A DNA stretch of 64,000 bases. Origin: Aureispira sp. CCB-QB1 (GTDB lineage: Bacteria; Bacteroidota; Bacteroidia; Chitinophagales; Saprospiraceae). Location: assembly GCF_000724545.1 (NCBI RefSeq), contig NZ_JHBV01000022.1, positions 62,001 to 126,000 on the forward strand, written 5' to 3'. How positions within the stretch are numbered: position 1 is the stretch's first letter; each line of letters opens with the position of its first letter. The translations under genes and the position numbers were made by a program. Shown piece after piece: positions 1-64,000 of this stretch. The notes beneath the pieces are model-generated. The model was not told the origin of the DNA. It ran no database searches and saw only the letters and a list, made by a program, of their open reading frames with translations.

Positions 1-357
1 GTAGATAAAAAATCAAGCTTTGAAGCTTCTGTTTCTGGTGGTCGCCTTAATTTGGGTAGAGCAATGCAAGAGCTCGCAGACTATTTTTCTACACCACAAG
101 AAAACAACCTTTTAGTTGTTTATCCCTCTCCTACTTCTAGCTATCTCCATCTCAAAGCATCGTTAACAGAACAAGGTACTTACCCTGTTCGAATTTATGA
201 TACATCAGGAAAACTAGTTGCTTCTTGGACTATTCAAACAGAAGCTCCTACCATTCGTTATTGGGAATTTGAGGTTGGAGATTGGGCTAGAGGTATGTAT
301 ATTGTAGAATTAGAAACTCCCACCTCCAAATTTGTACAAAAGTTTGTAAAATATTAA
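1..357 (+). CDS. C-terminal end of secreted S8 (subtilisin-like) peptidase with T9SS sorting domain (partial)
   Basis: The reading frame is open from the first base, so this is the 3' end of a longer gene that starts outside the window; an internal TTG at 52 is not a credible start. The first residues read SFEASVSGGRLNLGRAM, which resembles the last helix of the subtilisin (S8) catalytic fold (SGGRLN motif). The remaining ~80 residues (YPSPTSSYLHL, IYDTSGKLV, RGMYIVEL, KFVKY) are a typical type A C-terminal sorting domain of the type IX secretion system, so the protein is probably exported to the surface or medium. The peptidase call rests on a short motif only. The stop overlaps that of the convergent gene at 354-1061 through a shared TTAA. 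Confidence 0.7.
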   Translation, partial: VDKKSSFEASVSGGRLNLGRAMQELADYFSTPQENNLLVVYPSPTSSYLHLKASLTEQGTYPVRIYDTSGKLVASWTIQTEAPTIRYWEFEVGDWARGMYIVELETPTSKFVQKFVKY

Positions 358-1061
358 AATCGTTGTGTCTCGACTTTTTGATCAGCAGTAATCACTCTCA
401 CGGTTCCACCTTCTTGCAACAAACTAGGCAGCATCAACTCTGAATGCGATTGGTGCTCTATATAAGATTTTATTTTTGCTCCTAAATCATTGTACAGCTC
501 AATTTCTACAGGAAATTGAGCCATTTCTAAGGCTAATTCTACACGCAATTTAGAAAACTGGCAGGTAGATTTAACGAACAACCATCCTTCAGAACTATTG
601 TCTATGTCTACTTCTTTTGGAGGACTATTATAATAAGTTCCATCCTTATAGAGTTGCTTTAGACGGTAATAAATGCGTTGCTTCGCTGGAAAATGGTCAA
701 TATAACTGTAGTGTTTAGAAGCTCCTTGTAGCGCGTCCTCTATTCGCCCTATCGGTACAAAATTTATTTTATCATACGACTTCTCAACTACAAAAGCCTC
801 TGTTTGCGTATTTTCTTTAATAGACCAAAACACCAGCACCCCTTCCTTATCTTTTGTTGCACCCAATTTTAGGTTTTCTTGAACATACTTCTTTTCTTTA
901 TCTGCCACCTTCTCTTGTTGATTTTCTTTGATACTACAATGAACAGGATAAATTTTATGCTGTTCCTCTTTTTGTAGCAACGAGTTAGATTTTGTTTTTA
1001 CCTGTTGGCAAGCAACAGTAAATAGCAAAACAAGCATCAATATAACTGGCGTTTTCATCAT
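354..1061 (-). CDS. Predicted lipoprotein of unknown function
   Basis: A protein of 235 residues with a lipoprotein signal (hydrophobic segment ending LLFTVAC, Cys at residue 18), so it should be lipid-anchored in the envelope. A Lys/Glu-rich linker follows. The middle part (residues ~70-150, with YYRLKQLYKDGTYYNS) resembles the FN3-like module that precedes sorting domains in T9SS proteins of this phylum. The last ~80 residues have a degenerate sorting-domain look (VEIELYNDLGAKI) but lack a clear final motif. No enzymatic motif is visible. It is convergent with the S8 peptidase end and has its own promoter region toward 1062-1217. Confidence 0.6.
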   Translation of the reverse strand: MMKTPVILMLVLLFTVACQQVKTKSNSLLQKEEQHKIYPVHCSIKENQQEKVADKEKKYVQENLKLGATKDKEGVLVFWSIKENTQTEAFVVEKSYDKINFVPIGRIEDALQGASKHYSYIDHFPAKQRIYYRLKQLYKDGTYYNSPPKEVDIDNSSEGWLFVKSTCQFSKLRVELALEMAQFPVEIELYNDLGAKIKSYIEHQSHSELMLPSLLQEGGTVRVITADQKVETQRF

Positions 1062-1217
1062 TAGCTTATTTGGAGATAGAATGGGAAATTATTTATTGTT
1101 TAATAAAATTACAATAGATATATTACCTAATTATTAAGCTGATATAAACTTTTTCGACATTCTTTGTGTTCCTTATTTTTTGCAAATTATAACCACTAAT
1201 ATTTAAAAATACATCTT

Positions 1218-2159
1218 ATGATATATATTGCCTTGTTAATACTAGTAGTTCTATTACTTTATATAGATTTGGCAGTACTTAACAAAAAGCAAGACCACCC
1301 TTCTAATAAAAAGACTGCATTAGAAACATTGTATTGGGTTCTTTTTGCTTTAAGTTTTTCGGGAGTATTGTATTGGGCTTATAGCCATCAACTAGTGGAT
1401 AACCCTAGCCACCTTACCCCTTTAGACGCTACATTCAAATACTTAACAGGCTATTTGATTGAATTATCGCTTAGTGTTGATAATTTATTTGTGATGGCAT
1501 TTATTTTTTCTTCTTTAAAAATTCCTGTCAAGTACCAACATAGAGTATTGTTTTGGGGAATTATGGGTGCTATGTTCTTTAGGGCTGCCTTGATTTTTCC
1601 AGGTACCTTATTGATTAACAAAATAAGTTGGATGACCTATGTTTTTGGAGCATTTTTAATTTATACAGCATTCAAGATGCTAACAGAAGAAGATGAAAAT
1701 GAAGCAGCCCCTAGCAGTCAAATCAAGTTTATAGAACGCTTTGTTCCGCTTACAACTTCTTATAATGGAGAAAAATTTTGGCTAATCGAAGATGGTATTC
1801 GCAAAGCTACTCCTCTATTTAGTGCCTTGGTTGTTATTGAGATTACAGATATATTATTTGCCTTAGATAGCATTCCCGCCATTTTGGCTATTACAACAGA
1901 TCCTTTCATTGTTTTTAGTTCTAATATTTTTGCTATTCTGGGATTAAGAGCCATGTATTTTTTCTTAGTAAATATGCTAGAACAGTTTTACTACATCAAA
2001 TACAGTGTTTTTGCCATTTTACTTTTTGTTGGTATAAAACTGATTATCATACACTATATTCACCTACCCGAATGGTTTTCATTGGCTTTTATAGTCTTAG
2101 CACTTATCGTAGGTATCGCTTATTCCATGACTCATTCCAAACCATCTAAAAATAGTTAA
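1218..2159 (+). CDS. TerC/Alx family integral membrane protein
   Basis: A TerC-family protein of 313 residues, close to the usual length of Alx-type members. About nine hydrophobic segments are visible. The two conserved acidic motifs of the family are present: LSLSVDNLFVMAF near residue 90 and EITDILFALDSIPAI near residue 210. The family is linked to metal (Mn2+) export, pH response and tellurite resistance; the substrate here cannot be read from sequence. The gene appears monocistronic, with an 850-bp gap downstream. Family assignment is firm, function is inferred. Confidence 0.88.
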   Translation: MIYIALLILVVLLLYIDLAVLNKKQDHPSNKKTALETLYWVLFALSFSGVLYWAYSHQLVDNPSHLTPLDATFKYLTGYLIELSLSVDNLFVMAFIFSSLKIPVKYQHRVLFWGIMGAMFFRAALIFPGTLLINKISWMTYVFGAFLIYTAFKMLTEEDENEAAPSSQIKFIERFVPLTTSYNGEKFWLIEDGIRKATPLFSALVVIEITDILFALDSIPAILAITTDPFIVFSSNIFAILGLRAMYFFLVNMLEQFYYIKYSVFAILLFVGIKLIIIHYIHLPEWFSLAFIVLALIVGIAYSMTHSKPSKNS

Positions 2160-3013
2160 GCCTATACCATTCATTCCATAAAACGATTTTACGAAGTGCC
2201 ATATAATAACAGCGTACTAAGCTTATGTTTTTACTTTGTGAGCTGTTGTTACTTGCTATACTTGATTCGGATTCATAGAAGAACTCAAAAAGTGACAGGG
2301 TGTTAAAACGTATAACAAAACGTTTAAATACATCTATTCAAGGATCTATTTTTCATCGTGAAGCTATAATGAATTCTTTTTTGCTTATGAACAAGTTAGA
2401 ATCTAAGTTTGTTTATCTATGCAGAAATTCCAATTGGCATATACCACATTACTGCTATTATTAGTCCTTAGTTGTGTTGTAATGAGTAATACTTGAGGTT
2501 GCTATCAATTAATTGTTTAATTTTCTATAACGAAGGGAACTAACAAACTCCAAAACATCTTTATATAAATTTAATCATTAGAACTTTGAAGTTCCAAACA
2601 AAAACATACAACACTAACAATCAAACACTTAAAACCACAAAAACACTATATCTTTCTACAATTTAGTGTTTATATAAAGATTATTATTATTATTAGACAT
2701 TGATTGAAAAAAGAAAATCTATCTTTAGAATAAGAATGAGTATAAAATTTCCTTTTCCATAAAAATTGATAATTTTGTGCTTATGCATTCAATCGTTTAC
2801 TAAAACTATATAGGGCAAGCATTCATTCATTTCACCCAACAACAGACAACACTACTTTCTAATGTATTAGACTTATACAAATAGTATAATTAATTGTTTT
2901 TGGAGCACTAAAACAATAAGTTCACATTATTTATAATTGGTCTTGTTCATAGCATGATTTGAATACCTTTAAACGTTAATAGTAAACAATTTCAATCGTT
3001 AAATACCAACTGA
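2160..3013. other. 850-bp intergenic region, no gene seen
   Basis: AT-rich DNA with stop codons in all frames. It contains a small palindrome (GAACTT-TG-AAGTTC, 2581-2594). I see no RNA gene, no insertion sequence and no convincing TAnnTTTG promoter for the ATPase gene downstream. Confidence 0.5.
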
Positions 3014-5356
3014 ATGGAAGCAAGCACTATAGATAAAAATAGTATTGTCAAAATTATAGAAGATTGGGAATACTTAATCAACGAAACGCCTTCTTTTGAA
3101 GATCGTTTGGACTGGCTAGTAGGAAACATTGCCGTTATAGCAGGTCAAATGGTCGAAAAAGGAGACATTTGTTATAACGTCCTTTCCCAAAAAGAACTCG
3201 AATTGGATAACGAAGTAGCAGCTTCTTGTCATGCGGTTACTTTTGTATGGGCAGACCAAGCAAAAATGTTCTTGTTGTTCCTTAGAGATAGCCTATTTGA
3301 GCAGCAGAAAGCAGCTATTTTTTATAAAGATAGCATTCTGCAAAAAAATCAAATCAAAACCCTTTGGGAAGAAACACTTGTCTTGGCAAAAGAAGCCTTG
3401 CAAGCAATCAAAGAAATTGTATTAACTAATTCTGATAAAGAAAAAGCACTCAAGCAGCTCCAACATCAAGAAAATCCTTGGTTAATATACAAAGCTCAAA
3501 TCATCTTACTGGTAGATCAAGCCAATCTATTGAATGATGATTACCAAAAACTAAAAACGATTCAAGAGGTATTGTATGCCACAGAATTAATTGTTAAAGA
3601 CACCATTGATACCTGTCTATCTGACTTGGATACCAATAACAATAAGATTGATACGGTTATCAACTTAATTACTACTGTAGATACCAAGCCCTCATACAAA
3701 CTAACTTCTATCCATGAAATCATGGACAAGATGAAAAATGTTGTTTACATTTCTGCTTTTAAACAACAACTAGAGAGTTTATTAAAGCCTTATGATATTA
3801 AACTCTCTCCTGTGGTTCGTATTCATGGCGGCATATTGGAGCGGCGTGTCTTTTTGCCTTATAAAAATATTTTGCAATGGTTTGAATCCGAGATTTACCC
3901 TCTACTTTATGAAGTTTGGGAAATTACCGAACAAGGAACGACAGGGTTAAGAATGATTTTATTGAACATGACCAATCGATTGGACATTCTTCAGAAAGAA
4001 CGCCCAGAGGATTTATTTAAGGATCATATTAATATGGTCAAACCTTTGCATACTTTCCAAAAAGACTTGGTCATGTTGGGGGATAATATTACCAATTTGG
4101 TTCACCTGATCGATAACCGAGTACAAGAAGAGTTAAGAATATCAAACTTGTTTGATACCCAATCGCATTTTTTGTCGGTTTCTTTGCAATCGACCTTAAA
4201 TCAAAAAATCTGGAACAATGAAAGTGGTTGGTTAGCGCAAGCCCAACGTTGGCTAAAAACAATCTTAGATAAATTTAATGCCTTAAAAGACAAATTTTAT
4301 CAAGGGCAACAGCTAAGTGTTTCCGAAAAAATAACGCTTTGTATTCAAAGCAGAATGGCAGATCCTAACAATAAACATTATACCAACATCTTTTTGACCA
4401 AAGGGTATGTTGGGGAATCATTTATTGTGGGGCGAGAAGAAAACATCAAACGTTTTGGTGACTTGGTGACCAATTGGAAACAAGGATTCAGAGGCTCTGT
4501 TTTGTTGACAGGAGACCGTTTTTCAGGCAAATCGGTTTTTGGTGAGATCGTTGCTCGCAAATTCTTTATGCAAAACTACTATAGCCTCATTCCCAACTCT
4601 ACGCTGACAATTGACGGTCGAAAAATGCAAACGAGCTATGATTTAAAAGAAGCCTTAGATTTTGTTTGCAAGCACAGCATCAACAAAAAGACCATGCTCT
4701 GGATTGATGATATTGAGGTTTGGTGGTCAAACAAAATTCCATTTTATCAAAATATTCATCACTTGATGAATTGCATTGATGCTTATTCTAATCGCATCTT
4801 TTTTGTCGTAGCGACCAATTCACAGGCAAGAAAACAAATTACCAATTATAGCAATGCAAAACGTATTTTCCAAGCAGAAATCGACTTGAATTATCTGTCT
4901 AAAGAAGCCATGCAACAAGCTATTATGGTCAGACATGGCGCAACACAAAAAAAACTGATTGATGCGAAAGGAGATATTTTAACGCCTCCCGCTTTTAATA
5001 AATTGGTGCTTAAAATCTACAAAGCATCGGCAGGAAATGTTGGGGAAGCATTATTGCATTGGGCAAATTCTACGTATTACATTGACGAAAATACCGTACA
5101 ACATCGTCCTGATACTTACAAAGGCTTGCCTAGTTTCTTGAACGAAGATTCTACCTTAATATTGGATTTGCTCTTGTTGCACAAACGAGCCAACGAATAT
5201 TTGATTCGCCAATTGCTCGGGGCTAGTGCTTTTGAAAAACGTTATGCGACTGTGATTAGACGTTTAATCAATGTCGGTATTTTGAAACGCCAATTAGATG
5301 GTTTCATAGAAATTGAAACAACCATTGTTAATGATTTAAAACAAATGCTAAAATAA
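3014..5356 (+). CDS. Large P-loop (AAA-like) ATPase with C-terminal winged-helix-like region
   Basis: A protein of 780 residues. Residues 1 to ~450 are almost entirely helical with no recognisable domain. A P-loop NTPase domain follows: Walker A GDRFSGKS near residue 500 and Walker B TMLWIDDIEVWW near residue 560, then a sensor-1-like stretch (FFVVATNSQ). The last ~90 residues (LIRQLLGASAFEKRY, VIRRLINVGILKR) look like a winged helix, as in ORC/Cdc6-type or STAND-type ATPases. No signal peptide, so cytoplasmic. The stop lies 2 nt before the ATG of an MscS-like membrane protein, which implies co-translation and a shared job. The family is not one I can name. Confidence 0.7.
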   Translation: MEASTIDKNSIVKIIEDWEYLINETPSFEDRLDWLVGNIAVIAGQMVEKGDICYNVLSQKELELDNEVAASCHAVTFVWADQAKMFLLFLRDSLFEQQKAAIFYKDSILQKNQIKTLWEETLVLAKEALQAIKEIVLTNSDKEKALKQLQHQENPWLIYKAQIILLVDQANLLNDDYQKLKTIQEVLYATELIVKDTIDTCLSDLDTNNNKIDTVINLITTVDTKPSYKLTSIHEIMDKMKNVVYISAFKQQLESLLKPYDIKLSPVVRIHGGILERRVFLPYKNILQWFESEIYPLLYEVWEITEQGTTGLRMILLNMTNRLDILQKERPEDLFKDHINMVKPLHTFQKDLVMLGDNITNLVHLIDNRVQEELRISNLFDTQSHFLSVSLQSTLNQKIWNNESGWLAQAQRWLKTILDKFNALKDKFYQGQQLSVSEKITLCIQSRMADPNNKHYTNIFLTKGYVGESFIVGREENIKRFGDLVTNWKQGFRGSVLLTGDRFSGKSVFGEIVARKFFMQNYYSLIPNSTLTIDGRKMQTSYDLKEALDFVCKHSINKKTMLWIDDIEVWWSNKIPFYQNIHHLMNCIDAYSNRIFFVVATNSQARKQITNYSNAKRIFQAEIDLNYLSKEAMQQAIMVRHGATQKKLIDAKGDILTPPAFNKLVLKIYKASAGNVGEALLHWANSTYYIDENTVQHRPDTYKGLPSFLNEDSTLILDLLLLHKRANEYLIRQLLGASAFEKRYATVIRRLINVGILKRQLDGFIEIETTIVNDLKQMLK

Positions 5357-5358
5357 AC

Positions 5359-6084
5359 ATGTCAGACTTGTTAAAACCTCATTTTACTTGGATGTTTTTC
5401 TTTGGAACAGTTGTTTTTTTGCTGCTGTTTTATGGATTTCTCCAATTTTTAAAAAATCAGATTCCACAGCTACCCGCTACCGTCAAATTTAAGGAACGCC
5501 TATCTCGTAGACTTCGCTATTTCTTGTTGCTGTACGAATTAATCTTTGTTGTTATTTCTGTAAGCATCTTCATGCTCATTCATCCTCTTTGGCATGGAAT
5601 GATTGTTTTGTTCCTTATTTCTATTACCTTTCCTTTGATGAGAGACTATATGATTGGACGTTTTCTTTGCTTTGATCCTGAATTTCAACAAGGAAAGCGC
5701 ATCACTGTCGGCGAAGATACTGGCGTTATCAATAAAATGAATCGCTTAGGGATTTATGTCATTACCAACAACGGCATGAAATACATCAACTACATGATTC
5801 TACAAGAAAATGGCTTTAGTTTGCTAACAGATAGTCTCATGCAAGAATATTGTGATTTAAACATTAGTGCGAATGATAAAGATACTTCTAACTTATCGGC
5901 TGAAATGCTGCTATATAAACTAATGGGAGTTCCATATCTAGACAGCGATTATCGCCCTACCTTGATCACTAATAATACCAACACAGACTTTCAAATACGA
6001 GTATTGATTCGAAAAGGAAACCACCAACAAGAATTGATCAATTTGATCAAAGATTGGGGCTACGATTGTCAACTTTCACACTAA
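5359..6084 (+). CDS. MscS-like small membrane protein
   Basis: A protein of 241 residues. Two or three transmembrane segments lie in the first ~95 residues (MFFFGTVVFLLLFYGFL, LIFVVISVSIFMLI, MIVLFLISITF). Then comes a stretch resembling the beta domain of MscS channels: FQQGKRITVGEDTGVINKMNRLGIYVIT...MKYINY, matching the family pattern of 'F..G..I.V....G.V..I......I....G....IPN'. The C-terminal ~80 residues are alpha/beta. It is shorter than E. coli MscS (286 residues), and the pore helix is not obviously glycine/alanine-rich. It is tightly coupled to the upstream ATPase. The channel assignment is an inference from the beta-domain pattern. Confidence 0.55.
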   Translation: MSDLLKPHFTWMFFFGTVVFLLLFYGFLQFLKNQIPQLPATVKFKERLSRRLRYFLLLYELIFVVISVSIFMLIHPLWHGMIVLFLISITFPLMRDYMIGRFLCFDPEFQQGKRITVGEDTGVINKMNRLGIYVITNNGMKYINYMILQENGFSLLTDSLMQEYCDLNISANDKDTSNLSAEMLLYKLMGVPYLDSDYRPTLITNNTNTDFQIRVLIRKGNHQQELINLIKDWGYDCQLSH

Positions 6085-6149
6085 TTATCACAACGATTAT
6101 ACCTCGTTGCACATCTAAGTTTTAAACAACATTTAATATTATTTCTACA

Positions 6150-7430
6150 ATGGAAATTTTTAATTCATATAATATTATCATCATAGCATCTTTGGTTATT
6201 ATTCTCTCTTTTTTCTTCGGAGAATTATCAAAAAAAACCAATATCCCATCGGTGCTTATGCTTATCTTTTTGGGTATTGGTCTGAAATTAGGAATGGATG
6301 CCTTGCACTTAGACGAGATTGATTTCTTTCCTATTTTAGAAATTCTTGGAATAGTCGGTCTTATCATGATTGTGTTAGAAGCTGCCCTAGAGTTAGAACT
6401 CAAACGGGAAAAGCTTTGGCCAATTCTCAAAGCCTTTGGAGTTGCTTTGGTTGGACTATTGCTCTCAACATGGGTTGCAGCCATGATACTAGAACGTTAT
6501 GTTGAAGGGATGTCTGTAGAAGCCTCTTGGATATATGCCACTCCTTTGTCTATTTTATCCAGTGCTATTATTATTCCTAGTGTAACTTCTTTGAATGAGA
6601 ACAAGAAAGAATTCCACATCTATGAAAGTACATTTTCTGACATCATGGGAATCATGTTGTTCTACTTTTTGGCTGGACAAATAGAACACGAAGGGCATGG
6701 TTCGGGGTTTGTTGGTTTTTTGGGAAATGTAGGTCTGACGGTAGCTGTTTCTTTTCTTGCTAGTTATTTACTAATTTTCATTTTTCAAAAAATCAGCAGC
6801 CACGCCAAGTTATTCCTACTTATATCTGTCCTATTATTGCTCTATGCTTTAGGCAAAAAAATGCACCTTTCTTCTTTAATTATCATCCTCATTTTTGGTT
6901 TACTAATAGGCAATATGCAACTCTTCTTTAGAGGTCGATTAAGCAAATGGTTGCACATTGAAAAAGCCAACCATATTTACGAAGATTTGCACGTTATTAC
7001 CATAGAAACCGCCTTTGTCGTTCGAACCTTCTTTTTTGTTATTTTTGGTTTAACCATTGCTTTAGATTCCTTGCTCAATGTAGACGTTGCTATTATCAGT
7101 GCTTTAATTTTGGCATCTATCTACGCCATTCGATTCGTTATCTTACGCATTACAATAGGAGGCGATATTATTCCGCAATTATTTGTTGCCCCACGTGGAT
7201 TGATTACAGTATTGCTCTTTTATGCCATTCCAAAAGAAGTAGAAGTCGAGAGTTTTGAAGCAGGAATTTTACTATTTATCATCATGGCAACTAGTGTTAT
7301 CATGACAATTGCTATGGTTTATGACAAACGTAGAAATCAACAAGCTTTAAATAAAGCCAATGGTGTTTCTATAGGTTACAGTACTTGGAAAGCCCCTAGT
7401 GCCGACGATAAAGAAAAAAGCGATTCATAA
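6150..7430 (+). CDS. Cation:proton antiporter (CPA1-type, NhaP-like)
   Basis: A protein of 426 residues with about 12 hydrophobic segments, the usual size of a bacterial sodium/proton exchanger core. Family features include the N-terminal SVLMLIFLGIGLKLG helix, an IMIVLEAALELELK segment, the unwound-helix region ILSSAIIIPSV, and VAPRGLITVLLFYAIP near residue 350, typical of CPA exchangers. No C-terminal TrkA-N or CNMP domain, only a short charged tail. It should exchange Na+ or K+ for protons at the inner membrane. It follows the ATPase/MscS-like pair by 66 nt and may be in the same transcript; a terminator follows at 7461. Confidence 0.85.
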   Translation: MEIFNSYNIIIIASLVIILSFFFGELSKKTNIPSVLMLIFLGIGLKLGMDALHLDEIDFFPILEILGIVGLIMIVLEAALELELKREKLWPILKAFGVALVGLLLSTWVAAMILERYVEGMSVEASWIYATPLSILSSAIIIPSVTSLNENKKEFHIYESTFSDIMGIMLFYFLAGQIEHEGHGSGFVGFLGNVGLTVAVSFLASYLLIFIFQKISSHAKLFLLISVLLLLYALGKKMHLSSLIIILIFGLLIGNMQLFFRGRLSKWLHIEKANHIYEDLHVITIETAFVVRTFFFVIFGLTIALDSLLNVDVAIISALILASIYAIRFVILRITIGGDIIPQLFVAPRGLITVLLFYAIPKEVEVESFEAGILLFIIMATSVIMTIAMVYDKRRNQQALNKANGVSIGYSTWKAPSADDKEKSDS

Positions 7431-7460
7431 GATTTTATACAAAAAATAAAATAATTTACT

Positions 7461-7495
7461 AGAGGCAACCAATAAGATTATTGTTGTCTCTTTTT
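7461..7495 (+). terminator. Intrinsic terminator after antiporter gene
   Basis: Arms 7461-7469 (AGAGGCAAC) and 7483-7491 (GTTGTCTCT) pair over 9 bp with one G-U, followed by a T run. It lies 30 nt after the stop of the antiporter. Confidence 0.75.
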
Positions 7496-8055
7496 ACTTT
7501 TAAGTCCCTATAAAAACGCTCTAGTTTCATTAGCGATCCAAACAAACAATGAGAAGTCGTGTACTACTATGTTTTTTTTAACCATGAGGAGCATTCAAAA
7601 AATAGTACTGTTTATTGCGAGAATGCCTGAACAAGTAATGTTCTAAGATTATTTTTTTCGATAAAATTATATCCATTTGACTATCAATAATATGCCGTTA
7701 CAAATCAAAAAGATACAAAAGACTAATAATCAAAATACTATACACTTATCACACAGTTCAGACATAGATACTTTTTTATTTTTGTGATAGTAAAGCAAAA
7801 AATGACTACTAATATGTGACTTTTAGAAAAAAAAGCACTCTATTTAATTAAGTTATAGTCATCTAGTTATTTTTAGTTTCTAAATGCAACTTTTATTTTA
7901 TTAAAGAGTTTATATTGACATATAACCCTTAATATTCATGTTACTTTTCTATCAAAAAGCAGCTATAAAGCAATAACAAAAAAAAAATTAAACATTATAT
8001 TAATACAATACTACCTGACTTATACCAACTCACTAAAATTTGACAGCCAACAATT
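7496..8055. other. 560-bp intergenic region, no gene seen
   Basis: AT-rich spacer between the antiporter terminator and a secreted-protein gene. No ORF, RNA gene or repeat copy was recognised. Confidence 0.5.
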
Positions 8056-9231
8056 ATGAAGAACACAATTACACTAATCATATGCTTTCTATCCATTTCA
8101 AACCTTATTTTTGCCCAATACAAAGGCGTTACTTTTGACTACGAGAAAGTAGTCTTTGGCGAAAATCAACCGCTTCCTGCCGAAGCCCATATTATGCTAC
8201 AAGGCGTTGTTAAGCCAGAAATTGGCATTGTTGAATTGGATATTCTTGATCCCAAGGGCAAAAAAAATCGCCTCCCACTTTACTCCAACCAATGGAAACG
8301 ATCCAAAGGCAATACCAAAAACATATTTTTATTGCCCATCAACTTTAAACTAAAAGGTAGCTCTGAATACGATTTTAACATTAAGTACTATGCAGCTATC
8401 AATCAAGAGGAACGAGATACGTTGACAAATATCCTCAACTCTTATTTGTTTACTTATTTAGAGCAAGTGATTATTGTCAATCGCAATACGCTTAGTTTGG
8501 AACAAAATGAGCGACAAATTATGAGAAGTCTCAACAAGATTGTTCACAAAGGGCTTTCTATGTTTAGAAATCGTACCCATACAGATTTTGAGGGATTCTC
8601 TGATCTAATCAAATTTAAACTCAAACAAATTTCTACAGCTAGTTTATCTAAAGGAAAAGTTCTTTTTCAAGAAGAAGATAAAAACGATGCTAAAGTTGCT
8701 TACCGTGAAAAGTTGTTGTCAGAATTGCGCACCATGATTCGTAGTGAACTAAAGCAATATATGAATCTAGAGTGGTTTAAGATGATTGATAACAAATATA
8801 TTGATAATTATTCTACAGAAAAAAGTAAACGTACCATTGCCATTCAGGCAGGCTTTGGCGGAGCTTATCTTAGTGGCTCGACCAACAACTTAGCTATTGG
8901 AGCATCTCCTTTTGTTGGTTTTGCATTTCCATTGAGCAAGCGTTCTTCTCAGTCCAAAGTTTTAAATAATTTATCCATTACATTTGGTGTCTTTTTACTA
9001 GATTTTCAAGGAGCGAATAACACCACCGTCAGCGGCCCCATCTTCAAACGCCCTACTTATGTTGGTTTGAGCTACAAATTATTTCGATTTATTCATTTTA
9101 ATGCTGGAGCAACTTTCTTGGAAGATGCAACGACCGCAGGTCAGCTCTCTGGTATAGAAAAACGGGTTTACATACGTCCTTTTATTGGTGTAAGTGCCCA
9201 AGTAGATTTATGGTTGGACTTTAGTAAGTAA
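8056..9231 (+). CDS. Secreted/outer-membrane protein of unknown function
   Basis: A protein of 391 residues with a cleavable signal peptide (MKNTITLIICFLSISNLIFAQ). The middle part has a helical stretch (residues ~130-260, with repeated Lys/Arg/Glu). The last ~120 residues are beta-rich, with alternating aromatic strands (AIQAGFGGAYLSGS, PFVGFAFPLSKRS, YVGLSYKLFRFIHFNAGATFLED, FIGVSAQVDLWLDFSK) and a terminal aromatic pattern like that of an outer-membrane barrel. It precedes an OmpA-family barrel gene by 91 nt in the same direction, so the two may form an envelope operon. No named family recognised. Confidence 0.6.
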   Translation: MKNTITLIICFLSISNLIFAQYKGVTFDYEKVVFGENQPLPAEAHIMLQGVVKPEIGIVELDILDPKGKKNRLPLYSNQWKRSKGNTKNIFLLPINFKLKGSSEYDFNIKYYAAINQEERDTLTNILNSYLFTYLEQVIIVNRNTLSLEQNERQIMRSLNKIVHKGLSMFRNRTHTDFEGFSDLIKFKLKQISTASLSKGKVLFQEEDKNDAKVAYREKLLSELRTMIRSELKQYMNLEWFKMIDNKYIDNYSTEKSKRTIAIQAGFGGAYLSGSTNNLAIGASPFVGFAFPLSKRSSQSKVLNNLSITFGVFLLDFQGANNTTVSGPIFKRPTYVGLSYKLFRFIHFNAGATFLEDATTAGQLSGIEKRVYIRPFIGVSAQVDLWLDFSK

Positions 9232-9322
9232 TTCATACTGCTTGTCGCTATTATTTCTTTCTTTTAGAGGCATCATCTAACCAATCTTAGCCACATTTTT
9301 TGAGCCATTAAACGCACCACCA

Positions 9323-11998
9323 ATGAATAAATTTATCTATTCTTGTCTTTTTTTACTCTTAGCCATTCCTACTTTTGCACAGCAACACCGCTATGCTGTC
9401 AAGATTGGTTTGCACGCTGGTCTGAGTAATTACTATGGTGATTTAAGTCACCAAGTTTGGGATTTACCCCATCAATTTAAGCAACCCATACAAGATTTCA
9501 ATTTTCTATCTTATGGGCTTTCGGTTGAGTACCACCTTTCCAAAACATTTGGCTTGCGTTTGTGGGGTATGAAAAGCCAATTCAAAGCGAGTGATCGAAC
9601 CTATGAAAATAGTGGTACTTATACTCGTGCTTTAAACGTTCAGACAGATTTGTTTGATGCTAGTCTACTGGGAATCGTTTATTTAGATAACGATTTGGTT
9701 TTTAATAGTAACAGTATCATCGCACCGTACTTCATGTTGGGTGGTGGAATGACTTACTTTGAAACAAAAGGCGATTTACTTTCTAATAATAATCGTTATT
9801 ACTATTGGTCTGACAATACAATCCGTACCGAAGATCAAAATGGGATCAATGCCGCCAATGCCCAAATAATAGAACAAGATTATCAATACGAAACCTCTTT
9901 GCGTTCTTTGAATACAGAAGAAAATGCTTATAATCCAATTACTTGGAATGTTGCCTTAGGGTTGGGAATAAAATTCCGTCTATCCAAGCGTTTTCACTTG
10001 CACCTAGAAGCCTTGGTTCGGTATACAGGAAGCGATTATTTGGATGATGTTAGTGGGAACTATAGAACTACTTATAATGATAATTTTCAAGCTTATGCTG
10101 CTAACCCAAGTGGCATTAATCGCTCTAGAAGAGGCAATTCTCCTGAGATGAATGATTGGTATAGCTTTGTAGGGCTTTCTGCACATTATAGCTTTGGTCA
10201 AAAAACTTATAAAATTCGTCCTGCTATTATCTATACAGAGGGTTTGTTAACAACAATGCCTCCAGTTTCTAATACAACTGGCAATACCACAAAAGAATGG
10301 TCTTCTAGCACAGGTCAATCTGCCGATACTATTGTGCAGAAAATTATTACTACCACCACGACCATCAAAACGGTCACAAGTGATACCATCAATTCTACGT
10401 CTTTATCTTCTGAAGAAAACACCAATATACCATCTTCAAACGTAGCTCCTATCCGTCCTGATGAAATATCTAAACCAACAGTGAATCGGATATTAGATGA
10501 TTCTATTCGTTCTATTGCTCCTCCTGTTGTGCCCCAAAATTACACGCTAGATTCTACTCGTTTGGAGCTTGACTCGATAGAGCAAACTAGACTCCCTCAG
10601 CGTAATGTAGATAGTCTTTTAAATGATTCTATTCCTAATATAGTCCTTCCTCCTGTCACAAATTATCAAGTAGATTCTACCTATATCTCTACTGATAGTT
10701 TGACACAAAATCGTATCTCAACGCCTACCATCAATACGATTATAAATGACTCTATAAAAAAATTACCTGCCGCCACTCCTTTATCTCCTAGCTCGGATAA
10801 TTCTGAAACGATTCGAACATTAGAATTACAGCAACAAGAGCAAAAGTATCAATATGAATTGCTGTTACAAAAAGCAAAATATGAACGACAGTTAGCAGAA
10901 TTAGCCTTGCAAAAAGAACTAGAGCAAGAACGGAAAAAAAGTGCTCCTAACAGCAAAGAACAAGAATTGCAATACCAACTAAAGTTGGAGGAACAAAAAC
11001 ATATCAATGAGCTAGAAAAATTGAAACTGCTCCATCAATTAGAGTTGCTCAAAAATCGTCCTAGCCTAGATACAACGCCAAAAGAATTACAATTACAACA
11101 ACAAAAATACGAGGCTGATTTGAAGTTGCAACAACAAGAGTACGAGTACAAACTAAAAATACAAGAACTCCAAAACCAATTGAATATTGAACAGTTGAAA
11201 AAAACGGATGGAAGTACAGGAGCTGTTAATCCGTCTAACTCGTCTACCCTATCTGCCCAAGAACTTGAACGGTTAACCAGTGCCTTGAACCGCCAAAGTG
11301 GGGCAAAAGATACCCTTGTCATTAACAACAATTATAGCCCCGCTGCACAAGAAGAATTGATGCGCATGCAAGCTAATCAAAGAGCTTTATTATTACAAAT
11401 AGAACGCTTAAAAGCAACTCAACCAACCTCTAAAGATACCCTTAAAATTGTGCAAAGAGATTCTATTTTTATAGATAATGGCAATAACGCTGCTTTAACA
11501 AAACAATTAAATCAACAACAGGATTTTAATAATTCTCTAGTTGCAAAATTGGCTATTGCTACTCAAAAAAGTGTTGAGCAACAACGTAAAATCGACAGCC
11601 TTCAACGTACCATTCAAAAAGTAGAATCTGAAAAAAAAAGTGTTGCTAGTGAATTAGAAGTTTTTTTAGCACAAAAGAAAGGAACCTATGTAACTAAAAT
11701 CTATTTTGATGTGGGTAAATCTAGCTTGACGGTACAAGCCCAAGAAACATTAACTACTTTGGTGCATTACTTAGAAAAATATCCAACCGTTCAGTTTTGG
11801 GTCAAAGGCTTTGCAAGCAAAACAGGTCGCAAGGAACTAAACGAACGGCTATCTGCTGAAAGAGCTCAAGAGGTTGCCAATTTCCTAAAACAGTCTGGCA
11901 TTCAAGGAGAACGAGTTCGATCCACTCCATTAGGAGAACTTGATAGTTCGGCAAGAGACGAATTGGCTCGACGAGCAGAAGTTCACTTATCCTTCTAA
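9323..11998 (+). CDS. OmpA-family outer-membrane protein with long coiled-coil linker
   Basis: A protein of 891 residues. It has a signal peptide ending in TFAQ, then an N-terminal beta-barrel of ~290 residues (KIGLHAGLSNYYGDL, YFMLGGGMTYFE, LHLEALVRYTGSDYLDDVSG, WYSFVGLSAHYSFGQ). A low-complexity Ser/Thr/Asp stretch and a Gln/Glu/Leu-rich coiled coil (~residues 500-620 and 690-775) follow. The C-terminal OmpA/MotB domain (KIYFDVGKSSLTVQA...VKGFASKTGRKELNERLSAERA) should bind peptidoglycan. The barrel anchors the protein in the outer membrane. The linker contains repeated DSTRL/DSIxN-type units. This architecture is common in the phylum; a specific role is not visible. Confidence 0.8.
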   Translation: MNKFIYSCLFLLLAIPTFAQQHRYAVKIGLHAGLSNYYGDLSHQVWDLPHQFKQPIQDFNFLSYGLSVEYHLSKTFGLRLWGMKSQFKASDRTYENSGTYTRALNVQTDLFDASLLGIVYLDNDLVFNSNSIIAPYFMLGGGMTYFETKGDLLSNNNRYYYWSDNTIRTEDQNGINAANAQIIEQDYQYETSLRSLNTEENAYNPITWNVALGLGIKFRLSKRFHLHLEALVRYTGSDYLDDVSGNYRTTYNDNFQAYAANPSGINRSRRGNSPEMNDWYSFVGLSAHYSFGQKTYKIRPAIIYTEGLLTTMPPVSNTTGNTTKEWSSSTGQSADTIVQKIITTTTTIKTVTSDTINSTSLSSEENTNIPSSNVAPIRPDEISKPTVNRILDDSIRSIAPPVVPQNYTLDSTRLELDSIEQTRLPQRNVDSLLNDSIPNIVLPPVTNYQVDSTYISTDSLTQNRISTPTINTIINDSIKKLPAATPLSPSSDNSETIRTLELQQQEQKYQYELLLQKAKYERQLAELALQKELEQERKKSAPNSKEQELQYQLKLEEQKHINELEKLKLLHQLELLKNRPSLDTTPKELQLQQQKYEADLKLQQQEYEYKLKIQELQNQLNIEQLKKTDGSTGAVNPSNSSTLSAQELERLTSALNRQSGAKDTLVINNNYSPAAQEELMRMQANQRALLLQIERLKATQPTSKDTLKIVQRDSIFIDNGNNAALTKQLNQQQDFNNSLVAKLAIATQKSVEQQRKIDSLQRTIQKVESEKKSVASELEVFLAQKKGTYVTKIYFDVGKSSLTVQAQETLTTLVHYLEKYPTVQFWVKGFASKTGRKELNERLSAERAQEVANFLKQSGIQGERVRSTPLGELDSSARDELARRAEVHLSF

Positions 11999-12050
11999 AC
12001 AACCGTAGAATAAGACCATTCTATTCTCGCCAACAGAGAAATGACAAAAT

Positions 12051-12087
12051 CCCCAATTGTATCTAAACAGTATGATTGGGGTTCTTT
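12051..12087 (+). terminator. Intrinsic terminator after OmpA-family gene
   Basis: Arms 12051-12062 and 12070-12081 pair over 12 bp (CCCCAAT core plus G-U-containing inner pairs) with a 7-nt loop, followed by TTCTTTT. It separates the envelope genes from the SulP gene. Confidence 0.75.
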
Positions 12088-12246
12088 TATTCCACCTAAG
12101 TAAGTGGTCAGAAAAAATAATAACAAAAAATGGGATTCTTTTTGCGCTAATCAAAGAAGGCTATTTTACCTGTTATTTTTTTGAATGATTACTTACTGTT
12201 CCCAAAACTAGTTACAGCTACTTCAATCGTTCATTTTTTCAAACTA

Positions 12247-12262
12247 TGTGACCCACATCACC
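12247..12262. promoter_or_regulatory. CRP/FNR-type operator upstream of SulP gene
   Basis: The sequence fits TGTGA-N6-TCACC, one mismatch from the CRP consensus TGTGA-N6-TCACA. Its centre is 29.5 nt before the first base of the -7 element at 12284-12291. This is exactly the spacing of the site at 14007-14022 relative to its own -7 element. Placed near -43 from the expected transcript start, it fits an activator position. The likely binding protein is the Crp/Fnr regulator at 16990-17646. Confidence 0.7.
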
Positions 12263-12283
12263 AAATAAGCCCTTTTACTTATT

Positions 12284-12291
12284 TATCTTTG
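12284..12291 (+). promoter_or_regulatory. Bacteroidota -7 promoter element (TATCTTTG) for SulP gene
   Basis: Matches TAnnTTTG. No clear TTTG lies at the -33 position, which fits dependence on an activator at 12247-12262. The expected transcript start (~12298) lies 18 nt before ATG 12316, and this decides the start of the SulP gene. Confidence 0.7.
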
Positions 12292-12315
12292 TGTCAACAA
12301 AAACAAAAATCAGAG

Positions 12316-13932
12316 ATGAATATAAAATCAAAACTCCCTATCCTAGATTGGCTACCTAATTATCAAAAAAAACATTTAAAAGGAGATATCAATGCAGGCC
12401 TCACAGTAGGTATTATGCTCATTCCCCAAGGAATGGCTTACGCTATGCTGGCTGGGTTACCTCCTATTTATGGCTTGTATGCTGCTATTATCCCGCAATT
12501 AGTTTATGCTATTTTAGGCACCTCAAGACAATTGGGAGTAGGTCCTGTAGCGATGGATTCCTTACTAGTTGCCGTTAGTGTTAGTCAATTTGCACAAGCA
12601 GAAAGTAGTGAATACATTAGTTTGGCGATTCTTTTAGCTCTAATAGTTGGCGTTATTCAGTTATTAATGGGCTTTTTACGGCTAGGAGTTTTGGTTAATT
12701 TCTTATCCCATCCTGTCATTAGTGGTTTTACCTCTGCGGCAGCCATTATTATTAGCATCAGTCAACTCAAGCACCTGATAGGGGTTGATTTAGAGCAGGG
12801 GCAATTTTTGCATACTATTCTGTTAGACGCGATACAAAAAGTGGATCAAATCAATCCTTATACCCTTGTCATTGGTTTATCAGGGATACTTATTATCATT
12901 CTTGCGAAAAAATATACGCCAACAATCCCTGCCCCGTTGATTATAGTCGTAGCAGGAATACTCGGTGTTTGGGGATTGGGTTTAAACCAATACAATGTAG
13001 CTATCGTTCAAGACATTCCTCAAGGATTGCCGAGTCCTCAACTTCCTGATCAACTGTTCAACCTAGAGGTTATTCAAAAACTCTTACCTAGTGCGATCAC
13101 ACTTGCCTTAGTTGCATTTATGGAAGCGATTGCCGTATCGAAAGCGATACAAGCTCGCCACAACGATTATAAAATAGATCCGAATCAAGAATTAATAGCA
13201 TTAGGAATGGCCAATCTATTTGGTTCCTTCTTTCAGAGTTTTCCAGGTACAGGAGGATTTTCTAGAAGTGCCGTTAACGACCAAGCTGGTGCCAAAACCA
13301 ATCTAGCAGCTATCATTAGTGCCACCTTTGTTATTCTAACGTTACTGTTTCTAACACCTTTGTTTTATTACCTTCCCAAAGCAGTATTGGCTTCTATCAT
13401 CATGGTCGCTGTTTTTAAACTCATTTCTGTTGAAGATGCCGTTCAACTTTGGAAAGGTGGTCACAAGCGTGATTTCTTTATTTTATTAGCTACCTTCTTA
13501 GCGACTCTGATAATTGGCATACAAAAGGGAATATTAGTTGGGGTGTTGCTTTCCATTATTGGAATTTTATACGACACTTTGTATCCCAATATTGTTCTTA
13601 ATGATACGCTTGTAGAAATCCCCAACAATGCGCTTATCATTCGCTTTGAAGAACAACTTTATTTTGCCAATAGCAATCACTTCAAAGAAAAGATGGAAGC
13701 CATATTACAAGAAAAAATAACGGTAAAAAATACGCAAGCGATTGATTATGCCATCCTAGATGGTACACACATACACCAAATCGACAGCACTGGTGAAAAA
13801 GCGTTGGAAAGTATTGTACAACTTTATCAGCAAGAGGGTGTCTCTATTGCCTTGGTAGATATGCCTTGCAATTACTCTAAAAGCTCCTTCCCCACCATTA
13901 ATGCTGCTATTAAGAGTTTCTCTACAAATTAA
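12316..13932 (+). CDS. SulP-family anion (sulfate) transporter with STAS domain
   Basis: SulP family protein of 538 residues. The frame is open back to a TTG at 12181, but ATG 12316 is chosen because the promoter sits at 12284-12291 and homology begins at LPILDWLPNYQKKHLKGDINAGLTVG. The hydrophobic core shows the SulP signature around IPQGMAYAMLAGLPPIYGLYAA, and FPGTGGFSRSAVNDQAGAKT. The C-terminal ~120 residues form a cytoplasmic STAS domain (LYFANSNHFKEKM). The family carries sulfate, bicarbonate or other anions. Because the gene shares a CRP-type operator with the persulfide operon next to it, sulfate, sulfite or thiosulfate is the likely substrate (inference). Confidence 0.88.
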   Translation: MNIKSKLPILDWLPNYQKKHLKGDINAGLTVGIMLIPQGMAYAMLAGLPPIYGLYAAIIPQLVYAILGTSRQLGVGPVAMDSLLVAVSVSQFAQAESSEYISLAILLALIVGVIQLLMGFLRLGVLVNFLSHPVISGFTSAAAIIISISQLKHLIGVDLEQGQFLHTILLDAIQKVDQINPYTLVIGLSGILIIILAKKYTPTIPAPLIIVVAGILGVWGLGLNQYNVAIVQDIPQGLPSPQLPDQLFNLEVIQKLLPSAITLALVAFMEAIAVSKAIQARHNDYKIDPNQELIALGMANLFGSFFQSFPGTGGFSRSAVNDQAGAKTNLAAIISATFVILTLLFLTPLFYYLPKAVLASIIMVAVFKLISVEDAVQLWKGGHKRDFFILLATFLATLIIGIQKGILVGVLLSIIGILYDTLYPNIVLNDTLVEIPNNALIIRFEEQLYFANSNHFKEKMEAILQEKITVKNTQAIDYAILDGTHIHQIDSTGEKALESIVQLYQQEGVSIALVDMPCNYSKSSFPTINAAIKSFSTN

Positions 13933-14006
13933 ATTTCATAAAAAAACAATAAAAATACTTCAACGTGGACCACTGTCACTTAATAAATGATAAAAATTTT
14001 GCTTTA

Positions 14007-14022
14007 TGTGATTTGCGTCACA
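14007..14022. promoter_or_regulatory. CRP/FNR-type operator of the persulfide operon
   Basis: A perfect TGTGA-N6-TCACA palindrome (TGTGATTTGCGTCACA), with the symmetry extending one further base on each side (A/T). Its centre lies 29.5 nt upstream of the -7 element at 14044. The Crp/Fnr protein encoded at the end of this operon carries the R-E-x-x-x-R recognition-helix residues that read this half-site in E. coli CRP, so autoregulation is likely. Confidence 0.8.
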
Positions 14023-14051
14023 TTTGGTCTGCAGATTAAACTTTATCTTTG
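14023..14051 (+). promoter_or_regulatory. Bacteroidota promoter (TTTG - 17 nt - TATCTTTG) of the persulfide operon
   Basis: -33-like TTTG at 14023-14026 and -7 element TATCTTTG at 14044-14051, separated by 17 nt. The transcript would start near 14058 and have a ~47-nt leader to ATG 14105. The operator at 14007-14022 abuts the -33 element. Confidence 0.8.
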
Positions 14052-14104
14052 TATCAGATATTATTCATACTAATTGTTGATATCAATTTAAAAACTATTA
14101 TAAC

Positions 14105-15514
14105 ATGAAAATAGAACAAATATATACGGGTTGTTTGGCACAAGGTGCTTACTACATAGAATCTCAAGGAGAAGCAGTTATTATTGATCCATTGAGAGAA
14201 ACAAAACCTTACATAGAACGTGCCCAAAAAGATGGGGCAACTATCAAATACATTCTTGAAACACATTTTCATGCTGATTTTGTTTCTGGACATGTAGACT
14301 TAGCCCAAAAAACAGGAGCCACCATTGTATATGGACCAAATGCAGAAACAGCTTTTGAGGCTTACATTGCACAAGATGAAGAAATTTTGCGTGTTGGAGA
14401 AATTGGCATTAAGGTACTCCATACTCCTGGGCATACCATGGAATCGACTTCTTATCTGCTACTAGATGCCAATGGAAAAGAAACAGCTTTGTTCTCTGGA
14501 GACACCCTATTTATTGGGGATGTTGGTCGACCTGATTTGGCTGTAAAAACTCATTTGACTAGAGAGGATTTGGCAGGGCATCTTTTTGATTCTTTGCGCC
14601 ATAAAATAATGCCATTACCTGACGATGTCATTGTATATCCTGCCCATGGTGCTGGTTCTGCTTGTGGCAAAAATATGAGTAAAGAAACCTTTGATACCTT
14701 GGGCAATCAGAAAGCGACGAACTATGCGCTTCGTGCTAATATGAGCAAGGATGAGTTTATCGAAGAAGTTACTTCTGGACTAACCCAAGCACCTCAATAT
14801 TTTCCTAAAAATGCATTGCTCAACAAAAACGGCTATGAAAGTATAGATACTGTTTTTGAAAGAGGAGTAGTTGCACTTTCACCAAATGATTTTGAAGGAA
14901 TTGCCAACGAAACAGGTGCGTTGATTTTAGATACTAGAGCTCCTCAAACATTCAAAGATGCTTTTGTCCCCAATTCTATCAACATCGGTATTGATGGCGG
15001 GTTTGCTCCTTGGGTTGGTGCTCTTATTATTGATTTAAAACAGCCTATTGTTTTGGTAACAGACGAAGGTAGAGCTAAAGAAGTAGTTACTCGTTTGGCT
15101 CGTGTAGGCTATGACAATGTCTTGGGGTACCTAGAAGGTGGTATCGAAGCTTGGACAAAGGCAGGCAAAGAAATTGATCAAATCACATCTATTTCGGCTC
15201 AAGATTTAGAACAAGAGCTTGCCAATAACGAATTGAATGTTTTGGATGTAAGAAAACCTAATGAGTTTAAGTCAGAGCATATTGTAGGAGCAAGCAATTT
15301 CCCTCTAGATTATATTAATGATAATATAGACGAACTAAATAGAGACACCACTTATCACATTCATTGTGCAGGGGGGTACCGCTCTATGATTACCAGCTCT
15401 ATCTTAAAAGCAAGAGGTTTTCATAACTTGGTAGAAATTGCTGGAGGATTCAAAGCTATTGCTGCAACAGAAATCCCTAAAACTGAATTTGTTTGCCCTA
15501 CGACACTATCTTAA
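14105..15514 (+). CDS. CstB-like persulfide dioxygenase with two rhodanese domains
   Basis: A three-domain enzyme of 469 residues. Residues ~1-240 are a metallo-beta-lactamase fold of the ETHE1/persulfide dioxygenase type: H54-x-H56-x-D58, H110, D133 and YPAHG (H181) as iron ligands. Residues ~250-355 are a rhodanese fold whose active loop reads TDEGRAKE, without catalytic Cys (pseudorhodanese). Residues ~363-455 are a rhodanese with active-site C421 (HCAGGYRS). This order and length match Staphylococcus CstB, which oxidises low-molecular-weight persulfide and makes thiosulfate. It should detoxify sulfide/persulfide in the cytoplasm. It heads the operon 14105-18060. Confidence 0.88.
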   Translation: MKIEQIYTGCLAQGAYYIESQGEAVIIDPLRETKPYIERAQKDGATIKYILETHFHADFVSGHVDLAQKTGATIVYGPNAETAFEAYIAQDEEILRVGEIGIKVLHTPGHTMESTSYLLLDANGKETALFSGDTLFIGDVGRPDLAVKTHLTREDLAGHLFDSLRHKIMPLPDDVIVYPAHGAGSACGKNMSKETFDTLGNQKATNYALRANMSKDEFIEEVTSGLTQAPQYFPKNALLNKNGYESIDTVFERGVVALSPNDFEGIANETGALILDTRAPQTFKDAFVPNSINIGIDGGFAPWVGALIIDLKQPIVLVTDEGRAKEVVTRLARVGYDNVLGYLEGGIEAWTKAGKEIDQITSISAQDLEQELANNELNVLDVRKPNEFKSEHIVGASNFPLDYINDNIDELNRDTTYHIHCAGGYRSMITSSILKARGFHNLVEIAGGFKAIAATEIPKTEFVCPTTLS

Positions 15515-15574
15515 ACGATGCGTTATCTATCAAAATTAATAAAAATTATTCGACTAATAAGACCAATAAAAATA

Positions 15575-15877
15575 ATGAATTATAAAGATTTGAATCCCGA
15601 AGCATTCAAAAAAGCAATGGCGGAAAATGATAATGTGGTACTACTTGATGTAAGAACTCCTGGTGAGGTCGCACAAGGCAAAATTGAAGGGGCTGTTGCT
15701 ATTGATTTTTTTGCCGATGACTTCCAAACTCAAGTTAGTGCATTGGACAAAGATAAAAACTACTTTGTATACTGTAGAAGTGGGCAAAGAAGTGGGCAAG
15801 CTTGCCAATTGATGCATCAACTAGGATTTCAAAGTTTGGTTAACCTAGAAGGTGGCATCTTGGCTTGGAATGCTTAA
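15575..15877 (+). CDS. Single-domain rhodanese
   Basis: A rhodanese of 100 residues from ATG 15575 (MNYKDLNPEAFKKAM). An upstream in-frame ATG at 15518, 3 nt after the previous stop, would add 19 basic/hydrophobic residues that do not belong to the domain. Domain marks are VLLDVRTPGEVAQGKIEGAV and the active loop C67-RSGQRS. It transfers sulfane sulfur between small thiols or proteins and probably works with the CstB-like enzyme upstream. Cotranscribed; a long hairpin follows before the transporter genes. Confidence 0.88.
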   Translation: MNYKDLNPEAFKKAMAENDNVVLLDVRTPGEVAQGKIEGAVAIDFFADDFQTQVSALDKDKNYFVYCRSGQRSGQACQLMHQLGFQSLVNLEGGILAWNA

Positions 15878-15884
15878 AACTATC

Positions 15885-15948
15885 ATTAAATAGTATTGTA
15901 GCCTACTTAAACGTTCAAAAACGGTCGTAGACTACGATACTATTTAAT
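15885..15948 (+). other. 17-bp intra-operon hairpin
   Basis: Arms 15885-15901 and 15932-15948 are reverse complements over 17 nt, with one U-G pair, around a 30-nt loop. It sits between the rhodanese stop (15877) and the YeeE/YedE start (15987). A run of eight Ts starts 15 nt after the second arm, too far for a classic terminator, so an RNA-processing, stabilising or attenuation role is possible. Confidence 0.75.
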
Positions 15949-15986
15949 ATACTCTCCGTTTTTTTTAAAACACATTACATTAAAAA

Positions 15987-16568
15987 ATGTTAGAATTAAT
16001 ACAACAACCTTGGCATTGGGCATTTAGTGGTTTCATGATTGCCTTTACCATGTTTATTTTACTTTTCTGGGGCAAAAGCTTTGGTATGTCGGCTACGATG
16101 CGTGCCATGTGTGCTGCGGGTGGTGCAGGCAAAAAAATTAGCTTTTTTGATTTTGAGTGGAAAAAACAAGGTTGGAACTTATTATTTGCCCTAGGAGCTG
16201 TTATTGGTGGTTATATAGCATCTAATTACCTAACAAGCCCAGAGCCTGTTCAGATTTCTTCAGCAACTATTGCTCATTTGCAAGGATGGGGTATCAACTA
16301 CCCTAGTACAATAGCTGAGGGAACTGGGTATTTGCCCTTGGATTTGTTCAACTTCGAAACCTTGCTAACCCTCAAAGGCTTGTTGCTTTTTGTCGGAGGT
16401 GGTTTCTTTGTTGGGTTTGGCGCTCGATACGCGGGAGGATGTACTTCTGGACATGCCATTAGTGGTTTGTCTAATTTACAAGTGCCTTCTTTAATTGCTG
16501 TCATCGGATTTTTTATCGGAGGTTTATTAATGACACATATCTTACTTCCTTTAATCTTAAAACTTTAA
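15987..16568 (+). CDS. YeeE/YedE family transporter, first half
   Basis: A membrane protein of 193 residues with about four or five hydrophobic segments. It carries the family Cys motif in GARYAGGCTSGHAISGLSNL (residues ~146-165). Single-chain YeeE/YedE proteins hold two such repeats; here the second repeat is on the next gene, 5 nt downstream, so the pair should form one transporter (PmpA/PmpB-type split). TsuA-type members import thiosulfate. In an operon with persulfide dioxygenase and rhodaneses, movement of a sulfur compound across the inner membrane is likely. Confidence 0.85.
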   Translation: MLELIQQPWHWAFSGFMIAFTMFILLFWGKSFGMSATMRAMCAAGGAGKKISFFDFEWKKQGWNLLFALGAVIGGYIASNYLTSPEPVQISSATIAHLQGWGINYPSTIAEGTGYLPLDLFNFETLLTLKGLLLFVGGGFFVGFGARYAGGCTSGHAISGLSNLQVPSLIAVIGFFIGGLLMTHILLPLILKL

Positions 16569-16573
16569 AAACC

Positions 16574-16987
16574 ATGAAAGGTTTAAAATATATTTTGGCA
16601 GGAATACTCTTTGGTATTGTTATGACAAAATCGGAGGCAATCTCTTGGTTTCGAATTCAAGAAATGTTTTTATTCCAATCTATCCATATGTACGGAATTA
16701 TTGGTGTAGCAGTTGTGTTAGGAATTATACAGGTTGCTATTATAAAACGCAAACAATTAAAAGATATAAAAGGAGAGATCATTCAATTCTCTCCTAAACA
16801 AATGAGTATTCCTAGGTACCTTTTTGGAGGGATCATCTTTGGATTAGGTTGGGCAATGACTGGAGCTTGTCCTGGTCCCATGTATACACTTTTGGGGCAT
16901 GGTTTTCCAATTATGATTGTTGTCATTGCCAGTGCTATTTTGGGTACCTTGACTTATGGTGCGCTGCGTTCTAAACTGCCACATTAA
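16574..16987 (+). CDS. YeeE/YedE family transporter, second half
   Basis: A membrane protein of 137 residues, partner of the preceding gene. The conserved Cys lies in GWAMTGACPGPMYTLLGHG (residues ~95-113), the second of the two Cys motifs of the YeeE/YedE fold. Three to four hydrophobic segments. It starts 5 nt after the first half and ends 2 nt before the Crp/Fnr regulator, so all are translated from one message. Confidence 0.85.
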   Translation: MKGLKYILAGILFGIVMTKSEAISWFRIQEMFLFQSIHMYGIIGVAVVLGIIQVAIIKRKQLKDIKGEIIQFSPKQMSIPRYLFGGIIFGLGWAMTGACPGPMYTLLGHGFPIMIVVIASAILGTLTYGALRSKLPH

Positions 16988-16989
16988 CT

Positions 16990-17646
16990 ATGGAACAACA
17001 AATATTACAAAATAGACTAAGGGCGGAACTTCCCATGATTCAAGACCGAAAATTATTGGATAAAATTGTGGAAGTTGGTCAAGTCATGCAACTCAAACCT
17101 GGTACTGTCATCTTAGATTATGGGCAACATATCCGACTTGTTCCCATTGTCTTAGATGGCATTATTAAGGTTACGCAAGAAGGGAAAGAAGGAGACATTC
17201 TGTTGTATTATTTAGCACATGGAAATACTTGTCCTACTGCTTTTACTTGCTGTATGATGGACAAAAAAAGCGACATAAAAGCTGTCGCAGAAGAAGATAC
17301 TGAAATTCTAGCAATCCCTATTAAATACATTGACGAATGGTCTAGAGAACACATCGAATGGAAAAATTTTATTATGTATTCTTATAATATTCGTTTTAAA
17401 GAATTACTTTCGACTATTGATGCCATTGCATTCGGGCAATTGGATCAACGTTTGATGGATTATCTATCTAAAAAAATCGAATTAACACAAAAAAAAGAAT
17501 TTCAGATTACCCACAAGCAAATTGCGCTCGATTTGAATACTACTAGAGAAGCAATTTCTAGATTATTAAAAAAGATGGAACAAATGGGTTTTGTAAGTTT
17601 GGGTCGCAATCGAATTACCGTCCATCACCTCAATCTTAAAAAATAA
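16990..17646 (+). CDS. Crp/Fnr-family regulator of the sulfur operon
   Basis: A protein of 218 residues: N-terminal cyclic-nucleotide-binding-like beta roll (residues ~20-115), dimer helix (~120-150) and C-terminal winged HTH (~165-215). The recognition helix TTREAISRLLKKME places R186, E187 and R191 where E. coli CRP has R180, E181 and R185, which predicts TGTGA half-sites; such sites occur at 12247 and 14007. The cAMP phosphate-binding signature is absent. Three cysteines, C81, C87 and C88 (CPTAFTCC), sit in the sensory domain and could react with persulfide (inference). Last regulator-like gene of the operon, consistent with autocontrol. Confidence 0.88.
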   Translation: MEQQILQNRLRAELPMIQDRKLLDKIVEVGQVMQLKPGTVILDYGQHIRLVPIVLDGIIKVTQEGKEGDILLYYLAHGNTCPTAFTCCMMDKKSDIKAVAEEDTEILAIPIKYIDEWSREHIEWKNFIMYSYNIRFKELLSTIDAIAFGQLDQRLMDYLSKKIELTQKKEFQITHKQIALDLNTTREAISRLLKKMEQMGFVSLGRNRITVHHLNLKK

Positions 17647-17679
17647 TTTATTTAAAATATATCTAACATATTATCAATT

Positions 17680-18060
17680 ATGTTTAAAAAAGGATCAAAA
17701 TTATATAGTATCACCAATTTCAAATGCCCTAGTTGTCATGAAGGGGACTTATACAAAAGTTCGTTGGCATCTATGCAAGGAATTTATAATATGCATGACA
17801 GCTGTCCTAAATGCAACCAAGATTTTCAAAAAGAACCTGGATTTTATTGGGGAGCAATGTATATCGGTTATGGTTTAAGCTCTGGCTATATGTTAACAGC
17901 TATGGTACTTTGCCTTTTTGTATTTAACCTAACAGTTAACCAAAGCTTTGCAGCGGCGATTGCAGGAGGTGTATTGTTTGTACCTTTGATTGCTCGTTTA
18001 GCTAGAGCTATATGGATCAATATTTATGTAAAATACAAACCTTCTTCGGTAGAATCTTAG
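17680..18060 (+). CDS. DUF983 membrane protein
   Basis: A protein of 126 residues matching the DUF983 pattern. It has an N-terminal zinc-ribbon-like CPSCHEGDLYKS...CPKCNQDFQKEPGFYWGAMYIGYG, followed by two transmembrane helices (residues ~65-85 and ~90-112). Function of the family is unknown. It lies 33 nt after the Crp/Fnr gene in the same direction and is probably the last gene of the operon, although it is a common stand-alone gene in this phylum. Confidence 0.8.
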   Translation: MFKKGSKLYSITNFKCPSCHEGDLYKSSLASMQGIYNMHDSCPKCNQDFQKEPGFYWGAMYIGYGLSSGYMLTAMVLCLFVFNLTVNQSFAAAIAGGVLFVPLIARLARAIWINIYVKYKPSSVES

Positions 18061-18178
18061 AGATCTCCTAAGGTACACACAGCGCATTTATTAATTCTAC
18101 TATTTTAGTTTTCAACTAAAATACACAAGTATTTTGCCCTTTGTGATCATACCCAATACAACATTGAACAATATTTTT

Positions 18179-18213
18179 AACAGGGAATTTAGGCTGCGCC
18201 TAAATTCCCTGTT
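18179..18213. other. 16-bp perfect inverted repeat with 3-nt loop
   Basis: Arms 18179-18194 and 18198-18213 are exact reverse complements (AACAGGGAATTTAGGC) around TGC. It lies between convergent genes, with no T run directly after either arm. It may be a bidirectional terminator, a transcript-end stabiliser or a REP-like element. Confidence 0.7.
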
Positions 18214-18274
18214 ACTTATTTATTCTTACCTCTCTCCAATAAAATTGCCAGTCAATTCAGTAACTACCCCAAAA

Positions 18275-18294
18275 GGTCTCTTCTCCAAGAGACC
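18275..18294 (-). terminator. Terminator of the 18301-19170 gene
   Basis: 8-bp stem (GGTCTCTT/AAGAGACC, 4-nt loop). On the minus strand it is followed by TTTT. It starts 6 nt beyond the stop codon of the minus-strand gene. Confidence 0.7.
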
Positions 18295-18300
18295 AGCCAT

Positions 18301-19170
18301 TTATTGCGTTTTTATTTGCTTATATCCAATAGAATCTTCTATCTTAAGTAACTCGGGTGAACTATATTTCTCTACAATAGTACTCCAAGACCCAGCGTCT
18401 CCTTGGTTCTGTATTTCAAAACACCTGCTAAAAGATAGTGGTGATAATGGAATATCTACAGTGCTATCTACTAAACTAATTTTAGTATGGTAATAAAATA
18501 GCCAAAAAATAGGGGTTAATTGAGGCGTATCAGATTGTGCTATATCGAGGGATAAGCCTCCTGCCCCACCATGAAATGACATATAAGTCAGAGAAAGCAT
18601 AAAATATCGAACAATTGGTGTATCATGGCGCCATGTAGATAATGCAGTATGATTCAACTGAATACTTTCAAGACAATGATCATCCATTAGTTTTCGAAGT
18701 ACACGTCTATACCAACCATTATAAGGTCCTTGCTTAGAACTTTCGTCTAACGCAGTATAGATTTCATCCATTAAAAGCCCTATTGTTTCCATAGAAGATT
18801 CATAGAAGCCATCTTCAGTCCATTGATGCATCGTTTCTAATATATCGTTGATATCGGTTACAGATGCCAGCGCCGCTCCTAACACTTGTACAAGTAAATC
18901 ACTTTCTTCAGTATTCAAAGATTCTAAGCTAAAAAATTGGTTGCCTAATTTGCTAATAATAAAATCTACTTCTTGAGAAGATAATACTGCTTTTTCTAAA
19001 TCCCAGATACTTGCCGTGGCGTCATTAAGACGAGCACGGATGAGCGGCAAATAACGCTTTTGAGCTGCCTCCAATAACTTAGGTTCGTTTTTTAGTAACT
19101 CTAATCCTTCTTTAAGGTTATTAACATCTTCTGACTCTAATAATTCAAATAATTGCTGCTGATTAGCCAT
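18301..19170 (-). CDS. Uncharacterised cytoplasmic protein
   Basis: A protein of 289 residues, no signal peptide or membrane segment. The first ~180 residues are acidic and helical with a HEAT-like rhythm (LLESEDVNNLKEGLELLKNEP). The rest has Trp/Tyr-rich stretches (RYFMLSLTYMSFHGGAGGLSLD). No family recognised. A possible -7 element lies at 19240-19247 and a terminator follows directly. It stands alone between the sulfur operon and unrelated genes. Confidence 0.6.
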   Translation of the reverse strand: MANQQQLFELLESEDVNNLKEGLELLKNEPKLLEAAQKRYLPLIRARLNDATASIWDLEKAVLSSQEVDFIISKLGNQFFSLESLNTEESDLLVQVLGAALASVTDINDILETMHQWTEDGFYESSMETIGLLMDEIYTALDESSKQGPYNGWYRRVLRKLMDDHCLESIQLNHTALSTWRHDTPIVRYFMLSLTYMSFHGGAGGLSLDIAQSDTPQLTPIFWLFYYHTKISLVDSTVDIPLSPLSFSRCFEIQNQGDAGSWSTIVEKYSSPELLKIEDSIGYKQIKTQ

Positions 19171-19239
19171 TTTATTATGTTGTTTTTAAGAAAAAAATAC
19201 ATTACGCTTACCCTACATCCAATAAGTATCATAAATGAA

Positions 19240-19247
19240 CAAAACTA
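19240..19247 (-). promoter_or_regulatory. Possible -7 element (TAGTTTTG) for the 18301-19170 gene
   Basis: Minus-strand match to TAnnTTTG, 70 nt upstream of the start codon. A TTTG lies 15 nt further upstream (19263-19266), slightly close. Confidence 0.4.
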
Positions 19248-19420
19248 CATACACTTAGGGGACAAAATCATCAAGATAAATTAAATTGTTATGACAAATT
19301 TATTTTAGTACTCTGTAAAGTGAAGCATTTAACGTCCAAAGCATTCCTGCGGTTATTGGGGCAATAATCTCTAAATATACTACAAAAAATACAGCATTTA
19401 ATATCAAAAATAAATTATCT

Positions 19421-19855
19421 ATGAACAACAACCTCTCCGATGATAACGGAAATAGAATATCCAGATCAACAGGACAAAAAGCTAGAACTACAGACTTAAT
19501 AATTTCAGAACATATTATACTTATTGGTAGCCTTATAGCACTCGCCATATTATATACTCAATATGGGATTCTTGCCATTTGGGAAGGAATTCAATTGATG
19601 ATCACTCCCCTTTTATATACTATTCTTTGGAGAAGAAAATCCACTAAATTTGAATGGTCTACACAAACGATAACACTCCAATCTGGTGAAATGCTCATCC
19701 TTGCCCTCCTAGGGATTTTACAAAGCTTTTGCTTGGTATTAATGGCATTGGGCGAATGTAACCTTATCGGAGCAATAACAATTATTTATGGCGTAACTTG
19801 CTTATTTTATATTCTAAAAACTTTTTGGGTGTCCTATACTATAGACTGCCAATAA
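19421..19855 (+). CDS. Small multi-spanning membrane protein, unknown
   Basis: A protein of 144 residues. After a ~28-residue polar N-terminus, four hydrophobic segments follow (IILIGSLIALAILY, LMITPLLYTILW, MLILALLGILQSFCLVLMAL, AITIIYGVTCLFYIL). No conserved motif is recognised. The coding frame is plausible by codon use, but there is no operon partner, so it is supported mainly by length and topology. Confidence 0.5.
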   Translation: MNNNLSDDNGNRISRSTGQKARTTDLIISEHIILIGSLIALAILYTQYGILAIWEGIQLMITPLLYTILWRRKSTKFEWSTQTITLQSGEMLILALLGILQSFCLVLMALGECNLIGAITIIYGVTCLFYILKTFWVSYTIDCQ

Positions 19856-19990
19856 AATAAGCTTATGATTAAAAATATTTAATACCAAGTCCCCAAACCA
19901 TGACGTTGTTGAGAACATACTATTTTTCCATGACCTAAAATTTTACATTGAATTATTAGATGGTTTGCCACTGTTCTAATTCCTGAATGA

Positions 19991-19998
19991 TATCTTTG
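19991..19998 (+). promoter_or_regulatory. -7 promoter element (TATCTTTG) of the SDR gene
   Basis: Exact TAnnTTTG match, with TTTG 23 nt upstream (19964-19967). It lies downstream of the in-frame ATG 19987, so that ATG cannot be the start and ATG 20059 is used. Confidence 0.65.
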
Positions 19999-20058
19999 CA
20001 CTCAAAGGGACTTGCTGCACCAAACAGCACATCATTATTAAAAATAAAATCAATCAAA

Positions 20059-20775
20059 ATGGAAAAATTAACAGGGAAAAAAGCCATTATAACAGGAGGT
20101 AGTAGAGGTTTAGGAAAAGCAACAGCATTGGCATTAGCCAAAGAAGGAGTAGATGTTGCTGTCACAGGTAGAAATGAGGAAAAGCTAAAAGCAACCGTTG
20201 CAGAATTGAAAAAATTAGGCATCAATGCAACCTATGCGGTATTTGATGTTGGAAATTATGAGGCTGTCAAAAAAGGAATTGATCATTTAATCCAAAGTCT
20301 TGGTTCTATAGATATTCTAATTAATAATGCAGGAATAGCTGCTTTTGGTTCATTAAATGAAATGGCGGTCAGCGAGTGGACACAAATTATACAAACGAAT
20401 TTAATGGGGATGTACTACGTAACCAAAGAAGTCTTGCCCCACTTAATTGACCAAAATGAAGGCGATATTATCAATGTTTCTTCAACCGCTGGACTAAATG
20501 GAAATGCAACGACCTCTGCATATTCTGCATCCAAATTTGCCGTTATAGGAATGTCTGAATCACTAATGAAAGAGGTGCGTAAAAATAACATTAGAGTTTG
20601 CACTTTAACTCCAAGTACAATTGCTTCCGATATGTCTCTAAATCTAGGTATAACAGATGGCAATGAAGAAAAAGTGTTGCAGCCAGAAGATTTTGCAGCA
20701 TTAATTGTTGCGAGCTTACAACTTCCTAGACGAGCAATGCTTAAAGGAGCATCTTTGTGGTCTACGAATCCTTAA
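20059..20775 (+). CDS. Short-chain dehydrogenase/reductase (3-oxoacyl-ACP reductase-like)
   Basis: A classical SDR of 238 residues. Cofactor motif TGGSRGLGKA near residue 10 (GxxxGxG), NNAG near 90, catalytic S-x(12)-Y-x3-K as SSTAGLNGNATTSAYSASK near 137-155. The TGRNEEK motif after strand 2 favours NADP(H). FabG/YgfF-like enzymes of this shape reduce 3-oxoacyl or other carbonyl groups in the cytosol; the substrate is unknown. The start is set by the promoter at 19991-19998. Single gene, ending at a strong bidirectional terminator. Confidence 0.85.
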   Translation: MEKLTGKKAIITGGSRGLGKATALALAKEGVDVAVTGRNEEKLKATVAELKKLGINATYAVFDVGNYEAVKKGIDHLIQSLGSIDILINNAGIAAFGSLNEMAVSEWTQIIQTNLMGMYYVTKEVLPHLIDQNEGDIINVSSTAGLNGNATTSAYSASKFAVIGMSESLMKEVRKNNIRVCTLTPSTIASDMSLNLGITDGNEEKVLQPEDFAALIVASLQLPRRAMLKGASLWSTNP

Positions 20776-20809
20776 AAAATTCCTAGTTTATCATTATCTG
20801 TATTACTTT

Positions 20810-20862
20810 AGAGACCATTCAAAAATTTATCATTGACATTGTTTTTGAATGGTCTCTTTTTA
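20810..20862. terminator. Bidirectional terminator between SDR and VWA genes
   Basis: Arms 20810-20825 and 20842-20857 pair over 16 bp (AGAGACCATTCAAAAA), followed by TTTTT on the plus strand. It serves the SDR gene and probably also the convergent VWA lipoprotein gene. Confidence 0.8.
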
Positions 20863-20873
20863 TCTTTGTTCAC

Positions 20874-21914
20874 TTATTCGCTAACTATAGTTGTATTAAA
20901 TAAAAACCTATATTCAACAGGATTTTCTAACAAGGCATCATTTGTATTATAATACAAATCATATACCGCTGCAACTGAATTAGAAAACCTCGTAAATACC
21001 TCTTCTAATTCTGTCAAGTCTTTGGGGAAAGAAAAATTTCCATTAACAGCAAGTCGTTCCAATACCGACTCATCTACACTATTTTGATTGCCCTCAAAAC
21101 CAATTGTATAATGAGAAATTCCAGATGCATTTAAGGAATCAATAATCTCTAACTCATCTTGAAACTGCGGATCAAACTGAAAATTGCTCACTCCATCTGT
21201 AAATGTTAGGATTCCTGTTCCATCTGCCCCCGAATTATTTAACAATACAATAGCATCATTGATTGACTCATAAAGTGCTGTTTCACTTCTACCCTCTAAT
21301 TGATAAGATCCAATGGAAGGGTCATTAAAAATTGAGTTATTATCAATGAACTGATTCAAGGTTGAAGCAATAGAAGTAAAACCTTGTACCACACTTCCTC
21401 TTGAAAATTTCACGATGGCAATTCTTGCATCTGGGTTAGAATTCAGTATGTCTGTAACCATCTTTTTGGCATTCGATTTTACGGCACTAATATTATTCCC
21501 TAACGAACTACTCACATCCAAGACTAGTACAATATCTAAGCTCTTAGACAAAGAAAATCGCATTTCATTTTCAACATCAACAATCCAACAATCTGCCTTT
21601 CTTTGACTAACCACATTATCAACAACATAAACTGTCTTTCCTTCTTTAAATGTAACGCCAGAATAGAGTAAATCAATTCGTCCATTCCCTAAAGGAACTA
21701 TAGTCGGAACATTCGCAATATTTATTTTTGAAGAAGAAGCTGTCGGATCAATTGTCAGTGTTGGTCCCGCAGATGAAGTATTTAGGTATTTTGCAGAAAG
21801 CTTTGTGTCATGATCGGGCGTATCATTTTCACAAGGGTCAGTAGGTTCTGGGTCACATCCAGAAAAGGCCATCATAGTCAAAAAAAGACAAGAAACAATC
21901 ATTGGATACTTCAT
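20874..21914 (-). CDS. VWA-domain lipoprotein
   Basis: A protein of 346 residues with a lipobox (MMAFSGC, Cys20), so envelope-anchored. Residues ~128-310 form a von Willebrand factor A domain. The MIDAS motif is DVSSSLGNN, the later acidic loop ILTFTDGVSN, and strand pattern SLDIVLVLD and ARIAIVKFS. VWA domains mediate metal-dependent protein binding. No sorting domain. It stands alone; partner unknown. Confidence 0.8.
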   Translation of the reverse strand: MKYPMIVSCLFLTMMAFSGCDPEPTDPCENDTPDHDTKLSAKYLNTSSAGPTLTIDPTASSSKINIANVPTIVPLGNGRIDLLYSGVTFKEGKTVYVVDNVVSQRKADCWIVDVENEMRFSLSKSLDIVLVLDVSSSLGNNISAVKSNAKKMVTDILNSNPDARIAIVKFSRGSVVQGFTSIASTLNQFIDNNSIFNDPSIGSYQLEGRSETALYESINDAIVLLNNSGADGTGILTFTDGVSNFQFDPQFQDELEIIDSLNASGISHYTIGFEGNQNSVDESVLERLAVNGNFSFPKDLTELEEVFTRFSNSVAAVYDLYYNTNDALLENPVEYRFLFNTTIVSE

Positions 21915-22059
21915 AGGAGTTAATTTTATATAAGTTCATTTATATGAAATACAATTCTAATATACGAATTATTATTTCTACAAACAAAAAACGCACCACT
22001 TAACTCACTGACAATTAAAAGTTTCTAGATTTCTATATTTTAATGTGATTTGACACAAT

Positions 22060-22150
22060 TCTCTCTCATTTTTCGAAGTTTGTTTTGGTAATTTTTAGCT
22101 ACTAAAAATTGAAGTATGCGTTTCTATTTTTTACGGACATTATATAAAAA
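22060..22150 (-). pseudogene. Decayed 5' end of a tyrosine-recombinase (integrase) gene
   Basis: This stretch aligns over ~80 nt with 29410-29490, which carries the start of an integrase fragment. On the minus strand the relic would read LQFLVAKNYQNKLRK, against MIQFSVVYNYKNKLRK in the other copy. The initiating ATG is lost and no ORF remains. By eye about three quarters of the bases agree. The rest of the 21915-22218 gap holds nothing else I recognise. Confidence 0.55.
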
Positions 22151-22218
22151 TATTTTTCAGGTGTACCTAAGAATAAGTAACAGTTAGTACAAGTATGCCC
22201 CAGCAGCTATGATTTATC

Positions 22219-22662
22219 TTATAATGTCAGATGCTTTTTTGATTTATAATTATTCTCTACCAATTTTAAGCGCAACCTTGAAATACCTTTTAAAATTTCA
22301 TTACGATTCTTTTTACTTTTTATCCATTGTGGAAGTCGACTAGCTAAGCTCCTATTTATATTGGGCATTCGTTCTCTTAGATCAGATTCAACATATCTTT
22401 CAATAAAGGCTAAATGCTCCAAGTTCATAGCCCAAAACGTATGACCACAACAAGGTGTTGTTAGGAAATCTTCTATTTCTACTGTTATTGGCGTAAGACT
22501 ATACCAAGAGTCCATTGGTTTAAATTTTTTATTAAATCCACAATGAATACAAGCAATTTTTAAGTCTAAAAAATCGACAGGTTTGGAACATTTCAGGCAA
22601 CTAACTATCCGATAGTCATAGAAGTGACTTAAAAGTTCTCCTTTATCTTCAAACTTTTTCAT
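22219..22662 (-). CDS. Zinc-ribbon-like protein, unknown
   Basis: A protein of 147 residues. CLKCSKPVDFLDLKIACIHCG (residues ~18-38) is a CxxC...CxxC zinc-ribbon pattern, and a further CC followed by H lies near residue 70 (TTPCCGHTFW). The C-terminal half is basic and helical (KSKKNRNEILKGISRLRLK). No signal peptide. Its ATG overlaps the stop of the upstream gene by 4 nt, so the two are translationally coupled. The size and pairing resemble toxin-immunity accessory genes of polymorphic-toxin regions, but this is not shown. Confidence 0.55.
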   Translation of the reverse strand: MKKFEDKGELLSHFYDYRIVSCLKCSKPVDFLDLKIACIHCGFNKKFKPMDSWYSLTPITVEIEDFLTTPCCGHTFWAMNLEHLAFIERYVESDLRERMPNINRSLASRLPQWIKSKKNRNEILKGISRLRLKLVENNYKSKKHLTL

Positions 22663-23042
22663 TGTTCCTTTACGATTAATTTATAGGTCATTTTATTCCA
22701 TTTTGAACTCATGCCTTGCAAAAACATCAAATTTCCAAATTCATCCATATTATCTTCTCTACCTGAAATTTCTATCCATTTTTTATAGAATGATTCAAAT
22801 TCTTCTTGATTATATTCGGGCAAATGAAATTCTGATAAATTCCAATACTTTTCAAACTCAACGCTTTTGAGTTCCAAAGAGTCTAGTTTTTCTATTCCGA
22901 TATGCTTTAAAAGCAAATACAATTCTTTTTCATTATTCAAAATAATAGTCTGAAAATCAGAATAAAAACTAACAAAGCTTTCTATATTCTTAAAATTATT
23001 TAGGTCAAAATCGTTACTTGCTATAAAATTAAAATTCATCAT
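22659..23042 (-). CDS. Small acidic cytoplasmic protein, unknown
   Basis: A protein of 127 residues, acidic, rich in Phe/Tyr/Trp/Asn, no signal peptide or membrane segment. No family recognised. It is coupled by a 4-nt overlap to the zinc-ribbon gene downstream. A perfect 14-bp palindrome at 23086-23099 lies 44 nt upstream of its start, in the divergent spacer shared with 23173. The composition would suit an immunity-type protein; that is a guess. Confidence 0.5.
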   Translation of the reverse strand: MMNFNFIASNDFDLNNFKNIESFVSFYSDFQTIILNNEKELYLLLKHIGIEKLDSLELKSVEFEKYWNLSEFHLPEYNQEEFESFYKKWIEISGREDNMDEFGNLMFLQGMSSKWNKMTYKLIVKEQ

Positions 23043-23085
23043 ATGTTCTAATTGCGGTTAGCAGTTCGTGTATATAATATAATAC

Positions 23086-23099
23086 TGAGGTGCACCTCA
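23086..23099. promoter_or_regulatory. Perfect 14-bp palindrome (possible operator)
   Basis: TGAGGTG/CACCTCA with no spacer, in the 130-bp gap between the divergent genes ending at 23042 (minus) and starting at 23173 (plus). A dyad this perfect in an AT-rich spacer suggests a repressor site; the binding protein is unknown. Confidence 0.4.
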
Positions 23100-23172
23100 A
23101 TTTTGTATTTAGTTGGAATTTAAATTAATCTTTTTTTGTTAAAAAAGTACACTTTCTCTAAAACGAATTACG

Positions 23173-23640
23173 ATGCATCAACCCATAAGAAAATTTAGAT
23201 CTGATATAAGTATTTTTGTCCGTCCTTTGTTTATTTTTTTTATCCCCTTAGGACTATTTATGTTTGTGATGGGAATGGCTGGTGCTTATAAACATGGTTT
23301 TTCTAATCTTCCCGATTTATTATTTGTTTTATTTTTTCCGTGGATATGTTTCTTGATACTATGCTTACTTTTAGCCTTCATGAGAATGCTTTTTACTATA
23401 ACAGTATTTCATAATGGTATAAAGTGTTACGATGCGGTTGGTTTTTATCATTTTGTAAAGTGGAATGAAATCACCAAAGTTTATCGTCAATCAGTAGAAG
23501 GCATACCTTACGTTTTTGTAGAAGCTAGAGAACTAAAGAGACCTTTAACAATCCCACTCTATTTAGAAGATATGGAAGACTTCGTAAACTTGATAAAGAA
23601 AAAGGATGTAATTGGCTTTTTAGCAGATGAACTTTACTAA
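23173..23640 (+). CDS. Two-helix membrane protein with PH-like C-terminal domain
   Basis: A protein of 155 residues. Two transmembrane helices (residues ~20-38, FIFFIPLGLFMFVMGMAGA; ~50-78) are followed by a beta-rich cytoplasmic part (ITVFHNGIKCYDAVGFYHFVKWNEITKVYRQ...PLTIPLYLEDMEDFVNLI). That pattern resembles the bacterial PH-like (bPH/YcxB) fold. Start ATG 23173 is the first in frame. Role unknown; located in the AT-rich accessory block. Confidence 0.5.
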   Translation: MHQPIRKFRSDISIFVRPLFIFFIPLGLFMFVMGMAGAYKHGFSNLPDLLFVLFFPWICFLILCLLLAFMRMLFTITVFHNGIKCYDAVGFYHFVKWNEITKVYRQSVEGIPYVFVEARELKRPLTIPLYLEDMEDFVNLIKKKDVIGFLADELY

Positions 23641-23700
23641 CATTACTTCCTTAAAACCACGCAGTAGCAACGAAGTTAAATTGTATTAGTTTGATTATTT
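23641..23700. repeat. Copy of dispersed intergenic repeat (core plus ATTAGTTTGATT)
   Basis: CATTACTTCCTTAAAACCAC followed by GCAGTAGCAACGAAG matches the repeat core seen at 36501-36530, 40585-40610, 50435-50470 and 62604-62633. The linked motif ATTAGTTTGATT also recurs in the copy at 63414-63575. Confidence 0.6.
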
Positions 23701-23715
23701 GACACTTTATCTGAA

Positions 23716-24702
23716 ATGAATATAAATCAGTTTAAAAAAAAACTTTATCCTCAATTAATAAAACTTGAAAAGTCACGAAGATATAGAAATATTCTTTATT
23801 CAACTTCTTATCTAATATATTTAATTCCAATATCTATTTTATTAGGAACTTTTCCTTTTGAAGAAGAGAAGAAAAGCTTTGTACCATTAATTGGAATGAT
23901 ATCATCGCTCATTCTTTTCTTTTTAATTGAACCATTCCTTTTATCTCCCCAAAAGAAAAGCTATAAGAAGAACTTTAATCAATTAATATTAGCAAAGTTT
24001 GTAACAACTTTATTTCCTGAATTAAGTTATTTTCCAGATAAATATTTTGATAAAAATACCTTTAAGTATAGTAAGTTATATAGAAATCGACATTGGATTC
24101 AATCAATAGGCTCTTTTGAAGGGCTAACTAAATCAAATCTAAAATTTAAATTTACTAAACTACGAAGTTCAGAGGCACTAGATAGAAAATTAAACTTACC
24201 TCCATTTAATGGTTTGTTTTATGTGTTAGAAATTCCCAATATATCTTTCCCATACATTTTAATTTTAGGCGCTAATAAGTCAGAGTTTTTAGATGATGAG
24301 CATTTTAAATTAAAACAAATTCCAATTGCTAGGATGAACGCATCTCTTAATAAGATGTGTACTATTTATAGTGAGGTAGAAAAAGATGCATATACAATTA
24401 TTCAGATGAATTTTATCAAAGAATTAGAGCGGATTTATAAGGAATTGACTTCCTCATTTACAATCTGTTTTTATGATAATAAAATGTATATTGCCTTAGA
24501 AAAGCTTGATTTTTTTGAAGTCAAACTTAGAGCACCTTTAGTTAGTAATAGCTTAATTTCTAAGTTGTATAAAGACATATCTCAGTCTATAGACTTAATT
24601 AACAGTATTAGTAGACATTTCTTGAATTTTGATAATATCAATTTTAAGGGACTTTCAAAAAATAATGATGACGATTTACTTTATGATCATTTAATACTTT
24701 AA
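23716..24702 (+). CDS. DUF3137-like membrane protein
   Basis: A protein of 328 residues. Two transmembrane segments near residues 28-45 and 57-78 (IYLIPISILLGTF, LIGMISSLILFFLI), then a cytoplasmic alpha/beta part. RHWIQSIGSFEG and NGLFYVLEIPN resemble the DUF3137 core, in which a 'F.G.F...D' strand follows a short domain; the C-terminal helix (KDISQSIDLINSISRHF) also fits. The AT content of this gene is clearly higher than that of housekeeping genes in the window, which suggests acquisition. Function of the family is unknown. Confidence 0.5.
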   Translation: MNINQFKKKLYPQLIKLEKSRRYRNILYSTSYLIYLIPISILLGTFPFEEEKKSFVPLIGMISSLILFFLIEPFLLSPQKKSYKKNFNQLILAKFVTTLFPELSYFPDKYFDKNTFKYSKLYRNRHWIQSIGSFEGLTKSNLKFKFTKLRSSEALDRKLNLPPFNGLFYVLEIPNISFPYILILGANKSEFLDDEHFKLKQIPIARMNASLNKMCTIYSEVEKDAYTIIQMNFIKELERIYKELTSSFTICFYDNKMYIALEKLDFFEVKLRAPLVSNSLISKLYKDISQSIDLINSISRHFLNFDNINFKGLSKNNDDDLLYDHLIL

Positions 24703-24854
24703 TTAGAATACTAAAAAATTGATTTTAGAATATAGATGGGCGTCTTAACCGCTAAATTCATCTAAAAAATATGTCGCCCCACATAGCTAGTAATTCTTAA
24801 AAAGAATCCATCAAATTACCCAAAACTGCTAAATTAGAAAAACTCAAAAAATAA

Positions 24855-25715
24855 ATGAAACTACTTTTCTGTCTTTCAATCCTATTGCTTCTATCTAGCT
24901 GTACACAACCGCAAGAAACAAATCCTCTGGCTAAAAAAGTAGAGTCCTTGACATTTTTTCAAGACCTCAACCAATATTTTACCTTAAAACCTTTACCCAA
25001 TAATTTATTGGACTCTCTAAGAACTAGAAAAAAGTGGCAACAGTTTGGAGGCACTACAACTTACCCTATTTTGCCTAAAACAGGTAATCAATCAGGCTTT
25101 TTGTCCAGTGAATATGGAAATTGTAGCAATTTATTTTTAGTTCGTCAAAAACATGCTTCTGGTGGAGGTGGACATTATGATATCTTGTTTACACTCCACC
25201 CAGAAACAGGAGAGCTAATTGATCAAATCATTGTCGGGGAAGAAAGTTACCTAACCTCTTTAAGACACCAAACTATTTGGGTAGCTCCCTTAGACAATTA
25301 TGTTTTTCATGTTTACGGAATGGACAAAATTGATAGTCTCACCGTAGATCAATGTTTGGAAATAAATAATGAGTTAGCTTGTCAGCATCCTATTTCTAGA
25401 TATTTTTTTGTGGATGACAATTGGAATTTCCAGCCTATAAAAACACATAAAATTTCCAATGGAAGACGTTTCCCTTTCTTATCCAATCAATTCTTAGAAG
25501 CTTATGCGTTCAATAACTATGATAAAGAAACACTTCAGCTCATGTCTGCGGAAATTTATGCACAATATGGCTATACTTTCAAAGACTCTGAACTGCAAGC
25601 CTATTTCAATCAACAAAAATGGTATCATGCTCAAACGTTAGAAAATATCGAGGAATTGTTTTCTAGTTTTGAGCGACATAATTTGGAGCTGATTCAGTCT
25701 AGAATTTCTAACTAA
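24855..25715 (+). CDS. Lipoprotein with C-terminal YARHG domain
   Basis: A protein of 286 residues with lipobox LLLLSSC (Cys16). The central part has an HYDILFTLHPETGELIDQI strand pattern. The C-terminal ~60 residues (LQLMSAEIYAQYGYTFKDSELQAYFNQQKWY...LSSFERHNLELI) match the YARHG domain: an IYA-x-x-G-Y motif, 'L..YF....WY', then a final helix. YARHG is an extracellular domain of unknown function in envelope proteins. Monocistronic by position. Confidence 0.7.
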   Translation: MKLLFCLSILLLLSSCTQPQETNPLAKKVESLTFFQDLNQYFTLKPLPNNLLDSLRTRKKWQQFGGTTTYPILPKTGNQSGFLSSEYGNCSNLFLVRQKHASGGGGHYDILFTLHPETGELIDQIIVGEESYLTSLRHQTIWVAPLDNYVFHVYGMDKIDSLTVDQCLEINNELACQHPISRYFFVDDNWNFQPIKTHKISNGRRFPFLSNQFLEAYAFNNYDKETLQLMSAEIYAQYGYTFKDSELQAYFNQQKWYHAQTLENIEELFSSFERHNLELIQSRISN

Positions 25716-25892
25716 AATTCAACACCTAAAAAAGAAGTTGTATTGACGTTGGGAATGACTTCATCCCTTCTTAAAAATCATTATTCAATTAAACAAAAAA
25801 ACTCTAATCTATCCCTAGATTAAAGCTTTGTATCTTGAAAAAAATGCTAACATATAAAAATCAGGACTTAGGCAAACAGCTTTCATTCCTAT

Positions 25893-26765
25893 TTATTTTA
25901 AATGCCAAGCATAAATATCATAACCACCTTTGCCTTCTTTTCGATCAGAAGCTAAATAACCATATTTTCCTCTTATTATAAATCCTTCTTCATTAGCTTC
26001 TGTGTTAAGCCCATCTAAAGCCATTACATTTTCCCATTTACCGTTCTTCTCTTTAGAAAAGTAAATATCATATCCCCCTTTACCAGTTTTTCTATCTGAA
26101 GAAAAATAGAGCATATTATCATCCGCTATAAATGGTGAAATTTCATTTTCTTCTGAATTAACATCTGGTCCAAGGTTAACAGGTGGCGACCATCTACCCT
26201 TCTCAAAAAAGGAAACATATAAATCCCATCCACCAAATCCTCCTGGCATATCAGAAGCAAAAAACATCATAGAACCATCTGATGTCAAATTAGGGTAAGC
26301 AACATTATAATAATCTTTCTTAGGAGCATTTTTATCATACATAATTACCCATGGCAATCTAGTCATCTCTTCCCACCCTTTTTCACCTCTTTTTGCTCTT
26401 AGTATAATAGACCCTCCATTTTTGCTCGGGCGTGCTGCTATAGCCATATCTGACTCTTTAGAAATAAAAAACTGTTTATTACCCAAATTATTTTTTAATC
26501 CATTGTCATAAGATTCAGGTATAGAATATAAATATTGATTCAAAGCCTTGTTTTTAACTGTTAATTTACTGATATAAATATCCTCTATATTTCTTTTTTG
26601 ATTTGATGCAAAAATCAGATAAGCTCTTCCTTCCTGATCATAAAAGGCAGGAGCTTTTTCGTTTTTTTCCGTATTGACGGCTTTTAAGTTGGTAATTTCG
26701 TAGTTTTTTTGTGCATTCAAAGACTCCAATAATAATATTGCACTTAGTAAGATGAGTAGTTTCAT
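25893..26765 (-). CDS. Secreted PD40 (WD40-like) beta-propeller protein
   Basis: A protein of 290 residues with a signal peptide (LLILLSAILLLESLNAQ). Repeated PD40 blades are visible in the second half: FFASDMPGGFGGWDLYVSFFEKGRWSPPVNLG, YFSSDRKTGKGGYDIYFSKEKNGKWENV and YLASDRKEGKGGYDIYAW. Such propellers often partner OmpA-type proteins in this phylum and may bind peptide or glycan. It lacks the usual OmpA or sorting domain, so it is probably periplasmic. Alone in its transcript. Confidence 0.75.
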   Translation of the reverse strand: MKLLILLSAILLLESLNAQKNYEITNLKAVNTEKNEKAPAFYDQEGRAYLIFASNQKRNIEDIYISKLTVKNKALNQYLYSIPESYDNGLKNNLGNKQFFISKESDMAIAARPSKNGGSIILRAKRGEKGWEEMTRLPWVIMYDKNAPKKDYYNVAYPNLTSDGSMMFFASDMPGGFGGWDLYVSFFEKGRWSPPVNLGPDVNSEENEISPFIADDNMLYFSSDRKTGKGGYDIYFSKEKNGKWENVMALDGLNTEANEEGFIIRGKYGYLASDRKEGKGGYDIYAWHLK

Positions 26766-27277
26766 GATAATAGATTAAAAGTTAATAAATAAGTCCATCA
26801 ATTAGTGTTCATTGTTTGCAGCCAAAAGTTAAGCCCTAAGAACAGGAGCAAAATAGAACAAATAGTTTGAGGTTCTACACCAACTAACTTGCTTAAACTA
26901 ACATTTCATATCTAGTAGCTTCGATAAAAAAGATTTACCCTTATTCTACATTCGTTTTTCACCAAATAGCAAGTAAAATATTCCTAATATACGCAAACAG
27001 ATATATTATACATAATTCAAATTAGTTTTTAACCTATAAATTCATAATATACAACTGCATATATCCATTTAAAATACAAGTCGATTAGAGCAACCAAACG
27101 CGCCCCTCCTAACACTCAACAACAAACTGATTAACAACACGATAACTTAAACCAACCATAATATTACACATCAAAAAACATAAATTTTATTTCTTCTTCT
27201 AGTTTGAAAATATAATTCTCTTAAAAGTATCCCAGTGCGATTCTAGTTAAAAAAAAATTTAAACTTTAATAGAGCTT
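26766..27277. other. 510-bp intergenic region, no gene seen
   Basis: AT-rich spacer between two minus-strand genes in the accessory block. No ORF, RNA gene or clear repeat copy recognised. Confidence 0.45.
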
Positions 27278-27715
27278 TCAATCTTTACACAGAGCACTTT
27301 TAAGATTTACACTTCCATTTTTATTATTTCTTACTATTTTAAAGACAGCAGAAGAAGAAGTGTAACAAATTTCACTATATTTTAAAGGTTGTGGACAATT
27401 ACACATTTCACTGTACCAAATTTTAGGAGACCTAGAACTTAAATTTATTTCAACAACTTTTTGATCTTTATTGTAGAAAAACCATAGATTTCCTATTGAT
27501 GCACCAGCAAAACCATAACTATCAGAGTAAGCCCAATACAATTCATCCCATTCAAAGGGCGTTAGCTCTTTTATAACTATAGTTTGATTTTCTTTTAAAG
27601 CAACCTCTAAATTTGAAATAAATTGCTTTTTCAATATTTCGAAATAGACTATTCTACCAATAAAAACGATGACAGGTAATAAAATGATTATGGCAGTAAA
27701 CTTTTTAGGTTTCAT
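27278..27715 (-). CDS. Small single-pass membrane protein, unknown
   Basis: A protein of 145 residues with an N-terminal transmembrane or signal-anchor helix (FTAIIILLPVIVFIGRIVYF) and a ~120-residue exported part. Four Cys (CNCPQ, CYTSS, near-terminal LCK) may form disulfides. No family recognised. No operon partner; in the AT-rich accessory block. Confidence 0.5.
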   Translation of the reverse strand: MKPKKFTAIIILLPVIVFIGRIVYFEILKKQFISNLEVALKENQTIVIKELTPFEWDELYWAYSDSYGFAGASIGNLWFFYNKDQKVVEINLSSRSPKIWYSEMCNCPQPLKYSEICYTSSSAVFKIVRNNKNGSVNLKSALCKD

Positions 27716-27947
27716 TTGACTTAGGTTTTCTCATAAATTATTTGGATTTTATTTGTAGAACCAATTTAGTATTAGGTTTTTAAATTTACTGTTCTATTTT
27801 CTTTTTTCTCCTAAGAATAAGGGTTTTATGGAAATCCTATTTAGTGCTTTAGTTTATGAGGTTGTAAAGATTTTGTTTACACTTCATAAATTTGACTTGC
27901 ACTGAAGTATTTAATATGTTATATTAGGACAATTAAAACAATACTTT

Positions 27948-29006
27948 ATGAAACAATTATTCTATACTACCCTTATCCTTTTTCAGTTTCTAGGATACCA
28001 ATATACACAAGCTCAAGTCACGAATGGTTTAATCGCTCATTATCCATTTGATGGAAATGCGGATGATATAATAAGTACTATTAATGGAACTGTTAATAAT
28101 GCTACATTAACAACTGATCGTTGGGGGAATCCTAATAGTGCTTATCATTTTGTAAATGGGAGTACAAACTCTTTCATTGGTCTAGGAGATAATTTTAATT
28201 CTGTCATTGTCGGAAATAATAAACAGTTTAGTATCTCTCTTTGGTTTAAAAAAGATTTTATAAATCAAGGAATGACATTTATTAGTAAGGTAGGATCTAA
28301 TTGGTGTAATGAAAATAAACATCAACTAGATTTTAGTATACAAAATTCTGGACTTATAAGCTTTAACTATTATGACGCTAGTTCTGGGGTTTTGGCAAGT
28401 GTCGCTGCTACATACGAACGACCCGATACCTTAGTAACAGATACCGCTTGGCATCATCTTGTTGCTACCTATGATGGGACTATTTCTTCTGGACAAAAAA
28501 GAGTAGTCTTTTACCTAGATAATCAAATACTTAGTTCTCAAATAAGTAATAATGGTCTCTTTACACCTTACATAACAACGAATAATGCTCATATGGGAAT
28601 TGGGCATTCTTTAAATAGTCAAGGTGTGCCTTGTGGGAGTGACACCTATGGAACTGATGGAAAAATAGATGATATTCGGATTTATAATAGGGTTCTAAAT
28701 CCTACAGAAGTAGATAGCTTATGCCCTAGCCAATTAACCGCTATCTTTTCTCCTCAATTAACACAAAACTCAATACAAGTATATCCTAATCCTGTAGAAA
28801 AAAACCTCAACATTAAAATTGATTATAATATAACGACAGCTTCTTTAATCAAAATCATTAATCCTCAAGGTCAAACATTAGCTTCTTATAACAATATAAA
28901 TGATAGTTTTTTATTAGATTTTGAATCATTCTCTCAGGGGATTTATTTCGTGCAATTATGGGATGGAAAAGCTCTAATAGGTACACAAAAAATCCTTAAA
29001 CAATAA
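27948..29006 (+). CDS. Secreted LamG-domain protein with T9SS sorting domain
   Basis: A protein of 352 residues. Signal peptide ends near QAQ. Residues ~25-240 are a LamG/concanavalin-type jelly roll: NGLIAHYPFDGNADD, FSISLWFKK, WHHLVATYDGT, KIDDIRIYNRVL. The last ~80 residues (IQVYPNPVEKNLNIKI...GIYFVQL...TQKILKQ) are a type A sorting domain. It should be exported by the type IX system and bind a glycan or protein at the surface. Monocistronic. Confidence 0.82.
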   Translation: MKQLFYTTLILFQFLGYQYTQAQVTNGLIAHYPFDGNADDIISTINGTVNNATLTTDRWGNPNSAYHFVNGSTNSFIGLGDNFNSVIVGNNKQFSISLWFKKDFINQGMTFISKVGSNWCNENKHQLDFSIQNSGLISFNYYDASSGVLASVAATYERPDTLVTDTAWHHLVATYDGTISSGQKRVVFYLDNQILSSQISNNGLFTPYITTNNAHMGIGHSLNSQGVPCGSDTYGTDGKIDDIRIYNRVLNPTEVDSLCPSQLTAIFSPQLTQNSIQVYPNPVEKNLNIKIDYNITTASLIKIINPQGQTLASYNNINDSFLLDFESFSQGIYFVQLWDGKALIGTQKILKQ

Positions 29007-29232
29007 CATTAAACCACTTGATAATGATTTAGTTTTCATAAACAATCAAAGTACACAAAAAATCATAATGAAAGCTAACTGCATTATATAAACAATACAT
29101 ATACAATTATACACATTTAAACCAAAAATGAGCAAACCTCAAAAAAGGAAGCTCACTCCATCATAAATCATTTACAGTTTGCCATTCTTAGTCTACCAAC
29201 AGACATTATCATCCAAAGCATTGTTCATGATC

Positions 29233-29460
29233 TTATTCGAGAGATGCAAAATAAACCGTCACCGTTTCGATTTCCAACTGTTGAAGAATTGACTTCAAAA
29301 TTACCTGGTTTAATTTTTTACTCCACTGAAAGGGAGTAACGTAAATATTTGTTGAGAAATAGTTGCATTTGCCTTTAGAGTAGGCTCTAATTTGAATTAA
29401 TCCTGTTCCGTTTTTACGGAGTTTGTTTTTGTAGTTATAAACTACTGAAAATTGAATCAT
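29233..29460 (-). pseudogene. Truncated tyrosine-recombinase N-terminus beside tRNA-Leu
   Basis: A reading frame of 75 codons. MIQFSVVYNYKNKLRKNGTG and IQIRAYSKGKCNYFSTNIYV, followed by TPFQWSKKLNQVI, form the arm-DNA-binding domain that starts many Bacteroidota integrases; these are normally ~400 residues. Everything after ~residue 55 is unrelated or frameshifted and the catalytic domain is missing. The start faces tRNA-Leu, 190 bp away, the usual arrangement of an integrated element. A more decayed copy of the same start is at 22060-22150. Confidence 0.7.
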
Positions 29461-29650
29461 GAGTTTCCCTTTTTTTAGAAAGTTACATAAAAAACAATCT
29501 AAACGGGGAACAAACGGAGAACAAAAAGCCGTGTAGAAGAATGTAGAAGAAGCAAATACCCCAAAAGTAAAAAAGTAGCAAAAAGTGGTTCAAACAGCGA
29601 TGAAACCTAACTTTTTACTACTTTCTGGTAGCAATGTAAAGCACCTTGAG

Positions 29651-29734
29651 TGCCCCGAGGGGGAATCGAACCCCCACTCCCTTGCGGGAACTGGATTTTG
29701 AATCCAGCGCGTCTACCAGTTCCGCCATCAGGGC
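29651..29734 (-). tRNA. tRNA-Leu (anticodon CAA)
   Basis: 84 nt. Acceptor 5' GCCCTGA pairs with TCGGGGC, with one G-U. The D-arm follows, then the anticodon stem CTGGA/TCCAG around TTCAAAA (anticodon CAA). The class II variable arm contains the CCCGCAAGGG hairpin, and the T-arm is GGGGG-TTCGATT-CCCCC. Discriminator A; CCA is not encoded. Reads UUG leucine codons. A decayed integrase lies just beyond its 3' side. Confidence 0.95.
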
Positions 29735-30004
29735 TTTTTGGTGTTGTGCTCCTTCGTAGAAGCGATTGCAAATATACGGCACTTTTTTAATTCTGCAAAC
29801 TTTTGAGCTTATTTTTCAATATTTTTTTAAAGTTTTTTAATACCCCTTTCCAAGTAAACCACCATAACAACTGACTATCAAAGCCTTATTAAAAAAATAT
29901 TTTTTATGTTTTTTTTATAAAAAGTTTAATCAGCAATAATACTTTGATAAAACAATTGATACAGCACAAGCAACTTATTTTAAGTTGTCCTTTCAAGTAA
30001 TTGT

Positions 30005-32323
30005 TTACCCTTTTAATATTTCCAACACCAATTCCTTGGTCATCTTCCTACCTGCTGCCTGCTTTCGAATTTCCTCAAACTCGAAACGAAAGTCACAACC
30101 AGCTTTCCAGTCACTACAACCATAAGCTTTTTGTCCCTTTAAAACCGTTCCTTTTCCGCACTTTGGACATAGAATTGCATCAGATTGAGAAGTATTTTTG
30201 TTAGGTTTTGGAACAGCTGCTTCCAACTTCAAATTGAAATTATCATCAAAAACAAGCACCCCATCAACTTTCTCTGTATCCTTCTTAAAACCTTTCAATT
30301 TGACAGTTGAACCTTTTGAAACTAAGCGAACCAGTTGTTTTTCTGATAACTTCTTTTTTAAGAACTCAAAAGGAAGTCGAAAGGTACAACCCGTTTTCCA
30401 GTCACTACAACCATAACTCGTTTTTCCTTTCAGCAAAGTTCCCTTTTTGCATTTAGGACAAGTTTGTTCTAAAATGCCTACCGATTTAGTAGCTTTTTTA
30501 GTGGTAGATGTAGGCTTGGGTACGCTTACTTTGCTAGTTTTGGAAGGCGCCGATAAACGACGAACGTAGCGAGCAGCCTTCACTTCGGCTACCAATTGAT
30601 GCACCATACGCTTCATGTCATAAATAAACTTCGCTGCATTATATTCACCATCCTCAATTTCTTTCAATTGCTTTTCCCATTGTCCTGTCAATTCTGCTGA
30701 TTTAAGCAATTCATTTTGGATAATTTCAATCAATTGCAATCCAACTTCTGTAGGAACCAACAATTTTTTTTTGCGTTGAATGTATTTTCGCTTGAATAAG
30801 GTCTCTATAATTGCTGCCCTTGTCGAAGGACGACCAATCCCATTTGCCTTTAGTACTTCTCGAAGTTTATCATCGTCCACTTGCTTGCCTGCTGTTTCCA
30901 TCGCACGCAACAGGCTTGCTTCCGTATACATTTTAGGAGGTTGTGTTTGCTTCTCAACAAAAGAAGGCACATGAGGTCCTGTCTCTCCTTTTACAAAAGT
31001 AGGCAAAGTTTTATCCTCATCCGATTTCTTTTTACTTCGTACAGCCTTTAAAACAACTCGCCACCCTTCTTCTAAGATTTCTTTTCCAGTAGCTTTAAAC
31101 TTCACTTGTTCTACTTCTCCCAAAACAGTAGTATTGGCTACCAAACAATCTGGGTAGAATGCTGCAATAAAATGACGAGTAATAATATCATAAACTTGCT
31201 GTTCTCCCTGTCCCAAACCTTTTTGATAACCTGTTGGAATAATAGCATGGTGATCGGTCACTTTATTGTCATTGAACACTTTTTTTGATTTACGAATTTT
31301 TTTGCCTAGCAATGGTTGAGTATAAGTGTTATAATGACTTAACTTCTGCAAAATACCTGCAACTTTAGGATAAACATCATTCGGCAGAAAAGTTGTATCA
31401 ACCCTTGGGTAGGTCACCAACTTCTGTTCATAAAGTTTTTGTACAATTTTGAGTGTATGGTCAGCCGAAAATCCAAATTTATTATTACAATAAACCTGTA
31501 AGCTGGTTAAATCAAACAATTTTGGGGGTAACTCTTTTCCATTTTTCTTGGTCACTTTGGTGACCTCAAAAGGCTTCCCTTCCACCTTTTTAAACAAAGC
31601 TTCTCCATCTTCTTTTTTAAAGAACTTTCCCTCTGTACAGCTAAATGTTGTTTCTCTATACAGCGTTTGCAATTCCCAGTAAGGCTCAGGCTTAAAATTT
31701 TGGATTTCTAAATGCCGTTTAACCAGCATAGCCAGTGTTGGTGTCTGTACTCGTCCAATCGACAAGACTTGTTTGTACCCACCATAACGCAGTGTAAACA
31801 AACGCGTCGCATTCATACCCAACAGCCAATCTCCTATTGCACGTGAACTGCCCGCATAATATAAATTATCATAATTGGATGCATCTTTTAGGTCTTTAAA
31901 ACCATCTCTAATTGCCTCTGGGGTTAAGGAAGAAATCCATAAACGGAGCACCTTGCCTTGGTATTGGGCTTCTTTGATAACCCAACGTTGAATCAACTCC
32001 CCTTCTTGTCCAGCATCACCACAATTAATTACCACAGAAGCTTTTTTAAATAAGTCTTTGATAATCTTAAATTGCTTTTGTACCCCTCCATTGTCCATTA
32101 ATCGAGTTTCAAATCGTTCAGGCAACATTGGAAGGTTTTCCAAGTTCCACTGTTTCCATTTAGCATCATAATCATCTGGCGCATACAGCGTACAAAAATG
32201 CCCAAAGGTCCAAGTTACTGCATATCCATTTCCTTCATAATAGCCCTCTTTTTTATCTTTAGCACCTATAATAGCTGCGATCTCTCTAGCAACACTCGGT
32301 TTTTCAGCAATACAAACTTTCAT
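30005..32323 (-). CDS. topB: DNA topoisomerase III (type IA)
   Basis: A protein of 772 residues. TOPRIM domain from MKVCIAEKPSVAREIA to NCGDAGQEGELIQRW (E7, D103, E107-E109 region), the type IA core with SIGRVQTPTLAML, and catalytic Y305 in KLVTYPRVDTTFLP. The C-terminus carries two Cys4 topoisomerase C-repeats (CPKCKKGTLLKGKTSYGCSD and CPKCGKGTVLKGQKAYGCSD) that bind single-stranded DNA. It resolves DNA crossings during replication and recombination. This TopB subfamily is common in Bacteroidota, sometimes on mobile elements. It is a full-length gene with its own likely promoter at 32392-32399. Confidence 0.93.
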   Translation of the reverse strand: MKVCIAEKPSVAREIAAIIGAKDKKEGYYEGNGYAVTWTFGHFCTLYAPDDYDAKWKQWNLENLPMLPERFETRLMDNGGVQKQFKIIKDLFKKASVVINCGDAGQEGELIQRWVIKEAQYQGKVLRLWISSLTPEAIRDGFKDLKDASNYDNLYYAGSSRAIGDWLLGMNATRLFTLRYGGYKQVLSIGRVQTPTLAMLVKRHLEIQNFKPEPYWELQTLYRETTFSCTEGKFFKKEDGEALFKKVEGKPFEVTKVTKKNGKELPPKLFDLTSLQVYCNNKFGFSADHTLKIVQKLYEQKLVTYPRVDTTFLPNDVYPKVAGILQKLSHYNTYTQPLLGKKIRKSKKVFNDNKVTDHHAIIPTGYQKGLGQGEQQVYDIITRHFIAAFYPDCLVANTTVLGEVEQVKFKATGKEILEEGWRVVLKAVRSKKKSDEDKTLPTFVKGETGPHVPSFVEKQTQPPKMYTEASLLRAMETAGKQVDDDKLREVLKANGIGRPSTRAAIIETLFKRKYIQRKKKLLVPTEVGLQLIEIIQNELLKSAELTGQWEKQLKEIEDGEYNAAKFIYDMKRMVHQLVAEVKAARYVRRLSAPSKTSKVSVPKPTSTTKKATKSVGILEQTCPKCKKGTLLKGKTSYGCSDWKTGCTFRLPFEFLKKKLSEKQLVRLVSKGSTVKLKGFKKDTEKVDGVLVFDDNFNLKLEAAVPKPNKNTSQSDAILCPKCGKGTVLKGQKAYGCSDWKAGCDFRFEFEEIRKQAAGRKMTKELVLEILKG

Positions 32324-32391
32324 TTATTAATTTTCTATTTATTAGTAGTTAGCTCGGCTTCTATAGTGTCCTTTCAACAAACTATTCTTGA

Positions 32392-32399
32392 CAAAACTA
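32392..32399 (-). promoter_or_regulatory. Possible -7 element (TAGTTTTG) of topB
   Basis: Minus-strand match to TAnnTTTG, with a TTG about 21 nt upstream. It is placed ~70 nt before the topB start codon. Confidence 0.4.
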
Positions 32400-32447
32400 C
32401 CTACTTCTAATACTTCTTCAAGTGGTCAAAATTACAAAAAACTACTA

Positions 32448-33755
32448 CTATTCATAAATCAAATCCAACGTCATTTCCAAAGCTTCCAATTGGTTATAAA
32501 TCCGATACCTAGACAACTCTAAATCAATCAATAGATGATAATGTTCTAATAACTCTATTTTTAACTCCCAATAAGTTTCTAAACTATACTCCTCTGCCAA
32601 GTCCTCTATCAAGGTCTCCCAAAATGCTAAAGGTTCATCTACTTTTTTTCTATTAGGATACAACTCTTCCAATAATCCCTGCAATTGCGTCACCGTTAGC
32701 CAGTTGGTGTCGGTTGCCAACACATCTGCCTCTACATCCTCCCATATTTCGTTGGGTGTGACCAAATGTTCGCATGGCATTTCTAATACACTAGAAAAAA
32801 TAGCCTCAGCATGCAATACGTAGAAGACATTGCCTGTATTGTGGTAAAAGTTCTCTAAGTAATGAATGTAAGCCCGCTTGTCCCAGTCTACCCAATCTCG
32901 TTTAGTAACATCATTGGTCAAGAATATAATTGGCAATTGAGGTTGGTTGATTGCCGTCCATTTTAGCATTTCATGATAAATACAATAATCACCATAAGGG
33001 GATTCAGGTTTTTGAATAAGATCTCCTATTCCTGGAAAGACTTTATTAGGATTTTGATATAAATAAGCATCCACTTTGTGCTCAAAATTCTTTTGATCAA
33101 CTTGATCAATTACTTGCTTTAAAACGTCAAATTCAGCTTTCAGAAACTTAAACTCTTGTTTTTGTAGAGGCTCTAAATGGTTGAATTTTGGTAGCAAATT
33201 TTCTAAATCGTACCGACGTAATTGTTTTTTGCAACGTGCCGTACGTTCTTTGGAGAATACGTTCAGTAGATTCAATATATTACTACTATTTGCATAAGCC
33301 CTCTCCAAATCCTTCTTAAACTCAGGATAAGCTTCTAATACATCTTCATTCTCCTCCAAATAATCTCTTAATTGTTGTTCAACCTTTTGTTGATGCTTGC
33401 TCGGTTGATTTAAGTAGAGTTGTCGACTATAGTTTTGACGCACTTTTTTGAGGTGCTTTTTGTGTTCTCGCGCAACTTGGTTGGGGATGTAAATTTGTCC
33501 TTGATGGTCTTCTAAAAAGGCGTACAATGCCTTTCGAGCAGCTAGGGGCATTTGATAATAACCTAACAAGACGTTGGTATCCAAAAAAACTGCAAACTCC
33601 TTTTTTAATTGTTGTGCCTTCTCAAAATGTGTCCGATATAAGTCAATAGCTTTCTCTTGGACTATTTTATCTTCTTTGTTTAATTGAGTTCCATAACTAA
33701 ACTCATTTCCAATCTTCTTCTCCATTTTATTTTTTAACATGCGCTCAAGAATCAC
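32448..33755 (-). CDS. PIN-like domain nuclease (DUF4935/PIN_8 type)
   Basis: A protein of 435 residues. The first PIN strand is FAVFLDTNVLLGYY (acidic residue near 60). A long basic/helical insertion covers residues ~90-230 (HKKHLKKVRQNYSRQL). The remaining catalytic acids are in SPYGDYCIYHEMLKW and IIFLTNDVTKRDWVDWD, the order expected of PIN_8 proteins. Such domains are metal-dependent RNases. In-frame Met codons at residues 6 and 11 leave the start uncertain. It is not paired with an antitoxin-like gene; neighbours are topB and a histidine kinase in the same direction. A role in RNA turnover or phage defence is possible but not shown. Confidence 0.72.
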   Translation of the reverse strand: MILERMLKNKMEKKIGNEFSYGTQLNKEDKIVQEKAIDLYRTHFEKAQQLKKEFAVFLDTNVLLGYYQMPLAARKALYAFLEDHQGQIYIPNQVAREHKKHLKKVRQNYSRQLYLNQPSKHQQKVEQQLRDYLEENEDVLEAYPEFKKDLERAYANSSNILNLLNVFSKERTARCKKQLRRYDLENLLPKFNHLEPLQKQEFKFLKAEFDVLKQVIDQVDQKNFEHKVDAYLYQNPNKVFPGIGDLIQKPESPYGDYCIYHEMLKWTAINQPQLPIIFLTNDVTKRDWVDWDKRAYIHYLENFYHNTGNVFYVLHAEAIFSSVLEMPCEHLVTPNEIWEDVEADVLATDTNWLTVTQLQGLLEELYPNRKKVDEPLAFWETLIEDLAEEYSLETYWELKIELLEHYHLLIDLELSRYRIYNQLEALEMTLDLIYE

Positions 33756-33804
33756 AACTGGTTATTTTTGAGTAATAACGGCTTAGTTGGGCAAAGGAAA
33801 AGCA

Positions 33805-35994
33805 TTAAACCTGAAAAACTTCCTGAAACAATAATTCGTAATGCGTTCCTTTTTCGGTTTTTAAATGTCGAATGGATCCTTTTAACTGAATGGCTAATCT
33901 TCTTACCAACATAAGCCCTAAAGATTTTGTTGTTTCTAAAATATCTTTACTAAAACAACCAATTCCATCATCACCAATTTCTAATCTAAAATTTGGATAC
34001 TCTAAGCAGCTTAGTTTTACGCAAATACTTCCTTTTTGTTCGTTTGGAAAAGCATATTTTAAAGCATTTGTAACTAATTCATTCACTATCAAACCTAAAG
34101 GAATCGCAGTATCTACATTTAAAGAAATATTAGGTGTTTCCAGTTCGAGTCCAATAGGGCTTTCAGTTCCTTTCATTGCCAAAATTAACCCTTCTACCAA
34201 TCGTTTCAAATAAGAACCATAATTAATCTTAGAAATATCATCGGATTGATACAACATTTCGTGAACCATTCCCATAGCATTAATTCGGTATTGACTGTTC
34301 CTAAAAATCTCCTTGACAGCTTCATTCTCGATAAAACTTGACTGCAAACTCAACAAGCTAGTGATAACTTGCATATTATTTTTGACTCGATGGTGAATTT
34401 CTTTTAGCAACACCTCTTTTTCTAGTAAAGATTCTTTGAGTCTTTCAGCAGCATTTTTGCGTTTTGTAATGTCACTAATAAAACCAATAAAATATTGAGC
34501 CCCTTTTAAGGTCATTTCCGACAATGCCATTGTAATAGAAAATTCTTTTCCATTTTTATGAACAGCACAAACCTCCAAGGCTTGATTTAAAGTAATTCCA
34601 CTGCCGTTTCTTTTATAACTATTCACAAATGCTTTATATTTCGAATAATTCCTTTCTGGACCAATCAATTTATACAGCAATTGCCCTATGGCTTCTTCTT
34701 TTGTCCATCCAAAGATATCAACTGCTTTGGGATTCCACTCTACGATGGTTCCATCTATTTTTAAAATAACAATAGCATCGGGTGCATATTTAAAGATGGT
34801 ACGCACCTGTTCTTCCTTGTCCTTTAAAGCAGCACTAGCAACTTTATCTTTTGTAATATCAGCAACATAGCCATACCACAATGTAGATCCATCTGGCATT
34901 TGAACAGGGGTAGAAGTTCCTCGCATCCATCGCACGCCTTTGCCTGGTATAATCAACCGATAATCTAAGTTCCAATTTTTCAACGTTTCGCGTGACCGAA
35001 CCCCTTCTTCTCGAAACAATTCAATGTCTTCTTCGGGCATGTGTTCAAAATATTTCGTTCCATCTTCCATCAATTCTTGAGCAGTAATACCATGTGTTTT
35101 GTACACACTACTACTCACAAAAGGAAAACAATACGTGCCATCTGGAAATAGTTGAAACTGATAAATCACACCTGGAACCTGTTCGGCATGTCGCAAGAAC
35201 ATTTCACTTTGTTCTTTAGCAGCCAAGTAAGCTTGAATGCTTTTTTTATTAACTAATTGTTGTAATATAATTTGAGAATACCAAGTTCCCTCCCAATACA
35301 TAGATACAATCCTAAAATCACATTTTAGGTAGGTTCCATCTTTTTTTAATACTCGAATATCTGGAATGATGACAACCGACTCAGAAGTTCGCTCTCCTTC
35401 TGTTAAATTTAACAACGTAATATCTTTGGGATGAATTAATGTTACCAAAGGTTCCTTTCCGATTAACTCATCTTCGTCCCAATACCCTAACTGAAATAAA
35501 AAAGCAGAATTGACTTGCTTTATAGCTTTAAAATCGTGAATTAAAATTGCTTCTGGGCTGTTGTAAAACAACGCAGCGTATTCTATTTCTTTTCGCTCTA
35601 ATTCTAGCTTAGTGGCTGCGTGTTGAGCAGCTAGGATCATTTGCCGTTCTACTAAGATGGGCAATAATTCTAATTCATCCGCAAGGATGCAATCACGGGC
35701 TCCTGCCTTTATCCACTCCAATTTAGCTTGCTTTGTAATTGCACCAACAACAAGACAAGGTATCCCTGTCAATTGCCTTTTTAAAACCTCCCCAATAACA
35801 GACGCATAACATTCAGACAATGGTAACTGAACGATTACAACATCAAACTTTTCATTCTCTACAGCGTCCTTAAAAGTTGATACTGTCTTGGCGAAAGTTG
35901 AGATTACGTTGTATTCACTTTCCAGCAATGCCATCCCCTTTGCTGTAGTAGAATCCGCTTCCTTGACCCATAAAATTTTTAAAGGGAGTTTCAT
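33805..35994 (-). CDS. PAS sensor histidine kinase (HisKA_2) with degenerate receiver domain
   Basis: A protein of 729 residues. Residues 1-120 have a receiver-like alpha/beta pattern (LKILWVKEADS...FDVVIVQLPLS...GAITKQAKLEWIKAGARDCI). The phospho-acceptor Asp appears replaced by Gln, and the acidic pair is altered, so it is a pseudo-receiver. Three PAS domains follow (about 140-250, 275-390 and 400-510; e.g. IFKYAPDAIVILKIDGTIVEWN). Then a HisKA_2 helix (KEIHHRVKNNMQVITSLLSLQS, phospho-His) and a HATPase domain (VNELVTNALKYAF, IGDDGIG). No transmembrane segments, so it senses internally. No cognate regulator is adjacent. Confidence 0.85.
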   Translation of the reverse strand: MKLPLKILWVKEADSTTAKGMALLESEYNVISTFAKTVSTFKDAVENEKFDVVIVQLPLSECYASVIGEVLKRQLTGIPCLVVGAITKQAKLEWIKAGARDCILADELELLPILVERQMILAAQHAATKLELERKEIEYAALFYNSPEAILIHDFKAIKQVNSAFLFQLGYWDEDELIGKEPLVTLIHPKDITLLNLTEGERTSESVVIIPDIRVLKKDGTYLKCDFRIVSMYWEGTWYSQIILQQLVNKKSIQAYLAAKEQSEMFLRHAEQVPGVIYQFQLFPDGTYCFPFVSSSVYKTHGITAQELMEDGTKYFEHMPEEDIELFREEGVRSRETLKNWNLDYRLIIPGKGVRWMRGTSTPVQMPDGSTLWYGYVADITKDKVASAALKDKEEQVRTIFKYAPDAIVILKIDGTIVEWNPKAVDIFGWTKEEAIGQLLYKLIGPERNYSKYKAFVNSYKRNGSGITLNQALEVCAVHKNGKEFSITMALSEMTLKGAQYFIGFISDITKRKNAAERLKESLLEKEVLLKEIHHRVKNNMQVITSLLSLQSSFIENEAVKEIFRNSQYRINAMGMVHEMLYQSDDISKINYGSYLKRLVEGLILAMKGTESPIGLELETPNISLNVDTAIPLGLIVNELVTNALKYAFPNEQKGSICVKLSCLEYPNFRLEIGDDGIGCFSKDILETTKSLGLMLVRRLAIQLKGSIRHLKTEKGTHYELLFQEVFQV

Positions 35995-36989
35995 TCTTAA
36001 TTATTTAGAATTGTCTAGTATCTTATTTTAGTCACTATTCGAGATAGTTAAGTAATTCACGAAATTAAACCATACAATAAAGTGAGCTACTTATTACCAA
36101 TTATCATCTATTGATTGAGTTTTTTCCTGCTACACAATACCATTCAACGCTTCCATATATTCCTTAGAGTATGGAATTAAAGTGGGGGCTACTTTTTATC
36201 TTTTTGTTCATACGCTTGCCAAATTAGCTTGAACCAATAACACAAAGGTACTGTTCATAAACATAACAGGCTATCGTAAAGTCGTACCATAAACAATTAA
36301 CAGGCTATTATTTTCAATACCATCCCCATTTTAAAACAACTTTTTAGAAAAAGGGTTATAGACCTTCTTCAATCGATTTATAAATACATACCTTTGTACT
36401 TTGACTATAAGTTTAAACTTCGTTGATTATTATTCGCTACGTTCATGAGAGCGCAAGCTGGGTTTGTTACTCCTTACGGTCGTGAGCTCGCTATGCTCGG
36501 TTCGCTGCTACTATGTGGTTTCAACGCAGTAATATAAGTTTATACACGCTAGTAATTAAAGTCAATGTGTAATAGTTCGCTAAAACCATATGCTTAGTAC
36601 TAACGTTAAACCATATTAGAGATTGACCTTGCTCCTATTGAGATAACATTAATGCCTTACGAGTTTTTTATGTTTTTTGTAATAGAACAAGGAATAAGAT
36701 AATTAGCAGATTACTCTATACATTGCCTTATTTAGAAGGAATATCTAGAATAAATAGTAAGTAATCTTGCCATAAATTTTAGTACTAACAACACAAAAGC
36801 AAAGTAATAGCGAGCTATCAAGAAGCTTTTAAAGTAGTTCATCGCAAAATTTAGCTGTCAACAGATTATTATTTGTTTAAATCAGGCACTTAATACTAAT
36901 TCTTAATGTTAAAGGTGATCTATCATCTTTTCGTTATACTATTCGTTAATAATACACTTTTTAAACCATTTTACAAAATAAAAAAAAGC
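35995..36989. other. ~1-kb intergenic region with one MITE-like repeat
   Basis: AT-rich DNA apart from the repeat element at 36417-36530. A 7-bp hairpin TTCCATA...TATGGAA lies near 36151-36176. No ORF with credible coding potential is seen; the region also contains the upstream sequence of marC. Confidence 0.5.
36417..36530. repeat. MITE-like element with terminal inverted repeats
   Basis: 114 bp bounded by ACTTCGTTGA (36417-36426) and TCAACGCAGT (36521-36530), inverted repeats with one mismatch. It is GC-rich against its surroundings and contains the shared core (CCACATAGTAGCAGCG on the minus strand). A 9-bp direct repeat ATAAGTTTA flanks it at 36407-36415 and 36534-36542, as a target duplication would. 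Confidence 0.6.
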
Positions 36990-37571
36990 ATGGATTTCAG
37001 CTTAAACCAAATTGTATCTGTTTCCTTAATTCTGTTCTCAGTGATTGATATTTTTGGTTCTATTCCAATCATTATAGATCTTAAAAAAAAGGCTGGAGGG
37101 CATATTCAATCTGGAAAAGCAACCATTGTTGCAGGCATCTTGATGATTCTATTCTTATTTCTTGGTGAATCTATTCTTGGTTTATTCCACTTAGATGTTC
37201 AATCGTTTGCTGTAGCAGGTGCAATTGTCATCTTTTTACTAGGTTTAGAAATGGTTCTCGGCATTTCTATTTTCAAAGAAGACGAAACTTTAGCACGCTC
37301 TGCATCGGTCGTTCCTATTGCCTTTCCATTAATTGCGGGAGCTGGTACCATGACCACCATTTTGACATTAAAAGCCGCTTATGATACTTCTAATATCTTT
37401 GTTGGAATTATTTTAAACCTTATTTTAGTATTTATTGTCTTAAAACTTTCTAACTGGATTGAGCGAAAGATTGGTCGAGGTGGAGAGGCTATTCTGCGAA
37501 AAGTTTTTGGAATTATTTTGTTGGCAATCTCTGTTAAAATTTTTAGAGAGAACTTGTTTACAGGTATTTAA
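36990..37571 (+). CDS. MarC-family inner-membrane protein
   Basis: A protein of 193 residues from ATG 36990. An upstream in-frame ATG at 36906 would add 28 residues outside the family. Six hydrophobic segments and the family pattern are present: SVIDIFGSIPIIIDL near residue 16, GLEMVLGISIFKEDE near 80, and VPIAFPLIAGAGTMTTILTL near 105. MarC proteins (NAAT superfamily) have no firm substrate; the old link to multiple antibiotic resistance was not confirmed. Single gene with a strong terminator. Confidence 0.85.
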   Translation: MDFSLNQIVSVSLILFSVIDIFGSIPIIIDLKKKAGGHIQSGKATIVAGILMILFLFLGESILGLFHLDVQSFAVAGAIVIFLLGLEMVLGISIFKEDETLARSASVVPIAFPLIAGAGTMTTILTLKAAYDTSNIFVGIILNLILVFIVLKLSNWIERKIGRGGEAILRKVFGIILLAISVKIFRENLFTGI

Positions 37572-37593
37572 TCCATGAACGCAAGTTGCTAAT

Positions 37594-37637
37594 TGAATGC
37601 CCAATGCTCAACAAGTATTGGGCATTCAGTTTTTTTT
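37594..37637 (+). terminator. Intrinsic terminator after marC
   Basis: Arms 37594-37605 and 37617-37628 (TGAATGCCCAAT) pair over 12 bp; eight Ts follow at 37630-37637. Confidence 0.85.
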
Positions 37638-37646
37638 CTACCAACG

Positions 37647-39263
37647 TTACTCCCAAGTCCAATGACCAAATCGAATGTAAGCAGGTTCTTTCAAATTATA
37701 TGCTGGTTTTTCTCCTAATAATAATAAATTGCCATCTTCTAATAACTTTGTTGCCTTGGGATAAATGGCAATCCCATCCTCTTTTAGCCCCAAGATCGAT
37801 TTTTTTGATTCCAATGTTCCTGTCTTCAAATTTATCTTACAATGTACCAAATGGCAGTTTTTAGGCTTGTTATAATACCCCTTTTTTAATTGAAATTCAT
37901 CAATAACATCCAAGTTTTCTTTCAACTCATTGTACAACAAGTGCAAGTACCCTCCCCGCTCACAAGCATAAAATGAGTATAGTTTTTCTGGAACATTGGT
38001 ATATCCTTCTCCACCTGCTTTTTGGCGTTTTGGTAGTACTGTCGCCCATTCTACCTGATCACCAATGACTTTGGCTATTAACAAATTATTAAGCTCATGC
38101 AATTCTTGTCGTCCCTCTGATTTGTCCCAATAAGCATTTACATAATGTTGCTCTGCAACCAGAATTCGCCCCGCTTTACTTTGTTCAAAGACAGACTTTA
38201 TTTTATAGTTTTTGAGGCTCAGATGCTTTCTCTTCTTTATTTTTCTAGGAATTTTTGCCTCCATTTCAAGAATTTCACTAGGATAATCAATCACAACAGG
38301 CTGTTCAGAGAAATTAGAATTTAAGTTTAAACTAAATAGACCTGCTTTTTTTCTTGGCAATTTATAAGTTCCTATGCAAATAACTTTTCCTGTAGATGGA
38401 TCGACAGATAATTTAGCCGATACCACAATAGCACTATCTTTAGGGGACAATACCTTTAACGTATCTATCGCTTTAGGACTTCCTTGCTTGCCCATATATA
38501 CTACGCTGTACACAAATCGAGTTCCAATCTTTTTTTCCTCCTTCTTGTCTTTTCCTTTGTATAATTTACACAGCAAATAAGCATCACCTGCATCACTTAC
38601 AACAGCATCCACAACATCATCGGTCGTAAATATTCCCGCCTTTTGCGGTAAAGATATTTCCTTCTTCCACACCTGTTTCATTTCTACGTCTACCAACAAA
38701 GCTCCAAGATTTGCAGTTGCTCTTTTCCTATGTGGTTGTTCTCCATAAAAGAGAATTTTTGATTGATCCAATGAGCGACAGGAACGAAATGGTTCTTTAG
38801 GATTGATCAGTTCCTCGTAACCTACTGAATCTATAAAATACGTGGCTTTGTTTAAATCCAATGTTCCTGTATCAATACCATTCAACCACAGATACTTCAT
38901 TGGCTTATTTTCATCATTCACAACACCCCAGACATATGGTTTTTCTTCTATCGAAATTCCTTGCGGAGGGCTTCCTTTTGTACCATGATAAGAGAAATCA
39001 ATGGTATTAGCACCTTCTTTTTTATTAAAATTCCAATCGTAAAAACTTACTTTTCTTTGGTAATAATAATTGGCATCCTTATACTGTTCTAGAACATAAA
39101 AACCATCTCTAGTAACCTGAATAATTTCATTTTTATTAAAAATAGAGCTCATTTCATAATTCGCACTCCATTTTATTTTTTGACAGCAAGCAGTTGCTAC
39201 TGTTCCCACTATAATCATCCAAATAAGAGGGCACCTCTCCCAATTCATCCTGTTCAGTTTCAT
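37647..39263 (-). CDS. Exported protein of unknown function
   Basis: A protein of 538 residues from ATG 39263; the frame extends to 39302, but the signal peptide (MKLNRMNWERCPLIWMIIVGTVATAC) begins here. The cleavage region VATACC could be a lipobox. The rest is beta-rich with recurring strand pairs (FYVLEQYKDANYYYQRKVSFYDWNF, AGRILVAEQHYVNAYWD, LLEDGNLLLLGEKPAYN), suggesting a propeller-like or beta-sheet fold, but no repeat motif is clear. No sorting domain. No family recognised. Confidence 0.55.
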   Translation of the reverse strand: MKLNRMNWERCPLIWMIIVGTVATACCQKIKWSANYEMSSIFNKNEIIQVTRDGFYVLEQYKDANYYYQRKVSFYDWNFNKKEGANTIDFSYHGTKGSPPQGISIEEKPYVWGVVNDENKPMKYLWLNGIDTGTLDLNKATYFIDSVGYEELINPKEPFRSCRSLDQSKILFYGEQPHRKRATANLGALLVDVEMKQVWKKEISLPQKAGIFTTDDVVDAVVSDAGDAYLLCKLYKGKDKKEEKKIGTRFVYSVVYMGKQGSPKAIDTLKVLSPKDSAIVVSAKLSVDPSTGKVICIGTYKLPRKKAGLFSLNLNSNFSEQPVVIDYPSEILEMEAKIPRKIKKRKHLSLKNYKIKSVFEQSKAGRILVAEQHYVNAYWDKSEGRQELHELNNLLIAKVIGDQVEWATVLPKRQKAGGEGYTNVPEKLYSFYACERGGYLHLLYNELKENLDVIDEFQLKKGYYNKPKNCHLVHCKINLKTGTLESKKSILGLKEDGIAIYPKATKLLEDGNLLLLGEKPAYNLKEPAYIRFGHWTWE

Positions 39264-39300
39264 AAACCATTTATTATTTAAACCTTTTGATACATCAAAC

Positions 39301-39322
39301 AATAGTTAACTCCGCTGCTACG
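39301..39322. repeat. Fragment of dispersed repeat core
   Basis: On the minus strand this reads CGTAGCAGCGGAGTTAACTATT, matching the core of the repeat family (GTAGCAGCGCAGCTAACTATT at 62604-62633). Confidence 0.5.
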
Positions 39323-39424
39323 AATCAAAACTACATCAATAATCACTTAATTAAGATACTCTCTTCCATAGTCTTGCTATTGTCACTTACAAACCATTAT
39401 CCGCCCAATTTATTTATTCCCTAA

Positions 39425-39465
39425 ATAAAAAAGTTGCTTGAATCATTCGCAAAGACTCAAGCAAC
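39425..39465 (-). terminator. Terminator of the first OmpA-like lipoprotein gene
   Basis: Arms 39433-39441 and 39457-39465 (GTTGCTTGA) pair over 9 bp. On the minus strand the hairpin is followed by TTTTTTATTT. It lies 21 nt after the stop. Confidence 0.75.
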
Positions 39466-39485
39466 CCTTTTATATAAAAATTATC

Positions 39486-40394
39486 TTATTTAGGCATACT
39501 ACTCGGACTCAACAAATCATAAAATTGATCCAATTTAGGAAGAATTATAATTCTTGTACGTCTGTTGATTGCTTTGTTTTCAGGACTATCATTAGGAACT
39601 AAAGTATTGTGCTCCCCTCTACCTGCAGCAATCAAACGATCAGGATTGATGTTGTACTTCATTTGCAGTTCTCTTACTACAGAAGTAGAACGTTTAACAC
39701 TCAAATCCCAATTATCTTCTATACATTCCTTGCTAATAGGATCGTTATCCGTATATCCTTCTACCATTACCTCAAAGTTAGGTTTAGACTCTACTATTTT
39801 AGCAATTTTGCCCAATACTTCCGATGCTTTGGGAGTCAGTTTGTAACTTCCTGAGTTGTATAACATCTTATCTGACAAATTAATAAAAACTACTGTTTTG
39901 TCAACTTTAACCTCAATATCTTGGTCTTCAATCCCTTCTCTCAAAACACTTTTTAAATTAACAGCCAATACCAAATTCATAGAATCTGCCTTGGTACGAG
40001 CAGCTTGTACATACTTGATGTACTTATCTTTTTTCTCCAATTGACTCAACGTCTCTTTCATATTTTCGTTAGCCGACTTTGACAAGACAGTCAAATCGCC
40101 AACGGTATTGTACTGCTGATCACGTTGTTTCTTCAAATCCTCAATTTGTCCTTTTAGATCTTCGATTTGTTCTTGGCGCAAATTCAACTCTTTGGCATCT
40201 ACTTTTGCAGCCGTCAATTTTGCATTACAAGATTCTAAATCTTTCATCAACTTACTCATTTCCTTTGTCAAGCGATTCACATCTTTATTAGATGCTTCCA
40301 AGGTATTCTGTAAGCTGGTATATTTTTTCTTGCCTACACAGGAACTCAATCCTACAACGATAGCTAAAAATAAAACTAAATACTTAATGTTCAT
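39486..40394 (-). CDS. OmpA-family lipoprotein (copy 1)
   Basis: A protein of 302 residues. Lipobox VVGLSSC (Cys19), then a coiled coil (residues ~25-125), then an OmpA/MotB peptidoglycan-binding domain (KMLYNSGSYKLTPKASEVLGKIAKIV, VEGYTDNDPISKE, WDLSVKRSTSVVRELQ, RGEHNTLVPNDSPENKAINRRTRIII). It should tether the outer membrane to the cell wall. It is a tandem paralogue of 40872-41771, with most residues the same, but each gene has its own terminator. A MotB-like architecture without a transmembrane stator helix argues against a motor role. Confidence 0.88.
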   Translation of the reverse strand: MNIKYLVLFLAIVVGLSSCVGKKKYTSLQNTLEASNKDVNRLTKEMSKLMKDLESCNAKLTAAKVDAKELNLRQEQIEDLKGQIEDLKKQRDQQYNTVGDLTVLSKSANENMKETLSQLEKKDKYIKYVQAARTKADSMNLVLAVNLKSVLREGIEDQDIEVKVDKTVVFINLSDKMLYNSGSYKLTPKASEVLGKIAKIVESKPNFEVMVEGYTDNDPISKECIEDNWDLSVKRSTSVVRELQMKYNINPDRLIAAGRGEHNTLVPNDSPENKAINRRTRIIILPKLDQFYDLLSPSSMPK

Positions 40395-40584
40395 GTCTAA
40401 ATTTGTTTAGTAATAAGGTAATATGAATACATTTCAACAGCCATTTTGTCTACTAAAACCACAGATAAAGGCAGTAAGTTCATACAATACTCCAAAGTCA
40501 TAAAACTTATCGTCTTACCTATTTTATAAGTAAAATAGGTACTCTGTGCACAATACTTGATGGTATTACTACACTGATTCAAGG

Positions 40585-40610
40585 TGCTACGTGGTTTCCA
40601 CAAAGTAATG
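40585..40610. repeat. Copy of dispersed repeat core
   Basis: Minus strand reads CATTACTTTGTGGAAACCAC followed by GTAGCACC. It aligns with 23641-23672 and 50435-50470. Confidence 0.55.
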
Positions 40611-40749
40611 ATATAACAAAAAAGCTATCAAGGTTCTAGGTATGCTCTTTTGAGCCTACTATATAACAAATGTAGTTAGATTTCTACAGATAATGCTAAA
40701 TTTAGAACGATCTTTCTATAACAGCAAAATGTTTTTAAATCCCTTATTA

Positions 40750-40796
40750 CAACAAAAAAGGTCACTCAAAGTTTCTACAAAACTTCAAGTAACCTT
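40750..40796 (-). terminator. Terminator of the second OmpA-like lipoprotein gene
   Basis: Arms 40758-40774 and 40780-40796 pair over 17 bp in the minus-strand RNA (all positions pair, several as G-U), with a 5-nt loop and a T run after. It lies 76 nt beyond the stop codon. Confidence 0.7.
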
Positions 40797-40871
40797 CTCT
40801 TTTTTATGGCGTGACTTCTCATCAAGCCTATATACCCTCTAACAAGGAATAATCATGCTAAAAAAAACTTA

Positions 40872-41771
40872 TTAGTTAGGCATTTCCTTTGGGTTCAATA
40901 ATTCATAAAATTGGTCCAACTTAGGTAGAATTATAATTCTCGTACGTCTGTTGGTTGCTCTACCTTCTGATGTATCGTTCGAAACTAAAGCATTGTACTC
41001 TCCTCTACCTGCGGCAATCAAACGATTGGGATCTACATTATGTTCTTCTTGTAACGCTCTAACAACAGAAGTTGAACGTTTGACACTCAAATCCCAATTG
41101 TCTGTCACACACTTTCCATTCATTGGCACATTGTCCGTATACCCTTCAACCATTACTTCAAAATTAGGTTTTGCTTTAACAATTTTAGCAATTTTTCCTA
41201 ATACCGTTGAAGCTCTATCCGTCAATTCATAACTTCCTGAGTTGTACAACATTTTATCTGATAAATTGACAAATACAACTGTTTTGTCAACCTGAACATC
41301 AATATCCTCATCTTCAATACCATCTTTCAATACACTTTTCAAGTTAACAGCCAATGCTAAATTTAAAGAGTCTGCTTTGGTCCTAGCAGCTTGTATATAT
41401 TTGATGTATTCATCTTTTTCTTCTAATTGGCGCAATGTTTCTTTCATATTTTCATTAGCCGACTTTGACAAGACAGTCAAATCGCCAACAGTGCTATATT
41501 GTTGTTGTCTTTGTTTTTTCAAATCTGCAATTTGATTTCTCAAATCTTTAATTTGTTCTTGGCGCAACATTAACTCCTGAGCATCTGCCGATGCCATTGC
41601 TTTACACTCATCCAGATTTCTCATCATTTTGCTCAACTCTTTTGTTAAGCGATCTACATCTTTATTAGAAGCTTCTAAAGTAGTTTGTAAGCTTGTATAT
41701 TTTTTCTTACCTACACAAGAAGTCAAACCGAACCCTAGTGCCAAAAAGACTATTAAATACTTAAAATTCAT
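40872..41771 (-). CDS. OmpA-family lipoprotein (copy 2)
   Basis: A protein of 299 residues, paralogue of 39486-40394 with the same plan. Lipobox GFGLTSC (Cys19), coiled coil, then OmpA/MotB domain (VEGYTDNVPMNGKC, WDLSVKRSTSVVRALQ, RGEYNALVSNDTSEGRATNRRTRIII). Differences concentrate in the coiled coil and in acidic residues around the domain entry, suggesting an old duplication kept under selection. Located in the outer membrane facing the periplasm. Confidence 0.88.
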   Translation of the reverse strand: MNFKYLIVFLALGFGLTSCVGKKKYTSLQTTLEASNKDVDRLTKELSKMMRNLDECKAMASADAQELMLRQEQIKDLRNQIADLKKQRQQQYSTVGDLTVLSKSANENMKETLRQLEEKDEYIKYIQAARTKADSLNLALAVNLKSVLKDGIEDEDIDVQVDKTVVFVNLSDKMLYNSGSYELTDRASTVLGKIAKIVKAKPNFEVMVEGYTDNVPMNGKCVTDNWDLSVKRSTSVVRALQEEHNVDPNRLIAAGRGEYNALVSNDTSEGRATNRRTRIIILPKLDQFYELLNPKEMPN

Positions 41772-42277
41772 GTTTCCGTTTGTTTTAAAAGTGAAAAAAA
41801 ATTAAAACCAATTAATACATGTAATTATTAATACCAGACAAAAAGACATACAGATTGACTGTAATCATTTGTCTAACAAAACAAATACTACGATTAAATT
41901 CCTACACACTCTACCCAAGCAATAGGATTAGATTTTAAATATGTATTTATTCTTTTTTCCCTTTTGTTGTGTATTGTACTTTGCACAAAGCCACATACAC
42001 CAAAAATTTTTAGCTAAAATTTCTGACAATCCTCAAAGGTGGATTGCATCTTCATTTACAAAAGGTTAAGGTCTTATTAAGCTATAACCACCAAGTGGCA
42101 AAGACCTAATTTAGAATATTTGACGACAGGCGACAGTAATTTATATTAATTGTTAATTGGGTATTATTTTATTGCCTGCTCATCTATAACAACAGGAAAG
42201 AGGAGTTTTTGTTTATGAAAAATACTTTTTTTCTCAAAACTCCTATTACTTATTTTTCTATGTACAAATGAAAAAAA
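41772..42277. other. ~500-bp intergenic region with unexplained hairpins
   Basis: Contains a nested dyad near 41965-42000 (GTGTAT...CTTTG-CA-CAAAG...ATACAC) and a hairpin AGGTCTT (42069-42075) / AAGACCT (42101-42107). No gene recognised; these may be transcript-end structures or an unrecognised RNA. Confidence 0.4.
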
Positions 42278-42781
42278 TCACTTAATGGCACCACGCAAAC
42301 CCAATTCTATGGCTTCTAGATTTTTGATTTGTTGGTTGATAATTGAAAAACGCAATAATGTTTTTACTCGGTGAAATCCATAAACTCCGCAAGCACCGGG
42401 ATTCATGTGTAGCGTCCCCAATTCTTTATCACGCATTACTTTTAAAATATGAGAATGCCCACAAATAAACAGTGTAGGGCGATACCATTTTAGACGACCA
42501 TGAATATATTTGGGATATTTGCCAGGATAGCCACCTATATGCGTCATCCAAACAGTTATACCTCCACACTCAAAATGCAATTCCTTAGGATAACGTGCCC
42601 TCAATTCATGCCCGTCAATATTCCCATAAACAGCTCTAAAAGGCTTGAAGGCTTCCAAACGATCAGCAGTTTCTACATTTCCAATATCACCTGCATGCCA
42701 TATTTGGTCACAATCTTTGAAGAATTTAAATACATCTTCGTCAATGTGACTATGCGTATCAGACATTAAGCCTATTTTCAT
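42278..42781 (-). CDS. YfcE/MJ0936-type metallophosphoesterase
   Basis: A protein of 167 residues, the normal size of the family. Metal-binding motifs are in order: MSDTHSH (D7, H9), WHAGDIGN, GNIDGHE, THIGGYPGKYP and CGHSHILKV. These enzymes hydrolyse phosphodiesters with two metal ions; the natural substrate is unknown. It starts 32 nt after the ccmF-like gene in the same direction and may be cotranscribed with it. Confidence 0.85.
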   Translation of the reverse strand: MKIGLMSDTHSHIDEDVFKFFKDCDQIWHAGDIGNVETADRLEAFKPFRAVYGNIDGHELRARYPKELHFECGGITVWMTHIGGYPGKYPKYIHGRLKWYRPTLFICGHSHILKVMRDKELGTLHMNPGACGVYGFHRVKTLLRFSIINQQIKNLEAIELGLRGAIK

Positions 42782-42813
42782 TCAATTCTATTTTTTCTAA
42801 TCATACAAATCAA

Positions 42814-45639
42814 CTAAGCCTCTTGCTTCAATTCTACCAAAGGCTCTGTATCTGTAGCATTTGCTTGTCTTTTGGTTCCTTTCATCTTAATTCGTTGCAA
42901 ACCACTGAACAATAGCCCAAACATCATCATAATGCAACCAATCCATACCAACTGTATGCCAGGGAAAATCAAGGCTTGCACAACAACATATTCTCGTTTT
43001 GGCGTCTTATCTTTTACTTGCAACAATACTTTGCCTTCTTCTGGCAATATATTGGTCAATTTAAATTCTAAACCTAAACGATCTAGTTTGGTTGGCAAGT
43101 TAAATTGCTGGCGTCCACGAATGTAATACAACGCTCTTGCTTCATGGACTTCTTTGGTATTAATATCATGAATGTCCAAAATAGCGGTGACAGGAATATC
43201 TCCTGCTTCGTATTTATAATCTGGATGGTCGTATGTTTCTGTATCGTTTGATCTGTAGATAACATAGTAGCGGTTGGTATAAAAAGTATCCCCCACTGCA
43301 ATATATTTAGGTTGCCAAGAGGTGGTATCTGCTTTAGCCTCTGCTTCAGGATCTACAAATGCCCAATGTGGTACAGCTAATGTAAACACATCTTGGTGAA
43401 TATAATGTTTGGTATTAGGATTAGCCGCTCGGAATTTCAAGCTTCGATTGGGCAAAGTATCGTGCAAGACATTCGGTGTCGTAATAAACCTATCCACAAT
43501 ATTTCCATCTACATCCTTTTTCAAGAAATTGAGTTCAAAATATTGTGCATTTCCTTCTGTCCAATTTTTAGTATAACTAACCGAAAAGCCATTGGTCAAC
43601 TGCACTGTTTGTCCATAAGGAACCAAAATATTTTTATTCGTTTGCTTGTTCAAATCGCCTAGCAAGCCGTCCAGCTCTTGAGAAGCAAAAGGGTCAGCAA
43701 GTGCATGTTTTAAAGCCCCTGAAAAGACAACTCCTACTAACATTAATCCAAAACCTACATGAGATAAAGCAGATCCCGCCAGTTTCATGTTGCCTTTCAA
43801 CACCCCCAACAAATAACTAGTGTTGGTTATCACAGCAAAAATACCACAACCAACCAATAACCAATATTGCCATGCTACAATGCCACTTGCCCACATAATT
43901 GGAACCGTTAACGCAATACTACCAAGTGTAGCACCTAATATATATAAGCTAAATCGCTCTCCATACTGTCCTGTCATCGTTTCTTTTCGGTAAGCCAAAA
44001 ATTGAACGACACCAGAAAGTAATGCCACCAATATTCCTATCCACAATTGGAAATTATTATGATGCGCGACCACATCTTCTGGAGGAGCAATATTTCCACC
44101 GTCTAATGTTACAAAGAAGTTATAAAAACTATCTAAAACAACAACACCTTCCACCGAGCTCAACAAACTTACCCCCCAGTCTACTAGAGTATCAAAAGGT
44201 TCAATGACAACAAGAGCATTGATAACAGGAATTGACGTTGTTACCGTAATCAATCCCGAAGAAAATAGCAAGACCAAAGCACCAACAAACATCCAAAATT
44301 CACGAGAATAAGCACTTTCTTCCTTTTTAGGGGCAGGAATTTCTTTTCGACGATAAGCATAAAATCCTGTTCCAAAAAATGCCAGAGCCCCCATAAAAAT
44401 AATCATTTGCCACTCTAAGCCCATTTCGGTAAAGGCATGAACCGATGTTTCGCCTAAAATTCCACTACGAGTTAGGAACGTAGAATAAACAATTAGAAAG
44501 AATGTGCTTAGATAGAAAAAGTATGTGCTCTTTGTCGAATAGCCTGTTGCTCTAGCAACTAAGGTGGTATGAATACCTGCTACTAAAGTAATCCAAGGCA
44601 CCAAAGAGGCATTTTCTACAGGATCCCAAGCCCAATAACCGCCAAAACTCAACGCTTCGTACGCCCAAACACCTCCCATAAAAATTCCTGTTCCTAAAAC
44701 CGCTCCACTAAACAAAGCCCACTTCAAAGCGGGCGCCATCCAACTTTTATGATCTCCTTTCCATAAGCCTGCAACTGCATAAGCACAAGGCACGATAGTA
44801 GTGGCAAAGCCCAAAAACAAGGTAGGCGGATGTATGGTCATCCAATAGTTTTGCAACAATGGATTCAAGCCAGTTCCTTCTATAGATTCTAGATAATTAG
44901 CTGTATTAAAAATTGGAGCAAAATGAACATCTCTCAACAACATAAATGGGCTTCCTCCTATACGAATTTCGCCCAAATGATAACAGCCCATTAAAACTAA
45001 ACTCAACAAAACCAATGTTGGTAATAGTGCTGCTATCTTAAAAACACCTTGCAAATGCTTGGGACCTCTAAATATCAAAACACTAAATAGGGTTGTTAAT
45101 ACAAGCCATACAAAACCGCTGCGACCGTATAAGTTGCCCAAAAACGCATAGCTTGTACTTTCTGGATCTCCGCCATAGAAATAGAGTCCTAAAATAAAAA
45201 ATACAAAGAAAATTTGTGCAAACGACAAGACAGCCATAACAGGTTGTTCCCATTCTTTGGCTGTTTTTATTAATACAAATCCCAATATAGAGTGCCAAAA
45301 CAACCACAACAAAAAACTTCCTTCTTGTCCTTCCCAAAAAGCAGCAAACGTATATCGAAACGGCAATGTATCGGAGACATGACTCCACACATAATCGTAT
45401 TCATAATACTTGTTAATCATCATAAAAAAGATGAGAACAATCACGCTAATAATAGAAATACCATGTGTTATAAATGCTGCACGACCAATTGTTTTCCAGC
45501 TCTTTTTCTGGTTTTCATTTTGCTCATTGGTTCCCAAAGCATAACTAATTGTAGCCAATACAGCAGTGGCAAAAGCCAAAAAAATCAAAAACTGCCCTAA
45601 TTGCCCTACCCAGAGGTGCTCCCCTATATACTCTATCAT
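42814..45639 (-). CDS. CcmF-type cytochrome c haem lyase component
   Basis: A protein of 941 residues, longer than E. coli CcmF (~650). The tryptophan-rich haem-handling motif is GGYWAWDPVENASLVPW near residue 330. Further family stretches are TIHPPTLFLGFATT and FLTRSGILGETSVHAF. About 14-15 transmembrane segments are present and the C-terminal part holds a large periplasmic beta domain (residues ~640-895). It should attach haem to apocytochrome c at the outer face of the inner membrane. The ccmE gene is 180 nt upstream; ccmA-D genes are not in the window. Confidence 0.9.
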   Translation of the reverse strand: MIEYIGEHLWVGQLGQFLIFLAFATAVLATISYALGTNEQNENQKKSWKTIGRAAFITHGISIISVIVLIFFMMINKYYEYDYVWSHVSDTLPFRYTFAAFWEGQEGSFLLWLFWHSILGFVLIKTAKEWEQPVMAVLSFAQIFFVFFILGLYFYGGDPESTSYAFLGNLYGRSGFVWLVLTTLFSVLIFRGPKHLQGVFKIAALLPTLVLLSLVLMGCYHLGEIRIGGSPFMLLRDVHFAPIFNTANYLESIEGTGLNPLLQNYWMTIHPPTLFLGFATTIVPCAYAVAGLWKGDHKSWMAPALKWALFSGAVLGTGIFMGGVWAYEALSFGGYWAWDPVENASLVPWITLVAGIHTTLVARATGYSTKSTYFFYLSTFFLIVYSTFLTRSGILGETSVHAFTEMGLEWQMIIFMGALAFFGTGFYAYRRKEIPAPKKEESAYSREFWMFVGALVLLFSSGLITVTTSIPVINALVVIEPFDTLVDWGVSLLSSVEGVVVLDSFYNFFVTLDGGNIAPPEDVVAHHNNFQLWIGILVALLSGVVQFLAYRKETMTGQYGERFSLYILGATLGSIALTVPIMWASGIVAWQYWLLVGCGIFAVITNTSYLLGVLKGNMKLAGSALSHVGFGLMLVGVVFSGALKHALADPFASQELDGLLGDLNKQTNKNILVPYGQTVQLTNGFSVSYTKNWTEGNAQYFELNFLKKDVDGNIVDRFITTPNVLHDTLPNRSLKFRAANPNTKHYIHQDVFTLAVPHWAFVDPEAEAKADTTSWQPKYIAVGDTFYTNRYYVIYRSNDTETYDHPDYKYEAGDIPVTAILDIHDINTKEVHEARALYYIRGRQQFNLPTKLDRLGLEFKLTNILPEEGKVLLQVKDKTPKREYVVVQALIFPGIQLVWIGCIMMMFGLLFSGLQRIKMKGTKRQANATDTEPLVELKQEA

Positions 45640-45820
45640 TCTAGTTTATTTATTATATTGTTGTTTGTAGCAACTTACTGATTGCTACCCTATTCTACTA
45701 TAACCATTTGCTCTTTCATTATTTCGAAAATGGCCATCAAAAAATTCCCCCAACACAGCTAGACTGTAATTGATACCTTATGCACAACGCCCAATTACAG
45801 GGCTACAAGACGCTACTGAA

Positions 45821-46228
45821 TTAAGCATCTCCGTAGATAATATTTTCGTTCTGGAGCTTTTCATCTTGATACTTGGACGGACACTTTAGCAAGATATCAT
45901 GAGCGACAAATAAGTCGCCTTTCATTTGTCCTTTTAGAACAATTTGTTCAGAGCGTTCAAATTCTGCTGGTTTTTCTTTTTGGCAAAGTACCTTCATTTC
46001 TTTACCTTTCTCATCTTTCATAAAAAAAGTAAACGAATTAGCGTCTGCTTCGGGGTTGTATACAACTTCTTTATCTATTGATAAATGTCCAACAACCTGG
46101 TGTACTGCATTCGGATTTTCTAGTGCAGTAGCAAAATCAGTATAAGTACTTGCGTCTCCTGCAATCGCAATTAATGAAGCGATTGCAATTGCGATTGCAA
46201 TTAATCCTATAATATGCGTTTTTTTCAT
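45821..46228 (-). CDS. ccmE: CcmE-type haem chaperone with Cys-x3-Tyr motif
   Basis: A protein of 135 residues: N-terminal membrane anchor (residues ~5-22) and an OB-fold periplasmic domain (VVGHLSIDKEVVYNP, FTFFMKDEKGKEMKVLCQ, IVLKGQMKGDLFVAHDILLKCPSKY). In E. coli CcmE haem binds His130 in an H-x3-Y motif. Here that place is C116-PSK-Y120, the variant known from Desulfovibrio and archaeal CcmE. It passes haem to the CcmF-type lyase encoded just downstream. Confidence 0.88.
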   Translation of the reverse strand: MKKTHIIGLIAIAIAIASLIAIAGDASTYTDFATALENPNAVHQVVGHLSIDKEVVYNPEADANSFTFFMKDEKGKEMKVLCQKEKPAEFERSEQIVLKGQMKGDLFVAHDILLKCPSKYQDEKLQNENIIYGDA

Positions 46229-46468
46229 GATTTTTGTACAGATTATATTTTTGAATTAGAATATCTTTCATTTATAAATTGCTATATCATGCTTGCTTTT
46301 AGCACAAGCAAACGAGCGTAGCGAACTAAAAAGAAAAAAGAACAACTTACTCCGTAATTTTGTTTTAAAAAAAACGAAAGAGGTCTTCTTTTTCTTTTTT
46401 AATTTTTCACAAAAATACGAATTTTTAAGCAGACCTTCTTTATCTCATCCTTAAACCTTTTATTTAGA

Positions 46469-48058
46469 TTGATTTTTAATAAGGAAATAACATTTTTTTT
46501 TATTCTGCTAACACTTGGCAACTACAAGACCTTTGCCCAAGCTGCCTTTCCCATAGGAGGATCAGGGGGTGATGAGGTAATTGATGTAGCCACATATCAT
46601 CATCACGTCATCCTTGGTGGCACCTTCCAACAAAATTTAAACAACACTTGGAGTAGAGGTGGCAGTGATATTTTTTTACAACAATATGACTTGCAAGGAC
46701 AGTTAATTTGGGAATATGCTTTAGGTAGCTCTAACAATGACCACCTAAAAGCTATTGACTGCTCCCCTACAGGATCTATTTTTAGTACGGGCACCTTCAG
46801 CGATAGTCTTTTTTTAGGTAGACAAGATACGTTTATATACAGCAATCGTCCTGCTGTCTTTATAACCCAACATCAAATTTCTGGTCAATTGAATTGGGTC
46901 AAAACGCTTCAAGGACAAAGTTTAGTCATAACAGAAGATATTATTAGCGATGTACAAGACAATAGTTATGTAACAGGAGCTTTTCAGGATAGTTTTTGGG
47001 TCGATAGTACCCACTTATTAGTTGGAAATGCCAAAAACACTCCTTTTGTCATCAAATTAGATCCAACAGGGAATGTTCTCTGGGCAAAAACCCCTGAGAC
47101 TGCTGATGAAGGTAGTGGTATCGCCTTGGCACTAAGCCCTCAAAACGAATTGTATTGGGCGGGGCAATTTAAAGGTTTTTTTGCTTGTTCTACGGATAGC
47201 ATTAGAGCGCATTGGATTTACAATGACTTATTTTTAGTCCAGCTAGATAGTAATGGAACAACGTTAATGCAGCAACATTATGGAGGGGCTTATAACAATA
47301 CTTGTACAAGCCTCAAATGGGCTAACCAACATTTGTATCTAGGTGGAAGCTTTATGGGAGTCTTGGACATTGGATCGGTTCGACTGGTGACTGCTTTTAG
47401 GCATTTTGATGCTTTTGTTGTCCAACTTAACGCAGATGGCAGCCCCAATTGGGCTGTACAAAGCAACACCGACTCAGATTGTTTTTTGGAGGACATTACT
47501 CTTTATCAAGACAAGGTACTACTTTGCGGGCATTACTTAGATTCGCTCCATTGGCAACAAAAACAACATCTAGCAATTGAAGGGAGTGAAACCTTTCAAA
47601 TTATGATGGATACCTTGGGACAAACCTTGTCTTCTAGTTCTTGGACAGGAAGTGGTTTTGATTTAATCAAAGCACAAGCAATACATCCTAGTGGGCAATT
47701 AATTTCTGTCGGTGGTTTTCAAGCGTCAATGTCAATAGACAGTTTATCCATTCAGGCAAGTGGATTTTCATCTGGTTTCTTAGTCATTGCTCCTCTGCCA
47801 GCTTTAGTAAATACAGTAGTATCTCCAACTTTTCAACTGGTTGACATAACAATTACTCCCAACCCAGCCAAAGATTCAGCTTTGTTAACCTGTGATAATG
47901 GTGACATTAGGCTTTGGAACCTGTACAACCTAAATGGTCAAATTATACTATCAGGTAATACCCCCCACATCCCTTTAAGTAAGGTAGCTGCCGGCACCTA
48001 TAGTCTTCAAGTCGTTACAAGTGGTGGCATTGGCATTGAAAAAATAGTTGTTTATTGA
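46469..48058 (+). CDS. Secreted beta-propeller-like protein with T9SS sorting domain
   Basis: A protein of 529 residues. The start is TTG 46469: no ATG precedes the signal peptide MIFNKEITFFFILLTLGNYKTFAQ in this frame. The body contains SBBP-like repeats (GGSGGDEVIDVATYHHHVILGGTF, GSSNNDHLKAIDCSPTGSIFSTGTF, GQLNWVKTLQG, AVQSNTDSDCFLEDI), each ~50 residues, as in propeller-type surface proteins. The last ~80 residues (ITPNPAKDSALLTC...NLNGQIIL...AAGTYSLQVV...EKIVVY) are a type A sorting domain. Exported by the type IX system; ligand unknown. Confidence 0.78.
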   Translation: MIFNKEITFFFILLTLGNYKTFAQAAFPIGGSGGDEVIDVATYHHHVILGGTFQQNLNNTWSRGGSDIFLQQYDLQGQLIWEYALGSSNNDHLKAIDCSPTGSIFSTGTFSDSLFLGRQDTFIYSNRPAVFITQHQISGQLNWVKTLQGQSLVITEDIISDVQDNSYVTGAFQDSFWVDSTHLLVGNAKNTPFVIKLDPTGNVLWAKTPETADEGSGIALALSPQNELYWAGQFKGFFACSTDSIRAHWIYNDLFLVQLDSNGTTLMQQHYGGAYNNTCTSLKWANQHLYLGGSFMGVLDIGSVRLVTAFRHFDAFVVQLNADGSPNWAVQSNTDSDCFLEDITLYQDKVLLCGHYLDSLHWQQKQHLAIEGSETFQIMMDTLGQTLSSSSWTGSGFDLIKAQAIHPSGQLISVGGFQASMSIDSLSIQASGFSSGFLVIAPLPALVNTVVSPTFQLVDITITPNPAKDSALLTCDNGDIRLWNLYNLNGQIILSGNTPHIPLSKVAAGTYSLQVVTSGGIGIEKIVVY

Positions 48059-48153
48059 TTTTTGTACTCTAAATCATATCTATTTCCTATGGGCTTATGG
48101 ATAAAAATTATAAAAAATAAACAAAGCCATAACTTATTCTAAAAGGATTCCCT

Positions 48154-48161
48154 TACTTTTG
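48154..48161 (+). promoter_or_regulatory. -7 promoter element (TACTTTTG) of the 48187 gene
   Basis: TAnnTTTG match 26 nt before ATG 48187, which gives a short leader of ~19 nt. Confidence 0.55.
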
Positions 48162-48186
48162 CAATCCAACTAAAACGATCTAAAAA

Positions 48187-48504
48187 ATGGCTAAAAAGAA
48201 TAAAAAAACACTAAATACCTACAAAATCCGAGTGGTTTATGGCTTTAAAGAGAAGCTAAAAATTGTTCTTTTAGGAGAATTAAAATCGGGAAAAGTAGAA
48301 GATGGAATGTCTATTAAAGTATCCCTAGAAAGTGGTATGGAGATTGGCAAATGGGAAATATTGGAGGTTCTACACACTAGTTTTATCAACCAACATGAGA
48401 ATCCTAATTTCAAAGGATTGATTGTAAAATGTAAAAACTTGGCAGATTTTGAACTTCTCAAAACTTTACGTGTTTACGAAGAAGTTATCGAAATTGTAGA
48501 TTAG
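48187..48504 (+). CDS. Small beta-barrel protein (EF-Tu domain-2-like)
   Basis: A protein of 105 residues, basic N-terminus, no signal peptide. The strand pattern (YKIRVVYGFKEKLKIVLLGELKSGKVEDGMSIKVSLESG...GKWEILEVLHTS...GLIVKCKNL) resembles the second domain of translational GTPases, where 'G.V..G..V' follows the first strand. No GTPase domain is attached. Function unknown; the fold suggestion is by eye only. A close promoter at 48154 supports expression. Confidence 0.6.
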   Translation: MAKKNKKTLNTYKIRVVYGFKEKLKIVLLGELKSGKVEDGMSIKVSLESGMEIGKWEILEVLHTSFINQHENPNFKGLIVKCKNLADFELLKTLRVYEEVIEIVD

Positions 48505-48610
48505 TGATCAAGCAGCATCTACTTTAATTATGAGTAATGGTTTAGAAAAAATGACTGCCTAATAGAGCATTTTTTCTGTCTTCTTACTTAAGTATAAAAA
48601 TAGTAAATAA

Positions 48611-50389
48611 TTGAGCGAACCAAATCAAAAATATGCCGACTGGCCCCTTGCTAAACGAATCATAGGGCTAGCAATGCCTTATCGTGGGATATTTTTTCTC
48701 GCAGCAACATTGTCAATCATATTGGCTCCCATCTCTATTTTGCGCCCTTATTTGGTACAACGTACGGTAGATGATTGTATTATTAATAGCAATGGCGAAG
48801 GGCTATTGTTTATGATTAGTTTGCTATTTGGAGTTTTAGTACTTCAAGGAATTTTGTATTATATCTTCTCATACTCGACTAGTTGGTTGGGACAATCGGT
48901 TATTAGAGATTTGAGAACACGAGTTTTTGATCACATCAATAGCTTGCGTTTATCTTATTTTGACAAAACGCCAATCGGAACTTCTACAACTAGAACCATC
49001 AACGATGTAGAGACAATTAACACCGTTTTTTCACAAGGGTTTATTACAATCATTGCTGATATTCTTACCTTATTGTTTGTCTTAGGTATTATGCTTTGGA
49101 CTAGTTGGAAAGTTACCTTGGTTTGTTTGATCACGATTCCACTACTTGTTTTAGCAACATACTGGTTTAAGGAGGCTGTCAAAAAAGCCTACGAAGTAGT
49201 TCGAACACAAGTATCTATGATGAATGCGTTCTTACAAGAACGCATTACAGGAATGCGAATCGTTCAAATTTTTAATGCTGAAGAGAAAGAGCTTGAAAAC
49301 TTCAAAGTTATCAATAAAAAGTACGCAAAAGCCAATATTAATTCTATCTTTTACTATGCGATCTTCTTCCCTACTGTAGAAATTTTGTCTGCAACGTCTT
49401 TGGGATTGATGGTTTGGTATGGTGCCAAAGGGGTCATTGGTGGCGAAGTTACCTTAGGTGTATTGGTTGCCTTTCCTTTGTATATTGGAATGCTATTTCG
49501 TCCTATCCGCATTTTGGCTGATAAATTTAATACCTTGCAAATGGGGTTGATTGTTGCCAAACGAATTTTCAAAGTTTTGGACAATACCAATGTAATTGAA
49601 AATTCAGGAAGTATTGTTCCGACACATCTAAAAGGAGATGTCTGTTTTGATAACGTGCATTTTTCTTATCAACAAGATTTGGCTGCTTCTGAAATTAAGG
49701 AGTGGATTTTAAATGGTGTTAGTTTTAAAATCAAAGCAGGAGAAACCATGGCTATTGTCGGCAGTACTGGGGCAGGGAAATCGACTATTATTAATATATT
49801 GAATCGTTTTTACGAAACTCATCAAGGTGAAATTACGATTGATGGGCTCAACATCAAAGATTATGAACTGTTTGGTTTGCGTGGGCGAATTGCTGTTGTT
49901 CTGCAAGATGTGTTTTTATTTTCAGGTTCGGTTCTAGATAACATCACGTTAAAAGCACCACATATTACTAGAGAAGAAGTTGTCGAGGCAGCTAAGATGA
50001 TTGGGGCACATCCTTTTATTGAAAAACTGCCCAATGGTTATGACTATCAAGTTATGGAACGAGGGGCTACGCTTTCGATGGGACAACGCCAACTGATCTC
50101 TTTTGTTCGAGCATTGGTTTTTAATCCCGATATTTTGATTTTGGACGAAGCAACCTCCTCTATTGATCCTGAAACAGAAAGTATTATTCAATATGCTATC
50201 GAAAAATTAATCGCCAAACGTACGTCGATTATTATTGCGCACCGCCTATCTACCATTCAACATGCCGATAAAATTATGGTATTGGAAAAAGGAAAGGTAA
50301 AAGAAATTGGATCACACCAAGAGTTGTTACAAATAGAAAATGGTCATTATAAAGAAATGGTTGAAACTGCCTATGCTTTGAATGGTTAA
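48611..50389 (+). CDS. ABC exporter, fused membrane and ATPase domains
   Basis: A protein of 592 residues starting at TTG 48611; the first in-frame ATG lies 21 codons in, inside the first conserved region. Six transmembrane helices (residues ~15-310) form a type IV exporter domain. The nucleotide-binding domain follows: Walker A GSTGAGKST, Q-loop VVLQDVFLF, signature LSMGQRQ, Walker B ILILDEATSSID and the H-loop IIAHRLS. The family (MsbA/LmrA/SmdA type) moves lipids, peptides or drugs out of the cytoplasm as a dimer. Substrate unknown; monocistronic. Confidence 0.9.
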   Translation: MSEPNQKYADWPLAKRIIGLAMPYRGIFFLAATLSIILAPISILRPYLVQRTVDDCIINSNGEGLLFMISLLFGVLVLQGILYYIFSYSTSWLGQSVIRDLRTRVFDHINSLRLSYFDKTPIGTSTTRTINDVETINTVFSQGFITIIADILTLLFVLGIMLWTSWKVTLVCLITIPLLVLATYWFKEAVKKAYEVVRTQVSMMNAFLQERITGMRIVQIFNAEEKELENFKVINKKYAKANINSIFYYAIFFPTVEILSATSLGLMVWYGAKGVIGGEVTLGVLVAFPLYIGMLFRPIRILADKFNTLQMGLIVAKRIFKVLDNTNVIENSGSIVPTHLKGDVCFDNVHFSYQQDLAASEIKEWILNGVSFKIKAGETMAIVGSTGAGKSTIINILNRFYETHQGEITIDGLNIKDYELFGLRGRIAVVLQDVFLFSGSVLDNITLKAPHITREEVVEAAKMIGAHPFIEKLPNGYDYQVMERGATLSMGQRQLISFVRALVFNPDILILDEATSSIDPETESIIQYAIEKLIAKRTSIIIAHRLSTIQHADKIMVLEKGKVKEIGSHQELLQIENGHYKEMVETAYALNG

Positions 50390-50833
50390 GTTTTGTTTGA
50401 ATACTTATCTATTTCTACGTTATTTGCCTTATAACATTACTCCACTGAAACCACGCAGTAGCAGCACAGCTAACTAAAAGCAAAGCGCTCACGCAGTAAA
50501 TCATATTAATTTACCATGTGAGGGCTTCGCCGTTGATCATCAACAAGACGCTCTACTGACTCTTACACTAAAACACTAATAATCAAATTAATGTAAGATG
50601 CTTTTTTATGTTTTTTTTGTAGAAAAAAAAGCAACGAAGTATTATTATAATATCTCTAAGTATTAATATCGTTTTTCATAAAACACGTATATATACTCTA
50701 ATAATACGTTAAATTTATGTTGATCTTTGACCTGTAATCAAACAACAAGTAGCTACTTAACCTCAAATTGATTGCAAAGAGGAACCTGAAAATCTTAGAA
50801 ATAGAGTAAGGATAATCAACCTAAATTTATAAC
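50390..50833. other. 440-bp intergenic region filled mainly by a repeat element
   Basis: Holds the 202-bp repeat element at 50439-50640 and, before the next gene, the motif AATAGAGTAAGGATA (50800-50814), also present before the gene at 55158. Confidence 0.55.
50439..50640. repeat. MITE-like element, longer copy
   Basis: 202 bp with ends ACTCCACTGA (50439-50448) and GCAACGAAGT (50631-50640), partly inverted repeats. It contains the core GAAACCACGCAGTAGCAGC near 50447-50465 and the linked AATCAAATTAATGTAAGATG near 50581-50600, both shared with the copies at 62604-62900 and 63414-63575. Confidence 0.6.
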
Positions 50834-51562
50834 ATGGCATTCAATCAAAATCAAATCGAATGGAATAATGGCCAATTAATCACCCTAGGTCAAGGAGATA
50901 CGGCAATATGTAAAGGAAATTTAAACAATGGTCAGCTTTACTGTTTATTTTTCTACAATTCTGCTGGCAATGACGCTAGCACTATCGTCAATGTTGTGTG
51001 GTCAAACTCTGAACCACCAATACAAGTAAATGTCCCTGGAACAACGCAACAACAAGGCTTAGCCTCTCTGTGTTTTGTTGATGGTAGCCAAACCAACACG
51101 GTTTCCGCTTCTGTTACACATGGCAACCAAGGTGCAAAAATTCAAGCATTCATCTGTAGTGTTAAAATGCCAATGGGGAATAGTGGCATCAACAACCAGC
51201 AACTTCCTCTTGATGGCAATCAACATGATTTTAATAAATTTACTCGTTACTATGCAGTACCTGCGTCTCATTGGTATTCAGGGCAAATTCAAAGTGATAT
51301 CAATCAGTTTATTTGTGTTCAATTTAAAGAGTACCAAGCAGTCGTTTATATCGTCAATCAATTGGTAGATCCTAGTACTGTTATTAAGTACGCTGGCAAT
51401 AGCAAAGACCTAGTTACGGTACAGTCTTCTACTACACAAAGTATTTCTTTTAATTTCCAAGGGAATGCTGGTCAGCAATATGTTTGGATGAATGCCGATA
51501 GTGTTCAAAACAGTGGCGATGCTTCCATTGTTGTTCAATCTTTGAGTGGATTGACCGTATAA
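50834..51562 (+). CDS. Beta-rich protein of unknown function
   Basis: A protein of 242 residues without signal peptide or membrane segment. It is rich in Gln, Asn, Ser and Val with an alternating strand pattern, and seems to hold two related beta-sandwich halves (residues ~1-112 and ~113-242, each ending in a 'Q.F.C' or 'Q.YVW' strand). No family recognised. The protein is acidic to neutral with no catalytic motif; a lectin-like or structural role is conceivable. A strong terminator follows. Confidence 0.55.
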   Translation: MAFNQNQIEWNNGQLITLGQGDTAICKGNLNNGQLYCLFFYNSAGNDASTIVNVVWSNSEPPIQVNVPGTTQQQGLASLCFVDGSQTNTVSASVTHGNQGAKIQAFICSVKMPMGNSGINNQQLPLDGNQHDFNKFTRYYAVPASHWYSGQIQSDINQFICVQFKEYQAVVYIVNQLVDPSTVIKYAGNSKDLVTVQSSTTQSISFNFQGNAGQQYVWMNADSVQNSGDASIVVQSLSGLTV

Positions 51563-51585
51563 ACACGGACATTTTGTAAAAAATA

Positions 51586-51625
51586 AAGCGATTTGGGCAG
51601 TAATTTCCAAATCGCTTCTTTATTT
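51586..51625 (+). terminator. Intrinsic terminator after the 50834 gene
   Basis: Arms 51586-51596 and 51607-51617 (AAGCGATTTGG) pair over 11 bp, followed by CTTTATTTAT. Confidence 0.75.
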
Positions 51626-51651
51626 ATATAGACCAATGTTGCCCTTTCGAC

Positions 51652-52317
51652 TTAGAAAGGCTGGTTTATTCCTTGCGAATAAAAATTGAAGGTCACTGTA
51701 GCTCTCAAATAATGTGTTTGACCACTAGGGCAAGTGCACAATAGGGCATCTCCTTCAAACTCCACGTTAACAATCTTACCACTAAGATTTGGACGAGAAG
51801 GCTGTGTGCTCAAAATTTCACAAGCAAAATGTTCTTTTAGCGCATCGGCTTCTATTGGACTAATAGAATTATCCAAATAGTACGCTGTTACAAATCCCAG
51901 ATTAGGATCAAAAACCTCGTGTCCACTGTCCAATAATTCATAAACAACAATTTCTTGCTCTACTAAAGGTCCTGGAGGTCGATAAGTACAACCACTAAAC
52001 ACAGGATCACAATGAAATACCTGTTCCAAATCGTAATCAATGTACCCTGCTTGAGTTTGATTGCCTACTGTCCAGCTAGAAGCGTTGGTCATCGTTGGCA
52101 AATATAAATTATTACAAGTCGTCAGATTACTTATATCATAAGTGTACGTCGTCCCTGAAGTTACAGGTGTCCCCCCCTTTCGAAAGCTTGCCTGATTATC
52201 GCTAACTTGCACTTGTGCAACGGCATCCAATTCATCTGTTGGTGTGATTTCTAAGTTCTCTTTTTCGCAAGCACTCAAAATACAAGCGGCTACAATTAGC
52301 AAAAGATAAATTTTCAT
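51652..52317 (-). CDS. Predicted lipoprotein of unknown function
   Basis: A protein of 221 residues with lipobox CILSAC (Cys17). The exported part is beta-rich and contains several Cys (TTCNNLYL, FHCDPVFSGCTYRP, FACEIL, LLCTCPSGQ) that may pair. No family recognised. Convergent with the 50834 gene; a possible unrelated single gene. Confidence 0.6.
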   Translation of the reverse strand: MKIYLLLIVAACILSACEKENLEITPTDELDAVAQVQVSDNQASFRKGGTPVTSGTTYTYDISNLTTCNNLYLPTMTNASSWTVGNQTQAGYIDYDLEQVFHCDPVFSGCTYRPPGPLVEQEIVVYELLDSGHEVFDPNLGFVTAYYLDNSISPIEADALKEHFACEILSTQPSRPNLSGKIVNVEFEGDALLCTCPSGQTHYLRATVTFNFYSQGINQPF

Positions 52318-52946
52318 AATAGTTTTTGTTTGTTTTAACCCACTAATTACATCGAAAGGTATTAGTTACGCTTTCCTACTGCAATAATTAGCTGCGCTGC
52401 TACTGTAAACCTCGCAGGGCTTAATTCAGTATTGTAATGTCAATTGAGTGGCTCATTCTGTTTAATAAAAGTGATGATTTTTCTCAGCTATAAAATGCTA
52501 AAAATTATTATTAATCTCAAATTAATACAAAGAGCAGACATATTAGAAATATATAACATAAAAAACATTAGTACTTCGTAGATTTTTTGTTTTTCGATCG
52601 TAAAAACCCAAAAGCACCTTTGCATCAATTTTCTCACAAAGCCTTGAAAGATGTAAAATTTTTAAAATTGACACTTAAAGAGCAACCTAATTGCATTGGC
52701 TCACGTTCTATCTGAATCTCTTATTGGTATTGCTCGTTACTTCATGTAATGAAGTTCTTGTAATGAAAAAAAACTACAAAACCATCTATTAGAGCTTCTA
52801 ACTTTAACCCTTTTTTTTGCTAAAGAATTCTAACAAAAAGAGGGCAGATAATTAAATATTTTGCCTAATCTTGCAACTACTCGCTACAGGTTGGCGAACC
52901 AATAAAAAAAGATATTTTAATAACTATTTCAACTAGTATTGTTCGC
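52318..52946. other. 630-bp intergenic region with repeat fragments
   Basis: A fragment of the repeat core lies at 52384-52404 (minus strand GTAGCAGCGCAGCTAATTATT), and ATTAGTACTTCGTAGATTTT at ~52568-52590 resembles the repeat ends. The rest is AT-rich without an ORF. An imperfect -7 element (TAATCTTG) near 52866 may serve the EamA gene. Confidence 0.45.
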
Positions 52947-53909
52947 ATGAATAAGAAGTTAATTTTAGCACACATTGCGATGTTTTGTGTTGCCCTAATT
53001 TATGCCTCTAATTTTACGATTGCTAAACCAGTAATGGCAGGATCAACGCCTTATGTACAACCATTTGGATTTATTATGATGCGTGTTTTAGCAGCCACTA
53101 GTTTGTTTTGGTTAACACATTTCTTTTTTATTCGAGAACGAATTGATAGAAAAGATATTTGGAGGCTAGCAATTTGTGGAGCTTGTGGTGTTGCAGGAAA
53201 TCAGCTATCTTTTTTTTATGGACTTAACCTCACCACCCCCATCAATGGAGCTTTAATTATGCTAACCACTCCCATCCTTGTTTTGCTGCTCTCAATGCTT
53301 GTTTTTAAAGAAAAACTAACTGGTATGAAAGGCGGAGGAATCGTTCTAGGTTTGTCTGGAGCTATGCTATTAATTCTAAGTAACAAAACAGACATTCCCG
53401 ATGCTCCAAACCCTATGCTAGGAAATATTTTTGTTGCCATCAACGCCGCTTTTTACGCCGTCTATCTGGTTTTAGTAAAGCCATTGATGTCCAAATATTC
53501 CCCTATTACAACTTTAAAATGGGTCTTTTTATTTGGAACTATTTATGTCATCCCCTTTGGATGGAATCAAATGTTAGCCGTTGATTACCCTGCATTACCA
53601 CCTTCTATTGTTTGGAGCATTGCTTTTGTATTATTCTTTGTTACCTATTTGGCTTATTTGCTAAATGGCTCTGCCCTATCTATTGTCAAGGCATCGGTAT
53701 CTAGTACCTATATTTACTTGCAACCCTTGTTGGCAAGCATCATAGCCGTTGCCGCAGGAAAAGATGAAATTACCTTGATGATGGTTCTAGCAGGTTTCCT
53801 AATTTTTATTGGTGTCTTTTTAGTTTCCAAACGCCCTAAAGTAGAAACGGTTCCTTCATCTGTAGAAGAAGATGAAGAAGACTTATTGCCTCATTTAGTC
53901 CAAAAATAG
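52947..53909 (+). CDS. EamA/DMT-superfamily transporter
   Basis: A protein of 320 residues with ten hydrophobic segments in two EamA repeats (residues ~8-145 and ~160-296). Typical features are YASNFTIAKPVMAG near the start, GLNLTTPINGALIMLTTPILVLLLSMLVFKE closing repeat one, and LNGSALSIVKASVSSTYIYLQPLLASIIAV in repeat two. The tail is acidic. Members export amino acids, nucleotides or other metabolites; the substrate is unknown. Eight nt separate it from the acyltransferase gene, so they form an operon. Confidence 0.85.
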   Translation: MNKKLILAHIAMFCVALIYASNFTIAKPVMAGSTPYVQPFGFIMMRVLAATSLFWLTHFFFIRERIDRKDIWRLAICGACGVAGNQLSFFYGLNLTTPINGALIMLTTPILVLLLSMLVFKEKLTGMKGGGIVLGLSGAMLLILSNKTDIPDAPNPMLGNIFVAINAAFYAVYLVLVKPLMSKYSPITTLKWVFLFGTIYVIPFGWNQMLAVDYPALPPSIVWSIAFVLFFVTYLAYLLNGSALSIVKASVSSTYIYLQPLLASIIAVAAGKDEITLMMVLAGFLIFIGVFLVSKRPKVETVPSSVEEDEEDLLPHLVQK

Positions 53910-53917
53910 ATACTCTT

Positions 53918-54916
53918 TTGTCTAGTTCTTTGCCAACATATTTGCCAGTAATCAATAGTCTACGAGGAATTGCAGCTACTGCTATTTGCTTTTATCATTT
54001 TGTTTTGAGTACAGCAAACTATGTGGAAGAAACATGGATAAGAACCTTCTTTTATTATGGTCAATATGGTGTCCCTTTGTTCTTTGTCATTTCAGGGATT
54101 GTCTTGCCTTGGACTATGCTCAAAAACAATTATATACTCAAGCATTGGACTAACTTCATAACCAAGCGTTTAGTTCGACTAGAGCCACCTTATCTAGCAT
54201 CATTAGTATTAGCTACGATGTATCTACTATTTCAAACATATCGACACTATGGCACTATTGAATTTTCTCTTTTCAATTTCCTACTGCATTTGGGTTATCT
54301 CATACCATTTGTAAAAGGGCAAGAATGGATCAATCCCATCTATTGGTCGTTGGCGGTAGAATTTCAATTTTACCTTTTTTTAAGTGTAGCATTGATTTTT
54401 TTAAAAGATCATTTGTGGTATCGTCGCTGGGCAATGTATGTATTCATCTTTGGAGTTTCCTTTATAAGTCATGAGAAAGCACTTTTATTCCGTTGGTTGC
54501 CCTTATTTTTAGTTGGCATTCTGTATGTATTAAAGCAATATAGCATCATCTCATTAAAAGAATATTTCACCATTTCTATCTTTTCCTTGGGTCTCACCTA
54601 CTACTTATTGGGCATCCCTAATTTAGTGGTTGCTATCTTTACTTTAATCATCGTTCATTATTTTCCTAACTACAATCCAAAGTATAGCAATTGGCTTGGA
54701 AAAATATCTTACTCCATTTATTTGATTCATTTAATTATTGGACAAGCACTCGTTAATTTTTTATCGCATACCTATCGACTTCCTTATCAAAAAATCCTCG
54801 TTATTCTCTTGGGTTATGCTGTTAGTGTAGGAGCCGCTTGGCTTCTTTATCAATGGGTTGAAAAGCCTAGCAAACAAGCTAGCAATCGAATTTATTACAA
54901 GTCCACCAAACTGTAA
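53918..54916 (+). CDS. Acyltransferase family 3 (OafA/YrhL-like) membrane protein
   Basis: A protein of 332 residues starting at TTG 53918, 8 nt after the EamA stop. The first in-frame ATG would remove the active motif. Acyltransferase_3 marks are INSLRGIAATAICFYHF (conserved R and H), YGVPLFFVISGIVLPWTM, RLEPPYLASLVLAT and WSLAVEFQFYLFLSVAL. About ten transmembrane helices. These enzymes O-acylate surface polysaccharides or lipids. The link with the EamA gene may be only co-transcription. Confidence 0.85.
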   Translation: MSSSLPTYLPVINSLRGIAATAICFYHFVLSTANYVEETWIRTFFYYGQYGVPLFFVISGIVLPWTMLKNNYILKHWTNFITKRLVRLEPPYLASLVLATMYLLFQTYRHYGTIEFSLFNFLLHLGYLIPFVKGQEWINPIYWSLAVEFQFYLFLSVALIFLKDHLWYRRWAMYVFIFGVSFISHEKALLFRWLPLFLVGILYVLKQYSIISLKEYFTISIFSLGLTYYLLGIPNLVVAIFTLIIVHYFPNYNPKYSNWLGKISYSIYLIHLIIGQALVNFLSHTYRLPYQKILVILLGYAVSVGAAWLLYQWVEKPSKQASNRIYYKSTKL

Positions 54917-55157
54917 CTAAAGCGAAATACGACGCATTTGTTTCTGGTTTTCCTTCTTTGGACTACAAAATTATTTTTATTTTTTGGGGCTCCGAATGAA
55001 TTATTTTTCATTTTTCATAGTTTAACTTCTCGAACTGCTTCAACAAGCATTCTAAAAATTATAAACGTATAAATACTACTTCATTGTTTTTTATGAAAAT
55101 AAAAAAAGCAATAGAGTAAGGATACCACTAAAAAACCCTTAAAATTAATTATATATC

Positions 55158-55907
55158 ATGGCAAACAAACTACATGAGTTGCTAGCATTAGAACAAGATC
55201 GCAAAAACAAAGGCAACCAAGCTATTGGTGAGACTAAAAAGCTATTTGAAAAAAAAGCACCTCATTTTGATGGAATGACCAAGCGTTATATTCCAATGGA
55301 AGAAAACTCTGAGCAAATTCCTGACGAGCGCAAAGAAATTGTCACAACGGTTAAAACCAGCTTAGAAGAGGCTATTGAAATTATCTCCAAAGGAATTGAT
55401 GCCCACCTATCTAAAGAAGAAACCAATGCTTCTGGAGTTGCTCAAGCTGAATTGATCGTTGGAGATACAAAATTTGGTTCTTTCTCTGCAACTTCATTGT
55501 TAGCACTAGAAAGTCATTTGAATAAACTAAAAGACCTATATACTCAAATTCCAGTATTAGAAACTACTAAAAAATGGCATTTGGATACACAACAGGGTAT
55601 TTATAAAACAGAAGAAGAGGTCAAATTTCGTTCTGTCAAACGCCCTAAAGTAATTGTAAAATACGAAGCTACTAAGGAACACCCTGCACAAACAGAATTG
55701 TTGTATTTAGATTTTCAGGTGGGTAAATACGAAACCATTTATACTTCTGGACGTATTCCTTTAGCGCAAAAAAATGAAATGGTTCAACGTGTGAATCAAC
55801 TTCTAGAAGCAACTAAAGTCGCTCGTTCTAAAGCCAATAATGTTGATGTCAAAAATATTAAGTTGGCTAAAAAAGTATTTAATTTTATCCATAAAGATAT
55901 TTTATAA
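55158..55907 (+). CDS. Unrecognised protein encoded upstream of a tRNA-like RNA cluster
   Basis: A protein of 249 residues, no signal peptide or membrane segment, Lys/Glu-rich (cytoplasmic). Residues 1-130 are mostly helical (HELLALEQDRKNKGNQ, ALESHLNKLKDLYTQIP). Residues ~135-215 look beta-rich (KWHLDTQQGIYKTEEE, PKVIVKYEATKEHPAQTELLYLDFQVGKYETI). The end is helical and basic (VAQRVNQLLEATK-like, NIKLAKKVFNFIHKD). No family identified. No terminator lies between its stop and the RNA elements at 55908-56349, and the first strong terminator is at 56351-56389. So protein and RNA probably share a transcript. The basic helices would suit RNA binding (inference). Confidence 0.7.
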   Translation: MANKLHELLALEQDRKNKGNQAIGETKKLFEKKAPHFDGMTKRYIPMEENSEQIPDERKEIVTTVKTSLEEAIEIISKGIDAHLSKEETNASGVAQAELIVGDTKFGSFSATSLLALESHLNKLKDLYTQIPVLETTKKWHLDTQQGIYKTEEEVKFRSVKRPKVIVKYEATKEHPAQTELLYLDFQVGKYETIYTSGRIPLAQKNEMVQRVNQLLEATKVARSKANNVDVKNIKLAKKVFNFIHKDIL

Positions 55908-55914
55908 TCAAGGC

Positions 55915-56024
55915 AATGACCGCTGCTTTGCGGCGTAGCAATAACAGAGCTAGTCTTAGCATTAGATGAATTGTTATTACCATCGAACTCATGTGACTCC
56001 AATAAATGTTGTCCATGATTCGGG
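55915..56024 (+). ncRNA. Structured leader segment of the tRNA-like locus
   Basis: Three hairpins in 110 nt directly after the protein stop: CCGC/GCGG near 55920-55934, AATAACA/TGTTATT (near 55940 and 55972) enclosing GCTA/TAGC, and TGACTCC/GGAGTCA (near 55994 and 56014). These make a non-coding, structured transcript likely. Whether they belong to the same RNA as the tRNA-like part is inferred from the absence of a terminator. Confidence 0.4.
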
Positions 56025-56071
56025 GAGTCAGTTTTAGTCTTTCGCTCTGCAGCTTTATAGTTTAAAACTTT

Positions 56072-56256
56072 CTTTAGAAAATTATATTTCCTCAAAGCCT
56101 AGTGCACAAGTTCGATTCTTGTCTGCTCCACGATTACGAATATGTATATTGTTTTTTAATATACAATTCAGCTTTGAAAAAATTTTACTCAATTGGAGCG
56201 GTAGCTCAGTGGCAGAGCAAGGGTTTCTGTTCATAAAGGAAAATAATATTCTTAAG
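56072..56256 (+). ncRNA. Circularly permuted (inside-out) tRNA-like RNA, anticodon GUU
   Basis: The 3' half comes first: anticodon-stem strand 56095-56100, 5-nt variable loop, T-arm 56106-56122 (ACAAG-TTCGATT-CTTGT), acceptor strand CTGCTCC 56123-56129, discriminator A56130. After a 64-nt spacer with its own hairpin (56144-56164) comes the 5' half: acceptor GGAGCGG 56195-56201, TA, D-arm GCTC-AGTGGCA-GAGC 56204-56218, then GGGTTT 56221-56226 and loop CTGTTCA 56227-56233. Acceptor strands pair 7/7 (one G-U). Anticodon strands pair 6/6 (two G-U). Leader 56072-56091 and trailer 56238-56256 pair over 17 bp with one bulge and two mismatches. All helices nest. The joined loop would show anticodon GTT (Asn). 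Confidence 0.7.
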
Positions 56257-56268
56257 AATTTTAGGTTC

Positions 56269-56349
56269 GCTCTTGTGGCCAAATTGGTAAAGGCGTTTGT
56301 CTGAAGAACAAATTAGAAATAAATGCAGGTTCGAGTCCTGCCTAGAGCA
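56269..56349 (+). tRNA. tRNA-Phe(GAA)-like gene with 12-nt variable region
   Basis: 81 nt. Acceptor GCTCTTG pairs with CTAGAGC at 6 of 7 positions (T-T mismatch at pair 6), discriminator A. D-arm GCC-AAATTGGTAAA-GGC. Anticodon arm TTTGT-CTGAAGA-ACAAA with U33 and anticodon GAA. Variable region of 12 nt, T-arm GCAGG-TTCGAGT-CCTGC. It fits a tRNA fold but does not resemble the usual housekeeping tRNA-Phe; atypical arms and the mismatch suggest an orphan or specialised tRNA. It starts 12 nt after the trailer helix of the permuted element and touches the terminator. Confidence 0.65.
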
Positions 56350-56350
56350 T

Positions 56351-56389
56351 GGCAGTCGCAAGGTAAGAGCGGCTGCCACCTTTTTTTTT
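56351..56389 (+). terminator. Strong intrinsic terminator of the tRNA-like locus
   Basis: GGCAGTCGC (56351-56359) pairs with GCGGCTGCC (56369-56377) over 9 bp, 9-nt loop, then ACC and nine Ts. It begins 1 nt after the tRNA-Phe-like element and is the first clear terminator after the protein gene at 55158. Confidence 0.85.
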
Positions 56390-56872
56390 GGAAAGGTTCT
56401 TGCTACTAATATTCATATGCAAATACCCCCTCCGTGAAATGGTACACCATTTTATATTTTTGTTTACTTAATGGAAGTAAATGACAGCAAAAGAGTCAAA
56501 CCATACAAACAGTTATCACAAGACAAGCGTTTATAACAGATTATAAAAGGATGTGAATGCAGCGTTAAGTCCTATGCGCTCAGAAATAAACACTACCACA
56601 TTATACAAAAATCAACCAGTAGCTCTCGCTTATCTATCAACAATTGGTAATAGACTTATTAAAGCCACATTTACAATTTAAACCACCCTACTTACGTTAG
56701 GTGCGTAGTCTTTTTTGTTTTGTCAGAACAAAATAGTATATTAGGGTTGTGTAAACATTTGACTTTTAGTGTACCCCACTTATTTTATTGTATATAGTCC
56801 CTAAATAGAAATTATATTCTCCTGTACAGTTCTTTATTAAAGACACTGTATTAATTCTATGCGTAGTACATT
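56390..56872. other. ~480-bp intergenic region with a transposase relic
   Basis: Besides the IS30-like relic (56471-56647), it holds a small dyad AAATGGT-AC-ACCATTT near 56437-56452. No other gene or repeat recognised. Confidence 0.4.
56471..56647 (+). pseudogene. Possible decayed IS30-type transposase N-terminus
   Basis: From ATG 56471 the frame reads PYKQLSQDKRL, a stop, then QIIKGCECS...HIIQKSTSSSRLS. This resembles the IS30-family start 'Y..LS...R..I......S...I......STISREL'. The frame is broken and no catalytic domain or inverted repeats remain. Confidence 0.35.
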
Positions 56873-57289
56873 ATGATTCAACCCAAAAATATTAGTAGCA
56901 AACTATTATTTACCTGTTTACTTTGTTTCTTTCTTACCCACCTATGCATTGCACAAGTAAGTAAGAAGACATACCAAACAATTATAGCAAGTGATATAGA
57001 CGTTCTTAGACTTAATATCGAAGATGCCACTGTGGAACTAAAAGAAACCAAAGGGACTCGTATCTTGGTTGAAACAGCTATTAAGCTATCTGTTCCCAAT
57101 GATGCGTTGCTAAATTTTGTCATAGGCAATGGGCGCTATGAATTGGTACAAACTAAAGATGTTTCTAAACGAGAACTATTGTTAGAAACTAAAAAAGATA
57201 AAAACGTCATTGTTGTAAAAGGAGAAATATGTGCCGAAAGCGTTGTTTATACCATTTATGTTCCCGCTTCTATGAAGGCTATTAAATAA
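56873..57289 (+). CDS. Small secreted protein of unknown function
   Basis: A protein of 138 residues with signal peptide (LLFTCLLCFFLTHLCIAQ). The exported part has short beta strands (VLRLNIEDATVELKETKGTRILVETAIKLS, VIVVKGEICAESVVYTIYVPASM) like the start of DUF4097-type 'adhesin' repeats, but only one unit is present. Its stop is 11 nt from the stop of the convergent membrane gene. Confidence 0.6.
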   Translation: MIQPKNISSKLLFTCLLCFFLTHLCIAQVSKKTYQTIIASDIDVLRLNIEDATVELKETKGTRILVETAIKLSVPNDALLNFVIGNGRYELVQTKDVSKRELLLETKKDKNVIVVKGEICAESVVYTIYVPASMKAIK

Positions 57290-57300
57290 TCGTAAAACGT

Positions 57301-57903
57301 CTAATCTTTTTCATAAAAATCAGCTCTTCGTCGCTCGACTTCTAACAAAAAATTTTTTCGGTTGCGTAAGAAAAAGCCAAAGCTTATCGACATAAATACC
57401 AATCCTATCAAAACCCATTTCGTCAATGTGGCTATATTGCTAGAATAGACAACCATAGGCAATTGTTTTGGGAAAGAAATCAATAAAAATGCAATGTGTG
57501 TATTTTCTATATAATCAACTAAAATAACCACCAATGGCAATAGAATCAGCATACGATATTTGGTTGCTCTAAACAAAAACACCAAGATCAAACTCATAAA
57601 CGCCCCATACAATAAAGGGAATAAACTATCTAAAATTAAAGTACTAAAGACACAAATAGTTCGACCGCTTACTCCATAAGCTTCTATCTGTGCGTATGCC
57701 ATTTGTGGAGTATAGTTAAACATGGCATCTAATAATTGTATCCTTGTATTCCCTTCCTCCATTTTTTGACCAACTCCAACAAATAAAGCAGCAACCGCCA
57801 AGGTTAGAGCACAAGAACAAGTTCCTATAAATAGTACCCAGAGATTTCTTTTACTATAACTACGGACAATAAAATCAATCAACATATCAATTTTAAATTT
57901 CAT
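57301..57903 (-). CDS. Multi-spanning membrane protein, unknown
   Basis: A protein of 200 residues with about five transmembrane helices (residues ~20-43, ~83-110, ~117-135, ~140-158 and ~163-180) and charged ends. No family recognised. It lies 10 nt downstream of pdxH in the same direction, so it is co-transcribed with it. Confidence 0.65.
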   Translation of the reverse strand: MKFKIDMLIDFIVRSYSKRNLWVLFIGTCSCALTLAVAALFVGVGQKMEEGNTRIQLLDAMFNYTPQMAYAQIEAYGVSGRTICVFSTLILDSLFPLLYGAFMSLILVFLFRATKYRMLILLPLVVILVDYIENTHIAFLLISFPKQLPMVVYSSNIATLTKWVLIGLVFMSISFGFFLRNRKNFLLEVERRRADFYEKD

Positions 57904-57913
57904 ACCAATAGGG

Positions 57914-58576
57914 TTAGGGAGCCAAACGCTCTATGGTCCACTTTGCAGGATTTAAATCAGTTAATGTGTATAATAAACGATCGTGCAAGCGGCTACTTCT
58001 ACCCTGCCAAAACTCTACTTTATATGGTTTTACGATATAACCTCCCCAATGTGGCGGTTTGGGTAACTTGTCGGTATTGGCGTATTGTTCTGATAACTGA
58101 ACCACATTTTTTTCCAAAATATCTCGATTCTCCAAGACTTGGCTTTGTGGCGATGCCCAAGCTCCGATTTGACTTCCTTTGGGGCGACTTTGAAAATATT
58201 TTGTAGATTGTTCTTCGGTTAGTTGGTAAGCCATTCCTTGAATGCGAACTTGTCGTTGCAATGCCTCCCAAAAAAAGACCAAAGATACATTGGGGTTTTC
58301 TTTTAATTCTTGTCCTTTGTGGCTGTCATAATTGGTATAAAAACAAAAGCCATCTTCGCTCACTCCTTTCAATAAAACAATACGAGCAGAAGGAACCCCT
58401 TCTTTGTTTGCTGTTGCTAAGGTCATTATATTAGGTTCTCCTGTCTTCGTATCCTGTGCCTCTTTAAACCATTTTTTAAATTGACGAATTGGCGATTCAA
58501 AAACATCTGACTCTTCTAAAACATCTAAACTATAGTCTTCTCGTAAGTCCTCTATATTCATTTTATTTTCGTCCAT
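57914..58576 (-). CDS. pdxH: Pyridoxamine 5'-phosphate oxidase
   Basis: A protein of 220 residues, normal for PdxH. FMN-binding and substrate motifs are present: PNIMTLATANKEGVPSARIVLLKG, FCFYTNYDSHKGQEL, VSLVFFWEALQRQVRIQG, SRPKGSQIGAWASPQS and the C-terminal EFWQGRSSRLHDRLLY...WTIERLAP. It oxidises pyridoxine or pyridoxamine phosphate to pyridoxal phosphate with FMN in the cytosol. Start at the first Met (MDENKMNIEDLREDYS) or at M6. Confidence 0.94.
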   Translation of the reverse strand: MDENKMNIEDLREDYSLDVLEESDVFESPIRQFKKWFKEAQDTKTGEPNIMTLATANKEGVPSARIVLLKGVSEDGFCFYTNYDSHKGQELKENPNVSLVFFWEALQRQVRIQGMAYQLTEEQSTKYFQSRPKGSQIGAWASPQSQVLENRDILEKNVVQLSEQYANTDKLPKPPHWGGYIVKPYKVEFWQGRSSRLHDRLLYTLTDLNPAKWTIERLAP

Positions 58577-58988
58577 CTTATTTGATTTATTCTTTTGATA
58601 ATGCCGTTTGCGCCCGACTTTTCTCTATTCACAATATTACAAAAAAAATAGTGTACTATGCTCCAAATGAACACGAATTATTTCAATTTTCATCCTTTAA
58701 AAAAACGAATTATCTAAAATATAATCTTTGCTTATTTAATTTTTAAAACAACAAAAAAAACACACATAAAACACTATTATTCAAATAATTAACAAAAAAA
58801 AAACTATAATTAAAGCAACTTTTTAGACACAAACTTCATTCTTTGGAATAAAAAATAAGCAAGAACTTCATACGGAACAAATTAGAGGATAAAATTTGTA
58901 GCTGCCAATATCATCTTTTTCCTTTACTTAATCGTTCATACCTATATTCATCAATAATTCATATAATCTCCATAATTTTTAACGTTCC
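58577..58988. other. ~410-bp intergenic region, no gene seen
   Basis: Very AT-rich divergent spacer between pdxH and the first Calx-beta/T9SS gene; it must hold promoters for both. No clear TAnnTTTG element was found. Confidence 0.45.
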
Positions 58989-60470
58989 ATGAGATTTCCC
59001 CTAGTAATAATATGGTGTGTTGCTTTCAGCCACAGTCTATTCGGACAAGCACGTTCTTTATTAAATTCGGATTTTGAAACACCTGTCATTGGTACCGCCA
59101 ACAGTTTCTTTCTTTTTCAGGACTCATTGGTAGATGGTTGGAGCACAACCGCTAGTTCTAACTTAATAGAGTTTTGGCGAAATGCTCACAATGGGGTTAC
59201 TGCTGCAAGTGGTCAACAGCACATCGAAATGAATGCAACCGAGCCCGCAGATTTGTATTTCGATGTTTGTATGTTTGATAATGAATCCCTAAACTGGTCT
59301 TTTTATCATAGGGGAAGGTCAGGAATAGACAGTGCCCGTTTATTAATTGGTCCGCCCAATGCCGAGGTAGAAATCATCCGATTTGGAACCAACAATACGA
59401 GCTGGATACAATATGCAGGTAGTTATACCAATACACATGGAAACGCTAGCATTCGTTTTAAGCTTCAACCTCTTCATACTGCTTCTAATAACTTGACAAT
59501 AGGAAATTTTATTGACAAAGTAGAAGTTACGGGATTGGCTCCTCTAGTAGAGTTTGAGCAAATTCAATATAACGATACCGAAAATAGCGGTGGCAATATC
59601 CCAAAACTTCTGGTCAATGGTGCCATACCATCTGGGGGCTTATCTATTGATTTGGTGATAACAGGAGGAAATGCACAATTGGGTTTGGATTATAATCATA
59701 CACAACGGTTTATAATCCCCGAAGGTATTTACGATGGGACATCCAACACAGCTCTTAGTATTCAAAGTAATTTGAGTATCAGTGATGATAACCTAAACGA
59801 ACCTGATGAAACTATCGAAATTTCGCTTGCCAATCCACAAGGGAACTTGCTAATTAACGATGCTAACTGCAATGGGCAAATTAATCGCGTAACGACTTAT
59901 ACCATTCTTGATGATGATGCTACCTTGCCAATAGAACTTTCTTCTTTTGAAGCGTCAAGCGACTGCCAACAAACGCTATTACAATGGAGTACTACGTCTG
60001 AACTAAACAATAACTATTTTAAAATAGAACATAGTCTGGATGGAAGCAGCTGGGCAACAATAGGCAAAATACTTGGTCAAGGGAATAGCACCCAAACTCA
60101 ATATTATCAATATATGCATTCGCAAGTATTTAGTCAAAGTTACTATAGACTTACTCAAATTGATTTTGATGGAAGTTTTAGCCATTCTCCCATTGTTTCA
60201 AGAGCTGCTCCTAATTGTAACTTAAATACCAATATAGCCCTTTATCCTAATCCTGTTATAAAACAAAATATGGTACATCTAGCCATCAACACGGCATCAA
60301 TAAGTCCTTTACAAGTAAAAGTAATTGATGTTTGTGGGCGAACATTATTTAAAGAAAAAGTAGACTCCCATCACCATCTACTTAGTACCCAAAACTTGCC
60401 TTCGGGAGTTTATCAAGTTGTTATTGAAACTACCAATAGTCATTTTATCCGTCGATTAATCATTCAATAG
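58989..60470 (+). CDS. Secreted Calx-beta protein with T9SS sorting domain (copy 1)
   Basis: A protein of 493 residues. Signal peptide ends at SLFGQ. Residues ~20-185 form a jelly-roll-like N-terminal domain (LLNSDFETP, LVDGWSTTASSNLIEFWR, QQHIEMNATEPADLY). Residues ~190-310 are a Calx-beta-like domain (NLSISDDNLNEPDETIEISLANPQG). An FN3-like module follows (LPIELSSFEAS...LLQWSTTSELNNNYFKIEHS...YYRLTQIDFDGSF), then a type A sorting domain (ALYPNPV...VCGRTLF...SGVYQVVIE...RRLIIQ). Exported to the surface; probably adhesive. Tandem paralogue of 60842-62320. Confidence 0.82.
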   Translation: MRFPLVIIWCVAFSHSLFGQARSLLNSDFETPVIGTANSFFLFQDSLVDGWSTTASSNLIEFWRNAHNGVTAASGQQHIEMNATEPADLYFDVCMFDNESLNWSFYHRGRSGIDSARLLIGPPNAEVEIIRFGTNNTSWIQYAGSYTNTHGNASIRFKLQPLHTASNNLTIGNFIDKVEVTGLAPLVEFEQIQYNDTENSGGNIPKLLVNGAIPSGGLSIDLVITGGNAQLGLDYNHTQRFIIPEGIYDGTSNTALSIQSNLSISDDNLNEPDETIEISLANPQGNLLINDANCNGQINRVTTYTILDDDATLPIELSSFEASSDCQQTLLQWSTTSELNNNYFKIEHSLDGSSWATIGKILGQGNSTQTQYYQYMHSQVFSQSYYRLTQIDFDGSFSHSPIVSRAAPNCNLNTNIALYPNPVIKQNMVHLAINTASISPLQVKVIDVCGRTLFKEKVDSHHHLLSTQNLPSGVYQVVIETTNSHFIRRLIIQ

Positions 60471-60841
60471 GGTTCTAGAGCTATGTTAGCATTTTTCATT
60501 GATTCATTTTTTATAGTCATTGTGTTAACAAAAGCTCCCAATTTCATATTTTTTATAACACATTGATTACTAAATTAAAAATCAAACTTTCTCTCAATCC
60601 TAGTACCTAGCAGTATTACAGCAAAAATAAACAATTTTCCTCCTATTCATTTGCCCCAAAAACAGATTGTTAAAGTTTATTGGAGACATACTAACCTTGC
60701 AACCATTTGGCGTTTCCATTGTCTATAGGTTTAAGAATATTATTTTTTAACTGTAATTGTATCTAATTTTCTTTCGTCCCTACCCCACAAGAAAATTAGA
60801 GAAAATTTGAATAAACTATTATATCAAATTCCCAACTTGTA
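60471..60841. other. ~370-bp spacer between tandem surface-protein genes
   Basis: Contains the hairpin at 60762-60800 and otherwise AT-rich sequence without a gene. No clear terminator after copy 1 was seen. Confidence 0.45.
60762..60800 (+). promoter_or_regulatory. 12-bp hairpin upstream of second surface-protein gene
   Basis: Arms 60762-60773 and 60789-60800 (TCTAATTTTCTT) pair perfectly around a 15-nt loop containing CCCTACCCC, 41 nt before ATG 60842. It may be an operator dyad or a 5'-leader structure; copy 1 has nothing similar. Confidence 0.5.
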
Positions 60842-62320
60842 ATGAAAGTTCTAATCGTCTCGTTATTAGTCTGCTGCATGCCCCTAACCATGTTCAGCCA
60901 GGCTCGTGTTATTCTAAATTCTGATTTTGAAACACCCACCAATCCCCCCAATTCCTTTAGATTCTACCATCATTCCCTAGTAGATGGTTGGAGCAGTACT
61001 TCTAGTTCTGGGTTGATGGAATTTTGGAGAAGTCCTTTTAATGGGGTAACCTCTGCTAGTGGTCAGCAACACATCGAATTAAATGCAACACAACCTTCGG
61101 ATTTGTATGTTGAAATTTGTATGTTCAACAATGAATCTTTTACATGGTCATTTTACCATCGAGGTCGTTCTGGCTTAGATAGTGCTCGTTTGTTAATTGG
61201 TCCTCCTGGTGCTGAAGTCCAAATACTTCGTTTTGGAACAGGAAATACGAATTGGGTCCAATACACTGGAAATTATACCAATACACATGGTAACACTCTA
61301 ATTAGAATCCTCTTGCAGCCCATTAGTACGGCTTCAGGAAATCAAACTGTTGGCAACTTTATAGATTTGGTAGAAATTACAGGACTAGCTCCTGTCGTAG
61401 AATTTGAAAAAAATGCTTATAGTGACACAGAAGCTAGCGGTGGCAATATTCCTAATTTGATTGTAAATGGTCGTGTTCCATCTGGTGGTTTGGGTGTCGA
61501 TTTGAATATAACCGGTGGTTCTGCATCTTCGTCTAATGACTTCAACCATACCACTACGTTTATCATTCCTGAAGGAAATTATGATGGTTCTCCTAGTTCG
61601 GTGGTAAGTATTGCGCCCAATTTTAGCGTCAACGACGATTTTATAGATGAACCAGACGAAGATGTCGTTCTTACACTTGCTAATCCGCAAGGAGGATTAA
61701 TCATTAGTGATGCCAACTGTGATGCACAAGCCAATCGTTCTACAAGGTATACTATTCTAGATGAAGACATTACGTTCCCTATCGAACTTTCATCTTTTAC
61801 AGCATTTAGTGATTGCGAACAGACGCAGTTGAGTTGGAGTACTGCAATGGAACTCAACAACAACTATTTCCAAATAGAGCACAGTGTGGATGGAATCAAC
61901 TGGACTAAAATTGGTCAAGTTCCTAGTAGAGGCAACAGTACAGAAACACAACATTATGATTTTCTTTTCAAGGAAATATTTGTCCAGAACTATTTTAGGC
62001 TTCGACAAGTAGATTTTGATGGGAGTTTTAGTTACTCTCCCATTGTTACAACTAAACTTACTGATTGTAATTTAGATGCCAATATCTTGGTCTACCCCAA
62101 TCCTGTTCACCACTCTAATACAGTCAGTGTTAAAGTAAACACATTGATAAAAGAGCCCTTACAACTAAGAATTATTGATATGTGTGGGCGGCTTTTGATG
62201 GAAGAACAAGTGCATCAAAATAGACATGATCTTAATATTGAGCACTTATCACCAGGAGTTTATCAGGTGTTGGTGGAGACAGCAAATACACATTTTGTTC
62301 GTCGATTAATCATTCAATAA
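60842..62320 (+). CDS. Secreted Calx-beta protein with T9SS sorting domain (copy 2)
   Basis: A protein of 492 residues, same domain plan and length as copy 1: signal peptide to FSQ, jelly-roll-like N-terminus (ILNSDFETP, LVDGWSSTSSSGLMEFWR), Calx-beta-like domain (VNDDFIDEPDEDVVLTLANPQGG), FN3-like module (LSSFTAFSDCEQTQLSWSTAMELNNNYFQIEHS) and sorting domain (LVYPNPV...MCGRLLM...PGVYQVLVE...RRLIIQ). Much of the sequence is the same as copy 1, with greatest drift in the loops. It ends at a strong terminator. Confidence 0.82.
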   Translation: MKVLIVSLLVCCMPLTMFSQARVILNSDFETPTNPPNSFRFYHHSLVDGWSSTSSSGLMEFWRSPFNGVTSASGQQHIELNATQPSDLYVEICMFNNESFTWSFYHRGRSGLDSARLLIGPPGAEVQILRFGTGNTNWVQYTGNYTNTHGNTLIRILLQPISTASGNQTVGNFIDLVEITGLAPVVEFEKNAYSDTEASGGNIPNLIVNGRVPSGGLGVDLNITGGSASSSNDFNHTTTFIIPEGNYDGSPSSVVSIAPNFSVNDDFIDEPDEDVVLTLANPQGGLIISDANCDAQANRSTRYTILDEDITFPIELSSFTAFSDCEQTQLSWSTAMELNNNYFQIEHSVDGINWTKIGQVPSRGNSTETQHYDFLFKEIFVQNYFRLRQVDFDGSFSYSPIVTTKLTDCNLDANILVYPNPVHHSNTVSVKVNTLIKEPLQLRIIDMCGRLLMEEQVHQNRHDLNIEHLSPGVYQVLVETANTHFVRRLIIQ

Positions 62321-62327
62321 AATAGAT

Positions 62328-62362
62328 AAAAAGGGGATGGTGTTTAGCATCATCCCCTTTTT
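62328..62362. terminator. Bidirectional terminator
   Basis: Arms 62328-62342 and 62348-62362 pair over 15 bp (AAAAAGGGGATGGTG, one G-T) with a 5-nt loop. The A and T runs inside the arms make it work for copy 2 (plus) and for the small gene on the minus strand. Confidence 0.85.
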
Positions 62363-62372
62363 AGTATTCTAC

Positions 62373-62588
62373 TCATTCGTAGCAATGTTTATGTTTCTTT
62401 TTTCGAGTGTATTCTTTTTTGCTTTTATGAATGTGATTTATTTTGCTATATCCATGCGGATTTTCTTCTAGATAGCGTTCTCTCTCTGCGGCTCCTAATG
62501 CTTTTTCCAAATCTACAGCTACTGCCAACAACTGTTTTCGTTTAGACTTTTGAACGTTGCTTTGTCGTCGTTTTTTATTCATTTTCAT
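62373..62588 (-). CDS. Small basic protein, unknown
   Basis: A protein of 71 residues from ATG 62588 (MKMNKKRRQSN); an upstream in-frame ATG at 62606 adds six residues. Very Lys/Arg-rich at both ends (KRKQLL, KKEYTRKKKHKHC), with a central acidic helix (DLEKALGAAERERYLEENPHG). It could bind nucleic acid, or be a short ribosome-associated protein; no family recognised. Between a terminator and a repeat, so a real isolated gene is plausible. Confidence 0.5.
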   Translation of the reverse strand: MKMNKKRRQSNVQKSKRKQLLAVAVDLEKALGAAERERYLEENPHGYSKINHIHKSKKEYTRKKKHKHCYE

Positions 62589-62603
62589 GGTATTGAGTTT
62601 TAA

Positions 62604-62900
62604 CAATAGTTAGCTGCGCTGCTACTACGTGGTCGTTGAAAAACTTTATTGGTTTGATAACCAGCAAGTTACACCTTTGCTGCGTTTTGTGTTAAAATCT
62701 TAATTATCAAACTAATATAAATGTACTTTTTTATCTTTTTGGTAAAAAAGTAAACAACTAAGCGATAGCGATCTCACGACCGCAGGGAGCTAATCAACGA
62801 ACTACTATTTTAATTAACACTCCGTTTTTTTGTGTTCAAAAAAAAATCTACGAAGTATTATTTGATACAATACTCTTACAACACCTTACTATATCTTATT
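62604..62900. repeat. MITE-like repeat copy / mosaic
   Basis: Minus-strand CCACGTAGTAGCAGCGCAGC followed by TAACTATT at the left edge is the best preserved core. Further right are ATTATCAAACTAATATAAAT (near 62702), TCACGACCGCAGGGAGC (near 62773) and ATCAACGAACTACT (near 62794), all with counterparts in the 36417, 50439 and 63414 elements. Boundaries are unclear. It fills the gap 62607-62923; no gene is seen there. Confidence 0.5.
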
Positions 62901-62923
62901 TGTTCCGTTCTATCTCATTTTCT

Positions 62924-63334
62924 TTACAAATCCTTTTGCTGTTCTGCTAAGACAGCCAATTTATCAAAAAAGTTTTTATTGATTTTATACCCCGTCCTAA
63001 ATAAGATATACTCTCCCTCTCCTTCAATCCGAACATCATCCTCTACAAAAACCAAGTGCAAATCTTTGAATAGGATAGCCCAAGCAAAATTATCCAAAGA
63101 CTTATGAATGTGTACTAAAATACCATTCGGTCGTATCTCTATATTGCTATAAGTCAGATAATGTGATGGATTAATATAAGGTAAAAACACAGAGCTAGAT
63201 GCCTCGATAATCATCCGTTTAGAGCCAATACCACCTTGTCTGATTCGATATAAAAACGGAAAAGATTTCCCCATCAATGCATTCATTGCTTCAACTGTTT
63301 TGCGAAGATTATGAGTAGTATCAAATATTGGCAT
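62924..63334 (-). CDS. Small protein of unknown function
   Basis: A protein of 136 residues without signal peptide or membrane segment. It has mixed alpha/beta content, with strands such as FLYRIRQGGIGSKRMIIEASS, IRPNGILVHIHKS, WAILFKDLHLVFVEDDVRIEGEG and EYILFRTG. The pattern of a compact cytoplasmic beta-sheet domain with a final helix suggests a real gene. No family recognised. Flanked on both sides by repeat elements. Confidence 0.55.
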   Translation of the reverse strand: MPIFDTTHNLRKTVEAMNALMGKSFPFLYRIRQGGIGSKRMIIEASSSVFLPYINPSHYLTYSNIEIRPNGILVHIHKSLDNFAWAILFKDLHLVFVEDDVRIEGEGEYILFRTGYKINKNFFDKLAVLAEQQKDL

Positions 63335-64000
63335 ATATTCTTTTTTAGGTTTACCAACAACTGTTTTCTATCCGATTGGCACGCTTAAAAAACATTCGTT
63401 TTAATTTATTAGTACTCCGTTGATTTTTTAGTTTTTCTACGAACCCGCAGGCTCACGAAGTAAAAACGTAAAAAAGCATCTTGCATTAGTTTGATTACCA
63501 GCCTTTTAGTGCAAAGGTCAACAAAAAAAAACACATCTTACTGATAATCAAACTAATACGATTTTTCAACGGAGTAATGATTTATAACAATTCCCTATAT
63601 TTTCTAATTGACAAAAGCTAGTCTCTTACAGCGAAAGAAAGCAACCAGCAAAATTGCATACAAAAACGTCATTCCTCTCTCTAAAACTTTTGATTCTCAA
63701 AAACTTGCCATCACAACCTCTAAAAACTAATCTACGATAAGGCATATACAATTATTCTTATTATCTTAATTTTTGAATTATTAATAGTTTATTTTTAAAT
63801 TATACCAAATTGATAATCAACAGAATAGCCCCAACAACCAATTTAAACAAACCTCTATTTAACAACAACATACATAATTATTATTAACAGATAATAATTA
63901 TATTAATACAATTTCACTATAAGAATCTTTCAACTCCTTCAACAGTATATTTTATACATTGTTGATTACTTTAATAAAATTATGAACCACCTCAAAGACT
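63335..64000. other. 665-bp intergenic region with one complete MITE-like element
   Basis: Apart from the repeat at 63414-63575, the DNA is very AT-rich to the end of the window, without a recognisable gene. Confidence 0.5.
63414..63575. repeat. MITE-like element with perfect 10-bp terminal inverted repeats
   Basis: 162 bp bounded by ACTCCGTTGA (63414-63423) and TCAACGGAGT (63566-63575). Inside are GCATTAGTTTGATTACCAGC and its partial inverse ATCAAACTAAT near 63547, and AAAAAAGCATCTTGC, which matches the 50439 element in reverse (GCAAGATG/TAAGATGC). Confidence 0.7.

What the first reader, a model, noticed from the sequence alone, without database searches (positions are those of the whole stretch)
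56072..56256. Circularly permuted, inside-out tRNA with paired leader and trailer
A T-arm and acceptor 3' strand (56106-56130) precede an acceptor 5' strand and D-arm (56195-56218). The acceptor strands pair 7/7 across the 64-nt spacer. The anticodon-stem strands (56221-56226 with 56095-56100) pair 6/6. The outer leader and trailer pair over 17 bp. All helices nest without a pseudoknot, so the order of halves is structurally coherent and not just two broken tRNAs. Permuted tRNA genes are known from red/green algae and some archaea, where they are matured through a splicing endonuclease and ligase; in bacteria a comparable case is two-piece tmRNA. Natural ends would lie in the anticodon loop, so cleavage at the acceptor side would give a tRNA already broken at the anticodon: a possible decoy, repair substrate or sensor for tRNA damage (inference).
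Basis: partly seen in the sequence, partly recalled or inferred. Interest (0 to 1): 0.9.

Follow-up and report, generated by a model that had tools for sequence, protein, structure and literature searches.

The report
Phage-type RNA built from inside-out tRNA
The inside-out tRNA is real: it is one part of a larger, apparently undescribed RNA that travels with an unknown protein in bacteria and phages and, judging from matched sequence changes, pairs with itself through a codon-anticodon contact and a tRNA-end contact.

Summary
The permuted tRNA at 56095-56226 is real and unlikely by chance, but it is one domain of a larger RNA. That RNA directly follows a DUF7873 gene (55158-55907) and continues with a normal-order tRNA (56269-56349) and a 10-bp, U-tailed hairpin (56350-56378). 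Permuted tRNAs follow DUF7873 in other Bacteroidota, actinobacterial replicons and phages: 146 of 160 IMG/VR loci.

Comparison adds two pairings. (1) The hairpin loop GGN complements the permuted tRNA's discriminator base: 28 of 31 Bacteroidota loci, the other 3 unparsed; 97 of 111 scored IMG/VR loci, wobble included, 17 more unscored. (2) In Bacteroidota, three bases at a fixed place in the opened anticodon loop are the codon complementary to the next tRNA's anticodon: 23 of 27 loci, 19 of 22 clusters; in the window UUC and GAA. Phage copies lack this codon rule.

An algal-type spliced tRNA gene is unlikely: U33 is not kept and the host has no splicing endonuclease. Most likely it is a T-box-like two-tRNA clamp working with DUF7873; its role is inferred. 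No Rfam family or paper found describes it.

The parts
55158..55907 (+). DUF7873 protein gene (249 aa), directly upstream of the RNA; proposed protein partner
   Evidence: Pfam PF25283, 4.5e-79; the RNA follows it in other Bacteroidota, actinobacterial replicons and phages
55945..56049 (+). 5' domain closed by P1 CAGAG (55945-55949) / CUCUG (56045-56049), with inner CUAG and UUUCG (56040-56044)
   Evidence: P1 differs on both sides between loci (CAGAG/CUCUG, UGGAG/CUCCA, AGAAG/CUUCU, CGGAA/UUCCG) beside similar inner motifs. Supportive only: pairs were chosen by complementarity and 4 of 31 picks (L074, L078, L084, L088) look wrong
56069..56093 (+). leader strand of the leader/trailer helix
56095..56100 (+). 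anticodon-stem 3' strand of the permuted tRNA
   Evidence: the anticodon stem is recovered by an offset-free scan in phage copies
56106..56122 (+). T-arm of the permuted tRNA
56123..56130 (+). acceptor 3' strand and discriminator A73 (56130)
   Evidence: A73 is complementary to U of the GGU loop
56131..56194 (+). spacer joining the two acceptor strands; variable in length and sequence between relatives
56195..56201 (+). acceptor 5' strand
56204..56218 (+). D-arm
56221..56226 (+). anticodon-stem 5' strand (overlaps the first two codon bases)
56225..56227 (+). specifier-like codon UUC (positions 7-9 after the D-stem)
   Evidence: complementary to anticodon GAA of the next tRNA; 23 of 27 Bacteroidota loci follow the rule
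56235..56258 (+). trailer strand of the leader/trailer helix
56269..56349 (+). normal-order tRNA, anticodon GAA at 56303-56305, long variable region; the genome has another tRNA-Phe(GAA)
   Evidence: other tRNA-Phe
56350..56378 (+). 10-bp hairpin directly after the tRNA; loop AAGGUAAGA, GGU at 56362-56364
   Evidence: stem 9-11 bp in 28 of 31 Bacteroidota loci (3 unparsed), 0-4 nt after the tRNA; GGN complements the permuted tRNA's N73 in those 28
56381..56389 (+). U-run: the hairpin also looks like an intrinsic terminator

Best explanation
The locus encodes a structured RNA of about 450 nt that works with the DUF7873 protein.

Shown by comparison of sequences: one RNA domain is a complete tRNA fold with the gene order turned inside out, so its natural ends lie at the acceptor and its anticodon arm opens into the rest of the RNA. 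A 3' hairpin loop (GGN) is complementary to that domain's discriminator base, as expected for N73-C74-C75 pairing. In Bacteroidota three bases after the anticodon stem are a codon complementary to the anticodon of the tRNA that follows, and that tRNA's acceptor end abuts the same hairpin.

Inferred: the permuted domain and the second tRNA are held together at both ends, by codon-anticodon pairing and by the hairpin, giving a closed two-tRNA clamp. The spacer is probably cut at the tRNA ends by RNase P and 3' processing, leaving a multi-piece RNA as in two-piece tmRNA. That DUF7873 binds the RNA is inferred from linkage alone.

Most likely role, inferred: a mobile, phage-type device that captures, hides or senses a chosen tRNA in phage-host conflict over translation. 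I give the anatomy and the GGN contact about 0.9, codon-anticodon pairing in Bacteroidota 0.85, and this role about 0.3.
For: Linkage: 15 of 28 full-length Bacteroidota genes (window plus 14 of L027-L053) are followed directly by the permuted tRNA. Of the other 13 genomes, 12 carry a confirmed permuted tRNA elsewhere, 5 of them two. 14 of 15 fetched phage or replicon loci have it within 800 nt of the stop (13 of 14; L069). 146 of 160 IMG/VR loci have at least one.

Fold: with the acceptor-blind control. A triplet scan over all offsets in 46 two-permuted viral loci recovers the anticodon stem and part of the leader/trailer helix. Own trailers pair best in 11 of 15 loci.

GGN: 28 of 28 parsed Bacteroidota loci, and 15 of 15 against 0 of 15 where the two tRNAs' discriminators differ; 41 of 43 scored loci, permutation mean 14.8, maximum 28 (relatives not collapsed); 97 of 111 in IMG/VR, mean 53.2, maximum 71.

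Codon: offset 7 matches in 19 of 22 clusters, other offsets 0 to 3; permutation mean 3.1, maximum 11 in 100,000.

C74 is encoded in 210 of 228 and CCA in 124 of 228 permuted tRNAs.

Parallels: in RNase P, L15 G292-U294 pairs the pre-tRNA 3' end (PMC9433436, passages); the T-box bulge pairs NCCA (PMC7583486, passages).
Against: There are no RNA data: transcription, cleavage, charging and protein binding are untested. The unconstrained fold of the window copy does not form the acceptor helix.

The codon rule is absent from IMG/VR phage loci followed by a normal tRNA (no offset exceeds 4 of 30) and from the five non-Bacteroidota loci. It fails in 4 of 27 Bacteroidota loci as scripted (L041, L075 second copy, L077, L083). 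L083 matches if its D-stem is re-read and L075 matches three bases later, both by hand. Four more Bacteroidota loci with 4-nt anticodon calls were not counted.

The own-trailer test fails in L029, L048, L056 and L060; against shuffled trailers 6 of 15 loci (L029, L034, L048, L060, L065, L066) are weak, with 15 to 77 of 200 shuffles as good.

14 of 160 viral loci gave no permuted tRNA (2 cut by contig ends), nor did L036's genome. GGN: 14 of 111 IMG/VR loci break the rule and 17 of 128 had no such hairpin; in the other set 2 of 43 break it and 8 of 51 were unparsed, one of which (L056) does not fit by eye.

No contact between the two permuted tRNAs of two-permuted phages was found. DUF7873 could not be modelled.
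Confidence: 0.6

Rival explanations
1. T-box-like sensor in trans: the codon and a GGN loop capture free cellular tRNAs with the chosen anticodon and report charging or cleavage; the co-encoded tRNA is a resident ligand or reference.
For: A codon in a loop and a loop base covarying with a discriminator base are T-box-like features; two genomes hold copies with different codons (L071/L087 and L073/L088).
Against: GGN follows the permuted tRNA, not the codon-paired tRNA (15 of 15 against 0 of 15), whereas in T-boxes one tRNA makes both contacts. The RNA lies downstream of its gene or stands alone.
Confidence: 0.25
2. tmRNA-like ribosome-acting RNA: the permuted domain is cut into two pieces, charged, and enters ribosomes with DUF7873 in an SmpB-like role.
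For: Same gene order as two-piece tmRNA; encoded CCA in 124 of 228 and C74 in 210 of 228; weak Rfam tmRNA_permuted hit at 56106-56203 (17.4 bits, gathering 47).
Against: The score is far below the family cut-off and the match covers only T-arm and acceptor; a full D-stem is present; the window's pair 3-70 is A-U, not G-U; the GGN loop would occupy the CCA end. No tag reading frame was looked for.
Confidence: 0.2
3. Algal or archaeal type permuted tRNA gene: leader and trailer are cut out, the halves are joined, and an ordinary decoding tRNA results.
For: Paired leader and trailer, D- and T-arms kept, RtcB present in the host.
Against: U33 not conserved, variable triplet at 32-34 tied to the next tRNA's anticodon, no splicing endonuclease PF01974 in the genome, an internal loop instead of a 7-nt loop in the constrained folds.
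Confidence: 0.06
4. The two tRNA bodies are only structural building blocks of an RNP scaffold or cage, comparable in kind to GOLLD or ROOL, and neither is charged.
For: Anticodon and body look mismatched in several copies: GAA on a long-variable-arm body in the window; CAG, GAG and GCT on short bodies in L073, L074, L078, L083 and L087 (judged by eye). The second tRNA abuts the hairpin within 0-4 nt. Phage copies can sit in tRNA arrays, as GOLLD and ROOL do (PMC12286853, passages).
Against: Permuted-tRNA ends keep C74 and often CCA. The Bacteroidota anticodons with 3-nt calls all begin with G or C (27 of 27), which free pairing would not demand, though the sample is small.
Confidence: 0.2
5. 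Chance alignment of two broken tRNA halves.
For: Relics of tRNA halves can occur in phage tRNA arrays (general knowledge).
Confidence: 0.01

Closest known systems
Circularly permuted tRNA genes of algae and archaea
   Same: 3' half before 5' half, paired leader and trailer, break at the anticodon
   Different: No sign of ligation into a decoding tRNA; in Bacteroidota it carries a codon for the next tRNA; part of a larger RNA with a protein gene
Permuted (two-piece) tmRNA
   Same: Gene order, acceptor made of two strands split by a spacer, anticodon arm opening into a larger domain
   Different: Full D-arm, no match at the Rfam cut-off, second tRNA and GGN hairpin added
T-box riboswitch
   Same: Codon in a loop for an anticodon; loop base covarying with a discriminator base
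   Different: The two contacts fall on two different tRNAs encoded side by side; in the window the RNA lies downstream of its gene; no T-box match
RNase P RNA L15 loop
   Same: GGU pairing to the tRNA 3' end
   Different: Here the third base varies with N73; no RNase P match
GOLLD and ROOL RNAs
   Same: Large structured RNAs of phages near tRNA islands, function unknown
   Different: Those are described as RNA-only complexes; this one has a linked protein gene and permuted tRNAs; no GOLLD or ROOL match

Membership tests
Circularly permuted tRNA gene (algal/archaeal) | 3' half precedes 5' half and both complete one cloverleaf | tested here: met
Circularly permuted tRNA gene (algal/archaeal) | Joined product is a functional decoding tRNA (U33, own anticodon) | tested here: not met
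   T at the place of U33 in 16 of 30 and 62 of 173; triplet tied to the next tRNA in Bacteroidota
Circularly permuted tRNA gene (algal/archaeal) | Host has tRNA splicing endonuclease | tested here: not met
   0 matches to PF01974 in the own genome, 99.21% complete
Circularly permuted tRNA gene (algal/archaeal) | Circular or ligated RNA intermediate | not testable with these tools
   needs RNA sequencing
Permuted tmRNA | Match to the tmRNA model | tested here: not met
   17.4 bits against a gathering score of 47; nothing at gathering score over this RNA
Permuted tmRNA | Tag peptide reading frame and alanine identity G3-U70 | tested here: inconclusive
   Window pair 3-70 is A-U and acceptors vary; no tag frame was searched for
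T-box riboswitch | Specifier codon matching a tRNA anticodon | tested here: met
   23 of 27 Bacteroidota loci; not met in phage copies
T-box riboswitch | Loop or bulge base covarying with the discriminator of that same tRNA | tested here: not met
   GGN follows the permuted tRNA, not the codon-paired one
T-box riboswitch | Rfam T-box match | tested here: not met
   no match
DUF7873 (PF25283) | Profile match over the curated cut-off | tested here: met
   266 bits against 27
GOLLD/ROOL | Rfam match | tested here: not met
   no match

The most novel reading that the evidence does not exclude
The RNA is a ribosome-independent two-tRNA machine: a codon and a GGN loop hold two tRNA bodies side by side at both anticodon and acceptor ends, much as ribosomal A- and P-sites do, and with DUF7873 it uses charged tRNAs for a reaction or signal outside the ribosome. 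It is carried by phages and by bacterial chromosomes, in some genomes as two copies with different codons.
Probability: 0.08. Interest if true: 0.98.

Novelty: categorically new. Interest (0 to 1): 0.93.

Why it matters
No bacterial or phage permuted tRNA turned up in the paper searches (one search was too broad to count), and the review seen in passages (PMC3978253) treats permuted tRNA genes as algal and archaeal. Here they occur in 146 of 160 viral loci examined, tied to one protein family and embedded in an RNA whose parts are linked by codon-anticodon and discriminator complementarity. If the pairings are physical, this is an RNA that uses the code's own recognition rules as an assembly or targeting code, outside an mRNA and outside a T-box. 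It gives phage tRNA arrays a new component and makes a testable prediction: in the Bacteroidota form, swapping the codon should swap the partner tRNA.

Tried and rejected
Splicing to a decoding tRNA: disfavoured on U33 and the missing endonuclease. A permuted self-splicing intron at the break: considered because leader and trailer flank the halves; no intron family matched at gathering score in the window or at E up to 10 in 55700-56700. The codon rule in phage copies: tested at offsets from five anchors in 30 loci, nothing above 4. Kissing between the two permuted tRNAs of two-permuted phages: not found in 46 loci. GGN against the second tRNA's discriminator: 13 of 28 in all and 0 of 15 where the two differ. 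PDB matches for DUF7873: none at E up to 1 (profile of 27 sequences); PHROG: none for 6 proteins; PADLOC: none for 3. The weak NCBIfam ribonuclease HII match (24.1 bits against a cut-off of 243) was not taken as homology. Model R1 is not specific: it also matches ordinary tandem tRNAs; hits L092, L094, L095 and L096 are such and were left out by rule. L093 and L098 stayed in the 61 rows but look false; they enter no codon count and were unparsed for GGN.

Full report
WHAT WAS CHECKED. ARAGORN and Rfam see at this place only the normal tRNA at 56269-56349. Positions 56065-56260 fold better than 200 of 200 shuffles (z -3.35), but the unconstrained minimum-energy fold contains the leader/trailer helix and T-arm and not the acceptor helix; in later folds I forced T-arm, acceptor and D-arm. 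A simple detector (T-arm, acceptor, D-arm in inverted order) finds one hit in the window, against 3 hits in 60 Markov-shuffled windows and 1 hit in 1.68 Mb of mononucleotide-shuffled sequence on one strand.

RELATIVES. Of 100 genomes (own one included) 9 matched the DNA at E <= 0.001; besides the own genome only two congeners match over the whole region (86% and 83%). They keep both tRNA halves, show compensatory changes in the acceptor and in the leader/trailer helix, and have spacers of 63 and 22 nt against 65 in the detector's count, which includes N73. The gene just upstream is DUF7873 (PF25283). It is patchy: 13 of 198 relatives, own genome and weak or partial matches included, and 1 of 395 genomes drawn from the phylum, namely the own one. 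Among 14 control genomes it rings only in Deinobacterium chartae.

DISTRIBUTION. A scan of GTDB genomes gave 28 DUF7873 loci, titled as Bacteroidota groups except one titled only 'bacterium'; the scan used two peptide patterns taken from Bacteroidota proteins, so it could not reach distant relatives. L054 is a fragment. Of the other 27, 14 have the permuted tRNA right after the stop codon, as the window does; in 13 no permuted tRNA was found anywhere in the fetched locus. A covariance model (R1) matched all 13 of those genomes, but it also matches ordinary tandem tRNAs. Inspection confirmed a permuted tRNA in 12 of the 13 and two copies in 5 of these (L075, L076, L071/L087, L073/L088, L077/L090), two of the pairs being in tandem. 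DUF7873 is also in 4 of 72,556 plasmid-collection records (Streptomyces and Nonomuraea) and in 52 of 50,697 phage records. I fetched 12 phage and 3 replicon loci: 14 of 15 have a permuted tRNA within 800 nt of the stop (13 of 14; L069 by its coordinates). In the other (Microcoleus phage, L064) a HEARO RNA and an ORF lie between. In six of the phages the gene lies inside an annotated tRNA array, yet the permuted tRNA carries no tRNA annotation. Two IMG/VR scans gave 119 and 155 relatives, of which each call kept the best 80 (overlap between the two was not checked). Of these 160 loci, 146 have at least one permuted tRNA within 1500 nt downstream (92 one, 54 two or more); 2 of the 14 misses are cut by contig ends.

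ARCHITECTURES. In Bacteroidota, Vibrio phages and two Rhizobium phages the permuted tRNA is followed by a normal-order tRNA. In actinobacterial replicons and phages and in two cyanophages there are two permuted tRNAs in a row, mostly with very short spacers. Rhizobium phage TM40 (L056) has one permuted tRNA and no tRNA called after it within 800 nt, and in IMG/VR only 34 loci have a called tRNA within 110 nt of the permuted one.

COVARIATION. Over 30 permuted tRNAs, 85.2% of cells pair (58.9% in shuffles), 182 cells change on both sides (61.2 in shuffles), and sliding the partners by 1 to 3 columns drops the score from 0.740 to 0.246 or less; the anticodon stem as aligned is only 41 to 60% paired. 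Because the loci were found by acceptor pairing, I repeated the test blind to the acceptor: the first T-arm/D-arm pair gives 7/7 in 22 of 28 loci (5 other values, 1 without a pair), while strands from different loci give 7/7 in 8 of 1122 pairings; across all 34 distinct rows, wrong D-arms included, 18 give 7/7. Leader and trailer pair best with their own partner in 11 of 15 loci; L029, L048, L056 and L060 fail, and against shuffled trailers 6 of 15 loci are weak (15 to 77 of 200 shuffles as good). A scan for complementary triplets at any pair of offsets in 46 two-permuted viral loci ranks the anticodon stem first (18 loci, 16 different triplets) and finds the helix beyond it in about 10 loci.

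THE GGN LOOP. A 3' hairpin ends the RNA, with a U-run in the window. Its loop holds GG followed by a base that complements the discriminator N73 of the last permuted tRNA. In the first set 41 of 43 scored rows match; 8 further last-permuted rows had no parsed loop (permutation mean 14.8, maximum 28; relatives not collapsed). By eye the unparsed L056 does not fit, while L091 and L058 do. In Bacteroidota 28 of 28 parsed loci match, with 3 of 31 unparsed; where the two tRNAs' discriminators differ it is the permuted one in 15 of 15. In IMG/VR, 111 of 128 distinct loci could be scored: 78 Watson-Crick, 19 G-U, 14 other (permutation mean 53.2 for pairs of either kind, maximum 71). The hairpin stem is 9 to 11 bp in the 28 parsed loci and starts 0 to 4 nt after the second tRNA. 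Bacterial RNase P L15 pairs the pre-tRNA 3' end with G292-U294 (PMC9433436, passages seen), and the T-box bulge pairs NCCA (PMC7583486, passages seen).

THE CODON. In Bacteroidota, bases 7-9 after the D-stem of the permuted tRNA are the reverse complement of the next tRNA's anticodon in 23 of 27 loci with a 3-nt anticodon call. Collapsed by similarity of the second tRNA it is 19 of 22 clusters at offset 7, and 0 to 3 at any other offset; permutation mean 3.1, maximum 11 in 100,000. Nine combinations occur in the scripted matches (UUC/GAA, GGC/GCC, GGG/CCC, AUG/CAU, GUG/CAC, AGG/CCU, CUG/CAG, CUC/GAG, GAC/GUC), with AGC/GCU in L083 if its D-stem is re-read by hand. L041 and L077 do not match; the second copy in L075 matches three bases later. 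Four Bacteroidota loci with 4-nt anticodon calls were not counted. The five non-Bacteroidota loci with a following tRNA do not match. In IMG/VR phage loci the rule is absent (30 loci, best offset 4). On present evidence it is a Bacteroidota feature.

HOW IT MAY WORK. From these contacts I infer a closed arrangement: the permuted tRNA's opened anticodon arm shows a codon to the second tRNA, and the second tRNA's acceptor end carries the hairpin that grips the permuted tRNA's 3' end. Encoded C74 (210 of 228) and CCA (124 of 228) suggest that this 3' end is exposed or matured (the 228 may include a few false hits). The genome has another tRNA-Phe(GAA), and the region has no second copy in the own genome at E <= 0.001 by DNA. 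Whether the RNA captures, hides or senses tRNA, or acts on ribosomes, cannot be decided from sequence. Presence in phage tRNA arrays and patchy chromosomal copies favour a role in phage-host conflict over translation (inference).

KNOWN OR NOT. No Rfam 15 family other than tRNA covers the region at gathering score in the window, and none covers the permuted tRNAs in 14 phage and replicon loci. No paper in the library holds 'DUF7873'. Searches on permuted tRNA with bacteria, phage and split tRNA listed no title or abstract on bacterial or phage permuted tRNAs apart from tmRNA; searches on tRNA arrays and phage RNAs and on complementary anticodons listed nothing alike; one search was too broad to be informative. 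I saw listings only, except passages of five papers. The library holds no bioRxiv preprints and few subscription papers, so priority cannot be asserted. The 2014 review (PMC3978253, passages) names tmRNA as the bacterial permuted case and algae and archaea for tRNA; the passages of PMC10085705 list known permuted RNAs and show nothing like this; PMC12286853 (passages) describes GOLLD and ROOL near tRNA islands.

LIMITS. All support is comparative. DUF7873 could not be modelled. Most loci are metagenome assemblies. Related loci are not independent; clusters and permutations reduce but do not remove this.

Noticed in passing
L072, L075, L076 (second tRNA): ARAGORN reads a 4-nt anticodon (TTCC, 8-nt loop); the permuted tRNA beside it carries TGGA against TCCA in the loop, which looks like a four-base version of the codon contact.
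   Followed up: partly
window 56269-56349; L073, L074, L078, L083, L087: Second tRNAs have anticodons that, by eye, do not suit their bodies (GAA on a long-variable-arm body; Leu and Ser anticodons on short-arm bodies).
   Followed up: partly
L064 3363-4874: A HEARO RNA (Rfam RF02033) and an ORF lie between DUF7873 and the permuted tRNA in Microcoleus phage My-WqHQDG, looking like an inserted mobile element.
   Followed up: no
L024, 1751 on the minus strand: A distant DUF7873-like protein (26% identity) has a permuted tRNA hit near it too, so the family may be wider than the matches counted here.
   Followed up: no
phage second tRNAs L109, L116, L177, L227 and others: Normal-order tRNAs after phage permuted tRNAs have odd anticodons, among them TAA, TCA and TTA and several with A34.
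   Followed up: partly
L057 1063-1591: Gordonia phage Phendrix has an Rfam tmRNA match (89 bits) in the same tRNA array, apart from the permuted tRNAs.
   Followed up: no
window 50776-50812: Rfam DUF805b motif hit (41.8 bits) upstream of a 242-aa ORF.
   Followed up: no
window 58989-60470 and 60842-62320: Two neighbouring proteins of 493 and 492 aa look alike by eye, perhaps a tandem duplication.
   Followed up: no
leader strands of phage copies, e.g. L059 after 3726: Repeated CUGA on the first strand and UCAG on the second suggest, by eye, a helix of 4-bp blocks with a six-base period, a possible DUF7873 binding site.
   Followed up: no
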